This document shows, one piece after another, positions 1 to 40,919 of a stretch of DNA of 40,919 bases. Below the pieces are notes generated by a model, which worked only from the letters and a program-made list of their open reading frames with translations, made no database searches and was not told the DNA's origin. A program made the position numbers and the translations under genes. This stretch comes from Demequina sp. (GTDB taxonomy: Bacteria; Actinomycetota; Actinomycetes; Actinomycetales; Demequinaceae), in contig JASBTB010000058.1 of the NCBI GenBank assembly GCA_030148645.1, positions 1-40,919 of the forward strand, in the 5' to 3' direction. Within the stretch, counting starts at the first letter, position 1; the number at the start of each line of letters is the position of its first letter.

Positions 1-8
1 CTACGGGA

Positions 9-1031
9 CTACCTGGACTGACCCGCTGCGGCAGCCTCAGCGGCGCACCCTTCACAAGGTGGCGGGCGACTCTCGCCGACGGCGGGAGGCTCAAGCGGTG
101 ACGCCGCGGACACACGGGCCGTCTGGGCCACCACAATGCCCGCGAAGACGACGACTGAGCCAGCCACCTGCAAGGCGGACAAGCTCTCATCGAGCCACAT
201 CCATGCGACGGCGAAAGCGAACAACACCTCCGACGAGGCGGCAATGCCCACCGTGGTGGCCGACGCGTGCTTGAGGGCGACAAAAAGTAGCCCGAATGGT
301 GCAAAACTGCCCAACGTCAGGATGTACGCCAGCGGAACCCACATGGGTGCGACCACCGCTTCAAGGGCACCGGTGAGAGATACCTCGGAGGTGAAGATGG
401 CAGGATCGATGGTCCACCACTCGGATAGGAACGCCCAAAAGCCCGAGGCGAAGATGGAGGCCCAGAACGCGACGGCAAGCGGGTGTTTCTTCGCCACTCG
501 ACGTTCGCCAGCCAGGAAGTAGAAGGCGAACGCGACCGCGGCGCCTAGGCCCGCGAGGATGCCAAGCGGACGCAAGTCCGAGTCCCACACCTGGGCGACA
601 ACGGCCAATCCGAGCAGCACCGCCGCGATCGCCCACCACAGGCGTGCGCCGATGCGCTCGCCAAAAACGAGCCATGCACTCAAAGCGACCAAGACGACCG
701 CCGTGTACTCGAACAGAAGTGCCACGCCCACCGGTAGCAGCGAGATGGCCACTGAATACAGCCACTGCACCATCGCGAGACCGCCGATTCCCAGCAGTGC
801 GAAACCCACCACATCGCGTCGCGTGACGGCGAAGTGCTGCCTGCCTGCGATGGCGAGCCATATGCCAGCAAGTGTCGCGGTAGCCATCACCCGCATGAGC
901 GTCACCTGCGCCGGGCTCAGACCCGCCTCGATCACGACCTTGGACACCGAGCCGTTCACCCCAAACAGCGCGGCCGCGACAAGGGCGTACATGGTGCCGC
1001 GAAGTGGGGAACGGATGTGGTCGAGCGGCAT
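9..1031 (-). CDS. EamA/DMT-family membrane transporter
   Basis: This is an integral membrane protein of about 340 residues with around ten hydrophobic helices arranged as two EamA repeats. The N-terminal repeat opens with a small-residue helix (ALVAAALFGVNGSVSKVV), and the C-terminal repeat includes ASSEVLFAFAVAWMWLDE, the typical pre-final-helix EamA signature. Family members export or import small metabolites; the substrate cannot be told. The hydrophilic tail after the last helix is rich in Pro, Glu and Ala and is probably cytoplasmic. A GTG at 1037 would add two residues. I prefer ATG at 1031 because a TACGAT -10 hexamer ends exactly 6 bases upstream, the same layout as five other genes here, and there is no Shine-Dalgarno sequence. 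It is transcribed away from the neighbouring gene at 1137. Confidence 0.85.
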   Translation of the reverse strand: MPLDHIRSPLRGTMYALVAAALFGVNGSVSKVVIEAGLSPAQVTLMRVMATATLAGIWLAIAGRQHFAVTRRDVVGFALLGIGGLAMVQWLYSVAISLLPVGVALLFEYTAVVLVALSAWLVFGERIGARLWWAIAAVLLGLAVVAQVWDSDLRPLGILAGLGAAVAFAFYFLAGERRVAKKHPLAVAFWASIFASGFWAFLSEWWTIDPAIFTSEVSLTGALEAVVAPMWVPLAYILTLGSFAPFGLLFVALKHASATTVGIAASSEVLFAFAVAWMWLDESLSALQVAGSVVVFAGIVVAQTARVSAASPLEPPAVGESRPPPCEGCAAEAAAAGQSR

Positions 1032-1037
1032 GCGCAC

Positions 1038-1043
1038 ATCGTA
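1038..1043 (-). promoter_or_regulatory. -10 element of a leaderless promoter for the EamA transporter
   Basis: On the minus strand TACGAT is followed by 6 bases and then ATG (1031). A -35-like GTGACG lies 16 bases further upstream (1060-1065). Transcription would begin at or next to the start codon. Confidence 0.5.
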
Positions 1044-1101
1044 GAGGTCCGGGCCCGCCCGTCACGGCACCGTCATGGGAACCGTGGGGACCCAGGCACG
1101 C

Positions 1102-1107
1102 TAGCAT
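1102..1107 (+). promoter_or_regulatory. Candidate -10 element for the 1137 gene
   Basis: TAGCAT fits the actinobacterial TANNNT pattern. It would give a leader of about 23 bases that contains the GGAGGA ribosome binding site at 1125-1130. No good -35 is visible. Confidence 0.35.
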
Positions 1108-1136
1108 CGAGGGACACCACCAGCGGAGGAGCGCCC

Positions 1137-1481
1137 ATGGCAGCCTTGCAGACCTTTTTTGTGATCGCGCACCTTGTGGGCATGGCGGCCATCGTCGGCG
1201 GTGCGCTGGAACAGTGGCCCGCCGGAAAGCGGCGCATCTCCGCCGTGATGCTCTGGGGTGCACGCGCGCAGATCGTGACCGGTCTCATCTTGGTGGGTCT
1301 CATCCAGGCGATCGAGCCGGACGAGGCAAACAACGTCAAGTTCGCGGTCAAAGTTCTGGTCGCGCTCGCCGTCGCAGGACTGGCCGAGGTCGGGTTCCGT
1401 CGGCAAAAGGCGGACCGCATGTGGGCTGCAGTGTTGGTACTTACGCTCGTCAACGTGACGGTTGCCGTCGCCTGGCACTAG
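1137..1481 (+). CDS. Small four-helix membrane protein, unknown function
   Basis: The protein has 114 residues and is almost entirely hydrophobic. Four predicted membrane helices lie near residues 4-24, 34-58, 66-87 and 93-113, with short charged loops such as PAGKRR and EPDEANN. A clear ribosome binding site (GGAGGA, 1125-1130) stands 6 bases before this ATG and decides the start. It resembles the small conserved integral membrane proteins common in Actinobacteria; I can assign no reaction. The acetyltransferase gene follows after 3 bases, so the two are almost certainly co-transcribed. Confidence 0.75.
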   Translation: MAALQTFFVIAHLVGMAAIVGGALEQWPAGKRRISAVMLWGARAQIVTGLILVGLIQAIEPDEANNVKFAVKVLVALAVAGLAEVGFRRQKADRMWAAVLVLTLVNVTVAVAWH

Positions 1482-1484
1482 ATC

Positions 1485-1976
1485 GTGGCCGCCATCACTG
1501 TGCGGCCCGCCGTACCGGCGGATGCGGCCGAGATCGTGTACCTGGGTGCCCTGATGTACAAGAGCGTCGGTGCCAAACCCACCCCGCATTGGGCTCTGGA
1601 ATCGACATCCTTGGTCAAGGAGCGACTTGGCAACGACCTGTATGGCGTCGTGATCGATGCCAGCGAAGGTGGCCTGGCCGCGTGTGGGCTTGTCAACATC
1701 GTCCCGCGCCTACCGAGACCAGGCAGGCACGCGCATCGGGCGGGCTATGTGCAATGGGTGTCGACCGCGCCCCACTACCACCGCAGAGGGTACGCGCGAG
1801 CGATCATGACGGCGCTACTTGAGTGGACGGATGAGCACGGTATCGAGGTCATCGAACTCCATGCGACACCGGTGGGACGTAAGTTGTACCGCGACCTCGG
1901 CTTCGTCGTGAAGTCCGACAACATCGCCATGACGGCGTTGCGCGCCGATGCCGCTCAAGAGGTTGCCGAGGCATAG
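1485..1976 (+). CDS. GNAT-family N-acetyltransferase
   Basis: The protein has 163 residues and the GNAT fold: an N-terminal strand and helix (ITVRPAVPADAAEIVYLG), then the acetyl-CoA-binding motif A near residues 86-110 (YVQWVSTAPHYHRRGYARAI, with the R/Q-x-x-G-x-A-type turn RRGYAR), then motif B (VIELHATPVGRKLYRDLGF), where the Tyr-x-x-x-Gly-Phe ending is typical. It would transfer an acetyl group from acetyl-CoA to a small molecule or protein amine; the acceptor is unknown. The start is GTG, 3 bases after the stop of the membrane protein gene and with no room for another signal, so translation is probably coupled to that gene. It ends 55 bases before parE. Confidence 0.85.
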   Translation: MAAITVRPAVPADAAEIVYLGALMYKSVGAKPTPHWALESTSLVKERLGNDLYGVVIDASEGGLAACGLVNIVPRLPRPGRHAHRAGYVQWVSTAPHYHRRGYARAIMTALLEWTDEHGIEVIELHATPVGRKLYRDLGFVVKSDNIAMTALRADAAQEVAEA

Positions 1977-2019
1977 TCCACCTAGGGCGCGCCCACATCA
2001 CGGCAGGTCCATGTCCGCC

Positions 2020-2025
2020 TAGACT
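2020..2025 (+). promoter_or_regulatory. -10 element of a leaderless promoter for parE
   Basis: TAGACT is followed by exactly 6 bases and then the GTG at 2032. There is no Shine-Dalgarno sequence between them, so the mRNA would start at or next to the GTG. No convincing -35 is visible. Confidence 0.5.
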
Positions 2026-2031
2026 CACCGC

Positions 2032-4128
2032 GTGAGCTCCGACTACTCTGCGCGCCACCTGTCCGTCCTCGAAGGACTGGACGCCGTCCGCAAGCGCCCC
2101 GGGATGTACATCGGCACCACCGATTCGCGTGGTCTCATGCACTGCCTGTGGGAGATCATCGACAACTCGGTCGACGAGGCGCTGGGCGGCTTCGGTAACC
2201 GCATCGAGGTGATCCTGCATCCCGACGACTCGGTGGAGGTGCGTGACACCGCGCGCGGGATTCCGGTGGACATCGAACCCAAGACAGGCTTGAGCGGCGT
2301 CGAGGTGGTGATGACCAAGTTGCACGCTGGCGGCAAGTTCGGTTCGGGATCGTACGCCGCATCCGGGGGTCTCCACGGAGTGGGTGCCTCCGTTGTGAAC
2401 GCGTTGAGCGAGCGCTTGGACGTGTGGGTGGATCGAGGCGGCAAGACCCACCACATGGCTTTCCGACGCGGGGAGCCAGGGAGGTTCGCGGATCCGGCGA
2501 GCGGCCCTACGCCCGATGCCGAGTTCTCGCCGTTCGTCACCGGATCCGAACTGGACGTGACGGGCAATGTCGGCAAGACGGTCACCGGAACGCGCATCCG
2601 ATACTGGGCGGATCGACAGGTCTTCAACAAACAGGCGAGTTTCTCCTATGACGAGTTGATCGTGAGGGCACGCCAGACGGCCTTTCTGGTACCTGGGCTC
2701 ACCATGGTCGTCTGCGACGAGCGCAACCCCCTCGCCCCGAGCGAAGAGAGTTTCAGGTTCGAGGGGGGTTCCAAGGATTTCGTTGACTTCGTCGCCCCCG
2801 ATACGGCTGTGACGGACACGTGGCTACTGAAGGGTTCAGGAACGTACACCGAGACCGTGCCGGTGCTCAAGCCGAATGGCCACTTGGTTTCGGAGGACGT
2901 CCACCGATCGTGCGAGGTGGATGTCGCACTGCGCTGGGGCACCGGCTACGACACCGAGGTGCGCTCGTTCGTGAACATCATTGCCACGCCCAAGGGTGGC
3001 ACCCATGTGGCGGGTTTCGAACAGGGCCTCACCAAGGCGGTGCGCACGGTCATCGAGGCGAATGCGCGCAGGCTCAAACTCACGGGTAAGGACGGTGCGG
3101 AGCGCATCGAGAAGGATGACATCATGGCTGGCCTGACGGCCGTCGTCACCGTGCGGCTGCCCGAACCCCAATTCGAGGGCCAAACCAAGGAGGTCCTGGG
3201 AACCTCCCCGGTACGCGCCATCGTTGCCAAGACGGTCGAGAAGGAACTGGGGGCCCTTCTCACCTCGGCCACACGGGACTTCAAGGCCCAGGCCAGCACT
3301 GTGCTGGACAAAGTGGTCGCCGAGATGCGGGCGCGCGTCGCTGCCCGCAAGCAGAAGGAGATTTCGCGCCGTAAGAACGCCCTCGAGACGTCCACGCTAC
3401 CCGCGAAACTGGCCGACTGCCGCAGCAACGATGTCGAACAGTCCGAACTCTTCATTGTCGAGGGAGATAGTGCGCTCGGCACGGCCAAGTTGGCCCGTCA
3501 CTCGGACTACCAGGCACTTCTGCCTATTCGTGGAAAGATTCTCAACGTCCAGCGCGCGTCCGTGACCGACATGTTGCACAACGCCGAATGTGCATCGATC
3601 ATTCAGGTGTTGGGTGCAGGGTCGGGTCGCACGTTCGATCTGGACTCGGCGCGCTACGGCAAGATCATCCTCATGACCGACGCGGACGTGGACGGGGCAC
3701 ACATCCGCACCCTGCTCCTCACCCTGTTCTTCAGGTATATGCGGCCGCTCGTGGATGCGGGCCGCGTGTATGCGGCCGTTCCGCCCCTCCACCGTATTGA
3801 GGTCAGCGGCTCGGCACGCCGCGGACGCGAGCACATCTACACGTATTCCGAGAAAGAGCTCCAGGAGACGTTGCGGGAACTGCGCCGATCAGGCCGCAAT
3901 TTCAAGGATGAGATCCAGCGGTACAAGGGCCTAGGTGAGATGGACGCGGACCAGTTGGCGGAGACCACGATGGACCCGGAACACCGCACGTTGCGCCGTA
4001 TTACCGCGGCGCATGCGGAAGGAGCCGAGAGGGTGTTCGAGCTCCTCATGGGCAACGACGTAGGCCCGCGTCGCGACTTCATCGTGGCGGGCGCCGCGAC
4101 GGTGGACCATCACCGCATCGACACGTAG
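2032..4128 (+). CDS. parE: DNA topoisomerase IV subunit B (type IIA, ATPase subunit)
   Basis: This 698-residue subunit supplies the ATPase and TOPRIM parts of a type IIA topoisomerase; with ParC it relaxes and decatenates DNA. Visible in order: the GHKL ATPase with IIDNSVDEALGG near residue 40 and GLHGVGASVVNALS near 110; the transducer domain with the QTKEVLGTSPVR loop; and the TOPRIM motifs EGDSALGTAKLAR and DADVDGAHIRTLLLT. The C-terminal segment RYKGLGEMDADQLAETTM is typical of GyrB/ParE. EGDSALGTAKLAR instead of the EGDSAGGSAKQGR of most gyrases, the companion subunit facing it at 7276-4814, and the absence of a recF/gyrB context favour ParE over GyrB. The GTG start is set by the canonical SSDYSARHLSVLEGLDAVRKRPGMY N-terminus region and by a leaderless-type -10. 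Confidence 0.93.
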   Translation: MSSDYSARHLSVLEGLDAVRKRPGMYIGTTDSRGLMHCLWEIIDNSVDEALGGFGNRIEVILHPDDSVEVRDTARGIPVDIEPKTGLSGVEVVMTKLHAGGKFGSGSYAASGGLHGVGASVVNALSERLDVWVDRGGKTHHMAFRRGEPGRFADPASGPTPDAEFSPFVTGSELDVTGNVGKTVTGTRIRYWADRQVFNKQASFSYDELIVRARQTAFLVPGLTMVVCDERNPLAPSEESFRFEGGSKDFVDFVAPDTAVTDTWLLKGSGTYTETVPVLKPNGHLVSEDVHRSCEVDVALRWGTGYDTEVRSFVNIIATPKGGTHVAGFEQGLTKAVRTVIEANARRLKLTGKDGAERIEKDDIMAGLTAVVTVRLPEPQFEGQTKEVLGTSPVRAIVAKTVEKELGALLTSATRDFKAQASTVLDKVVAEMRARVAARKQKEISRRKNALETSTLPAKLADCRSNDVEQSELFIVEGDSALGTAKLARHSDYQALLPIRGKILNVQRASVTDMLHNAECASIIQVLGAGSGRTFDLDSARYGKIILMTDADVDGAHIRTLLLTLFFRYMRPLVDAGRVYAAVPPLHRIEVSGSARRGREHIYTYSEKELQETLRELRRSGRNFKDEIQRYKGLGEMDADQLAETTMDPEHRTLRRITAAHAEGAERVFELLMGNDVGPRRDFIVAGAATVDHHRIDT

Positions 4129-4162
4129 CCGCAGTCCGATCGGCCCGACACGGAGGAGACAC

Positions 4163-4540
4163 ATGAGAACGTCAGCGTCGCAGCCTGCAGCACCCCTGTA
4201 CCGTTCGATGGCACCGGAACTCCCTGACATTGGCTGGTCCGGTCCCCTGCCGCGGCAATTGTCCGAGGGGGCGGCGCGCGCGATTCACGCCTGCACGGAC
4301 GCGACCGCGTTGGGGGTGATGCTTGGTGAGTTGCGTTCGTACTGGGCGGCGGCAGGCGGCATGACCATCGCGTTCTTTGGTGGCCTGGCTACCGGTGTGG
4401 TCGGTTGGGACATTGCGAGCGCCATCCTCTTTGCGATCGGTGTGCCCGCCGGACTGTTCACCATCGAGGCTCGGCGCAGGGCTCTGCAATGGCAGGGTGT
4501 CATCGAGGCACGGCTCGCCGTCGTCGATCCGCGCTCGTAG
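4163..4540 (+). CDS. Small membrane protein downstream of parE, unknown function
   Basis: The protein has 125 residues. A soluble N-terminal half of about 60 residues (charged, with Pro and Ser) is followed by two adjacent hydrophobic segments near residues 62-80 and 84-100 (MTIAFFGGLATGVVGW and ASAILFAIGVPAGLFTI), then a basic tail (EARRRALQWQGVIEARLAV). A GGAGGA sequence close upstream of the ATG supports the start. It lies 34 bases after parE on the same strand and may share its transcript. I do not recognise the family. A strong hairpin follows 18 bases after its stop. Confidence 0.65.
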   Translation: MRTSASQPAAPLYRSMAPELPDIGWSGPLPRQLSEGAARAIHACTDATALGVMLGELRSYWAAAGGMTIAFFGGLATGVVGWDIASAILFAIGVPAGLFTIEARRRALQWQGVIEARLAVVDPRS

Positions 4541-4558
4541 CGCCCACGGCGTGAAACA

Positions 4559-4577
4559 GCGCGGCCGCAGGCCGCGC
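4559..4577 (+). terminator. GC-rich hairpin, candidate terminator of the parE transcript
   Basis: The arms GCGCGGCC and GGCCGCGC form a perfect 8-bp stem around a 3-base loop. It has no U-tract, which is usual in actinobacteria. It sits just after the 4163-4540 gene and between the convergent parE and parC transcripts. The remaining bases from 4578 to 4813 hold no gene or repeat that I can support. Confidence 0.5.
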
Positions 4578-4813
4578 GAGCGTCGCAACACCACACGCGC
4601 GTCGCATCGTCGCTACCGACTCGCACCAGATCGGCTCCCACGAACGTGACCAGCGATAGCGGTCCCTGTGGTTCGTCGGTATTGTTCCTGTTCTGCGGCC
4701 TTGCCAGCCAGTGGAATCGGACATCACGATTCACGCGCCCTCAGCGGGTCGATGTCGAGCACGCTACGTGCGCGTCACCCGGCTCTTCGAGGACGGCGCC
4801 CGGCCACGCAGAC

Positions 4814-7276
4814 CTACCCAATGCCGTCCACCGGGGTAGTCAGCGGCGTGCCGGAACCGTCGCGTCGGCCGTTGGCCTCTGGCAACTCGACCGGTTGCCC
4901 CGCCCCAGATGCCGCCCGTGCGGGAGCCGGTCCCACCCAGGCCGCGAGCAGGGTGTCTTCTGTCTTGAGGAAGCGGTGGGCGCGTACGCCGGAGGTGCCG
5001 CGACCCTTGCCGGGGTATTCGGTGAACGGCGTGACCTTGGCCGCGCCGGGCTGCGTGCCAGGCAGACCATCCGACGAGCCGGAGACGGTGACGACGTGGT
5101 TGGTGGCCTGGGGGTCCACCACGAAGAACGCGGTCGCCGACGCGCCAGAATTCAACGCGATACCGGCCATGCCTGCGGCGGGCCGTCCCTGCGGGCGCAC
5201 GGCCGATGCAGGGAAGTGGAGGAGTCGCGCGTCCGAGGTGACAAACACCAGTTCCAGGCGGTCAGTGGCGGGTGCCGCGCCCACTACGGCGTCACCGTCC
5301 TTGAGCGCGATCACGTCCCACGCGTCTTTGGTCGGAACCGGTTCGGGGGCGACGCGCTTGACGACTCCCTGTCGGGTGCCGAGCGCCACCGACGTGTGGC
5401 CGTCGAGGGCAATAAGCGCCACGGGCTCTTCCTCTGGCTCCAACCTCACGAGCTCTCGCACGGGAGCGCCACCGGACAGTGACGGCGGTTCGTCGGTGCT
5501 GGGCAGGCTGGGAACCTCGAGAAGCGACAACTTGAGGACACGGCCCTGAGACGTCACCACGCCCACGTCGGAGCGCGCGCTCGCCGCGATCGCCGATCGC
5601 AGGGTGTCGTGCGGGGCACGCCTTCCTTCGCGAGTCACCGGATGGTCATCGGCGGTGCGTGCCACCAGTCCCGTAGTGGACAACAGCGCGTTGCACGGCG
5701 TATCCGCGATCTCGAGACTTACGGGCGTGGCACCGCGACCCGATACGGATGCCGATGCCGTGGCGCCTCCAGGGGAGGTCGCGAGCGACGTGACGGCCGG
5801 AACACCCGCATCGGCCAACAGGATGGTGCGGCGGGGTGTCCCATGCGCGGCGGCCGCAGCGTCCATTTCGCGCCCCACGACTGCCCGCAGCACACTCTCG
5901 GAGCGCAAAATGTCCTCGAGTTCCGCAATCTCAGCCATCAGTTGGGCCTTCTCGTTTTCCAATTCGAGACGCGAGAACTTGGTGAGTCGACGCAACCTCA
6001 ACTCGAGGATGTACTCGGCCTGAGCCTGGGACAGGTCGAAGGCCGTCATGAGGCGGTCCTTGGCGGCGCCCGAATCGTCCGAGGTCCGGATGATCTGGAT
6101 GACGTCGTCGATGTCCACGATGGCCACCAGCAGGCCATCGACCAGGTGCAGCCGATCGCCGCGCGCCCTGAGACGATATTCGCAGCGCCGCCGCGTCACG
6201 TCGATCCGGTGATCCACCCACACCTGGAGCAACTCCTTGAGGCCCAAGGTGCGTGGCTCGCCGTCCACGAGAGCCACATTGTTGATGGAGAAGGCCTCTT
6301 CGAGAGGTGTGAGTTTGTACAACTGTTCAAGCACCGCGTCGGGCGAGAATCCTGTGCGCACCTCGACGACGAGCCGCAGTCCGTGATGACGGTCCGTGAG
6401 GTCGGTGACGGCCGTGATGCCCTGAATCTTTTTGGAGGCCACGCCAACTTTGATCTTCTCGATGACGCGCTCGGGGCCCACCGTGTACGGCAGTTCCGTC
6501 ACCACGATGCCTTGACGCTTGGCCGACACCTTCTCGATGCGGGCACTCGCGCGAGTCTTGAACGCACCTTTGCCGGTCTCGTACGCCTGGCGGATGCCGT
6601 CGAGGCCCACGATCTTGCCTCCGGAGGGCAGATCCGGGCCAGGCACGAACTTCATCAGTTCATCGAGGGTTGCCTGGGGATTGGCGAGCAGGCAGCGGGC
6701 GGCCGACACGACTTCGATGAGGTTGTGTGGCGCCATGTTGGTGGCCATGCCCACCGCGATGCCCGCGGCGCCATTGACCAACAGATTCGGAATGGCGCTG
6801 GGAAGCACCGCGGGCTGGTGAAGCTTGTTGTCGTAATTGGGCACGAAGTCGACCACGTCTTCTTCGAGATCCGCCGTCATGGCCAGCGCGGCCGGGGCCA
6901 GACGTGCTTCTGTGTAGCGGGACGCGGCTGGGCCATCGTCGAGCGAGCCGAAGTTGCCGTGACCGTCGACGAGCGGCAACCGCAGGGAAAACGACTGTGC
7001 CATGCGCACGAGGGCGTCGTAGATCGCCTGGTCTCCGTGCGGATGCAGTTTGCCCATCACCTCGCCGACGACGCGCGACGACTTCACGTGTGCGCGGTCA
7101 GGGCGCAAACCCATGTCCGCCATGGTGTAGACGATGCGGCGTTGAACGGGCTTGAGCCCGTCGCGCGCGTCGGGAAGCGCCCTCGAATAGATGACCGAGT
7201 AGGCGTACTCGAGAAACGACGCCTCCATTTCGGCGCTCACGTCAATATCGACGACCTGCGCGTCGGGCTCGGGCAT
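4814..7276 (-). CDS. parC: DNA topoisomerase IV subunit A (type IIA, DNA-cleaving subunit)
   Basis: This 820-residue subunit cuts and rejoins DNA through a catalytic tyrosine, Y121 in [10 protein letters not shown]. The N-terminal winged-helix region ([16 protein letters not shown], then HPHGD near residue 80), the tower and coiled-coil region ([24 protein letters not shown] near 420), and a C-terminal DNA-wrapping half with beta-pinwheel-like strands ([31 protein letters not shown]) are all visible. I assign ParC rather than GyrA because it partners the nearby ParE and its C-terminal half is divergent. Position 83 in E. coli GyrA numbering is Gln instead of the Ser or Ala usual at this quinolone contact, while D87 is kept. 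A GGAG about 6 bases before ATG 7276 supports the start. Its promoter interval upstream contains a large inverted repeat. Confidence 0.9.
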
Positions 7277-7301
7277 GCACTACTCCGTTCAGGGTGGGGA
7301 C

Positions 7302-7372
7302 GTACGGCATTGTCTCGCGCCTAACGTGGCGGGGGTCGTCACGCCACGCGAGCAGGTGAGACAATGCCATAC
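7302..7372. repeat. Large nested inverted repeat in the parC/DUF5998 divergent promoter interval
   Basis: The outer arms GGCATTGTCTC (7306-7316) and GAGACAATGCC (7358-7368) are perfect complements; extended to 7302 and 7372 they match at 14 of 15 positions. Nested inside is a second perfect pair, CGTGGCG (7325-7331) and CGCCACG (7342-7348). The whole structure lies between the start of parC (minus) and the start of the DUF5998 gene (plus), and overlaps the latter's first codons. Confidence 0.8.
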
Positions 7373-7933
7373 ATGTCCACCTCGCTTGCTCAGGCCGTTG
7401 TGGGTGCCGGGTACTATCCGGCATTGGCCAACCATGTCCTCAAGAACGCCATTGGACAGGAGGAGGTGCGCGGCCACTTTGTGCACGCGGAAACCACGTT
7501 CGACACGTCCGAGGTGCGCCGCCACATGACGGTGCTGGTGCTCACCGATGCGCGCCTCATCCGCGTGCATATCGACGATGGAGTCGGCCCCGAGAGTGGG
7601 GGAGCGCCCGCCGCGTCGGCGACGGTGGAAAGCGCCCCGTTGCGAGTGGTCACGTCCGTCGCGCTCACGCACGTGGTGCTGGAGCCCGAGACCTTTCGCG
7701 AGGGAGAGGTTCCCAGTGAACTGGTGCTCGCGGTCGGGTGGGGAATCCACTCGCGCGTGGACCTGGAGCCCGCGACGTGTGGTGACGAGGCCTGTGACGC
7801 GGACCACGGCTACACGGGGGATATCACTGGGGACGACACGCTTGCCCGGGTCAGCGTCCTTGCCGACGGCGCAGCCACCGTGCGGGCGCTAGAGGACTTC
7901 GCCGCCACGCTGCAACGTCGGGCTGGCCACTAG
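7364..7933 (+). CDS. DUF5998-family protein
   Basis: The protein has 189 residues and matches the actinobacterial DUF5998 pattern: an early GAGYYPALANHVL motif, then FVHAETTFDTSEVRRHMTVLVLTDARLI, a mixed beta region, and a C-terminal helix ending in ALEDFAATLQRR. Function is unknown. Family members usually sit directly before an alkaline-phosphatase-superfamily gene, as here (2 bases apart), so a shared role is plausible. Two starts are possible. ATG 7364 is only 3 bases from AGGTGAG (7354-7360), whereas ATG 7373 is 12 bases away and gives an N-terminus (MSTSLAQ) closer to what I expect of the family. Its 5' end overlaps the right arm of the inverted repeat described above. Confidence 0.8.
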   Translation: MPYMSTSLAQAVVGAGYYPALANHVLKNAIGQEEVRGHFVHAETTFDTSEVRRHMTVLVLTDARLIRVHIDDGVGPESGGAPAASATVESAPLRVVTSVALTHVVLEPETFREGEVPSELVLAVGWGIHSRVDLEPATCGDEACDADHGYTGDITGDDTLARVSVLADGAATVRALEDFAATLQRRAGH

Positions 7934-7935
7934 GC

Positions 7936-9102
7936 GTGGACCCGATCGCACGGCTCACGGCGGCGGGCCTGGGGTTGCCTGACTATGGCGGCCGCGAACT
8001 CGGTGCGGTGTTGTCGGCATCCCTTGCAGCCATCGGTGCGGGGCATGCGGTCGCGCACCGCGATGCCGAGGCGGACCGCGTGCGGCTCGCCGTTCCACGC
8101 GCGCATCACGTGGTGGTGGTGCTGCTGGACGGATTGGGTCACCTGCAACTTGAGGCACGCCGCGGCCATGCCCCCTTCTTGCGCGGCATCGAGTCCGGTG
8201 TGGTGACGGCTGGCTTCCCCACGACCACGGCCGCTTCGCTGTCGCTGTTCGGCACGGGGCTTGCCGCCGGACGGACCGGCATGTCGGGTTACACCGCTCG
8301 CAACCCCCGCACCGGTCGGCTTGCGAACCTGATCTCGTGGGAAGGCGCGTACCGGGCCGAGGAGTGGCAACCCATGCCGTCGCTGCTTGCCGAGGCGGAC
8401 CGCGCAGGGTTCACGGTGACGACATTGGGCAAGCGCACGTTCGCCGGGTCCGGCCTCACGCATGCCGTGTTGCGTGGTGGGCAGTTTGTCGGCGCAGAAC
8501 TCCTGGCCGACCGCATTGACGTGGCCTTGGGAATTGCCCAGAGTGCCGGAGTGTCGTACTGCTACTGGGGTGAGATCGACGCCGCGGGCCACCGCCATGG
8601 CTGGCAGTCGGATCCTTGGGTGGCGGCGCTCGAGGACGCGGATCGGGAACTACGGCGGCTCGCGGAAAACCTTCCGCGCGATGCGGTCTTGGTGGTCACT
8701 GCGGATCACGGCATGGTGGACGTGCTGGGTGCACCGCGGTGGGATGTCGGCAGGACAGCGGCCCTGTCCGAAGACGTCGACCTGGTCGCGGGAGAGCCGC
8801 GGGCTCTGCATCTGCACGTTCACGACGCGGACCCGGCCATAGTGGCGCAAAGGTGGCAAGACGTGCTCGGGGACGACGCCATCGTCCTGACCCGCGACGA
8901 GGCGCAGGCGGCGGGCTTGTTCGGCCCCATCTCCTTCGAAGCGAGAGACCGCATCGGCGACGTGGTCGTCGCCATGGCGGGGCGCGCCACCGTCGTGGAT
9001 TCCCGCTTTCAGAGCCCCCAATCGATGTCGTTGGTGGGAATGCATGGGTCGCTGACGCCCGAAGAGTTGCTGGTGCCGCTGCTCGTCGCCGAGGGACAGT
9101 AG
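7936..9102 (+). CDS. Alkaline phosphatase superfamily / nucleotide pyrophosphatase-type phosphodiesterase
   Basis: This 388-residue protein has the metal-binding plan of the phosphodiesterase/nucleotide pyrophosphatase branch of the alkaline phosphatase superfamily. The first Asp is in VVVLLDGLGHL near residue 70; the nucleophile Thr is in the FPTTTAASLSLFGTG segment near 97; the second metal site is in EIDAAGHRHGW near 215; TADHGMVDV follows near 258; and the last His is in GMHGSLTPEELLVPL near the C-terminus. I see no signal peptide, so it is probably cytoplasmic. It would hydrolyse a phosphodiester or phosphate ester whose identity is unknown. Its GTG start lies 2 bases after the DUF5998 stop, indicating an operon. 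It converges on sepH. Confidence 0.87.
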   Translation: MDPIARLTAAGLGLPDYGGRELGAVLSASLAAIGAGHAVAHRDAEADRVRLAVPRAHHVVVVLLDGLGHLQLEARRGHAPFLRGIESGVVTAGFPTTTAASLSLFGTGLAAGRTGMSGYTARNPRTGRLANLISWEGAYRAEEWQPMPSLLAEADRAGFTVTTLGKRTFAGSGLTHAVLRGGQFVGAELLADRIDVALGIAQSAGVSYCYWGEIDAAGHRHGWQSDPWVAALEDADRELRRLAENLPRDAVLVVTADHGMVDVLGAPRWDVGRTAALSEDVDLVAGEPRALHLHVHDADPAIVAQRWQDVLGDDAIVLTRDEAQAAGLFGPISFEARDRIGDVVVAMAGRATVVDSRFQSPQSMSLVGMHGSLTPEELLVPLLVAEGQ

Positions 9103-9105
9103 GGG

Positions 9106-9151
9106 CGCAACCTCCTGACCGTGCGCCTGAAGTCGCGCCGGTTGCGGTCAG
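9106..9151. terminator. Candidate bidirectional terminator between convergent genes
   Basis: Two inverted pairs are present: CGCAACC (9106-9112) with GGTTGCG (9140-9146), and CTGACCG (9115-9121) with CGGTCAG (9145-9151). They overlap at 9145-9146, so only one can form fully at a time. They lie in the gap between the phosphodiesterase gene and sepH and run into the sepH stop. The loops are long, so the evidence is modest. Confidence 0.35.
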
Positions 9152-10152
9152 TCGTTCTTGGCTCCGAAGACGATCTCGTCCCAACTGGGCACCGATGCCC
9201 TACCCTTGCGTGGTCGCTTGTCTGCATTGGGGGAGGGCTCTGGTGGCGGGCTTGCAGGAGGCTGCGGATCCTGCGTTTTGGCCGACCCTGGACGAGTGGC
9301 CCCCGCGGGATGGGGAATTGTCGTAGGACGACGTGACACACCGCCGCGCGCGGGCCCGAAACCTTCGAACCCCTCGTCGTCATCGTCGTCGTCCATCTCC
9401 AGAGGTTCGCGTGTGCCCCGGCGGCTGGCCAAGTCTTCGAGCAGGGCGTCAGTGGTCTCGTGCGCGACCCGCTCATCGGGCACCGGTGGTTCGCCCGCGG
9501 TGATGCTCGTGGGACGGTGGGGTTGTACGGGGGCCAACTCGGCGTCGGCGCGCACGGCGTTCAGGTGGCGGCGGGGCACGGGTGCATCCAAGAGTTCCGT
9601 CTCGGTCAGCCAGGTGGATTCCTCGTCTTCTGCGATCAGTGCCTTGGCGACATGGTCGAATGTCCACAGCGCCCGGGCTGCGCGTCCGTCGACGCGGAAA
9701 TCGGCCGCAACCTTCCACGGTTCGTCGATCTCTCGCCACGCATCCCACGTCACGGAGTCTGGATCGACACCCCGCCCGGCGAGACGATCGCCCACCAGAT
9801 CGCCGAGGGTGGGAGCTGTCGTGTCACGCCCGATGCGCGTCGTTGTCGCCATCTGCACAATGTAGGAGCGCTCCGCAAGTACAGGAGCCTCGAATTTGGT
9901 GATCGACTCGACCGATTCGCCGGTGAGTTCGGCAAGTTCCGCGGCGTTGAGACCGGCCCTGATGCGCTGCTGGATCTCTCGGGGGCTCAGGCGCATCGGC
10001 GGCGAATCCTCCTCGCGGCGCATCACGCGGGCATGACGCACCCAATGACGCAACTCGTCGGAGATGGCGAGCCGATGTTCGTCGCCGTCAGTCGTGACCA
10101 CGATGAGATGAGTACCGTCTTCGGACAGTCCCTTGAGGCTCATTCCCGTCAT
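9148..10152 (-). CDS. sepH: Cell division protein SepH (DUF3071)
   Basis: The protein has 334 residues. SepH is an actinobacterial division factor that binds FtsZ and stimulates assembly of Z-rings at septa. The N-terminal DUF3071 domain starts LKGLSEDGTHLIVVTTDGDEHRL, and a helix-turn-helix covers about residues 55-85 (RLSPREIQQRIRAGLNAAELAELTGES). The middle is conserved through the WDAWREIDEPWKV segment near 150. A long disordered acidic and proline-rich region includes six consecutive Asp, and the conserved tail ends in the SVPSWDEIVFG motif found in SepH proteins. Reading could begin at 10152 (MTGMSLKG) or 10143 (MSLKG); neither has a good ribosome binding site. The gene runs towards the phosphodiesterase gene and away from the IMPase gene. 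Confidence 0.88.
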   Translation of the reverse strand: MTGMSLKGLSEDGTHLIVVTTDGDEHRLAISDELRHWVRHARVMRREEDSPPMRLSPREIQQRIRAGLNAAELAELTGESVESITKFEAPVLAERSYIVQMATTTRIGRDTTAPTLGDLVGDRLAGRGVDPDSVTWDAWREIDEPWKVAADFRVDGRAARALWTFDHVAKALIAEDEESTWLTETELLDAPVPRRHLNAVRADAELAPVQPHRPTSITAGEPPVPDERVAHETTDALLEDLASRRGTREPLEMDDDDDDEGFEGFGPARGGVSRRPTTIPHPAGATRPGSAKTQDPQPPASPPPEPSPNADKRPRKGRASVPSWDEIVFGAKND

Positions 10153-10161
10153 TGCTCTACT

Positions 10162-10180
10162 GTGCCACGCCACGTGGCAC
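10162..10180. promoter_or_regulatory. Palindrome between the divergent sepH and IMPase genes, possible operator
   Basis: GTGCCAC (10162-10168) and GTGGCAC (10174-10180) are perfect inverted arms around GCCAC. The site lies 10 bases upstream of the sepH start and about 45 bases upstream of the divergent phosphatase gene, a position suited to a dimeric regulator. Confidence 0.4.
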
Positions 10181-10224
10181 CTTGCGTGGCGCCGCGCCAG
10201 CGCGTCGTGTGCGAGGCTGTTCGC

Positions 10225-11049
10225 ATGCACTCGCCCCACACACTGATGGAGATCGCCGCGACGCTCGCGAGGGAAGCGGGTGAACTCATCATCGAGGGTC
10301 GCGCACGGGCGCTCGTGACCTCGACCAAGACATCCCCCATCGATATCGTCACCCAAATGGACGTGGCAGCCGAGACGTTGTTGCGCACGCGGCTGAGCAA
10401 GGTGCGGCCGGACGACGCGATCATGGGGGAGGAAGGCGAGGACACGCCCGGGTTGTCGGGAGTGACGTGGGTGGTGGATCCCATCGATGGCACCGTGAAC
10501 TACCTGTACGGCCTGCCACACTTCGCCGTCTCGGTGGCCGCTGTCGAAGGCGGAACGGACCCTGTGACGTGGCGAATCCTTGCGGGCGCCGTGTACGACG
10601 GTTCCCGGGTCGAGTGGAAGGCGGCAGCCGGTCTGGGCGCATGGCGAAACGGCAAACGGCTGGAACGGTCGACGGGGCCGACACTGTCGGGGACTCTACT
10701 TGCGACGGGATTCAGCTATATCGCCCAGCGCAGAGTCGCCCAGGGCAAGATCGTGACGGCGATGCTGGCCCATGTGCGCGACATCAGACGCTTGGGCGCC
10801 GCAAGCGTGGACTTGTGCCTCGTCGCAGAAGGGACGATCGACGCCTACTACGAGCACGGACTCCACCCATGGGACTTTGCCGCCGGGGCGCTGATTGCTT
10901 CCCAGGCGGGGGTGACGGTGGCGGGAATCGATGGCGGACCGGCCGATTCTCACCTGCTGATCGCCGCAGTCCCGGGCGTGTGGGACGAGCTTCGGGACAG
11001 CCTCGAGCAGGCGGGTGCACGGCGTCCGTGGGATACGCCGGGCGCCTGA
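10225..11049 (+). CDS. Inositol monophosphatase family phosphatase
   Basis: The protein has 274 residues. The Mg-dependent phosphatase motifs are all present: GEEGED at residues 69-74, WVVDPIDGTVNY at 82-93 with D85 and D88 as metal ligands, and HPWDFAAGALIASQAGV at 214-230 with D217. The family hydrolyses inositol monophosphate, histidinol phosphate, 3'-phosphoadenosine 5'-phosphate or fructose bisphosphate; sequence alone does not settle which. In Actinobacteria the inositol and histidinol-phosphate roles are most common. GAGG at 10213-10216, 8 bases before the ATG, supports this start. An in-frame ATG lies 7 codons later. The gene is divergent from sepH, and a weak hairpin follows the stop. 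Confidence 0.88.
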   Translation: MHSPHTLMEIAATLAREAGELIIEGRARALVTSTKTSPIDIVTQMDVAAETLLRTRLSKVRPDDAIMGEEGEDTPGLSGVTWVVDPIDGTVNYLYGLPHFAVSVAAVEGGTDPVTWRILAGAVYDGSRVEWKAAAGLGAWRNGKRLERSTGPTLSGTLLATGFSYIAQRRVAQGKIVTAMLAHVRDIRRLGAASVDLCLVAEGTIDAYYEHGLHPWDFAAGALIASQAGVTVAGIDGGPADSHLLIAAVPGVWDELRDSLEQAGARRPWDTPGA

Positions 11050-11051
11050 AC

Positions 11052-11065
11052 TCGCGCAAACGCGA
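11052..11065 (+). terminator. Short hairpin with a T-rich tail after the IMPase gene
   Basis: TCGCG and CGCGA form a 5-bp stem around CAAA and are followed by TTTGT. It begins 3 bases after the stop. It is small, but the T-rich tail is unusual for this GC-rich window. Confidence 0.35.
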
Positions 11066-11154
11066 TTTGTGGTGCACAATGCCTGCGCTGAGTGGGAACA
11101 AAACCTCGGCCGCAAGCATTCATCACACACCTACAAGGTGAAGGAGATTCCCGG

Positions 11155-11454
11155 ATGGCGACCGACTACGACGCCCCCCGCAAGACCGACGACGAAATCG
11201 CCGCAGACTCCATCGAGGAGTTGAAGGCCCGTCGCTCGGACAAGAGTTCGGGTGTGGTCGACGAGGACGAGGCCGAGGCGGCCGACAGTTTCGAATTGCC
11301 CGGGGCCGACCTGTCGGGCGAGGAATTGTCAGTGAGGGTGTTGCCGCCGCAGCAGGACGAGTTCACGTGCATGTCGTGCTTCCTTGTGCACCACCGCAGC
11401 CAGTTGGCCGAGTTCAAGGGCGACCAGCCGATCTGCACGGAGTGCGCCGCGTAG
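11155..11454 (+). CDS. DUF4193 small zinc-binding protein
   Basis: This 99-residue protein is of the actinobacterial DUF4193 type. The acidic, helical first half (EEL-KARRSDKSSGVVDEDEAEAADSFELPGADL) is probably flexible. The C-terminal half carries two cysteine pairs, C72-x-x-C75 (CMSC) and C94-x-x-C97 (CTEC), which look like a zinc ribbon, between them FLVHHRSQLAEFKG. Function is unknown; the fold suggests a nucleic-acid- or protein-binding factor. AAGGAG at 11141-11146, 8 bases before the ATG, is one of the strongest ribosome binding sites in the window and suggests high expression. The gene stands alone between the phosphatase gene and dut, the usual actinobacterial neighbourhood. Confidence 0.88.
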   Translation: MATDYDAPRKTDDEIAADSIEELKARRSDKSSGVVDEDEAEAADSFELPGADLSGEELSVRVLPPQQDEFTCMSCFLVHHRSQLAEFKGDQPICTECAA

Positions 11455-11494
11455 CGTCGGCCGCGCCGACCCCGACGGCCTAGGCTGGAGCCCC

Positions 11495-11944
11495 ATGACA
11501 GACGTCGAGGTCCTGATCGCCACCACAGAGGCCGACGTGCCCGTGCCCGCCTACGCTCATCCGGGAGACGCAGGCGCCGACCTCACCACGCGCGAGGCGG
11601 TGGTGTTGGGGCCGGGCGAGCGGGCCACGTTGCGCACAGGTATCCGCATCGCCTTGCCCTCGGGCTACGTGGCGCTCGTGCACCCGCGGTCGGGGCTCGC
11701 GGCGCGGCACGGGTTGACGATCGTCAACGGTCCCGGCACTGTCGACGCTGGCTACCGCGGCGAGATCAGCGTGACGGTCCTGAACACCGATCAGCATGCC
11801 GCGGTGGAACTCGCCGTGGGAGACAGAATTGCGCAGCTGGTGATTCAGCGCGTGGAGCAGGCAGCATTCGTCCCCGTTGTCGACCTGCCGGGGTCCCACC
11901 GGGGCGTGGGCGGCTTCGGGTCCACGGGCAAGGCGAGCCAGTGA
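11495..11944 (+). CDS. dut: dUTP diphosphatase (trimeric dUTPase)
   Basis: The protein has 149 residues and hydrolyses dUTP to dUMP and pyrophosphate, keeping uracil out of DNA and feeding dTMP synthesis. All five motifs of trimeric dUTPases are visible in order: DAGADL, PRSGLA, a motif 3 reading GTVDAGYRGEI whose Asp and Tyr bind the uracil and sugar, GDRIAQLVI, and the glycine-rich C-terminal arm GVGGFGSTG that closes the site. Length is normal for the family. A CTGGAG just upstream can act as ribosome binding site. A TAGGCT hexamer 8 bases before the ATG may also make this a nearly leaderless promoter. The stop overlaps the next start (GTGA), so the OB-fold gene is coupled. Confidence 0.95.
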   Translation: MTDVEVLIATTEADVPVPAYAHPGDAGADLTTREAVVLGPGERATLRTGIRIALPSGYVALVHPRSGLAARHGLTIVNGPGTVDAGYRGEISVTVLNTDQHAAVELAVGDRIAQLVIQRVEQAAFVPVVDLPGSHRGVGGFGSTGKASQ

Positions 11945-12240
11945 GCGTCCTCGTCAATGCCGCCGCCTATCGTGGGACGCCATTGGGCGAACTTACCGCC
12001 CGGTCCATCGAGCGCACGGGTGGCAGAGTCGCGTATGTGGAGGTCAGCCCCCACGATGCCCCAGCACGGCTCATCGTCCGGCTCGTCGACCCGACCGGCG
12101 CGATCGACCTGGTATTTCTCGGTCGGCGCGTCGTCGCGGGACTCGAACCTGGGGCCACCCTCTGCGTCGAAGGCAGGGTGGCGACCAGCGACGATGTGCC
12201 GCGCATGTTCAACCCCCGATACGAGCTGTGCCGGCCGTGA
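11941..12240 (+). CDS. OB-fold nucleic-acid-binding domain protein
   Basis: The protein has 99 residues and a single small OB-fold-like beta barrel: strands near GRVAYVEVSP, ARLIVRLVDPTGAIDLVFLG, ATLCVEGRVA and the ending FNPRYELCRP. The middle strand pair with LVDPTG resembles the OB-fold proteins that usually follow dut in Actinobacteria, but I see no catalytic motif and the binding partner is unknown. Its GTG start overlaps the dut stop by four bases, and its own stop overlaps the DUF3159 start in the same way, so three genes are translated as one coupled chain. Confidence 0.78.
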   Translation: MSVLVNAAAYRGTPLGELTARSIERTGGRVAYVEVSPHDAPARLIVRLVDPTGAIDLVFLGRRVVAGLEPGATLCVEGRVATSDDVPRMFNPRYELCRP

Positions 12241-12902
12241 CGGCGAACAGATCCGCCGGTAGCGCCGGATCGCTCCTCGGCGAGGACTTCGATTGGTCGG
12301 AAGCGATCGGCGGCTGGCGCGGCATGGCCGAATCCGTGGCGCCGGGCGGCGTGTTCGTGACGGCATACCTGGTGTGGGGTGGCTTTCGCGCTCCAGTGAT
12401 TGCCGCCGTCGCCACCGTGCTCGTGATGGTCGTCGTGCGTCTGGTGCAGCGCACCGCGGTGACGCAGGCGTTGGGCGGGCTACTTGGTGTTGGCGTGGGG
12501 GCGATCTGGGCATGGCGTGCTGGCGACGCCACCGAATTCTTCGTGCCAAGTTTCTTCTACACGGGCGGCTACGCCATCGCGCTGTTGGCGTCGATGGTGG
12601 CGCGCTGGCCAGCCGTGGGAATCGTGGTCGGGCTCCTGAAGGGGTGGGGTGTCCGCTGGCGCGCCCACCCGCCAGCGGCCCGCCGATTCCAGGCGGCCAC
12701 GGGCTTTTACTTCGGGACCCAATTGGTCAAACTCGCCGTGCAACTTCCGTTGTACTTTGCGGGTGCCACCGCGGCGTTGGGTGTCGCGAAACTGGCCTTA
12801 GGCCTGCCGTGGTTTGCGGTGGCACTGTTTGTCATGTGGCGGATGGTGCGGAATGTAGAACTTCCTGAAGAGCCAGAGGGTCCGCCTCCGCCGAAAGAAT
12901 GA
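12237..12902 (+). CDS. DUF3159 integral membrane protein
   Basis: This 221-residue membrane protein has about five to six hydrophobic segments. It opens with a short soluble lead containing EDFDWSEAIGGWRGMAES, typical of DUF3159, then helices around residues 37-60, 65-90, 98-120, 155-175 and 180-200, and ends in a proline-rich cytoplasmic tail (PEEPEGPPPPKE). The RAHPPAARRFQAATGFYFGTQLVKLAVQLPLYFAG stretch carries the conserved family core. Function is unknown; the family may be transport-related. The GTG start overlaps the OB-fold stop (GTGA). The last 71 bases overlap the end of the convergent TrkA gene, so the two transcripts are antisense over their ends. Confidence 0.82.
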   Translation: MTANRSAGSAGSLLGEDFDWSEAIGGWRGMAESVAPGGVFVTAYLVWGGFRAPVIAAVATVLVMVVVRLVQRTAVTQALGGLLGVGVGAIWAWRAGDATEFFVPSFFYTGGYAIALLASMVARWPAVGIVVGLLKGWGVRWRAHPPAARRFQAATGFYFGTQLVKLAVQLPLYFAGATAALGVAKLALGLPWFAVALFVMWRMVRNVELPEEPEGPPPPKE

Positions 12903-13506
12903 ACAGCAACTCGTCGTGAGCCTCGACCGTGTCCTCGGGCGACGGGGCAATCGTCCGATCGCCACGCACGATGCAGGACAACACCGTGTCCGCAGGCAGG
13001 GTGATGTCTCGTAGTGCTGTTCCCACCAGGGGCGATTCGGACGGCAAGGTGACCTCGATGATCGACGCGCCGGACTGGTGGAAGGTGAACACCTTCACCA
13101 GGTCGCCCACGGCGACCGCCTCTTCCACCATGGCCGTCATGATGCGAGGCGTCGAGACCGCCACGTCCACCCCCCACTGGGCGTCATACATCCACTCGTT
13201 GCGGGGGTTGTTGACGCGCGCCACCGTGCGCGGTACCCCGAATTCGGTCTTGGCGAGGTAGGAGATCACGAGGTTCGCCTTGTCATCCCCGGTCGCGGCG
13301 ACCACGACGTCCATCGACTCGACGCCTGCCTCGCTCAGCGCCGCCAGTTCACACGCGTCGGCAAGCATCCACTCGGCCTCGGCCACTTGCGACACGCGCA
13401 TGGCGGCGGGGTTGTGGTCGATGAGCAGGACGTCGTGTGAATGTTCGAGGAGGTCTTGGGCGATGGATCGACCCACGGAGCCCGCACCCGCGATCAGCAC
13501 TTTCAT
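12832..13506 (-). CDS. TrkA-family potassium uptake regulator (second of a pair)
   Basis: The protein has 224 residues: an N-terminal Rossmann RCK_N domain with the NAD-binding GAGSVG turn (residues 7-12) and the acidic residue at the end of the second strand (LLIDHN), then an RCK_C domain near residues 135-215 with GASIIEVTLPSES. Such subunits form the cytoplasmic gating ring of Trk/Ktr-type potassium transporters and bind NAD(H) or ATP. It pairs with the adjacent TrkA protein, as in ceoB/ceoC-type actinobacterial loci. Its ATG lies inside the last codons of the upstream gene (ATGA overlap), so the two are coupled. No membrane subunit is visible in this window. Its 3' end overlaps DUF3159 for 71 bases. 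Confidence 0.88.
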   Translation of the reverse strand: MKVLIAGAGSVGRSIAQDLLEHSHDVLLIDHNPAAMRVSQVAEAEWMLADACELAALSEAGVESMDVVVAATGDDKANLVISYLAKTEFGVPRTVARVNNPRNEWMYDAQWGVDVAVSTPRIMTAMVEEAVAVGDLVKVFTFHQSGASIIEVTLPSESPLVGTALRDITLPADTVLSCIVRGDRTIAPSPEDTVEAHDELLFILSAEADPLALQEVLHSAPSAT

Positions 13507-14168
13507 GACGCCGCCTTGGGGGGGTGGCCGAAGGCCTTCACCGCGGCCCGCTCACGCGCGGTCATGATGAGGGCGTGGACATCGTCGCCATCCTGAAGCA
13601 CGGTTTCCTCGTCCGGTAGCAGGGCGGTGCCGAAGCGCGTCAGATAGGCGATCCGCGCCCCGGAGGCACGCTCCAACTCGTGGCACGTATGTCCCACCCA
13701 GCCATCGTTGAAGGGCAGTTGGCGCATGGTCAGGCCCGCGTCGGCGTCTTCATAGAGGGCCTCTGAGCCACCCGGTAGCAGGCGTGTCACGATCTGGGCC
13801 GCAGTCCAAGGTACGGGAGCGACGGTGGGTATACCCACACGTCGGTACACCTCGGCACGGCCGGAGTCCGCGATGCGGGCCACCACGTTTTGCACGCCAT
13901 ACGTCTCGCGGACGACGCGTGCGGCGAGGATGTTCGAGTTGTCGCCGTCCGAGACGGCGGCAAACGCATAAGCCTCGTCGACGCCAGCGGCCGTCAGCGT
14001 GTCCCTATCAAACCCAAGACCCGTGATTTTCTGGCCCTTGAAGTCGGAGGCAAGCCGACGGAAAGCGTCGGCGCGTACGTCAATGATTGCCACCGTGTGG
14101 CCGCGCGCCTCGAACACGCTCGCCAACGTGGCGCCGGTACGGCCACAGCCCATGATCACCACGTGCAC
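13503..14168 (-). CDS. TrkA-family potassium uptake regulator (first of a pair)
   Basis: The protein has 221 residues with the same RCK_N plus RCK_C plan as its downstream partner. The NAD-binding turn is GCGRTG (residues 7-12) and the ribose-binding acidic residue sits in AIIDVR. The second half contains GLTMRQLPFNDGWVGHTCHELER, the RCK_C start. Two different TrkA proteins in tandem usually form a heteromeric ring controlling one potassium channel. The start is GTG, preceded on the minus strand by TAGCGT exactly 6 bases upstream, so its mRNA is likely leaderless. It is divergent from the APC permease, 40 bases away. Confidence 0.88.
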   Translation of the reverse strand: MHVVIMGCGRTGATLASVFEARGHTVAIIDVRADAFRRLASDFKGQKITGLGFDRDTLTAAGVDEAYAFAAVSDGDNSNILAARVVRETYGVQNVVARIADSGRAEVYRRVGIPTVAPVPWTAAQIVTRLLPGGSEALYEDADAGLTMRQLPFNDGWVGHTCHELERASGARIAYLTRFGTALLPDEETVLQDGDDVHALIMTARERAAVKAFGHPPKAAS

Positions 14169-14174
14169 GCCCCC

Positions 14175-14180
14175 ACGCTA
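14175..14180 (-). promoter_or_regulatory. -10 element of a leaderless promoter for the TrkA pair
   Basis: TAGCGT on the minus strand, then GGGGGC, then GTG (14168). This is the same 6-base spacing as at five other genes here. Confidence 0.5.
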
Positions 14181-14208
14181 TACCGCCGGGAGCCTAGGAT
14201 GGTGCGAC

Positions 14209-16107
14209 GTGCGACGGTTTCTTCAACGAACGAGGCGGCTGGTGTTCGGCGCGCCCGTCGCGACGGACTTGACCAGGCCCCAGGCGCTGCGGAGTCGGTT
14301 TGCGCTTCCCGTGTTTGGCGCGGGCATGGTCTCGGCCGTCGCCTATGGCCCGGACGCGGTCCTTGCAGCCCTGCGGTCGGGAGCACAGCAGGACGCGTTC
14401 TTGGTGATGGCGGGCGGCGTGGTGGTCATCCTCGTGCTGATCGGCTCGGCCTACGCCTCGCAAGTGCGTGCCTTCCCGCACGAGCGCGGCGACTACGGCG
14501 TGGTCCGCGACCGGTTGGGTCAGCGATTTGGGATGATCACCGGCGCGTCGCTGCTCATTGACTATTTGTTCACGGTGTCCATTGCGGTGTCGGCGATCGC
14601 ACAGATTGTCGTGTTTGTCCTGCCGAGTTGGAGGGGCGCGGAGGCCGCACTCGCGGTGATGGTGCTGGCGTTCATGACTCTCGCGAATCTTCGCGGGGTA
14701 CGCGACCGGCGACGCGTTTTACTGACTGTGTGGCATGGATTCTTGGTGGTGCTGGCGGCCCTCGCGGTCGTGGGCCTGGTAGGGCGCGGCGCGGATCGGG
14801 TCGGCACGGTGGCGGCGGAGTCGCCCGAAACCTGGACCGTGCTCCTTGCGTATGCCGGGGCCGTCGCGTCCGGCGCGGTCATGGCCACCGGGCTCGAACA
14901 CCTGGCCTCGTCGGGCCCCTATCACGCCGAACCGCGGGGCAAGCGCGCCTCGCGTACCCTGCTGACCGCGGTCTTCGCGGCAGCCGTTGCCTTCTTCGTG
15001 GTCAGTTGGCTGGCCTGGATGTACCGGCTCAGCGGCTGGTCCAGCGGGTCCATCCTGATGCAGGTGTCGGAGCGAGTGTTCGGCAACACAATCGGCGTGT
15101 GGGTGGTGGGGGTGTCCGCCGTGGCGATTCTGTACGCGGCGGCCAATTCGGTCTTCAGGCGATTCTCGCGGCTGACCGGACTGCTCGCTTCCGACGGGGT
15201 ATTGCCGCGCCAGATGGCGATGCGCAACGATCGCCTGGTGCTGCGTGGCGCAATACTGCTGGTCGCCGTTCTGGCCGCCACGATCGTCGTCTTACTCGAC
15301 GCCAGCGTGAGCCGCTTGGTTCACATGTTCATCATTGGCGTGTTCACTGCCATCGTCTTGAGTCAGCGGGCCATGATCGAGTGGACCACCGCCAAACTGA
15401 AGTTGGCGACCCAGCCCCGTGAACGATGGTTGCTCCAGACGCGGCGGATCCTGCACATGGTGACCTCTGTCGTGGCCGTCGGCGTGCTCGCCGTCACCGC
15501 GGTGTTCAACTTTGCCAACGGCGCATGGATTGCGATCGTACTGATCGTGCTCGTCGTGGTGATGATGCATGCCATCAGACGCCACTATGCCGCCGTGAAG
15601 GAGGACATCGCACTCGACCGGGATGCCAAGGCGCCCAGCCCGCCCTCCGCGACCCACGGCATCGTGTTGGTCGCGCAAATGCACCGACCGGCACTGCACG
15701 CCCTGGCCTATGCCAAGGCCGCGCGGCACAGCACGCTGAAGGCGGTGACCGTACAAATCAACCGTGGTGCGGCTCTCGCGCTGCAACGTCGGTGGGCCAC
15801 GATGGATCTGGGGGCACCGCTCGTCGTGCTCGATTCGCCGTATCGCGATGTCGTGGGACCGATGTTGGACTACGTCAAGACCATGCACCGCGCTTCGCCC
15901 CGAGAGGCCGTGTTCGTCTACGTGCCCGAGTACCTCGTGGGCCATTGGTGGGAGCAACTGCTCCACAACCGTTCGACGGCACGATTGCGGGCCCAACTAC
16001 TCAGTGTGCCCAATGTGGTCGTCAGTGCGGTGCCATGGATGCTCGAATCCGCTCGTCGGGAGGGGCCTGTCGATGACCTCGTCGCCCGAGGACCGGAGCC
16101 CCAGTGA
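14209..16107 (+). CDS. APC-superfamily amino-acid permease with C-terminal cytoplasmic domain
   Basis: The protein has 632 residues with twelve or so membrane helices in the first 450, beginning after a basic lead (MRRFLQRTRRLVFG). The first helix carries the APC glycine-rich unwound segment (FGAGMVSAVAYGPDAVLAAL). The C-terminal 170 residues are soluble and hydrophilic with conserved features such as HGIVLVAQMHRPALHALAYAKA, resembling a universal-stress-like fold often attached to actinobacterial permeases. Substrate is unknown. I start it at GTG 14209 because a TAGGAT at 14195-14200 and an AGGA precede it, and a start further upstream would run into the TrkA gene. The stop overlaps the RNA methyltransferase start (GTGA). 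Confidence 0.83.
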   Translation: MRRFLQRTRRLVFGAPVATDLTRPQALRSRFALPVFGAGMVSAVAYGPDAVLAALRSGAQQDAFLVMAGGVVVILVLIGSAYASQVRAFPHERGDYGVVRDRLGQRFGMITGASLLIDYLFTVSIAVSAIAQIVVFVLPSWRGAEAALAVMVLAFMTLANLRGVRDRRRVLLTVWHGFLVVLAALAVVGLVGRGADRVGTVAAESPETWTVLLAYAGAVASGAVMATGLEHLASSGPYHAEPRGKRASRTLLTAVFAAAVAFFVVSWLAWMYRLSGWSSGSILMQVSERVFGNTIGVWVVGVSAVAILYAAANSVFRRFSRLTGLLASDGVLPRQMAMRNDRLVLRGAILLVAVLAATIVVLLDASVSRLVHMFIIGVFTAIVLSQRAMIEWTTAKLKLATQPRERWLLQTRRILHMVTSVVAVGVLAVTAVFNFANGAWIAIVLIVLVVVMMHAIRRHYAAVKEDIALDRDAKAPSPPSATHGIVLVAQMHRPALHALAYAKAARHSTLKAVTVQINRGAALALQRRWATMDLGAPLVVLDSPYRDVVGPMLDYVKTMHRASPREAVFVYVPEYLVGHWWEQLLHNRSTARLRAQLLSVPNVVVSAVPWMLESARREGPVDDLVARGPEPQ

Positions 16108-17297
16108 CTCAGACCATTCGCCTTACCGTCGGCGCCCCCGCGCATGGGGGCCACTGCATCGCCCGATACGACGAGCGCGCGGTCTTTGTGCGCGGTGGTC
16201 TTCCCGGCGAGGTGGTGGACGCGCGCGTGCACCACCCCGCGGCCGATGCCCGGTTCTGGAATGCGGAGGTGGCAGTCGTTATTGAGGCCTCGCCCGACAG
16301 GGTCGAACACCCGTGGCCCGAGGCCGCCATCGGCGGCGTGGGAGGTGCCGAACTCGGACATGTCGCCCTTGCCGCTCAGCGCCAGTGGAAACTTTCGGTG
16401 GTGCGGGAGTCGCTTGCTCGCTTCGCAGGTATCGACTACGCGGGCGAGGTGCGCGCGGCACCGGGTGACGATGACCGCGCGGGCCTGCGCTATCGGACGA
16501 GGGTTTCGGCAACGGCAGGCGAAGACGGCCATGCGACGATGGCGGTACCCGGAAGCGGTACCCGGAATACACTGCACGCGATGCCCCTGGCAGTGGAGGA
16601 GGCCGAGGCCGCGCTACTTGACACCAAGGCGGAGCCCGGCCACGTCATCGAGGTGGCCACCACATCCTTGGGCCAGACCTACGTCTCTCGAGACAAGGGT
16701 GACTCGACGATCCTCACGGAGGCGGTCACTGTGGGGGATCGCCGTTTCGCCTATGGGTTGCGCAGCGGCGAGTTCTGGCAAGTGCACCGCGAGGCCCCAG
16801 GCTTGCTCCTCGGCGAGGTGTTGCGGCTGGTGGGCGACGCGCCGCGGGTACTCGACCTGTACTCGGGGGCCGGGCTGTTCGCTGTGCCCTTCGCGGCCGA
16901 GGGCAGGGACGTCACCGCCGTCGAGTTGGCGGGCGCCCACACCACGAAGGGAAGATCCAGCCTGCGCCAGAACCTGCGCGGCTACGCCAGCGCCACGGCA
17001 GTGATGGCAGACACGCGCCGAACCGTCGTCGCGATGGCGCAGGCCGACGAGGACTGGTCGCGCGGTGCAGTCGTGCTCGACCCACCGCGATCGGGAGCGA
17101 AGGCGGCCACGATCCAGGCGATCGCCTCGCTCAAGCCGGCGTGCATCGTCTACGTGGCGTGCGACCCCGTCGCCCTGGCCAGGGACGCCAAGACCCTCGC
17201 CATGTCGGGCTATGAGGCGGAGCAGATCCAGGCATTCGACCTGTTCCCCATGACACACCACATCGAGACTGTCGCCCGCTTCGTGCGCGCACATTAG
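16104..17297 (+). CDS. TRAM-domain class I SAM-dependent RNA methyltransferase (TrmA/RlmD-like)
   Basis: The protein has 397 residues. An N-terminal TRAM RNA-binding domain covers about the first 60 (GAPAHGGHCIARYDERAVFVRGGLPGEVVDARV). A class I methyltransferase domain follows, with SAM-binding DLYSGAGLFAVPFA near 250, the VVLDPPRSGA motif near 325, the catalytic cysteine in YVACDP near 350, and the C-terminal FDLFPMTHHIETVA that closes the TrmA/RlmC/RlmD fold. The family makes 5-methyluridine in tRNA or rRNA; which site is modified here cannot be told. I see no iron-sulfur cysteine cluster, unlike E. coli RlmD. Its GTG overlaps the permease stop, so the two are co-translated, an arrangement common in Actinobacteria. 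Confidence 0.88.
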   Translation: MTQTIRLTVGAPAHGGHCIARYDERAVFVRGGLPGEVVDARVHHPAADARFWNAEVAVVIEASPDRVEHPWPEAAIGGVGGAELGHVALAAQRQWKLSVVRESLARFAGIDYAGEVRAAPGDDDRAGLRYRTRVSATAGEDGHATMAVPGSGTRNTLHAMPLAVEEAEAALLDTKAEPGHVIEVATTSLGQTYVSRDKGDSTILTEAVTVGDRRFAYGLRSGEFWQVHREAPGLLLGEVLRLVGDAPRVLDLYSGAGLFAVPFAAEGRDVTAVELAGAHTTKGRSSLRQNLRGYASATAVMADTRRTVVAMAQADEDWSRGAVVLDPPRSGAKAATIQAIASLKPACIVYVACDPVALARDAKTLAMSGYEAEQIQAFDLFPMTHHIETVARFVRAH

Positions 17298-17315
17298 CGG
17301 GCATGAACGCCTCGG

Positions 17316-17321
17316 TAGGAT
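17316..17321 (+). promoter_or_regulatory. Candidate -10 element for acnA
   Basis: TAGGAT fits TANNNT and gives a leader of about 17 bases holding AAGGAG (17336-17341) just before the acnA ATG. The -35 region is poor. Confidence 0.4.
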
Positions 17322-17345
17322 GGTAGCGACGAGTCAAGGAGCGCA

Positions 17346-20156
17346 ATGAGCATCGATAGTCTGGAAGCCCGGTCCACCCTCACCGTGGGCTCGACGGCGT
17401 ACGAGATCTACCGCCTGGACGCCGTGCCCGGCCTGGAGAAACTCCCGTACTCGCTGAAGATTCTGGCCGAGGCTCTGCTCCGAACAGAGGACGGCAAGAA
17501 CGTCACCGCCGACCACGTCACCGCGCTGGCCCGCTGGGACCCGAAGGCCGTTCCCAGCACCGAAATTCAGTTCACCCCGGCGCGCGTTGTCATGCAGGAC
17601 TTCACCGGTGTGCCGTGTGTTGTGGACCTCGCGACAATGCGCGAGGCTGTGGTGGAACTGGGTGGCGACCCGGCCATCATCAACCCCTTGGCACCCGCCG
17701 AGTTGGTGATCGACCACTCGGTCGTCATCGACGTCTTTGGGCGCCACGACGCCCTCCAACGCAACACCGATCTCGAGTACGAACGTAATCGCGAGCGCTA
17801 CCAGTTTCTGCGCTGGGGTCAGACCGCCTTCGACAACTTCAAGGTGGTGCCGCCCGGAACGGGAATCGTCCATCAGGTCAACTTGGAGTACCTTGCCCGC
17901 GGCGTCATGACCAAGACGGTCAAGGGAACGACCCAGGCGTACCCCGATTCGTGTGTCGGAACAGACTCGCACACCACGATGATCAACGGCCTAGGCGTGC
18001 TGGGCTGGGGCGTGGGTGGCATCGAGGCGGAGGCAGCAATGCTCGGCCAGCCGGTTTCGATGCTCATCCCCAAGGTGGTCGGCTTCAAACTGTCCGGGCA
18101 GATTCCTGCGGGCGCGACCGCGACGGACGTCGTGTTGACCATCACCGAGATGCTGCGAAGGCACGGTGTGGTGGGCAAGTTTGTGGAGTTCTACGGGGAC
18201 GGCGTGGGCGCGGTTCCACTGCCCAACCGCGCCACGATTGGCAACATGAGTCCCGAATTCGGCTCGACGGCCGCAATTTTCCCCGTCGACGGTGTGACGA
18301 TCGACTACTTGCGCCTGACTGGACGGCCAGCAGAGCAGGTCGCGCTCGTGGAGGCGTACTGCAGGCAGCAGGGGCTGTGGCACGACCCGGCCGCGCCGGG
18401 CTACGTGGAACCGGTGTTCTCCGAGTACCTCGAACTCGACCTGGGTACCGTGGTGCCGTCGATCGCGGGGCCCAAGCGTCCTCAAGACCGCATCGCACTC
18501 ACGGACGCCAAGGCGGGCTTCGCGGACGTCGTCGGCGACTATGCCCAGCATGAGGACCAGGTCACCCGGGGACTCGACGAGTCGGTCGAGGAGACCTTCC
18601 CCGCGTCTGACCCGATCGCGGCGGAGGCGCACGCAGACGACGCGCCCTTGCCGCGCGATACGTATAGCCCCACCTCGGACCGGCCGCGCAAGGTGGTGCC
18701 GCTGAGGCTCGCCGACGGGACACAGACAGATCTCGATCATGGTCGCGTAGTGATCGCTTCGATCACGTCCTGCACCAACACATCGAACCCGTCGGTGATG
18801 CTCGCCGCGGCGCTCCTGGCCCGCAACGCGAACACGGTGGGTCTGCGGTCGAAGCCGTGGGTCAAGACATCGATGGCGCCGGGCTCCCAGGTCGTCAGCG
18901 ACTACTACGAGAAGGCGGGCCTGTGGCCCGACCTCGAAGCGCTCGGCTTCCACCTCGTCGGCTATGGGTGCACCACGTGCATCGGAAACTCGGGACCGTT
19001 GCCGACGGAGGTCTCTGAGGCCGTCAACGAGCACGACCTTGCCGTGGTGTCGGTGCTGTCGGGGAACCGCAACTTCGAGGGTCGTATCAATCCGGACGTC
19101 AAGATGAACTACTTGGCTTCCCCGCCGCTGGTGATCGCCTACGCGCTGGCGGGCACGATGGACTTCGACTTCGATGCGGAGCCGCTGGGCCAGGACACCG
19201 AGGGCCATGACGTGTTTCTGCGGGACATTTGGCCAGCCGCAGCCGAGGTCGAGGCAGTCGTCGGATCGTCGATCACCGAGTCGATGTTCACCACCAACTA
19301 TGCGGACGTGTTCGCTGGCGACGACCGCTGGCGCGGGCTTGCCACACCCGACGGCAAGACCTTCTCGTGGGACATGGACTCGACGTACGTGCGCAAGCCA
19401 CCGTACTTCGACGGCATGAGCGCTCAGCCGGATCCGGTCGATGACGTGCGGGGTGCCCGTGTGCTTGCCCTGTTGGGGGACTCGGTCACGACAGACCACA
19501 TCTCGCCCGCCGGATCGATCAAAGCCGACAGCCCTGCGGGCAAGTACCTGGCTGACCACGGTATCGAACGCCGCGACTTCAACAGCTACGGTTCGCGTCG
19601 TGGAAATCACGAAGTCATGATCCGGGGAACATTCGCCAACATTCGCCTCAAGAACCTCTTGTTGGACGGCGTCGAGGGAGGCTTCACGCACAACTTCCTG
19701 ACCGGAACGCAAGACACGATCTACGACGCGGCCGTCGCATACGCTGACGCAGGGGTTCCGCTCGTGGTGCTGGCAGGCAAGGAGTACGGGACGGGCTCGA
19801 GCCGTGACTGGGCGGCGAAGGGCACCAGCCTGCTTGGCGTCAGGGCCGTCATCGCGGAAAGCTTTGAGCGCATTCACCGGTCCAACCTCATCGGGATGGG
19901 TGTGCTGCCGCTACAGTTCCCTGAGGGCAAGTCGGCGCCAGACCTGGGCCTCGACGGCACCGAGAGTTTCGATATCGTCGGGGTGAGCACCTTCAGCGAC
20001 GGCGAGCACCCGACGTCCCTGCCAGTGGTCGCCACTAAGACCGACGGCTCGATCGTCGAGTTCGACGCCGTGGTGCGCATCGACACTCCCGGCGAGGCCG
20101 ACTACTTCCGCAACGGCGGCATCTTGCACTACGTCTTGCGTTCCCTCGTCGCGTAG
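17346..20156 (+). CDS. acnA: Aconitate hydratase (aconitase A)
   Basis: This 936-residue enzyme interconverts citrate and isocitrate in the TCA cycle. The [4Fe-4S] ligands are C476 (SCTNTSNPS), C542 and C545 ([11 protein letters not shown]), the exact aconitase spacing. [21 protein letters not shown] near residue 200 and the C-terminal swivel domain with [18 protein letters not shown] and [17 protein letters not shown] complete the family. A stretch at about residues 400-455 carries [13 protein letters not shown], resembling the short FPASDP signature of small actinobacterial proteins, inserted ahead of the cysteine motif. The ribosome binding site AAGGAG lies 4 bases before the ATG. It is preceded by the methyltransferase gene and followed by dxs; a hairpin at 20164-20192 separates it from dxs. 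Confidence 0.96.
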
Positions 20157-20163
20157 TCTGGGC

Positions 20164-20192
20164 ACGCGGAAGTGAAAGTCGCTCGTCCGCGT
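20164..20192 (+). terminator. Hairpin between acnA and dxs
   Basis: ACGCGGA (20164-20170) and TCCGCGT (20186-20192) are perfect complements with a 15-base loop and no T-tract. It could be an acnA terminator. It lies upstream of the TACAGT hexamer at 20202-20207 that may serve dxs. Confidence 0.35.
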
Positions 20193-20201
20193 TGCAGCAC
20201 C

Positions 20202-20207
20202 TACAGT
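20202..20207 (+). promoter_or_regulatory. Candidate -10 element for dxs
   Basis: TACAGT, with the dxs GTG 28 bases downstream and CAGGAG (20225-20230) in the leader. No -35 was found, so this is weak. Confidence 0.3.
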
Positions 20208-20235
20208 GAGACGAGATCGAAAGTCAGGAGATGGC

Positions 20236-22092
20236 GTGCTGGAGCGCATCGAGTCACCGCGCGACGTGCGCGCCCTGAACCCGACAGAGTTGCGCGAACT
20301 CGCCGCAGAGATCCGGCACTATCTGGTAGACGCGGTGTCCCGCTCGGGCGGCCACTTGGGCCCAAATCTGGGTGTCGTCGAGTTGACGCTGGCCCTGCAT
20401 CGGGTCTTCGACTCGCCCTTCGATCGCATGATCTTCGACACCGGCCACCAGTCGTACGTGCACAAGCTCCTGACCGGCAGGCGCGACTTCTCAACACTGC
20501 GCACACGGGGGGGACTGGCGGGCTACCCGTCACGTGCTGAATCCGATCACGACGTGGTGGAGAACTCGCACGCGTCCACCGCACTGTCGTGGGCGGCGGG
20601 GATTGCGCGGGGGTACACGTTGCGAGGCGAAACGGATCGGACGACGGTGGCCGTCATCGGCGATGGCGCCCTCACAGGGGGTATGGCGTGGGAGGCACTC
20701 AACTCGCTCGCGGACTGCAACGACCGGGTCGTGATCGTGGTCAACGACAATGGGAGGTCCTACGCGCCGACGATCGGCGGCCTGGCGCGGCGCCTCGACG
20801 GCATCCGCACCTCTCGTGTCTACGAGAACTTCCTGAGTTGGGGAAAGCGCACCTTCCACGGACGCGGCCCCATCCGCGACTTCACGTATCAGACCGTGGT
20901 GCACGGAAAGCGGGCACTCAAGGGGCTCATCGGCCCCCAGGGAATGTTCGAGGATCTGGGTCTCAAATACATGGGCCCCGTCGATGGACATGACCTCGCG
21001 CAGGTGGAGGCCGCCCTGACACACGCCAAGGGTTTCGCTTCGCCGGTGATCGTGCATGTGGTGACCGAGAAGGGGCGAGGCTACAGGCCCGCCGAGCAGC
21101 ATGTGGCCGACCGCTTTCACGCCGTCGGCCAGATCCACCCTGAGACGGGACTACCAGTGGAGCCGTCGCGCTTTGGGTGGACCGCAGTGTTCGCCGACGA
21201 GATGCTCGCGGCGGGTTCCCAACGAGACGACCTTGTGGGTATCACGGCCGCGATGCTCCAGCCAGTAGGACTCCAGCCGTTCGCCGACGCCTTCCCCGAG
21301 CGCGTGATCGATGTGGGCATAGCCGAGCAACACGCCGTCACGGCGGCGGCGGGTCTGGCCTTTTCGGGAATGCACCCGGTGGTGGCCGTGTATGCGACCT
21401 TCCTGAACCGCGCGTTCGACCAGTTGCTCATGGACGTGGCTCTTCACAAGGCGGGCGTGACATTCATGCTCGATCGGGCGGGGATCACCGGTGATGACGG
21501 GCCCAGCCACAACGGCATGTGGGATATGGCCTTGCTGCGACACGTGCCAGGTATCCGGATGGCCGCGCCGCGCGACGAGCAGACGCTGCGCGACGCCTTC
21601 CGTGCCGCCCTTGACGTCGACGACGCTCCCACCGTGGTGCGATACCCCAAGGGCCCCGTGTGTCAGGCGACGCCCTCCGTACGGACCGTCGATGACGTTG
21701 ACGTGCTTGCCGAACACGGGCCGCACCCACGGGTGGTGGTCTTTGGTATCGGCTCGATGGCCGCAACGGCCATCGAGGTGGCAGGAAAACTTGCAGCCAG
21801 CGGCACGTCTGTCATTGCAGCCACGGCCACGTGGGTGCACCCGGTCCCGGAGGGCCTCCTGGAAGTCTTGGGTGACGCGAAACTGGTCGTCACGGTCGAG
21901 GATGGCTTGACCGATGCTGGGGTCGGCGAGGAGTGGGCCGAATTCGCCCGGCTGGCCGGTCGGGAAGTTCACTGGTCTCACCATGGGGTGCCGCGTGAGT
22001 TTCTCGCGCACGCCTCCCGCGCCCAAGTGCTCGAACAGGTGGGTCTCGAGGCATCGGTCATCGCTGACGCGGCTGCCGTTCGGCTCGGCTAG
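20236..22092 (+). CDS. dxs: 1-deoxy-D-xylulose-5-phosphate synthase
   Basis: The protein has 618 residues. This thiamine-diphosphate enzyme joins pyruvate and glyceraldehyde 3-phosphate in the first step of the methylerythritol phosphate isoprenoid pathway. The diphosphate-binding motif GDGALTGGMAWEALNSL with the following NDN lies near residues 140-172; SGGHLGPNLGVVELTLALH near 35 and HASTALSWAAGIA near 115 are typical N-terminal motifs. The GIAEQHAVTAAAGLA stretch and RAGITGDDGPSHNG near 420 are classic Dxs. I chose the GTG at 20236 because CAGGAG stands 5 bases upstream and LERIESPRD is the standard actinobacterial N-terminus; a longer frame reaches back to a GTG at 20206, which adds 10 unconserved residues. 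Its stop shares CTAG with the convergent RNase D gene. Confidence 0.96.
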   Translation: MLERIESPRDVRALNPTELRELAAEIRHYLVDAVSRSGGHLGPNLGVVELTLALHRVFDSPFDRMIFDTGHQSYVHKLLTGRRDFSTLRTRGGLAGYPSRAESDHDVVENSHASTALSWAAGIARGYTLRGETDRTTVAVIGDGALTGGMAWEALNSLADCNDRVVIVVNDNGRSYAPTIGGLARRLDGIRTSRVYENFLSWGKRTFHGRGPIRDFTYQTVVHGKRALKGLIGPQGMFEDLGLKYMGPVDGHDLAQVEAALTHAKGFASPVIVHVVTEKGRGYRPAEQHVADRFHAVGQIHPETGLPVEPSRFGWTAVFADEMLAAGSQRDDLVGITAAMLQPVGLQPFADAFPERVIDVGIAEQHAVTAAAGLAFSGMHPVVAVYATFLNRAFDQLLMDVALHKAGVTFMLDRAGITGDDGPSHNGMWDMALLRHVPGIRMAAPRDEQTLRDAFRAALDVDDAPTVVRYPKGPVCQATPSVRTVDDVDVLAEHGPHPRVVVFGIGSMAATAIEVAGKLAASGTSVIAATATWVHPVPEGLLEVLGDAKLVVTVEDGLTDAGVGEEWAEFARLAGREVHWSHHGVPREFLAHASRAQVLEQVGLEASVIADAAAVRLG

Positions 22093-23363
22093 CTGGTGTA
22101 CTCCTGCTGGCGGGCCTGCACCGCTGCCTGTGCGAAAGCCTCAGTGAGAGCTGTCGCCGTGAGGGCCACTTGCCACGGCCGAGCGGAGCGCGACTCAAGG
22201 AAACTCTTGACCCACTCGACACTGCCGTCGCGATACTCCCAACACAAACGTCGGACGGCGTCGGGCTGAAGGAGGTTCTCCAGGGGCACGTCGTGGCGCC
22301 GGCTCAGCTCGGCCAGAGTGTCCTTTGCATGGGCCAGCCTGACGGCCGCCTCAGGTTGCTTGTCGGGCCACGCGCGTGGCGGAGGGGGCCCGTCCCCGGC
22401 AGGCGCCCGGCGCGCGGGCAACTCCTTGTCGGGCAGGGTGAGTGCCGTGTGGATGGACGGCCACCATCGTGGGGCAGCCTTCTTGGTCCCCCGGGTACGC
22501 CATTGGGGAATCTCGAGCAACGCGTCGAGCGTCGTGGGTTTGGCACGCGCCGCCGCCACGATGGCGGCATCCCTCAGGACCCGGCTCGGCGTCACATCCC
22601 GGCGTTGAGCCTCGCGTTCGCGCTCCTGCCACAACGACTTGACGATTGCAAGTCCCCGCTGGTCGCGAACCGTGTGCGTGCCGGAGGTGCGTCTCCACGG
22701 GTCCGCGCGAGGCTCGGACGCAGGGGCGAGGCGTATGGCCTCGAACTCTTGGCGGGCCCATTCGCTCTTGCCGGCCGCTTCCAGGTGGGCTGCGAGACCT
22801 TCGCGAAGTTCGATCAGTATCTCGACGTCCAACGCGGCATACGCGAGCCACGAGTCGGGAAGAGGGCGTACCGACCAGTCCTGTGCCGAGTGTTCCTTAG
22901 CCAAGGCAAAACCCAACTCGCGTTCGACGACTGAGGCGAGACCCACCTTGGGCCAACCCAGCAGTCGAGCGGCCACCTCCGTGTCGAAGATGGCTGCCGG
23001 GAAGATGCCCAGGTCCTTCATGCCCGGCAGGTCTTGGCTAGCGGCATGGAACACGTATTCCGCGTCGCCCATGGCGGCGTCGAACTCGCTGAGGTCGGAA
23101 ATAGCCGCCGTGTCGATGAGCGCGATGCCAGCGCCTGCACGCTTGAACTGCGCCAGGTAGGTTGCCTGCCCGTACCGGAATCCCGAGGCGCGTTCGGCGT
23201 CGGCGGCAATGGGGCCGTCCACGGCGCAGAACGCGTCGATTGCTTCCCGCAACTGGGCTCGCGTCGTGATGAGGTCGGGAACGCCGTCCGCGGGCTCCGT
23301 AAGCAGGAGCGGTTCGGGGCCCTCGGCCTCATCGGTCGACGGCTCCTCGACTGGTGCGTTCAT
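22089..23363 (-). CDS. Ribonuclease D-like 3'-5' exonuclease with HRDC domain
   Basis: The protein has 424 residues. The DEDDy exonuclease residues are D55 and E57 in ADAERASGFRY, D111 in HAASQDLPGM, and D179 with Y175 in YAALDV. An HRDC-type helical domain follows at about residues 215-300 (AIVKSLWQEREREAQRRDVTPSRVLRDAAIV, then LLEIPQW), and a second helical stretch ends the protein. The family trims the 3' ends of tRNA precursors and other small RNAs. The ATG at 23363 is set by AGGAGG 6 bases upstream and by the ATGA overlap with the upstream DUF3000 gene. The 3' end overlaps dxs by four bases, both stops lying in CTAG. Confidence 0.88.
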   Translation of the reverse strand: MNAPVEEPSTDEAEGPEPLLLTEPADGVPDLITTRAQLREAIDAFCAVDGPIAADAERASGFRYGQATYLAQFKRAGAGIALIDTAAISDLSEFDAAMGDAEYVFHAASQDLPGMKDLGIFPAAIFDTEVAARLLGWPKVGLASVVERELGFALAKEHSAQDWSVRPLPDSWLAYAALDVEILIELREGLAAHLEAAGKSEWARQEFEAIRLAPASEPRADPWRRTSGTHTVRDQRGLAIVKSLWQEREREAQRRDVTPSRVLRDAAIVAAARAKPTTLDALLEIPQWRTRGTKKAAPRWWPSIHTALTLPDKELPARRAPAGDGPPPPRAWPDKQPEAAVRLAHAKDTLAELSRRHDVPLENLLQPDAVRRLCWEYRDGSVEWVKSFLESRSARPWQVALTATALTEAFAQAAVQARQQEYTS

Positions 23364-23914
23364 GCATGTCCTCCTGGAAGCACGGAAACCCCCTGTGGGG
23401 CGGGTGGAACGCCAGCACACATGGCCAACAGTTCGGTCCACGCGGCAATGTGAGGGGACAGGTGTGAATCGGCCGGAGTCCACGACACGCGCAGTTCAAC
23501 GGTCACGGCATCTTCGCGCTGTGCCAACTGTCCGAAGGACCGTGACACCACCTTGGTCACCGTCCCGCCGATTTGGTCGTGGGGGACATCCGCGAGGGCG
23601 TCGTCGAGCCAGGACCAGGCTGCCTCCGCCCACAGGTCGTCTTGGCCCACCTCTGCCTCGACTTGCGCCTGAACGAGCGCAATGACCCGAAACGTACCGT
23701 TCCACGCGTCCTGCCCGGCGGGATCGTGAAGCACGACGAAGCGCCCCGTTGTCTCGAGATCTTCCGGCAGGACCGTGCCGTTGATCGCCACGGCGAACGG
23801 CGCGATGCGCGACGGTGCGGGCGTTTCGACCAAGCGCACGTCGCGACGCGTACGCGCCGCGTGCAAGGACAACAACGCCTCGCGGAACGCGGCCGGAACG
23901 GCCTGGGCATTCAT
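23360..23914 (-). CDS. DUF3000-family protein
   Basis: The protein has 184 residues and the DUF3000 pattern: a helical start (PAAFREALLSLHAARTRRDVRLVETPAPSRIAPF), then beta strands with GRFVVLHDPAGQDAWNGTFRVIAL, and an ALADVPHDQIGGTVTKVVSRSFG region, ending in the SAHL-like WTPADSHLSPHIAAWTELLAMCAGVPP. Function is unknown. In Actinobacteria this gene nearly always precedes an RNase D-like gene, as here, joined by an ATGA overlap, so a role with RNA processing is plausible but unproven. The start ATG at 23914 is preceded exactly 6 bases upstream by TAGGCT, suggesting a leaderless mRNA. Confidence 0.87.
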   Translation of the reverse strand: MNAQAVPAAFREALLSLHAARTRRDVRLVETPAPSRIAPFAVAINGTVLPEDLETTGRFVVLHDPAGQDAWNGTFRVIALVQAQVEAEVGQDDLWAEAAWSWLDDALADVPHDQIGGTVTKVVSRSFGQLAQREDAVTVELRVSWTPADSHLSPHIAAWTELLAMCAGVPPAPQGVSVLPGGHA

Positions 23915-23916
23915 AG

Positions 23917-23950
23917 CCCCAGCCTAGGTCGCGGTGATCTGATGCTGGGG
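23917..23950. repeat. Inverted repeat over the DUF3000 promoter
   Basis: CCCCAGC (23917-23923) and GCTGGGG (23944-23950) are perfect complements 20 bases apart. The left arm overlaps the TAGGCT -10 element of DUF3000 and the right arm covers its -35 position. The repeat could be an operator or chance. Confidence 0.35.
23921..23926 (-). promoter_or_regulatory. -10 element of a leaderless promoter for DUF3000-RNase D
   Basis: On the minus strand TAGGCT is followed by GGGGCT and then ATG (23914). Confidence 0.5.
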
Positions 23951-23999
23951 TAGGCCACGCCCTTGAGACCGGAGGTACGCCGCGGACGGCATTCCCGTC

Positions 24000-24005
24000 T
24001 AGGCT
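24000..24005 (+). promoter_or_regulatory. Candidate -10 element for gnd
   Basis: TAGGCT fits TANNNT; the gnd ATG lies 32 bases downstream, with AAGGAAG in the leader. The -35 is not recognisable. Confidence 0.35.
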
Positions 24006-24037
24006 GGTTGTCGTACCCGGATGGACAAGGAAGTGAC

Positions 24038-25471
24038 ATGGCGCTCGCGCAGATTGGCGTGACCGGACTCGCAGTCATGGGCCGGAACCTCGCAAGGAAC
24101 TTTGCCCGCAATGGCTTCACGGTGGCGGTGCACAACCGCAGCCCACAGAAGATGCAGTCCTTGCTGGAGGACCATGGACACGAAGGCGACTTCATCGGCT
24201 CGGAGTCGCTCGAGGATTTCGTCGCCTCGCTCGAGCAGCCGCGCAAGATCATCATCATGGTGCAGGCGGGAGAGGCCACGGACGCCGTCATCGACTCGCT
24301 GGTGCCGTTGGTGGACAAGGGCGACATCATCGTCGACGCTGGCAACGCCCACTATCCCGACACCCGCCGACGCGAGGCTGCCCTGAGCGACAAGGGTCTG
24401 CATTTTGTCGGCTCCGGCGTTTCCGGCGGCGAAGAGGGCGCCCTGCTTGGCCCGTCGATCATGCCCGGTGGATCCGCACAGTCATACACATCGCTCGGCC
24501 CAATTCTGGAGAAGATCTCCGCCACGGTGGACGGCGACCCATGTTGCACCCACGTGGGCCCGGATGGCGCTGGCCACTTTGTGAAGATGGTCCACAACGG
24601 TATCGAGTACGCCGACATGCAGTTGATAGGCGAGGCCTACGCGATGCTGCGCTCGGGTCTCGAACTGGCGCCAGCGGAGATCGCGAAGATCTTCGCCGAG
24701 TGGAACCAAGGGGACCTGGAGAGTTTCCTCATCGAGATCACGGCAGAAGTGCTTGCGCACCACGATACCGGTACCGGCAAGCCGCTCGTGGATGTGATCG
24801 TGGACGAGGCGGGTCAGAAGGGTACCGGGCGCTGGACCGTGCAGAACGCCCTCGACCTGGGTGTGCCCGTCACCGGGATCGCCGAGGCGACCTTTGCGCG
24901 CGCCATCTCCTCGCAGAGGGCTCAACGTGAGGCTGGCCGTCACGTGCTTTCGGGAGCCGCAGGGGACTTCCACATCGGCAACCGAGAAGGCTTCATCGAG
25001 GACGTACGCGTCGCGTTATACGCCTCCAAGGTCGTGGCGTACGCGCAGGGGTTCGATCAGATTCAGGCCGCCTCCGAGCAGTACGGCTGGAATATCGACC
25101 GGGGCGCGATGGCGCGCATCTGGCGGGGTGGGTGCATCATCAGGGCGCGCTTCCTGAATCGCATCACCGAAGCCTATGAGCGCAACCCGGAGTTGCCCAG
25201 TTTGTTGGTCGACCCCTACTTCACCGAAGCGGTGGCCAGCGGCGTGTCCGGCTGGCGACGCATCGTCGCACAGGCCGCGCTGGCGGGAGTGCCCGCGCCC
25301 GCCTTTTCGTCGTCGCTGTCGTACTACGACTCGCTGCGTGCCGATCGCCTGCCTGCGGCGCTGATCCAGGGCCAACGCGACTTCTTTGGCGCGCACACCT
25401 ACAGGCGAATCGACCGAGACGGCACCTTCCATACGCTGTGGTCCGGCGACCGCTCGGAGGTCGAGGTCTAG
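24038..25471 (+). CDS. gnd: 6-phosphogluconate dehydrogenase, decarboxylating
   Basis: The protein has 477 residues and converts 6-phosphogluconate to ribulose 5-phosphate with CO2 and NADPH in the pentose phosphate pathway. The NADP-binding fold begins GVTGLAVMGRNLARNFARNGF; the catalytic core holds VSGGEEGALLGPSIMPGG near residue 128, and the HVGPDGAGHFVKMVHNGIEYADMQLIGE stretch near 175-205 with the catalytic Lys and substrate-binding His-Asn. The helical C-terminal domain includes KGTGRWTVQNALDLGVP near 255, and the C-terminal RADRLPAALIQGQRDFFGAHTYRRID that enters the partner's active site. Length is that of the long E. coli-type form. AAGGAAG a few bases before the ATG supports the start. 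ZapE follows on the same strand 44 bases on. Confidence 0.96.
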   Translation: MALAQIGVTGLAVMGRNLARNFARNGFTVAVHNRSPQKMQSLLEDHGHEGDFIGSESLEDFVASLEQPRKIIIMVQAGEATDAVIDSLVPLVDKGDIIVDAGNAHYPDTRRREAALSDKGLHFVGSGVSGGEEGALLGPSIMPGGSAQSYTSLGPILEKISATVDGDPCCTHVGPDGAGHFVKMVHNGIEYADMQLIGEAYAMLRSGLELAPAEIAKIFAEWNQGDLESFLIEITAEVLAHHDTGTGKPLVDVIVDEAGQKGTGRWTVQNALDLGVPVTGIAEATFARAISSQRAQREAGRHVLSGAAGDFHIGNREGFIEDVRVALYASKVVAYAQGFDQIQAASEQYGWNIDRGAMARIWRGGCIIRARFLNRITEAYERNPELPSLLVDPYFTEAVASGVSGWRRIVAQAALAGVPAPAFSSSLSYYDSLRADRLPAALIQGQRDFFGAHTYRRIDRDGTFHTLWSGDRSEVEV

Positions 25472-25515
25472 GCCCTGCACCGCAGGCACCGTTCTTCACA
25501 CTACTGTGGGGAATC

Positions 25516-26478
25516 GTGAATATCGTGGGACGTCGGCCTGTGGTCGAGGCAGCGGAGGTGGTCGCTTCCCTCGTCGTCCCGCCACACTTCGCCGACGCGA
25601 CCTTCCTCACGTACCATCCGGATCCTGCGCACCCGTCCCAAGCCAGTGCCCGTCACGCTGTGCGCGCATTCGCCTCGGGTGCGAGGGTTCGCCCGCGACG
25701 CAATGCCTCCGCTCGGGGACTCTATCTCGACGGCGGATTTGGCGTGGGCAAGACCCACCTCCTGGCCGCGCTGGCATCGGATGTGGGAACCGGCGTGGCA
25801 TTTGGAACCTTCGTGGAGTACACGCATGTGGTGGGGGCACTCGGCTTTGCCGCTGCACGCGACGCGCTCGCTCGTTTTCGCTTGGTCTGCATCGACGAAT
25901 TCGAGTTGGACGACCCGGGTGATACGGTGTTGATGGCGCGCCTGATGCGGGAACTCGCCGACGCTGGCGTCGCGCTAGCGGCAACGTCCAACACGTTGCC
26001 CGACTCGTTGGGCGAAGGCCGCTTCGCGGCGGACGACTTCAGGCGTGAGATCCAGGCGGTATCTCGCGTGTTCGATGTGGTGAGCATCGACGGTCCCGAC
26101 TATCGGCATCGTGGCGAACTGGCCTTCGTCACCTCGAGCCCGGATGCCGTGGAACTGGTGGCCGGACGATGGGGTGGTGTGGTGGAGTCGTGGGCCGCGC
26201 TCGTGTCCGACCTGTCCCACGTGCATCCGAGTCGTCTTGGTGCGTATGTCGATGGCGTGCGCCACCTGGGACTGACAGGAGTCACGTCACTGCAGGACCA
26301 GGCGCAGGCATTGCGTGTGGTCAGTTTGGTTGACCGCCTGTACGACGCCGACGTCAGCATTGTGGCGTCCGGGGCCTCCCTCGGCGAGGTCTTCACGGGA
26401 CAGATGCTTGCTGGCGGCTACCGCAAGAAGTACTTTCGGGCGTTGTCGAGGCTGTCCGCCATGAACATCGGAGACTAG
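25516..26478 (+). CDS. zapE: AFG1/ZapE-family ATPase
   Basis: This 320-residue P-loop ATPase has Walker A GGFGVGKTHLL at residues 73-83, Walker B LVCIDEFELDDPGD at 123-136 and a sensor motif LAATSNTLPDSL at 155-166, the pattern of the AFG1/ZapE family. The C-terminal half (FDVVSIDGPDYRHRG, then SRLGAYVDGVRHLGLTGV and the GGYRKKYFRALSRL tail) is also family-specific. ZapE binds FtsZ and helps constriction in proteobacteria; in Actinobacteria the role is inferred. The start is GTG at 25516, with GGGGAA four bases upstream; a second in-frame GTG lies three codons on. A TACTGT hexamer 8 bases before the start may be its -10. It may also be co-transcribed with gnd. Confidence 0.85.
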   Translation: MNIVGRRPVVEAAEVVASLVVPPHFADATFLTYHPDPAHPSQASARHAVRAFASGARVRPRRNASARGLYLDGGFGVGKTHLLAALASDVGTGVAFGTFVEYTHVVGALGFAAARDALARFRLVCIDEFELDDPGDTVLMARLMRELADAGVALAATSNTLPDSLGEGRFAADDFRREIQAVSRVFDVVSIDGPDYRHRGELAFVTSSPDAVELVAGRWGGVVESWAALVSDLSHVHPSRLGAYVDGVRHLGLTGVTSLQDQAQALRVVSLVDRLYDADVSIVASGASLGEVFTGQMLAGGYRKKYFRALSRLSAMNIGD

Positions 26479-26659
26479 TCGCTGTCGCATGCGCGGCAAC
26501 GGTCGCCGGTCGTTTCTCGCGTCGGTTGTGGCGAAGTCGACATGGAGTCACCGTTGCGACGGCTCAGAATCCCCGCCGACGCGACGATGGGCCCAGTGAG
26601 GCATCGAGCGTGCATGCAGGGCGAATGGCTCGGCGGCGCTCGGCGAGGAGGAGTCGCGA

Positions 26660-27370
26660 GTGGTCAACATCTATGGCCGGGCCAGACCCATCGTTACGGG
26701 AACGGTGGCAAGCGCCCCGATAACCCAGGACGCCACGTCGGACGCGGTCAAGGCGGCGCACCACGCAGGACGCATGGAGGCCGTCGCCCAATCTCTTGCC
26801 GTCATCGGAACCATCGAGGGGACGTTCCGGGTCGACGCGGATGGCGACACCCACCACCCGTCCTTCACCACGGCCGAGTTGCTACGTCAGGTGGCTTTAC
26901 AGATCCGTGAAGAGGTCTTCGATCCCACGTCGCGTTCCACGTTGGAGATCGCTGCGCGCGCGAACGAAGCGCATGAATTGTCGAACTACGTGCTGGAGGT
27001 CTCCGGCCACTACGCAGGCAGTAGCGCCAATCCCGTGTCCGAGGCGCTCACGCATGTGGCGGGGGACATCCGCAAAGGCACGGAAGGCGTCAACCGGCTA
27101 CGGCAGGCTTCGAACGTGCAAACCGATCCGGACTTCCTTGCGGAACTCGCGATCGACGAGGACGACGACGTGCGGTGGTGGGCAGCGCAGAATCCGTCAA
27201 CGCCTGCACACGGCTTGCTTGCAGCGCTCCGTGAAGAGGAGCACCCCATGGTCTTGACGGCTCTGCTCGCCAACCCTCTCGTCCCGGCGCAGGAACTGGA
27301 GGCATTCATGGTGCATCCTCTGCGTGAGGTGAGCAGGGTTGCCCAACGCCGACTCGCCGAGCAGGAGTAG
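26660..27370 (+). CDS. LRV-repeat (leucine-rich repeat variant) protein, unknown function
   Basis: The protein has 236 residues. The first 150 residues are helical and charged with no recognised domain. The last 85 contain two to three LRV-like alpha-helical repeats: LAELAIDEDDDVRWWAAQNPSTPAHGLLAAL, then HPMVLTALLANPLVPAQELEAF, then HPLREVSRVAQRRL. Such repeats form superhelical binding surfaces for proteins or nucleic acids, so it may be an adaptor; no enzymatic motif is seen. The start is GTG with AGGAGGAG 7 bases upstream, a strong signal. The gap from the zapE stop (26478) holds no other gene. It converges on the PPK2 gene with only 10 bases between stops. Confidence 0.65.
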   Translation: MVNIYGRARPIVTGTVASAPITQDATSDAVKAAHHAGRMEAVAQSLAVIGTIEGTFRVDADGDTHHPSFTTAELLRQVALQIREEVFDPTSRSTLEIAARANEAHELSNYVLEVSGHYAGSSANPVSEALTHVAGDIRKGTEGVNRLRQASNVQTDPDFLAELAIDEDDDVRWWAAQNPSTPAHGLLAALREEEHPMVLTALLANPLVPAQELEAFMVHPLREVSRVAQRRLAEQE

Positions 27371-27380
27371 CGATACCCGT

Positions 27381-28247
27381 CTACCGGCGCAAGGCGCTCA
27401 GGCGCGCCTTCTCGGCGTCCACGTCGAAGGCGGCGGCGGGCCATTCGAGCTCCATGCCCTCGAGGGCGTGGGTGAGCAGTTCCGTGACGGCGAGGCGTGC
27501 GTACCACTTCCTGTCGGCCGCAATGGCGTACCAGGGCGCCGCATCGGTTGAGCAGCGATCGAAAACTTCCTGGTAAGCATCCATATAGGTGTCCCACCGC
27601 GCCCGTTCGTCGATATCGCCCGGGTCGTACTTCCAGTGCTTGTCGGGCCGTTCAAGACGCTCGGCGAGTCGCTTGAGTTGCTGCTGGGGCGACACCAACA
27701 GCGCGCACTTGACGATGCGCGTTCCCTCGTCGACACGGCGCTGTTCCCAGGCGTTGATCTCGTCGTAGCGTGCACTCCAGACGCTCTCATCGACGAAGGA
27801 GCGTACGCGTACGACGAGCACGTCCTCGTAGTGCGATCGGTCGAACACGCCGATCTTTCCGGCCGGAGGCAACGCCCTGTCGATGCGCCACAGATAGTGG
27901 TGCGAGCGCTCCTGTTCGGTCGGCACGCCAAAGGCGGTGTGGTGGACACCTTGGGGGTCCACGAGGCCTAGGACGTGGCGGACCATGCCGCCCTTGCCGG
28001 ACGTGTCCATTCCCTGGAGTACCAGTAACACGGATCGGGTACCGCCCGAGCGGCCCTCGGCGAACAATTTCTCCTGGAGCTCGCCCAGCGTGTCGCCCCG
28101 TTGTCGCATCAGGCGCTTCGCGTCCCGCTTCGTGCCCGGGAAGCCCGGGGTGCCCGAGCAGTCGAAGTCCTCCACGCGAAATCCCTCCCGAACACGCAGG
28201 GCCTGCCCGGGACTCTGCTGCCACCCACGAACCGCTTGGGTCGTCAT
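27381..28247 (-). CDS. ppk2: Polyphosphate kinase 2 family nucleotide phosphotransferase
   Basis: The protein has 288 residues. PPK2 enzymes move phosphate between polyphosphate and nucleotides. Walker A is QGMDTSGKGG at residues 78-87, Walker B is KIGVFDRSHYEDVLVVRV at about 131-148 with D136 and R137, and the PTEQERSHHYLWRIDRALP segment near 109-127 is the family core. Whether the acceptor is AMP, ADP or GDP cannot be read from sequence. The ATG lies in the four-base overlap with the upstream treZ stop, immediately after AGGAGGAGG. It is therefore the third gene of the treY-treZ-ppk2 operon, linking trehalose synthesis to polyphosphate or nucleotide energy balance. Confidence 0.9.
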   Translation of the reverse strand: MTTQAVRGWQQSPGQALRVREGFRVEDFDCSGTPGFPGTKRDAKRLMRQRGDTLGELQEKLFAEGRSGGTRSVLLVLQGMDTSGKGGMVRHVLGLVDPQGVHHTAFGVPTEQERSHHYLWRIDRALPPAGKIGVFDRSHYEDVLVVRVRSFVDESVWSARYDEINAWEQRRVDEGTRIVKCALLVSPQQQLKRLAERLERPDKHWKYDPGDIDERARWDTYMDAYQEVFDRCSTDAAPWYAIAADRKWYARLAVTELLTHALEGMELEWPAAAFDVDAEKARLSALRR

Positions 28248-29998
28248 TCCTCCTCCTGTGCGACAAGCGCCACGGCATCGGGTGCAAGAGCGAGGCCGTC
28301 GTCGCCAAGGTCGGCGATGTGCCCGAAGACTGCCCGCAATGGCCCCTCTACCCGCATCGGCGTGGCGGAGAGGTTGGCGTGAACGCACACGGGGCCGTTC
28401 ATGGTGACCTGGCGGGGATCGGTCTCCTTGATCGAAACGGGGTGTCGGCTCCACGCGCCGTCGCGTAACGTCAGTGCGCGGGCAGCCATGATGTCGCCCA
28501 CCCACGCTTCGATGGCAGCGTGGGTCGTGCCGCTGGCACTCACACCGGATCCCACCTTGGAGCGCAGAAATGTTTGCCGGTCCTGGGGGTCGGGTACGTG
28601 GACGTCGCCTCCGTACAACTGCTCCCAACCATGGCCCGCGAACTCACTCATGCGCCCCCGTGACACGGCCGAGCCCAGCGGTTCATCGTGGTCGGTGAAA
28701 AACATGAATGGGCGCGTCTCGCCGTATTCCTCGCCCATGAAGAGCATCGGCGTGAACGGGCTGAGCAAGATCAGGGCCAGGGAAGCCGCCTGGGCGCCAG
28801 GACTGAGCGACGCCGACGGCCGGTCACCGATCGCACGATTGCCCACCTGGTCGTGGTTCGAGGCAAAGACGACAAAGCGTCGGCGGTCCATCTCGTCCGG
28901 CACGGGTGCGCCCCACCGTTGACCCCTGAACGTGGACAGGCCTCCGTCGTGAACAAAAACCTTGCGATAGGCCTTGTCGAGGGTCTCGATCGAGCCAAAG
29001 TCTGCGTAGTACCCGTGCGTCTCGCCGGTGAGATAGGCGTGCAGGGCGTGGTGAACGTCGTCCGCCCATTGGGCCGTCATGCCGAGCCCACCCTGTTCCA
29101 CAGGAACGACGATTCGTGGCTGGTTGAGGTCGGACTCGGCGACGAGCGACAGTGGCCTGTTTAGGCGCTCGGCAAGCGCTGTGGTGCGCACCGACAACTC
29201 GGCAAGGATGTGCGTGGGGGAGTCGTCAACCAGAGCATGAACCGCGTCGAGCCGCAACGCGTCGATGTGGAACTCCTCGAACCAACGCATGGCGTTGTCC
29301 ACGATGAAGCCACGCATGCCTGCCGAGCCGGGTTGGTCCAGGTTGACGGCCCAGCCCCACGGGGTCTCGTGAGCGTCCGTGAAATACGGGCCGAACTTGC
29401 CCAAATAGTTGCCGTCGGGCCCCAAGTGGTTGTACACGACGTCGAGGCACACGCCGAGGCCCTGCGCGTGTGCGGCATCGACGAACCGCTGGAGGGCGGC
29501 CGGGCCGCCGTAGGCCTCGTGCACCGCGTACAGCGATACCCCGTCGTAGCCCCAGCCCCGGCTGCCGGGAAAGGCTGCCACCGGCATGAGTTCAATCATC
29601 TCGATCCCGCGGGCCGCGAGGTCCTGCAACTGTCGCCCCACGATGGCGTCGAGTGTCCCGGAGGCGGTGAAGGTGCCAACGTGGAGTTCGTAGGTGACGG
29701 CGCCGCGTGCATCCCGCCCCGCCCAAGTTGCGTCGGTCCAGGAAAACGCCGAGGTGTCGAAGGCTCGCGAGAAGCCATGAACCCCATGTGGTTGCCACGG
29801 GCTGCGAGGATCGGGGAACGGGCCGTCTGCGTCGATCTCGAACGCGTAGTCGTCGCCCGCGGCTATCGGCGGGCCGGTCCACCACCCATCGTCAGCCTTG
29901 AGCATCGGTGTCACTGTGGTGCGTTGCGAGTGGCCCGCGCGACGCACGTGACACGCAACTGAGCGCGCAAGGGGGGCCCACACGGTCACCTCGGTCAT
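28244..29998 (-). CDS. treZ: Malto-oligosyltrehalose trehalohydrolase
   Basis: This 584-residue GH13 enzyme cuts free trehalose from maltooligosyl-trehalose made by TreY. An N-terminal beta-sandwich domain (MTEVTVWAPLARSVACHV) precedes the barrel. The GH13 motifs are DVVYNHLGPDGNYLG near 186, the nucleophile D251 in ALRLDAVHAL, the acid/base E288 in LVAESDLNQPR, and the transition-state Asp D383 in FASNHDQVGNRA. SPFTPMLFMGEEYGE near 408-422 is a further trehalohydrolase signature. The length is standard. It starts at 29998 inside the TreY stop (ATGA overlap) and its own stop overlaps the PPK2 start in the same way. It acts in the cytoplasm on glycogen-derived chains. Confidence 0.95.
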   Translation of the reverse strand: MTEVTVWAPLARSVACHVRRAGHSQRTTVTPMLKADDGWWTGPPIAAGDDYAFEIDADGPFPDPRSPWQPHGVHGFSRAFDTSAFSWTDATWAGRDARGAVTYELHVGTFTASGTLDAIVGRQLQDLAARGIEMIELMPVAAFPGSRGWGYDGVSLYAVHEAYGGPAALQRFVDAAHAQGLGVCLDVVYNHLGPDGNYLGKFGPYFTDAHETPWGWAVNLDQPGSAGMRGFIVDNAMRWFEEFHIDALRLDAVHALVDDSPTHILAELSVRTTALAERLNRPLSLVAESDLNQPRIVVPVEQGGLGMTAQWADDVHHALHAYLTGETHGYYADFGSIETLDKAYRKVFVHDGGLSTFRGQRWGAPVPDEMDRRRFVVFASNHDQVGNRAIGDRPSASLSPGAQAASLALILLSPFTPMLFMGEEYGETRPFMFFTDHDEPLGSAVSRGRMSEFAGHGWEQLYGGDVHVPDPQDRQTFLRSKVGSGVSASGTTHAAIEAWVGDIMAARALTLRDGAWSRHPVSIKETDPRQVTMNGPVCVHANLSATPMRVEGPLRAVFGHIADLGDDGLALAPDAVALVAQEEE

Positions 29999-32511
29999 GC
30001 TCGCTCCAACAGAGCGACGGGATAGGCCTTGAGGATCTCGGCGAGGAAGGCCTGGCCTCCTTCGAGCTCCGCACCCGTGAGGGCGTCCTGCCACATCCCT
30101 TCCGGGAGCGTCACCGTGTGGTCGCCCCAGCCGCCAAGATTGTCCAACTCGATGGCGATTCGGGTGGCCACGGTGATGACCTGAGGCACGTCGTCCTCGG
30201 TGCGCGCGAACACCACCGCGTGGCCGGAGGACGACGGGAGGGGTGCGTAGCCCGCAGACTCACCGATGAATGCGCCAGGATGGGTTGCGCGAGCCTGGAG
30301 GGCGCGGGCCGTCACCCGGTGCTTGTCCTCCGACATGTTGCGAGTCCTGCTGCGACCCATGACGCGCCCCAACTGGCTCGCGAGGTGAATGAAGTCAACG
30401 GGACGGCGATTGTCAGGGTCGACGAGGAGGGGACGGACCTCCTCGGTGCCTTGGTACACGTCGGGGATACCGGGCATGGTCAGTTGAATGAGCTTCTGCG
30501 CCAGCACCGCGGCGCGAACGCCAGGCTCGGTGAGGGCCGTCCATTCGGTCACGAGTTCCTTCACATCGGGATCCACGTGGGTCGCCTGGGCAAACCACAA
30601 CACCGCGCTCTCGTACGGGTCGTTGACCCCGGTCCACGTGGTGTGGGTCTTCGCCTCTCGCATCGCCTTGATGAGATAGCCCTCAAGGCGATCCCACTCC
30701 ATGAGCGTTCCGTCCATGTCGACTGTACCGACGAGTGTCTGCCACCACAGGTTCTCGGTACGTCCATCCAACTCGGCAGGGCGAATCTCGGCGGTGGCGA
30801 TACGCACGCGACCGAGCCACTCGTCCCACGCTTCGGGGACCTCGCTCAGGACGCCGAGCCGTGCACGCACGTCCTCCGCGCGTTTGGTGTCGTGCGTGGT
30901 CAGGGTCGTCATGGTGTGCGGATACGTGTATTGCTGATCGGCCGCCCATGCGTGAAAAGCCTCTGGCGGAACGGCGAAGCGGCCCGCAGGGGAGCCCACC
31001 TCACACAACGGCAAGAGGTGCGTCCACCGGTAGTACGCCGTGTCTTCGACGCCCTTGGCCATGACGGCGCCGCACGCCTGCTGGAAGCGGGTGACCAGGT
31101 GCATGCGGGTCGCGTCGAATGTCTTGCCCGCCGACCCGACTTCCACACCCTTCAACAGGTCGACCACCACGTCCAGGGTGTCGTGGCGCTCGGGGTCGAG
31201 GTGAGCGCGGGCGCTTGCGGCGGCGGCATCAATGGCTTCGAGAGAATGCGGTGTGGACGTGACGCCGGGGATGACGTAGGCGCGGTACCTGCCGAACGTC
31301 ACGAGCATCGTGCGCAGGCAGTCATAAAGAGCCCGCCAGGTGTGGTCGCGCAGGCGGACATCGGACTTGCACACTTCGTGGGCCAGCGTGGCGAGCCGCC
31401 TGGTTTCCGAGGACAACGAATCCTCGACGATTTCTCGCTTGGCCTCATCGACGATGCCTGGTAAAGCCCCCATGGCGTCGCCCGTCAGTTGAAAGAGGGT
31501 TCCCGCCAACGGCGCCGCACCAGCCGGGTTTCGCAGGAGCGCGCCGATGCGCCACGATGCGTCGTAGCCCGTGGTGCCGGCTGTCTTCCACGAGGTCGGT
31601 AGTCTCTCGTCGTCTTCGAGGATCTTCTCCACCACGATCCAGGCGCCGTCCGTGGCCTCGGACAGTTGGGCGATGTAGCCTGCGGGGTCGGCGAGGCCAT
31701 CGGGGTGGTCGATGCGAAGACCCTGCAACGTGCCGTCGTTGACCAAATCGACGATGCGGCGGTGGGTCGCCTCGAACACGTCGGGGTCTTCCACGCGCAC
31801 CGCAACGAGCGAGCCCACATCGAAGAAGCGGCGATAGTTGAGCTCCTCGTTGGCGACACGCCAATACGCCAGGCGGTAGTGCTGCTCCTGCACCAAGGTG
31901 TCCATCGGGAGGTTCTCGGTGCCTTCGCGCACGGGGAAGACATGGTCGTAGTAGCGCAGGACCGGCACCTCGGCGGCGTCCTCGAACCCCGGTATGACCA
32001 TCGTGTCGAGCGAGAACTCGCCCCTGAACAAAATGGAGCCGATGCGGTCGCCCAGAATCGGCATCAAGACCCCGTCATTGCCGGCCCAATCCACGTCGAA
32101 CCAGTGGGAGTAGGGCGAGGCCTCGCCCTCGGCGAGCACCGACCAGAGGGCCCGATTGTGATACACCGGTGTGGGCACCGACATGTGGTTGGGCACGACA
32201 TCCGCGATGAGGCCAATACCCCGTTCACCCGCCTCCCAGGCAAGGGCCCGCAAGCCGTTCTCACCTCCCAATACTTCGGCCACGCGCGAATGGTCGACCA
32301 CGTCATAGAAGTGCGTCGAACCGGGAGCGGCCGTCAGTATCGGAGACAGGTACAGGTGGCTCACCCCGAGAGTCGCGAAGTAGTCCAGTTTCTCGCGCGC
32401 GTCGGCGAAAGTGAAGTCGGGGGTGAGTTGGAGTCGGTAGGTCGAGACTGGCACGGGCGCGTCCGATCGATGCCCCAGCCGCTTGGAGCGTTCGTGAGTG
32501 GTGTCTGCCAT
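29995..32511 (-). CDS. treY: Malto-oligosyltrehalose synthase
   Basis: The protein has 838 residues. TreY is a GH13 isomerase that turns the reducing-end alpha-1,4 link of maltodextrins into an alpha,alpha-1,1 link. It begins with the conserved STYRLQLTPDFTFADARE. The barrel motifs are DVVPNHM near 104-110, the nucleophile D268 in GLRIDHPDGLADP, and E295 in WIVVEKIL, followed by GTTGYDASW at 312-320, which is specific to TreY. The C-terminal region includes TMPGIPDVYQGTEE and DNRRPVDF. The ATG is the first in frame after a 190-base divergent gap, with weak GGGGG-rich sequence upstream. The usual first gene of this pathway, treX/glgX (debranching), is not present in the window. Confidence 0.95.
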   Translation of the reverse strand: MADTTHERSKRLGHRSDAPVPVSTYRLQLTPDFTFADAREKLDYFATLGVSHLYLSPILTAAPGSTHFYDVVDHSRVAEVLGGENGLRALAWEAGERGIGLIADVVPNHMSVPTPVYHNRALWSVLAEGEASPYSHWFDVDWAGNDGVLMPILGDRIGSILFRGEFSLDTMVIPGFEDAAEVPVLRYYDHVFPVREGTENLPMDTLVQEQHYRLAYWRVANEELNYRRFFDVGSLVAVRVEDPDVFEATHRRIVDLVNDGTLQGLRIDHPDGLADPAGYIAQLSEATDGAWIVVEKILEDDERLPTSWKTAGTTGYDASWRIGALLRNPAGAAPLAGTLFQLTGDAMGALPGIVDEAKREIVEDSLSSETRRLATLAHEVCKSDVRLRDHTWRALYDCLRTMLVTFGRYRAYVIPGVTSTPHSLEAIDAAAASARAHLDPERHDTLDVVVDLLKGVEVGSAGKTFDATRMHLVTRFQQACGAVMAKGVEDTAYYRWTHLLPLCEVGSPAGRFAVPPEAFHAWAADQQYTYPHTMTTLTTHDTKRAEDVRARLGVLSEVPEAWDEWLGRVRIATAEIRPAELDGRTENLWWQTLVGTVDMDGTLMEWDRLEGYLIKAMREAKTHTTWTGVNDPYESAVLWFAQATHVDPDVKELVTEWTALTEPGVRAAVLAQKLIQLTMPGIPDVYQGTEEVRPLLVDPDNRRPVDFIHLASQLGRVMGRSRTRNMSEDKHRVTARALQARATHPGAFIGESAGYAPLPSSSGHAVVFARTEDDVPQVITVATRIAIELDNLGGWGDHTVTLPEGMWQDALTGAELEGGQAFLAEILKAYPVALLERA

Positions 32512-32615
32512 GCGTGAGTTTCCCCCGGTTCTTCAGGTTCTCAGCCATCATGTCACGGCCCGGTCACGGAGACACGTCAGGCCGACCACGCGGATGAACT
32601 GGTCGCGTCACCACC

Positions 32616-32684
32616 GCGTCGCATCGACGAAAGTTGCGCCGACACGGGACGTTTCGCGCCCCTATCGGCGCACGGATGCGACGC
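32616..32684. repeat. Inverted repeat in the treY/DUF1684 divergent interval
   Basis: GCGTCGCATC (32616-32625) and GATGCGACGC (32675-32684) are perfect 10-bp complements 49 bases apart. A tandem GTCACGG pair (32552-32558 and 32563-32569) lies nearer treY. Nothing else was recognised in this 190-base gap apart from the DUF1684 -10. Confidence 0.4.
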
Positions 32685-32690
32685 CACGTC

Positions 32691-32696
32691 TACCAT
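32691..32696 (+). promoter_or_regulatory. -10 element of a leaderless promoter for the DUF1684 gene
   Basis: TACCAT, then CGAGGC, then GTG (32703): the same 6-base spacing as parE and menG. There is no properly spaced Shine-Dalgarno sequence. Confidence 0.5.
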
Positions 32697-32702
32697 CGAG
32701 GC

Positions 32703-33320
32703 GTGGGCGAACCGAACATGGCCGTGGTCGATTGGCGTCGGCGCGTCGGCGAGTTGTACGCGCAGGTGCGCGTCACGGCCGATCCGGCCGACGCTCACGC
32801 CTCGTGGGTGAGTGGCCGCGACGCGCTCTTGCGCGATCATCCCGCCTCGCCGGTGCCCCGGTCGTGCAGGCGCGATTTCCCTGGGGCAAGGGTTGCCCCC
32901 TACGATCCGGACTTCCGGTTCGTGGTATCGCTCGATACCGACGTGTTCGCCGAGCGCCGCACGGTCACCACGGGAACGGACGGGGTCGTGGTCTTTGTTC
33001 TGGTTGGCCGAGTGGACATGCCCGCCGTCGGCACCCTGGACGTGTGGTGGTTGGCCGGATACGGGGGCGGCCTGTTCCTGCCACTCAAGGACGCGACGAG
33101 CGGAAGAGGGTCCTATGGCGGCGGCCGCTACATCCTCGACACGGTCAAAGGTGCGGACCTTGGAGGCGATGCACAGGGGCTCGTCGTCGACCTCAACTTC
33201 GCCTACCAGCCATCGTGCGCATACGACGAGGCGTGGGCGTGCCCTCTGGCTGGCCCCGGCAATACAGTGCCTGTTCCCGTTCCTGTCGGTGAACTTGCCC
33301 AGGCCCCGACGGGTGGCTAG
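32703..33320 (+). CDS. DUF1684-family protein
   Basis: The protein has 205 residues. The DUF1684 signature is clear in the second half: YGGGRYILDTVKGADLG, then LVVDLNFAYQPSCAYDEAWACPLAGPGNTVPVPVPVGE, with the paired Cys residues in the CAY and CPL segments. The family is widespread but has no established function; a beta-rich binding fold is likely. The start is GTG, favoured by the TACCAT -10 six bases upstream; an ATG at 32718 (MAVVDWRRRV) is the alternative. It is divergent from the trehalose operon and followed by the PAS-protein gene after 194 bases. Confidence 0.82.
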   Translation: MGEPNMAVVDWRRRVGELYAQVRVTADPADAHASWVSGRDALLRDHPASPVPRSCRRDFPGARVAPYDPDFRFVVSLDTDVFAERRTVTTGTDGVVVFVLVGRVDMPAVGTLDVWWLAGYGGGLFLPLKDATSGRGSYGGGRYILDTVKGADLGGDAQGLVVDLNFAYQPSCAYDEAWACPLAGPGNTVPVPVPVGELAQAPTGG

Positions 33321-33384
33321 GACGCGTCCATTCCGCAGTGGGGGCGACGGGCCACACCCAACCCACATGCCCCCCGTCGCCCTG

Positions 33385-33390
33385 TAGACT
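33385..33390 (+). promoter_or_regulatory. Candidate -10 element with a long leader, PAS-protein gene
   Basis: TAGACT, identical to the -10 hexamers of parE and menG, but here about 125 bases before the ATG. The leader is GC-rich, has AAAGGA near the start codon, and shows no riboswitch that I recognise. Confidence 0.35.
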
Positions 33391-33514
33391 GCGGCCACTT
33401 GCGGGAGGCGCACGCGCGCTGCACCACGATCCCGGTGTGTCGGCTTGGGGCCAGGAAGCGAGGCGTCAGCACGGGAACCACGGCGCAGCAGGCCCTTCGA
33501 AAGGATCGATACGC

Positions 33515-34867
33515 ATGGCATCGACGGGCATCGGGCCAACGGGCGAGCGTCGCCACTACGCCGCAGATCAGATCTTCTTCTCGACCACCGACAAGCGCGG
33601 CGTCATCGTGACGGTCAACTCCACTTTCGTCGCTTTGTCACGGTATGGGAAGGATCAGTTGGTGAGCGCCCCGCACAGTGTCATTCGGCATCCCCGCATG
33701 CCGAGCGGCCTCTTCCACATCATGTGGGAGAGGCTCCGGGCGGGCAAGTCGATGATGGGTTACATCGAGAACTTGGCCAAGGACGGTGCCGACTACCTCA
33801 CGTTCTCAACGGTGGCTCCTCTCAGCGAAGGATTCATCTCCGTCAGGAGCGCTGTCACCCGTCCCGACTTGTGGGAACCGGTGTCTCGCGCATACGCACA
33901 GACCCGGACGCTGGAGAACCAGTGGCGCCGCGACGGAGTGTCGAAAGTTGACACCGCTTCGTGGGGCGCTCAGGACCTTGCGGCTAGGTTCGCCGCCTTG
34001 GGATTCCCGACCTACGACGATGTCATGCGGACCTTGGGGCCCGCTGAGGTCGACCAAAGGCGCCGGCTCGCGCCGGTTCAACCGCCGCACACCATGCCCG
34101 GCGAGATGCTCCACGAGGTGGTGCGGGCCATCGGCGCGGTTGACCGCGAGTTGGACAGGCTACGTGCGCGCTACGAGGACGCGACGGCACTGGCGGCTGC
34201 GCTGCACACCGCGCACGCCGAATTCACCGCTACTGTCACCGGCTTGGAGTCCGCCGCAGCCGCTACAGCAGACGCCACGGCGAGCGTGGCCTCTGAAGCC
34301 CCCGCAGCGGCCAATACCGCGCAGGCTGCACTCCGGCTGGCCGTGTCGACACGCGACGACCTGAGCCCGCTCGCCCCGCTCCTCGCGGACGTGCGTGCCA
34401 CCGTGCTCGACCTGCGAGCCAGCCTCGCGCTATCGGTCCTCCATAACGACATGGCGATGGCCTTCGCACGAGAGGTGGCATCGGGGTCCTCAGACGGGGA
34501 CCCCCTGGCAACGGTGGTGCTCTTGGGTGAGACGGTGTCGGCGTCCGTTCGTCAGGGGCAGGAGTTGATCCAACGCGTGCGGGAGGAGTTGGGGCAGGTG
34601 GTGACTGCCATCGGGGCAGCACGGGCGGCGCTGCAAGCGTTCCAGCGGATGCTGACGAACTGGCGGCTTGTCGTGGTGCGATCCGGTGTATCGCACAAGC
34701 TCGGTGCTCTCGTGGACCCGATCGACACTCGGCTTTCCGTTGGATTGACAGAAATGAAGGACTTTGACGACTTGGCGCGGCGTTGTGTCACCTTAGGTCT
34801 CACTCTCGAATCTGAGACTTTGCTCGACGCCGCCGACCGTCTCGTCATTGCCGCTCGACGCCTGTAG
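33515..34867 (+). CDS. Soluble PAS-domain protein with a helical C-terminal region
   Basis: The protein has 450 residues. A PAS domain covers about residues 18-115, of the Aer-like type: FFSTTDKRGVIVTVNSTFVALSRY, then PHSVIRHPRMPSGLFHIMWERLRAGK, then the KDGADYLTFSTVAPL strand. From about residue 190 a long Ala-rich helical region, probably coiled coil (DRELDRLRARYEDATALAAALH through SAAAATADATASVASEAPAAANTAQAALRLAVSTRDDL), continues to the end. I see no kinase, GGDEF, EAL or chemotaxis signalling tip and no membrane segment, so the output is unknown. It could sense redox or a small ligand. AAAGGA about 8 bases before this ATG supports the start. The gene is alone between DUF1684 and menG. 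Confidence 0.75.
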   Translation: MASTGIGPTGERRHYAADQIFFSTTDKRGVIVTVNSTFVALSRYGKDQLVSAPHSVIRHPRMPSGLFHIMWERLRAGKSMMGYIENLAKDGADYLTFSTVAPLSEGFISVRSAVTRPDLWEPVSRAYAQTRTLENQWRRDGVSKVDTASWGAQDLAARFAALGFPTYDDVMRTLGPAEVDQRRRLAPVQPPHTMPGEMLHEVVRAIGAVDRELDRLRARYEDATALAAALHTAHAEFTATVTGLESAAAATADATASVASEAPAAANTAQAALRLAVSTRDDLSPLAPLLADVRATVLDLRASLALSVLHNDMAMAFAREVASGSSDGDPLATVVLLGETVSASVRQGQELIQRVREELGQVVTAIGAARAALQAFQRMLTNWRLVVVRSGVSHKLGALVDPIDTRLSVGLTEMKDFDDLARRCVTLGLTLESETLLDAADRLVIAARRL

Positions 34868-34996
34868 CGGCGGCCAGGGAAGCCCTGCGAAGCCGGCGAG
34901 TGGGTCGCGACGTCGTCAGCACCGTCCCGCCGACCTCGATCGACCGGGTCGCCTCGTTGTCCACCGGTGGATGGCGCCACGATCAGGCGGAACAGC

Positions 34997-35002
34997 TAGA
35001 CT
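34997..35002 (+). promoter_or_regulatory. -10 element of a leaderless promoter for menG
   Basis: TAGACT, then CGCGGT, then GTG (35009). It matches the parE promoter in hexamer and spacing. Confidence 0.5.
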
Positions 35003-35008
35003 CGCGGT

Positions 35009-35737
35009 GTGGCGATGGCAGATTTGACAAAGGAGCCCGGCGAGGTCGCCGGGATGTTCGACGGTGTCGCGCACGGCTATGACCGCATGAATGCGGTGCT
35101 GTCGTTCGGCAAAGTGGGTCACTGGCGCCGGGCGACCGGCAAGGCAGTCGCTGCGCAGCCCGGGGAGCGCATCCTCGACATCGCTGCGGGCACGGGCATG
35201 AGCGCCGCCGTGCTCGCGCGTTCCGGCGCCACGGTGGTCGCCCTCGATTTCTCCGAAGGTATGGTCGAGGAGGGGCGCCGCCGGCACCCCGACCTTGAGT
35301 TCGTCCTGGGGGACGCGGAGCGATTGCCGTTCGGCGACAACGAGTTCGATGCCGCCACGATCAGTTTCGGTCTGCGCAATGTGCAACACCCGCAGGCGGC
35401 GCTCTCGGACATGTATCGCGTGCTCAAGCCGGGAGGCCGTCTCGTCATCTGCGAGTTCTCACGCCCGCCTAGCGGCATGTTGCGCGCCAGTTACTTCGCC
35501 TACCTGCGCTACTTCATGCCGCTCATCGCCAGCGTGACCAGCACGAATCCTGAGGCGTATCGATACCTTTTCGACTCGATCAAGGACTGGCCAGACCAGG
35601 CGTCGCTCAGCCGGTGGCTGCGCACCGCAGGCTTCGCGCGGGTCGCCTACCGCAACCTGACGGCCGGGATCGTCACCCTGCATCGAGGGCGCAAGACCCT
35701 CGACGACGCGATTGGCGACCCGGCCCCTTCCTCATAA
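35009..35737 (+). CDS. menG: Demethylmenaquinone methyltransferase
   Basis: The protein has 242 residues. This SAM-dependent C-methyltransferase (UbiE/MenG family) performs the last step of menaquinone synthesis. VAGMFDGVAHGYDRMNAVLSFG near the N-terminus is the UbiE entry motif. SAM binding is shown by ILDIAAGTGMSAAVLA near 55-70 and GDAERLPFGDNEFDAATISFGLRNV near 107-131. The DMYRVLKPGGRLVICEFSRP and NPEAYRYLFDSIKDWPDQ motifs are family signatures. An Actinobacterium using menaquinone, with no ubiquinone genes in sight, supports MenG. The start is GTG, set by the TAGACT hexamer six bases upstream. The 158 bases to the mer operon hold no supportable gene. Confidence 0.93.
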   Translation: MAMADLTKEPGEVAGMFDGVAHGYDRMNAVLSFGKVGHWRRATGKAVAAQPGERILDIAAGTGMSAAVLARSGATVVALDFSEGMVEEGRRRHPDLEFVLGDAERLPFGDNEFDAATISFGLRNVQHPQAALSDMYRVLKPGGRLVICEFSRPPSGMLRASYFAYLRYFMPLIASVTSTNPEAYRYLFDSIKDWPDQASLSRWLRTAGFARVAYRNLTAGIVTLHRGRKTLDDAIGDPAPSS

Positions 35738-35895
35738 GGTTGCGGTGAGCGTCGTCAATGGCGAGGCGTTCTCCCGGGTGGGCAGCAGCTAGTCTCCTAT
35801 GCTGGAGGACCTGGAATCCTACCCAGACATCGACGCACGCAATCCGGCGCCGTTCTGCATTGCTCAGAGCCGATAGTACCCGTGTGTGGGGCTGT

Positions 35896-36558
35896 TCAGC
35901 AGCAGCCAGCCTGCTGTGGCGGTGCGACGGCGGGTTGGGCCCGTGCCGTCGCCTCTGCCGTGAGCATCGTCTGGGCCAGGCCAACCCCAAGCGCATAGGC
36001 GTCGGCGACGGGCACGACCTCCCCCTCCGGGTGCGCCTCGAGCCAAGGCTGCGCCGACTCCGGGGAGTCGAAGTAATGGACCTGATTGCAGAACGCGGAA
36101 CGTACTGACGTCATGTCCTTGGGGTTGACCAGGGAGACGACGGCAGTCGCCGGGCTGACGGCGGTCGCACCGTCCGGGCCGACGCTCACTCGCACCGGGA
36201 CTCCGGTTCCCGGGGTCGCCGATTCGATTCGCGCCGAGGTCCCCAGCAGGGTGGGGAAAATCAGGGTATCGAGCGCACACCAGGTGTAGAGCTGCTCACC
36301 GTGAACCTCAAGACGGTGCGCGGTGGGTCGCAGGGTGAGCCCCCATCCGACGATCCGGCCATCCTCGTATTCGATGTCGGGCATCGCAACGAGGGCCAGG
36401 CGTACCTCTTGCACACTCCTGCCCGTTGCGGCGGCGAGCGCGGGAATGTCGACGGGGTCGCCGTGGGCCAGCAACGTCAGCAGCGGAAGCCACAGCGAAG
36501 CGTCTTGATCAAGCCCGGACGCACTGAGTTGTCGTGCCACGGTGTTTTTCTGGTTCAT
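35896..36558 (-). CDS. merB: Alkylmercury lyase (organomercurial lyase)
   Basis: The protein has 220 residues and breaks the carbon-mercury bond, releasing Hg(II) for MerA. The catalytic residues align: C94 and D97 in WCALD and C157 in SAFCNQ, matching the Cys-x-x-Asp and second Cys of characterised MerB (C96, D99, C159 in the R831b enzyme). An N-terminal winged-helix-like segment (DIPALAAATGRSVQEVRLALVAMP) precedes the core. Unusually, the protein ends in a vicinal cysteine pair (C219-C220) after a proline-rich tail, as MerA does. AAAGGA stands 8 bases before the ATG. It lies 35 bases after merA in the same operon. Confidence 0.9.
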   Translation of the reverse strand: MNQKNTVARQLSASGLDQDASLWLPLLTLLAHGDPVDIPALAAATGRSVQEVRLALVAMPDIEYEDGRIVGWGLTLRPTAHRLEVHGEQLYTWCALDTLIFPTLLGTSARIESATPGTGVPVRVSVGPDGATAVSPATAVVSLVNPKDMTSVRSAFCNQVHYFDSPESAQPWLEAHPEGEVVPVADAYALGVGLAQTMLTAEATARAQPAVAPPQQAGCC

Positions 36559-36593
36559 CGTGATGGTCCTTTCGTGGTTTCGTGACCGGAGGC

Positions 36594-38036
36594 TCAGGTG
36601 GCGCAACAGGACAGTTTGCTCACGTCCGTGCGAAAAGACTGTGCGGCAATCTTGATGCCTTCGGCCATGGTCAGGTAGGGGCACCACATGTTGGCGACCT
36701 GGTCTACCGTCATGTGGGCTTCCAGGATGTAGACCCCGGCTGCGGCGAGGTCGCCAGCCTCCTGTGCGACGGCGGTGATGCCGACGATACGGCCAGTCGT
36801 GGCGTCTGCGACGATCTTGATGAATCCGCGGGTGTCCCGGTTCACGAGCGCCCGCGGAACATAGTCGAGGGGCAGGACTCGGCACACGCAGCGGATACCG
36901 GCCGCGTTGGCTTCTTCGTCGGTCATTCCCACCGCCGCCATGGCGGGACTGGTGAAAGTCACCCGGGGCAGGTGCCGGTAGTCGACCTCCCGCCCGGCGT
37001 CGTTGAACGCGTTGTCGACCATGATCGACCCGTGCGCCCCGGCCACGTACACGAACTGTGGGTGCCCCGTCACGTCGCCCGCCGCCCAGATGCGAGGATT
37101 GGAACTGGCAAGTCGGTTGTCGACGACCACCTCACCGCGGTCGCCAACCTGGACGCCTACCGCCTCCAGATTCAGTCCCGTGGTGACGGGTCGCCGACCC
37201 GTGGCCACGAGGAATTTGGTCGCCCGGAACTCCTCATTGCCGCCGGACACGGTGGCGGTGGCGATGACGTCACCGCTTTGCGCCTCCGTTCGCACGGAGG
37301 TCACCGTTGCGCGGCGCACCACCCGGATACCCTCGTCGGCGAAGACCCCGGAAAGCGCACGGGACGCCTCGGGCTCTTCATGCGACGCGAGTCGTGAACG
37401 GACAAGAAGAGTCACCTTCGATCCGAGGCGGGCGAACAGTTGAGCCTGCTCCAGCGCCACATATCCGCCGCCGAACACGATCAACGATTCGGGCACCGCG
37501 TCCAACTCCATCGCCGTGGTGGACGTCAGGTAATCCACCGCTTCGAGTCCCTCCACGGGAGGCGCCCAGGGACGGGACCCGGTGGCAACAAGATAGTGAG
37601 CGGCTCGCACGGAGGAACGGCTTGCGTCCTGTCCGGAGATTTCCAGGACCGGGTCCGCGGCAGTGCCGACGAAGGCGGCGGTGCCCTGGCGCAAGTCCCA
37701 CCCGTACTCCCCGATCAGGTCGACGTACTTGTCGGCACGCAAGCCTTCTACCAGGGAACGCTTGCCCTCGATCAACGCCCTCATGTCCACGGGGTCTGCG
37801 GCGGTCGAAATACCGGGGAACCTCCCGGAGTCCAGGGCCACGTGCCGGGCCTGCGCTGCGGCAAGGAGCGCTTTGGAGGGCACGCATCCGGTGTTGACAC
37901 ACGTCCCACCGATGGTGGAGCGTTCCACCATCAGCACCCGCTTTCCCAGGTTGGTCGCCCGGATTGCGGCTGCGAAGGCCCCGCCCCCCGAACCGATGAC
38001 GGCAAGGTCGTAGTCGGATGCTGTTGGTTCAGGCAT
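36594..38036 (-). CDS. merA: Mercuric reductase
   Basis: The protein has 480 residues. This flavoprotein reduces Hg(II) to volatile Hg(0) with NADPH. The FAD-binding start is DYDLAVIGSGGGAFAAAIRA, the redox pair is C46/C51 in GGTCVNTGCVPSK, an NADPH-binding GGGYVALEQAQ turn follows near residue 200, and the second FAD motif is IWAAGDVTG near 330. The C-terminal mercury-delivering pair C477-C478 in KLSCCAT is present, which identifies MerA over other pyridine-nucleotide disulfide reductases. The N-terminal HMA-type (NmerA) domain of many MerA proteins is absent. GGAGGA before the ATG supports the start. It is the first gene of the operon, with a MerR-type operator about 60-90 bases upstream. 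Confidence 0.95.
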   Translation of the reverse strand: MPEPTASDYDLAVIGSGGGAFAAAIRATNLGKRVLMVERSTIGGTCVNTGCVPSKALLAAAQARHVALDSGRFPGISTAADPVDMRALIEGKRSLVEGLRADKYVDLIGEYGWDLRQGTAAFVGTAADPVLEISGQDASRSSVRAAHYLVATGSRPWAPPVEGLEAVDYLTSTTAMELDAVPESLIVFGGGYVALEQAQLFARLGSKVTLLVRSRLASHEEPEASRALSGVFADEGIRVVRRATVTSVRTEAQSGDVIATATVSGGNEEFRATKFLVATGRRPVTTGLNLEAVGVQVGDRGEVVVDNRLASSNPRIWAAGDVTGHPQFVYVAGAHGSIMVDNAFNDAGREVDYRHLPRVTFTSPAMAAVGMTDEEANAAGIRCVCRVLPLDYVPRALVNRDTRGFIKIVADATTGRIVGITAVAQEAGDLAAAGVYILEAHMTVDQVANMWCPYLTMAEGIKIAAQSFRTDVSKLSCCAT

Positions 38037-38099
38037 GATTCCTCCGAAGTCGTGTCGCAGACGGGGCCACACAGCCCCGCCAGTGTCTTTGGCTCAGTA

Positions 38100-38127
38100 T
38101 TGACCTTCTCCCATAGGACAAGGTCAA
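38100..38127 (-). promoter_or_regulatory. MerR-family-type operator/promoter of the merAB operon
   Basis: TTGACCTT (38100-38107) and AAGGTCAA (38120-38127) form a perfect 8-bp dyad with a 12-base centre. Read on the minus strand it gives a -35 TTGACC, a 20-base spacer and a -10-like AATACT (38101-38096), the over-long spacer used by MerR, CueR and ZntR-type activators. The half-sites resemble the copA operator of CueR. The start would lie about 50 bases before merA. Confidence 0.65.
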
Positions 38128-38400
38128 GCGGCGGTGTGTCACTGCGTGGTGATGCGTCGTTGAGCCTGCAGGCACCGCCGGACCCTTCGTGCGGTGGGGG
38201 TGGCGTCCGATGCGACGCTTGGACTGGCAGACCCGACGAGGTGGTCGGTGCGTTGCGGTCCACGTCGGCAACAGCCAGGGGGCAACAACCATGCGGCAAC
38301 CGGCGCCACTGCGCCCCCGCGCCTCGTGCAGGTCCGTTGCGTGATCAGACTGGGACACTCGCACTCGAAAGCCTGCCGCAGAACAGGGTTTCGCAGTGTT
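38128..38400. other. Non-coding interval between the mer operator and the tRNA fragment
   Basis: These 273 bases show no convincing gene on either strand. In particular I find no MerR helix-turn-helix or C-terminal cysteine pattern, intact or broken, although a regulator would be expected here. Confidence 0.5.
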
Positions 38401-38420
38401 CACCAGGGCCTTTCCTGGTG
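38401..38420 (-). terminator. Hairpin following the tRNA 3' end
   Basis: CACCAGG (38401-38407) and CCTGGTG (38414-38420) pair perfectly around six bases. On the minus strand the left arm uses the terminal CACCA of the tRNA fragment, so this looks like the original tRNA terminator. Confidence 0.5.
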
Positions 38421-38448
38421 GGCGATACTGGGATCGAACCAGTGACCT
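38416..38448 (-). other. 3' part of a tRNA gene, attachment site of the integrative element
   Basis: Read on the minus strand: variable loop AGGTC (38448-38444), a T-stem ACTGG/CCAGT with loop TTCGATC (38443-38427), acceptor 3' strand ATCGCCC (38426-38420), then ACCA (38419-38416). The anticodon arm, D-arm and 5' acceptor strand (expected GGGCGAT) are missing; the sequence changes abruptly upstream at 38449. The fragment resembles actinobacterial tRNA-Val(CAC), though that identity is from memory. This is the pattern left when an element integrates into a tRNA 3' end: one border keeps only the 3' part, with the integrase beside it. Confidence 0.7.
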
Positions 38449-38471
38449 GGCCATGACCGCCACACTGTCTT

Positions 38472-38500
38472 TACCTCGGTGTTTCCTCGTAGTACCTCGG
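38472..38500 (+). repeat. Phased direct repeats near the attachment site
   Basis: TACCTCGG at 38472 and 38493, with the related TTCCTCGT at 38483 between them, so the starts are 11 and 10 bases apart. Such helically phased sites are typical of integrase arm or excisionase binding regions. Confidence 0.55.
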
Positions 38501-38519
38501 ATAATGTTCACAGTAGCGC

Positions 38520-38556
38520 GTGTCACGACTGGACACAAGTGGACACGCCTGTACCC
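38520..38556 (+). repeat. Four heptamers at exact 10-base spacing upstream of int
   Basis: GTGTCAC (38520), TGGACAC (38530), TGGACAC (38540) and TGTACCC (38550) stand one helical turn apart, the middle two identical. They lie between the tRNA fragment and the integrase gene, just before a TATATT hexamer at 38558. Confidence 0.6.
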
Positions 38557-38557
38557 T

Positions 38558-38563
38558 TATATT
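38558..38563 (+). promoter_or_regulatory. Candidate -10 element for the integrase gene
   Basis: TATATT, 28 bases before the GTG. A -35 at standard spacing is not evident, and the region upstream is occupied by the phased heptamers, so activation or repression by a protein bound there is likely. Confidence 0.4.
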
Positions 38564-38591
38564 GCACGCAGGGTGCACGAGCGGAGGAAAC

Positions 38592-39719
38592 GTGACGCGA
38601 TCACGGCGGGGATGGGGCGCTATACGCAAGCTCCCAAGCGGCAACTATCAGGCGTCCTACCAAGGGCCGGACATGCAACGCCACGTTGCGCCCACCACGT
38701 TTCAAGACAAGGACGCCGCGACCGTATGGCTCACGAATCAGCGCAGGGCGGTCGAGGATGGCACGTGGAGCCCCCGCACCGCAGACGGGGCGCACCAGCG
38801 TCGCAAGACGGTTGCGGACGCGTTCGAGGCCTACCTGACACGTCCACGACGGCGCGACCTGAAACCGCGCACCGAGGCCCATTACCGCGAACTGTTCGCC
38901 CGTTTCATCAACCCCTCATTCGGTGATACCGCCGTAGCGGGCGTGATGGTCGAGGACGTAAACGCCTGGTACACGGATCGCACGCTATGGCGCAAGAAAG
39001 ACGGATCGATCATGCGCACCTACCGGGCACACGCATACCAACTCCTGTCGTCGGTCCTGGGCTACTCACTGCCGAGTGGTGCCGTGAACCCCTGCCAGAT
39101 CGAACACGCCGGGACCGTGGACACTGAACGCGAGATCAGGCCCGCGACACTTGACGAACTCACCACCATGACCGCCGCCATGCCTGACAGGTACGCCGCC
39201 ATGATCCCGCTCACGGCCTGGTGTGCGCTGCGGTTCGGGGAAGTCGCGGAACTACGCCGCAAAGACCTCGACCTCACCGCTGGGCTAGTCCGGGTGAGTC
39301 GCGGCGTGACTCGCGTAGGGAAGCAAACCTACATCGGCACACCGAAAGCGGAGAGCAAGCGGAAGGTCAATATCCCCCCGCACCTGATGCCCATGATCAA
39401 AGACCACCTACGCGACCACGTGGGGCGCGCTGACACGGCCCTACTGTTCCCGGCGGCATCGGGCGGCAACCTTGCCCCCTCGACCCTGTACCGCCATTTC
39501 TATAAGGCGAGAGACGCCGCAGGCAGGCCGGACCTTCACTGGCACGATTTGAGACACACAGGGGCGACACTGGCGGCACGGGCAGGCGCAACGCTCACCG
39601 AGCAAATGGCACGCCTGGGGCACAAGACACCGCAAATGGCGATCCGTTATCAGCACGCCGCCGCCGACCGTGACAAGGTGATCGCGGCGGCGCTGTCGGG
39701 GCTTGCGAGGGGCGCTTGA
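38592..39719 (+). CDS. int: Tyrosine recombinase/integrase
   Basis: The protein has 375 residues. It begins with an AP2-like or arm-binding N-terminal segment (RRGWGAIRKLPSGNYQASYQG), a core-binding domain near 70-170 (FEAYLTRPRRRDLKPRTEAHYRELFARFINP), and a catalytic domain whose residues are all visible: R214 in ALRFGE, a Lys at about 252 in GTPKAESKRK, H318 and R321 in HDLRHTG, H344 in LGHKT and Y353 in IRYQHA. It would integrate and excise the element at the tRNA site 150 bases upstream. I start it at GTG 38592 because GGAGGA lies 3 to 8 bases before it; a longer frame reaches 38520 but would run through the phased repeats. The stop overlaps the next start by one base (TGATG). Confidence 0.93.
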   Translation: MTRSRRGWGAIRKLPSGNYQASYQGPDMQRHVAPTTFQDKDAATVWLTNQRRAVEDGTWSPRTADGAHQRRKTVADAFEAYLTRPRRRDLKPRTEAHYRELFARFINPSFGDTAVAGVMVEDVNAWYTDRTLWRKKDGSIMRTYRAHAYQLLSSVLGYSLPSGAVNPCQIEHAGTVDTEREIRPATLDELTTMTAAMPDRYAAMIPLTAWCALRFGEVAELRRKDLDLTAGLVRVSRGVTRVGKQTYIGTPKAESKRKVNIPPHLMPMIKDHLRDHVGRADTALLFPAASGGNLAPSTLYRHFYKARDAAGRPDLHWHDLRHTGATLAARAGATLTEQMARLGHKTPQMAIRYQHAAADRDKVIAAALSGLARGA

Positions 39720-40372
39720 TGGACATCTTCGGCTTGCCGGACGACCAGGTGCGCGCAATTCTGCATACGCCAGAAGGTGCAACCGCACTGTGGCACTCCG
39801 ATGAGATGCCTGCCGTCATTGTTCGTTGTCCGGAGAGGCACACGCTGGCACGCGTCTATACGGTTCTCGGCACGGCGTATCTCGTCGTGGGCCAGACGAC
39901 CGTGATGCAGAGCTGGCGCACAGGCCTATGGGGCCAGCCGCATGGCCCGCGCACATGGGACTTGGGTAGGCCTGGCCTCAACGACGACGACTGGGAGGAA
40001 GTGCGCTGCCATTGTCGGGGTTGGACGATCCCGCTTGGCTACGTATATGAGTCGTGGTCGAAAGGTGAGAAGGAGTTCATTCTCGACCAGGAGGATGCCC
40101 ATGTCCCAGGCGACGATTTCGATGCCGCCATATCCACTGTGCGGAGTTACGTGGAGTGGGCTGGGAGCGCATGGGATGATCACTACGACCCCGACCGGGG
40201 ACCGGATTACGAGGCAGACAGTGCCCGCGAAGAACTCTCGGCATTGCTCGCGACACTTGACGAGGGTGTGCGAACGCGTGGCGAGATCGAGGCGATAGAG
40301 ACGCGGGCGAGAACGATCGCGGACACCTACATCAACTGGGACCACGCCCGCGATATGTGGTTGGACAGGTAG
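39719..40372 (+). CDS. Unknown protein encoded after the integrase, possible zinc-binding
   Basis: The protein has 217 residues and matches no family that I recognise. The first half has a Cys/His pattern (C37 and H41 in RCPERH; C97 and C99 in RCHCRGW) that could form a zinc ribbon. The second half is acidic, with many Asp and Glu (DHYDPDRGPDYEADSAREEL), and ends in long helices (LLATLDEGVRTRGEIEAIETRARTIADTYI). No membrane segment or signal peptide is seen. The ATG overlaps the integrase stop, so the two are translated together, which suggests a role in control or movement of the element. An excisionase-like gene follows after 125 bases. Confidence 0.65.
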   Translation: MDIFGLPDDQVRAILHTPEGATALWHSDEMPAVIVRCPERHTLARVYTVLGTAYLVVGQTTVMQSWRTGLWGQPHGPRTWDLGRPGLNDDDWEEVRCHCRGWTIPLGYVYESWSKGEKEFILDQEDAHVPGDDFDAAISTVRSYVEWAGSAWDDHYDPDRGPDYEADSAREELSALLATLDEGVRTRGEIEAIETRARTIADTYINWDHARDMWLDR

Positions 40373-40413
40373 GGCGCGGCGCAGCGACACGCCTGGTCAC
40401 TTGACACCATTGC

Positions 40414-40419
40414 TAGACT
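40414..40419 (+). promoter_or_regulatory. Candidate -10 element for the excisionase-like gene
   Basis: TAGACT, with TTGACA at 40401-40406 nearby but too close (7 bases) to serve as its -35; TTGACA could instead pair with TAGCCC at 40425, 18 bases on. Either would give a leader of about 60-75 bases. Confidence 0.3.
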
Positions 40420-40497
40420 TTTTGTAGCCCGATGCACTGCGTCGAAGATCGTTCCGTGAAGTGGGCAGCACGCGATTCCTGACAAGGGGACGCGAGT

Positions 40498-40797
40498 ATG
40501 CCCACATCCGCCAAATATGGCGGCGTTCACGATGCCGCCACAATCCTCCAATGCTCTGACAAGACGGTGCGCCGCCTCGTCGCCGAGGGCGCAATCCCCG
40601 CATACAGAATGCCGGGAAAGTCACGCCTAATCCGCATTCGCCTCGACGAGCTCGAAGCATCGTTGCGCCTAATTCCCTCCGGCGCGGTGTCCAGCCGTGC
40701 GGTCGCGATGTCCGCAGACCTAGGGGTCAACGTCGCCGCCCAGGTGCTCGACGTGCATCATGAACGTGCCCGCATTGGGGCGGGTGCTACACCATGA
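40498..40797 (+). CDS. MerR/excisionase-type helix-turn-helix protein
   Basis: The protein has 99 residues. A winged helix-turn-helix of the DNA-binding excisionase type occupies about residues 9-55: GGVHDAATILQCSDKTVRRLVAEGAIPAYRMPGKSRLIRIRLDELEASL, with the AYRMPG-R-x-x-IR wing typical of this family. It is the expected partner of the tyrosine integrase, directing excision or regulating element genes. The C-terminal 40 residues are not recognised. AAGGGG about 8 bases before the ATG supports the start. The stop overlaps the next start by four bases (ATGA). Confidence 0.82.
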   Translation: MPTSAKYGGVHDAATILQCSDKTVRRLVAEGAIPAYRMPGKSRLIRIRLDELEASLRLIPSGAVSSRAVAMSADLGVNVAAQVLDVHHERARIGAGATP

Positions 40798-40919
40798 ACG
40801 ACCCCAGAAACGCCGCCGCCCCCGGCTGGGAAACCGAGGGCGAGGCGAAAACTCAGCAGGGCCACGCTGACACTCTCATCGTACCGTCCGACCCCGGGAA
40901 GCGCCAGGACGCGCCAGGC
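40794..40919 (+). CDS. Start of an element gene, cut by the window edge
   Basis: An ATG inside the previous gene's stop (ATGA overlap) opens a frame of 42 codons that runs to the end without a stop. The visible residues (MNDPRNAAAPGWETEGEA, then KTQQGHADTLIVPSDPGK) are hydrophilic and probably unstructured, so no domain can be named. By position it may encode a replication or primase-type protein, as in many actinobacterial elements, but nothing in the sequence shows that. Confidence 0.5.
   Translation, partial: MNDPRNAAAPGWETEGEAKTQQGHADTLIVPSDPGKRQDAPG

Follow-up and report, generated by a model that had tools for sequence, protein, structure and literature searches.

The stretch of Demequina sp. 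DNA analysed here (the window, 40,919 nucleotides) is the whole of contig C53, which ends at 40919. Towards its right end, a gene of the chromosomal flank is followed by a tRNA fragment and by four reading frames on the plus strand. The features are as follows.

36594..38036, minus strand: pyridine-nucleotide disulphide oxidoreductase gene, chromosomal left flank (Pyr_redox_2, 2.3e-58; Pyr_redox_dim, 3.3e-26)
38416..38448, minus strand: displaced tRNA-Val 3' fragment (T-arm, 3' acceptor strand and CCA), att core and left border, recognised by its identity with tRNA-Val
38472..38500, plus strand: direct-repeat pair of TACCTCGG with a spacing of 21 nt, found in a repeat search, candidate arm-type sites for the integrase
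38592..39719, plus strand: tyrosine integrase, 375 aa (PF00589, 3.2e-19; phrog_1 integrase, 6.2e-49)
39719..40372, plus strand: ORF2, 217 aa, an orphan with a CPxxH...CxC pattern and a distant counterpart in the element on contig C69
40498..40797, plus strand: excisionase-type HTH protein, 99 aa (HTH_17, 4.9e-11; TIGR01764, 1e-9, above its cut-off)
40794..40919, plus strand: start of ORF4, truncated where the contig stops and common to the elements on contigs C69 and C102

The first-pass annotation of the sequence had described a truncated 3' half of a tRNA at the border. This description holds, since the 33 bases match the 3' end of a tRNA-Val gene from the genus exactly and no intact tRNA was found in the window. 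When compared with the two genes of genome G003, the fragment is identical to Val(CAC) at 33/33 bases and displays 97% identity to Val(GAC). The 32-base pattern at 38416-38447, searched with up to three mismatches, has two matches in the own assembly, both of them exact (reversed control, 0), and is present in 44/44 genus genomes, the own one included. At 29 of the 30 loci from the genus search, a tRNA-Val (GAC or CAC) identified by ARAGORN ends at the pattern match, while the thirtieth, L061, holds the fragment only. An Rfam search of 38000-40919, with E up to 1, gave no match. The terminator that had been attributed to the fragment is not borne out. The 7-bp hairpin located directly at the CCA end is without a T-run and folds no better than shuffled sequence (z = -1.16; 25 of 200 shuffles fold at least as well). 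A single terminator-like site is located on the tRNA strand at 38309-38293, approximately 107 bases further downstream; shuffles yield 0.3 ± 0.7 such sites, and it is therefore attributed to chance.

The integrase most likely starts at GTG 38592 behind GGAGGA, 143 bases away from the tRNA fragment, within a frame that is open from GTG 38520. Its earlier assignment as a tyrosine integrase is confirmed by the PF00589 match and by the presence of R214, K252, H318-x-x-R321, H344, and Y353, which are invariant in five aligned sequences and which we take to be the catalytic residues. The gene that follows had been reported as one of unrecognised type, and ORF2 indeed has no match in Pfam, PHROGs, or NCBIfam. 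Pairwise comparison with ORF2 of the C69 element displays 28% identity over 103 aa (3e-7). No believable match to ORF2 was obtained when 395 further genomes from the order were searched; the same search missed the C69 counterpart, implying that distant relatives may be present there. A weak match in G163 was dropped, as the stretch is interrupted by a stop codon and has nothing matching an integrase nearby. At the 80 integrase loci from named genomes, no gene with the strict pattern C[PR]xxH...CxC was found within 1-3 kb after the integrase start (0/80), and among single proteins of IMG/VR there were seven pattern matches for ORF2 and six for the integrase, none confirmed as relatives. The remaining two genes of the earlier description were also recovered: the product at 40498-40797 belongs to the TIGR01764 excisionase family by its score, and a fourth frame opens at 40794. 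The start of this frame is 87% identical in nucleotides to the C69 element over 119 bases and 92% to the C102 element over 143, and it was found in 3 of the 93 stretches searched, all from the own genome. Coupling of all genes by overlaps had been claimed as well. This applies to integrase and ORF2 (TGATG) and to the excisionase-type gene and ORF4 (ATGA), but not to ORF2 and the excisionase-type gene, which are 125 bases apart.

Within the gap between the att core and the integrase, the TACCTCGG pair is unique in the window and was obtained in 0 of 100 shuffles. The relatives carry a family motif, CTGACCTGCGGT, in pairs 20-21 nt apart inside the same gap. The TACCTCGG repeat is perhaps a diverged form of this motif, the weight matrix of which gives no score to the C53 copy. 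As a separate observation, GGACA pairs occur before the integrase at 8 of 72 loci, compared with 0-1 in mononucleotide shuffles and 4 on the reverse strand.

To the left of the tRNA fragment, the oxidoreductase gene is found in 4 of 44 genus genomes, including the own one (E ≤ 1e-100). Further left, the flank (27-35 kb) shares synteny with six of seven genus stretches on the Gly/Cys side of their tRNA-Val pair, which places it beside the Val-Cys/Gly tRNA cluster, usually at Val(GAC). The exception is G001, where the C53 genes are absent from the expected side. For the DNA that separates the tRNA-Val genes in G003, the assembly gives matches only at tRNA-like pieces, in a DNA search that a diverged stretch could escape. 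The foreign look ascribed to the DNA beyond the border is mildly supported: its GC content is 63.2%, against 66.0 ± 0.9% in equally sized windows from the left 38 kb, the lowest of which has 63.4%. The right border of the C53 copy is out of view because the contig stops at 40919 and no intact copy of the 38416-38448 tRNA end was found anywhere in the assembly.

Related elements were observed in at least three other places of the own genome. On contig C111, a sibling with 93.3% identity over 1129 bp adjoins the tRNA-Val pair on its thrS side, and the sibling's integrase is 95% identical to that of C53 in protein and 93% in DNA. From sequence comparison, this sibling element appears to occupy the second tRNA-Val gene of the genome. 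A further element is associated with tRNA-Asn: C69 carries the left border, and C82 carries element DNA plus an intact tRNA-Asn; the predicted geometry of the right side, with an intact tRNA at the far end, thus holds for this element of the own genome, its borders being on two contigs. The C102 element adjoins an intact tmRNA gene and encodes an AAA_25 domain. The C69 element encodes DUF3631 (3.8e-58), WhiB (1.5e-12), and a terminase small subunit (phrog_1496, 4e-19), the last with a match under the Pfam cut-off (PF05119, 17.8 vs 24.7 bits). No other virion-related gene was recognised in its 9.6 kb, where not every small ORF was scanned, and no FtsK-type domain was present among the ten C69 proteins scanned.

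Among eight relatives examined, five display both borders, the far one marked by an intact tRNA on the minus strand. In the set of 80 loci from named genomes, a tRNA 3' end precedes the integrase in 72, against 0/80 in dinucleotide shuffles. At the other eight, no tRNA 3' end reached the threshold, and in six of them the integrase adjoins an intact tRNA on the plus strand, representing another geometry. The far end could be tested at 31 of the 80 loci, namely those holding a tRNA away from the integrase, and in 29 of these the right-hand tRNA is intact, lies on the minus strand, and gives a direct repeat of 18-31 nt. When tRNAs were taken from other loci as a control, a repeat of 18 or more nt was found in 5 of 67. 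The tRNA targets are clustered on the integrase tree, requiring 10 changes compared with 26.2 after shuffling. Several integrase relatives belong to elements that, judged by eye, carry other cargo, such as metal resistance, restriction, and tail or capsid genes.

An integrative element in a tRNA gene, with its left border here and running to the right, had been proposed from the letters of the window, and the tRNA end, the genus synteny, the sibling in the same genome, and the relatives with both borders all agree with this proposal. With a probability of roughly 0.93, 38416-40919 is the left end of an element integrated in tRNA-Val, most likely Val(GAC), the family being most likely that of PICI-type satellites. 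The integrase would have recombined the attP of the element with the 3' end of tRNA-Val, by which the element entered the chromosome, and the original tRNA 3' end would have been left behind as the 33-base fragment. As the element would have supplied another copy of this 3' end, an intact minus-strand gene is expected to mark its right border. The integrase is predicted to bind the core in the tRNA end and the candidate arm sites in the gap, and the HTH protein probably acts in excision. Regarding the class, a phage satellite (PICI-like) is the likeliest, an assignment that derives from one sibling: the C69 element, the best preserved relative, has DUF3631 and a terminase small subunit and is without a recognised virion structural gene in the part seen. 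The visible part of C53 contains no helicase/primase module for replication, no packaging gene, and no FtsK/SpoIIIE-type translocase or Rep initiator.

That the border belongs to a complete prophage instead of a satellite is unlikely. The same integrase family and tRNA sites do serve temperate phages, Mycobacterium phage integrases are 38% identical over 98% of the query, and tail-like and capsid-like genes can be observed by eye in the stretches of G088, G137, and G078. However, the terminase small subunit is the only virion-related gene recognised in the 9.6-kb C69 element, and the five relatives with two borders measure only 10.0-16.4 kb, which is short for a tailed phage. The ten scanned C69 proteins without an FtsK-type domain similarly make it improbable that the element is an AICE (int, xis, rep, and an FtsK-type translocase) or an integrated plasmid, even though the plasmid pMR2, with int, xis, rep, and an FtsK-domain gene, has an integrase 37% identical to that of C53, and AICEs with tyrosine integrases are described as residing mostly in tRNA 3' ends (PMC3218068).

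A decayed remnant, with little left beyond the genes from integrase to ORF4, is less probable still. Three frames are complete and the fourth is open up to the contig end, while the integrase has kept its residue set and is more similar to that of C111 in protein (95%) than in DNA (93%), although G002 does have a 3' fragment of tRNA-Val within 2.7 kb that match none of the three own integrases. The element may still be active. An assembly artefact, in which a chimera or a strain mixture joins element to chromosome, is very improbable. The assembly is indeed in 152 contigs, and the last 141 bases of C69 are the first 141 of C53, as in a k=141 assembly graph, but the border coincides exactly with a tRNA 3' end and the flank is the one expected. 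Borders of this type recur on C111, on C69, and at the 72 named-genome loci.

The tRNA-Val element of C53, probably a satellite, is in itself ordinary and is unusual only in its apparent sibling at the second tRNA-Val gene. What it contributes is an actinobacterial group of tRNA-integrated elements, of which one genome holds several, with an anatomy that is testable: a core within the tRNA end, candidate arm sites spaced by 20-21 nt, and integrase clades that track tRNA identity. The apparent filling of both tRNA-Val genes suggests that common isoacceptor 3' ends can offer one integrase two equal sites. A far more speculative idea, which we regard as a long shot, is that one integrase lineage filled both Val isoacceptor genes with mirror-image satellites, that the integrase could invert or co-excise the bracketed piece, and that ORF2 takes part in control. 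If true, identical att cores in opposite orientation would flank a short tRNA-Cys/tRNA-Gly piece (the divergent tRNA-Val pair is 2.4-6.6 kb apart in relatives), the host would depend on both elements staying put, and the orphan ORF2, between integrase and excisionase genes, would belong to control. Integrase-driven inversion between att sites is described for a Thermococcus element (PMC5495485). At the level of titles and abstracts, no elements in isoacceptor tRNA genes were noticed in the literature, which is not proof that such a case is unpublished. G009 was considered as a case in the genus where the DNA separating the Val genes might have been inverted. Its anticodons are exchanged between the Val genes, and its Cys-Gly genes are on the usual side, so that inversion of the whole segment is ruled out.

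In comparison with known systems, the tRNA/tmRNA genomic islands of Islander, as presented in PMC4383910, also have a tyrosine integrase, a displaced tRNA fragment at one end, and a restored tRNA gene at the other; on that description there is no difference in principle, one end being visible in C53. PICI-type satellites, among them the candidate PICIs described at tRNA genes of Mycobacterium (PMC10654092), share the tRNA site, the tyrosine integrase, and the excisionase-type protein, and the likeness extends in the C69 element to the DUF3631 gene and the terminase small subunit. The Mycobacterium candidates were, by the account in PMC10654092, sought by integrase plus capsid genes, whereas the C69 element is without a recognised capsid gene. 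AICEs, as characterised in PMC3218068, use the same kind of site, and their related integrases tend to share a tRNA, likewise here; they differ in their FtsK-type transfer gene, none being recognised in the C69 element. The integrase of mycobacteriophage Stagni is 38% identical over nearly its full length, but Stagni is a complete 50-kb phage genome. Top-ranking for the integrase in the phage collection (43.5%) was a 14.4-kb 'phage' record (MT835972); it was set aside, as its genes, judged by eye, look like those of a piece of bacterial chromosome beside tRNA-Lys.

The first-pass annotation placed the left border of an integrative element at a tRNA gene in the window, a reading that proved correct and well reasoned, the thing itself being ordinary. 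The displaced tRNA-Val 3' end (the att core) is followed by an integrase, a gene of unknown kind, an excisionase-type gene and the start of another gene, all present as had been described:

38416-38448, minus strand, tRNA-Val 3' fragment, left border
38592-39719, plus strand, tyrosine integrase, frame open from 38520
39719-40372, plus strand, ORF2, an orphan gene
40498-40797, plus strand, excisionase-type HTH gene
from 40794, plus strand, ORF4, cut by the contig end

The GC content of the element is 63.2%, against a comparison value of 66.0%. During integration, the integrase would recombine attP with the tRNA 3' end, such that the element-borne tRNA end would restore the gene on the right, and the original 3' end would remain at the left. 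A restored tRNA at one end together with a displaced fragment at the other corresponds to the Islander principle (PMC4383910).

An intact minus-strand tRNA had also been predicted at the other border, and far borders were analyzed in relatives. Integrase matches at 1e-30 or better were found in 30 of 149 genomes, own included, and eight relatives were fetched, two of the genus and six of the order. In five of the eight, a repeat of 22-29 bases beside the integrase gene recurs 10.0-16.4 kb away at an intact minus-strand tRNA (Asn, Gln, Asn, Arg, and Pro); the longest exact repeat of G134 is just beside the tRNA, and no such repeat was found within the stretch taken from G137, G109, or G074. Among named genomes, 235 relatives passed confirmation, and the analysis used the best 80, a set in which G088 and L195 are one genome, L167 and L171 are one contig, and some loci are near-copies. 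In 72 of the 80 loci (shuffles, 0/80), the region 60-360 bases before the integrase match contains a tRNA 3' end with at least 20 of 25 bases matching, the targets being Val 48, Pro 13, Asn 7, Arg 3, and Trp 1; the Trp case is a self-match resting on a doubtful tRNA call. Six of the eight remaining loci carry an intact plus-strand tRNA beside the integrase gene. The far-border test covered the 31 loci with a tRNA away from the integrase gene, and in 29 the tRNA is to the right, on the minus strand, with 18-31 bases in common with the integrase-upstream region. With tRNAs of other loci as a control, 5/67 share 18 or more bases, many loci using the same tRNA. A quick tree was built from 86 integrases (L217, with a short frame, left out; targets mapped for 78 rows); on it, tRNA targets required 10 changes against a shuffled mean of 26.2, with 0/200 shuffles as low, and the integrases of the window and of contig C111 formed a long separate branch.

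The gap between the tRNA end and the integrase gene contains putative arm sites. The analysis covered 62 of the 80 loci, those with a tRNA end at the 20-of-25 threshold under 240 bases upstream of the integrase gene, L178 left out; the gaps scored were also those used to train the weight matrix. CTGACCTGCGGT occurs in the gap of 48 loci (reverse strand 7, five shuffles 1-8, inside the integrase gene 3) and in two or more copies in 20 (controls 0-1), neighboring pairs being 20-21 nt apart in 17 of these 20. For 28 loci the 250 bases preceding the intact tRNA were scored as well; raw counts gave 17 loci with CTGACCTGCGGT in the same orientation (in 14, its start is 18-19 bases from the tRNA) and 13 with it inverted. 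The matrix scores contigs C69 and C102 of the own assembly, with no score in the window, C111, or the genus genome G009; the window carries two copies of TACCTCGG at a spacing of 21 nt (0 in 100 shuffles). Both motifs are interpreted as putative integrase arm sites.

The own assembly is actinobacterial, with 2.21 Mb in 152 contigs, the window being the whole of one. The 32-base pattern 38416-38447 was found, at three mismatches or fewer, at only two sites in this assembly, the window and C111:28120-28151, and in 44/44 genus genomes, own included. ARAGORN was run on 30 loci from the genus search and three further loci; 29 of the former have a tRNA-Val (anticodon GAC or CAC) that terminates at the match. 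The thirtieth, L061 of G002, gave a fragment only, a tRNA-Val 3' end of about 42 bases (1501-1542); the own integrases found no match in the 2.7 kb around it, and the fragment is perhaps a scar left by an element since lost.

The window and C111 were compared with eight stretches from the genus, each of 10-19 kb. Seven contain two tRNA-Val genes, or a small array, on opposite strands with 3' ends outward, separated by 2.4-2.5 kb (G001, G003, G009, G043) or 4.0-6.6 kb (G015, G026, G031); the eighth, the short contig of G018, has one of the pair only. tRNA-Gly adjoins one Val gene in 7/7 stretches and tRNA-Cys in 6/7; this gene is Val(GAC) in 6/7, and counterparts of window positions 24-35 kb flank it in 6/7. 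G001 has no window match on this side and a single one on the opposite side (58% over 188 aa, window 26.7-27.3 kb). The other Val gene faces thrS and its neighbors, matching C111 up to 21.2 kb, in 8/8 stretches including G018, and is Val(CAC) in 7/8. The exception on both sides is G009 (L105:7830-10278), with anticodons swapped and neighbors in place. Given this synteny and these anticodon assignments, the window fragment most likely derives from Val(GAC) and the C111 fragment from Val(CAC). In C111, about 7 kb with glycerol genes separates thrS from the fragment, a stretch with no match in the relatives' stretches compared. A DNA search of the own assembly with the inter-Val stretch of G003 gave tRNA-like pieces only, and the 34 tRNA genes identified in it include no tRNA-Val(GAC), tRNA-Val(CAC), tRNA-Cys, or tRNA-Gly(GCC). 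Since tRNA-Cys is essential, this absence is best read as an assembly gap.

C111:28120-29248 (L004:10121-11249) shares the element border of the window, with 93.3% identity over 1129 bp to the contig end, and this sibling occupies the thrS-side gene, most likely Val(CAC). Both tRNA-Val genes are apparently occupied by sibling elements in mirror image, the only feature likely to draw a specialist. A related element at tRNA-Asn lies on C69 (L007:12522-18001 and L008:1-4146), where a tRNA-Asn 3' fragment and a primase-like gene precede a related integrase (55%). Contig C82 has an intact tRNA-Asn whose 26-base end is identical to that fragment and, 81 bases behind it, a 127-base stretch 90.5% identical to DNA in the far part of the C69 element; as identity is below full, C82 may border another copy. 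The left end of the window also touches an element junction: its positions 1-141, where a transporter-like gene (9-1031, minus strand) has its 3' end, are identical to the final 141 bases of C69. The right end of C69 is therefore not simply the C82 border, and the overlap would reflect either two elements chained via shared sequence or strain differences. On C102 (L232, 7880 bases), an intact tmRNA gene adjoins a more distantly related integrase, in a different geometry; the ORF4 there is 92% identical to that of the window over 143 bases despite the distant integrase, so the modules are mosaic.

As to class (satellite, AICE, or prophage), the 2.5 kb of the window element is too short to settle it, and the C69 element favors a satellite. 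It contains DUF3631, WhiB, a regulator, and, by PHROGs (4e-19; below the Pfam cut-off), a terminase small subunit. At L045 (G078), 3.4-13.4 kb, a 10-kb element at tRNA-Arg, whose genes read by eye include terminase-, portal-, and capsid-like ones, is possibly a capsid-forming satellite.
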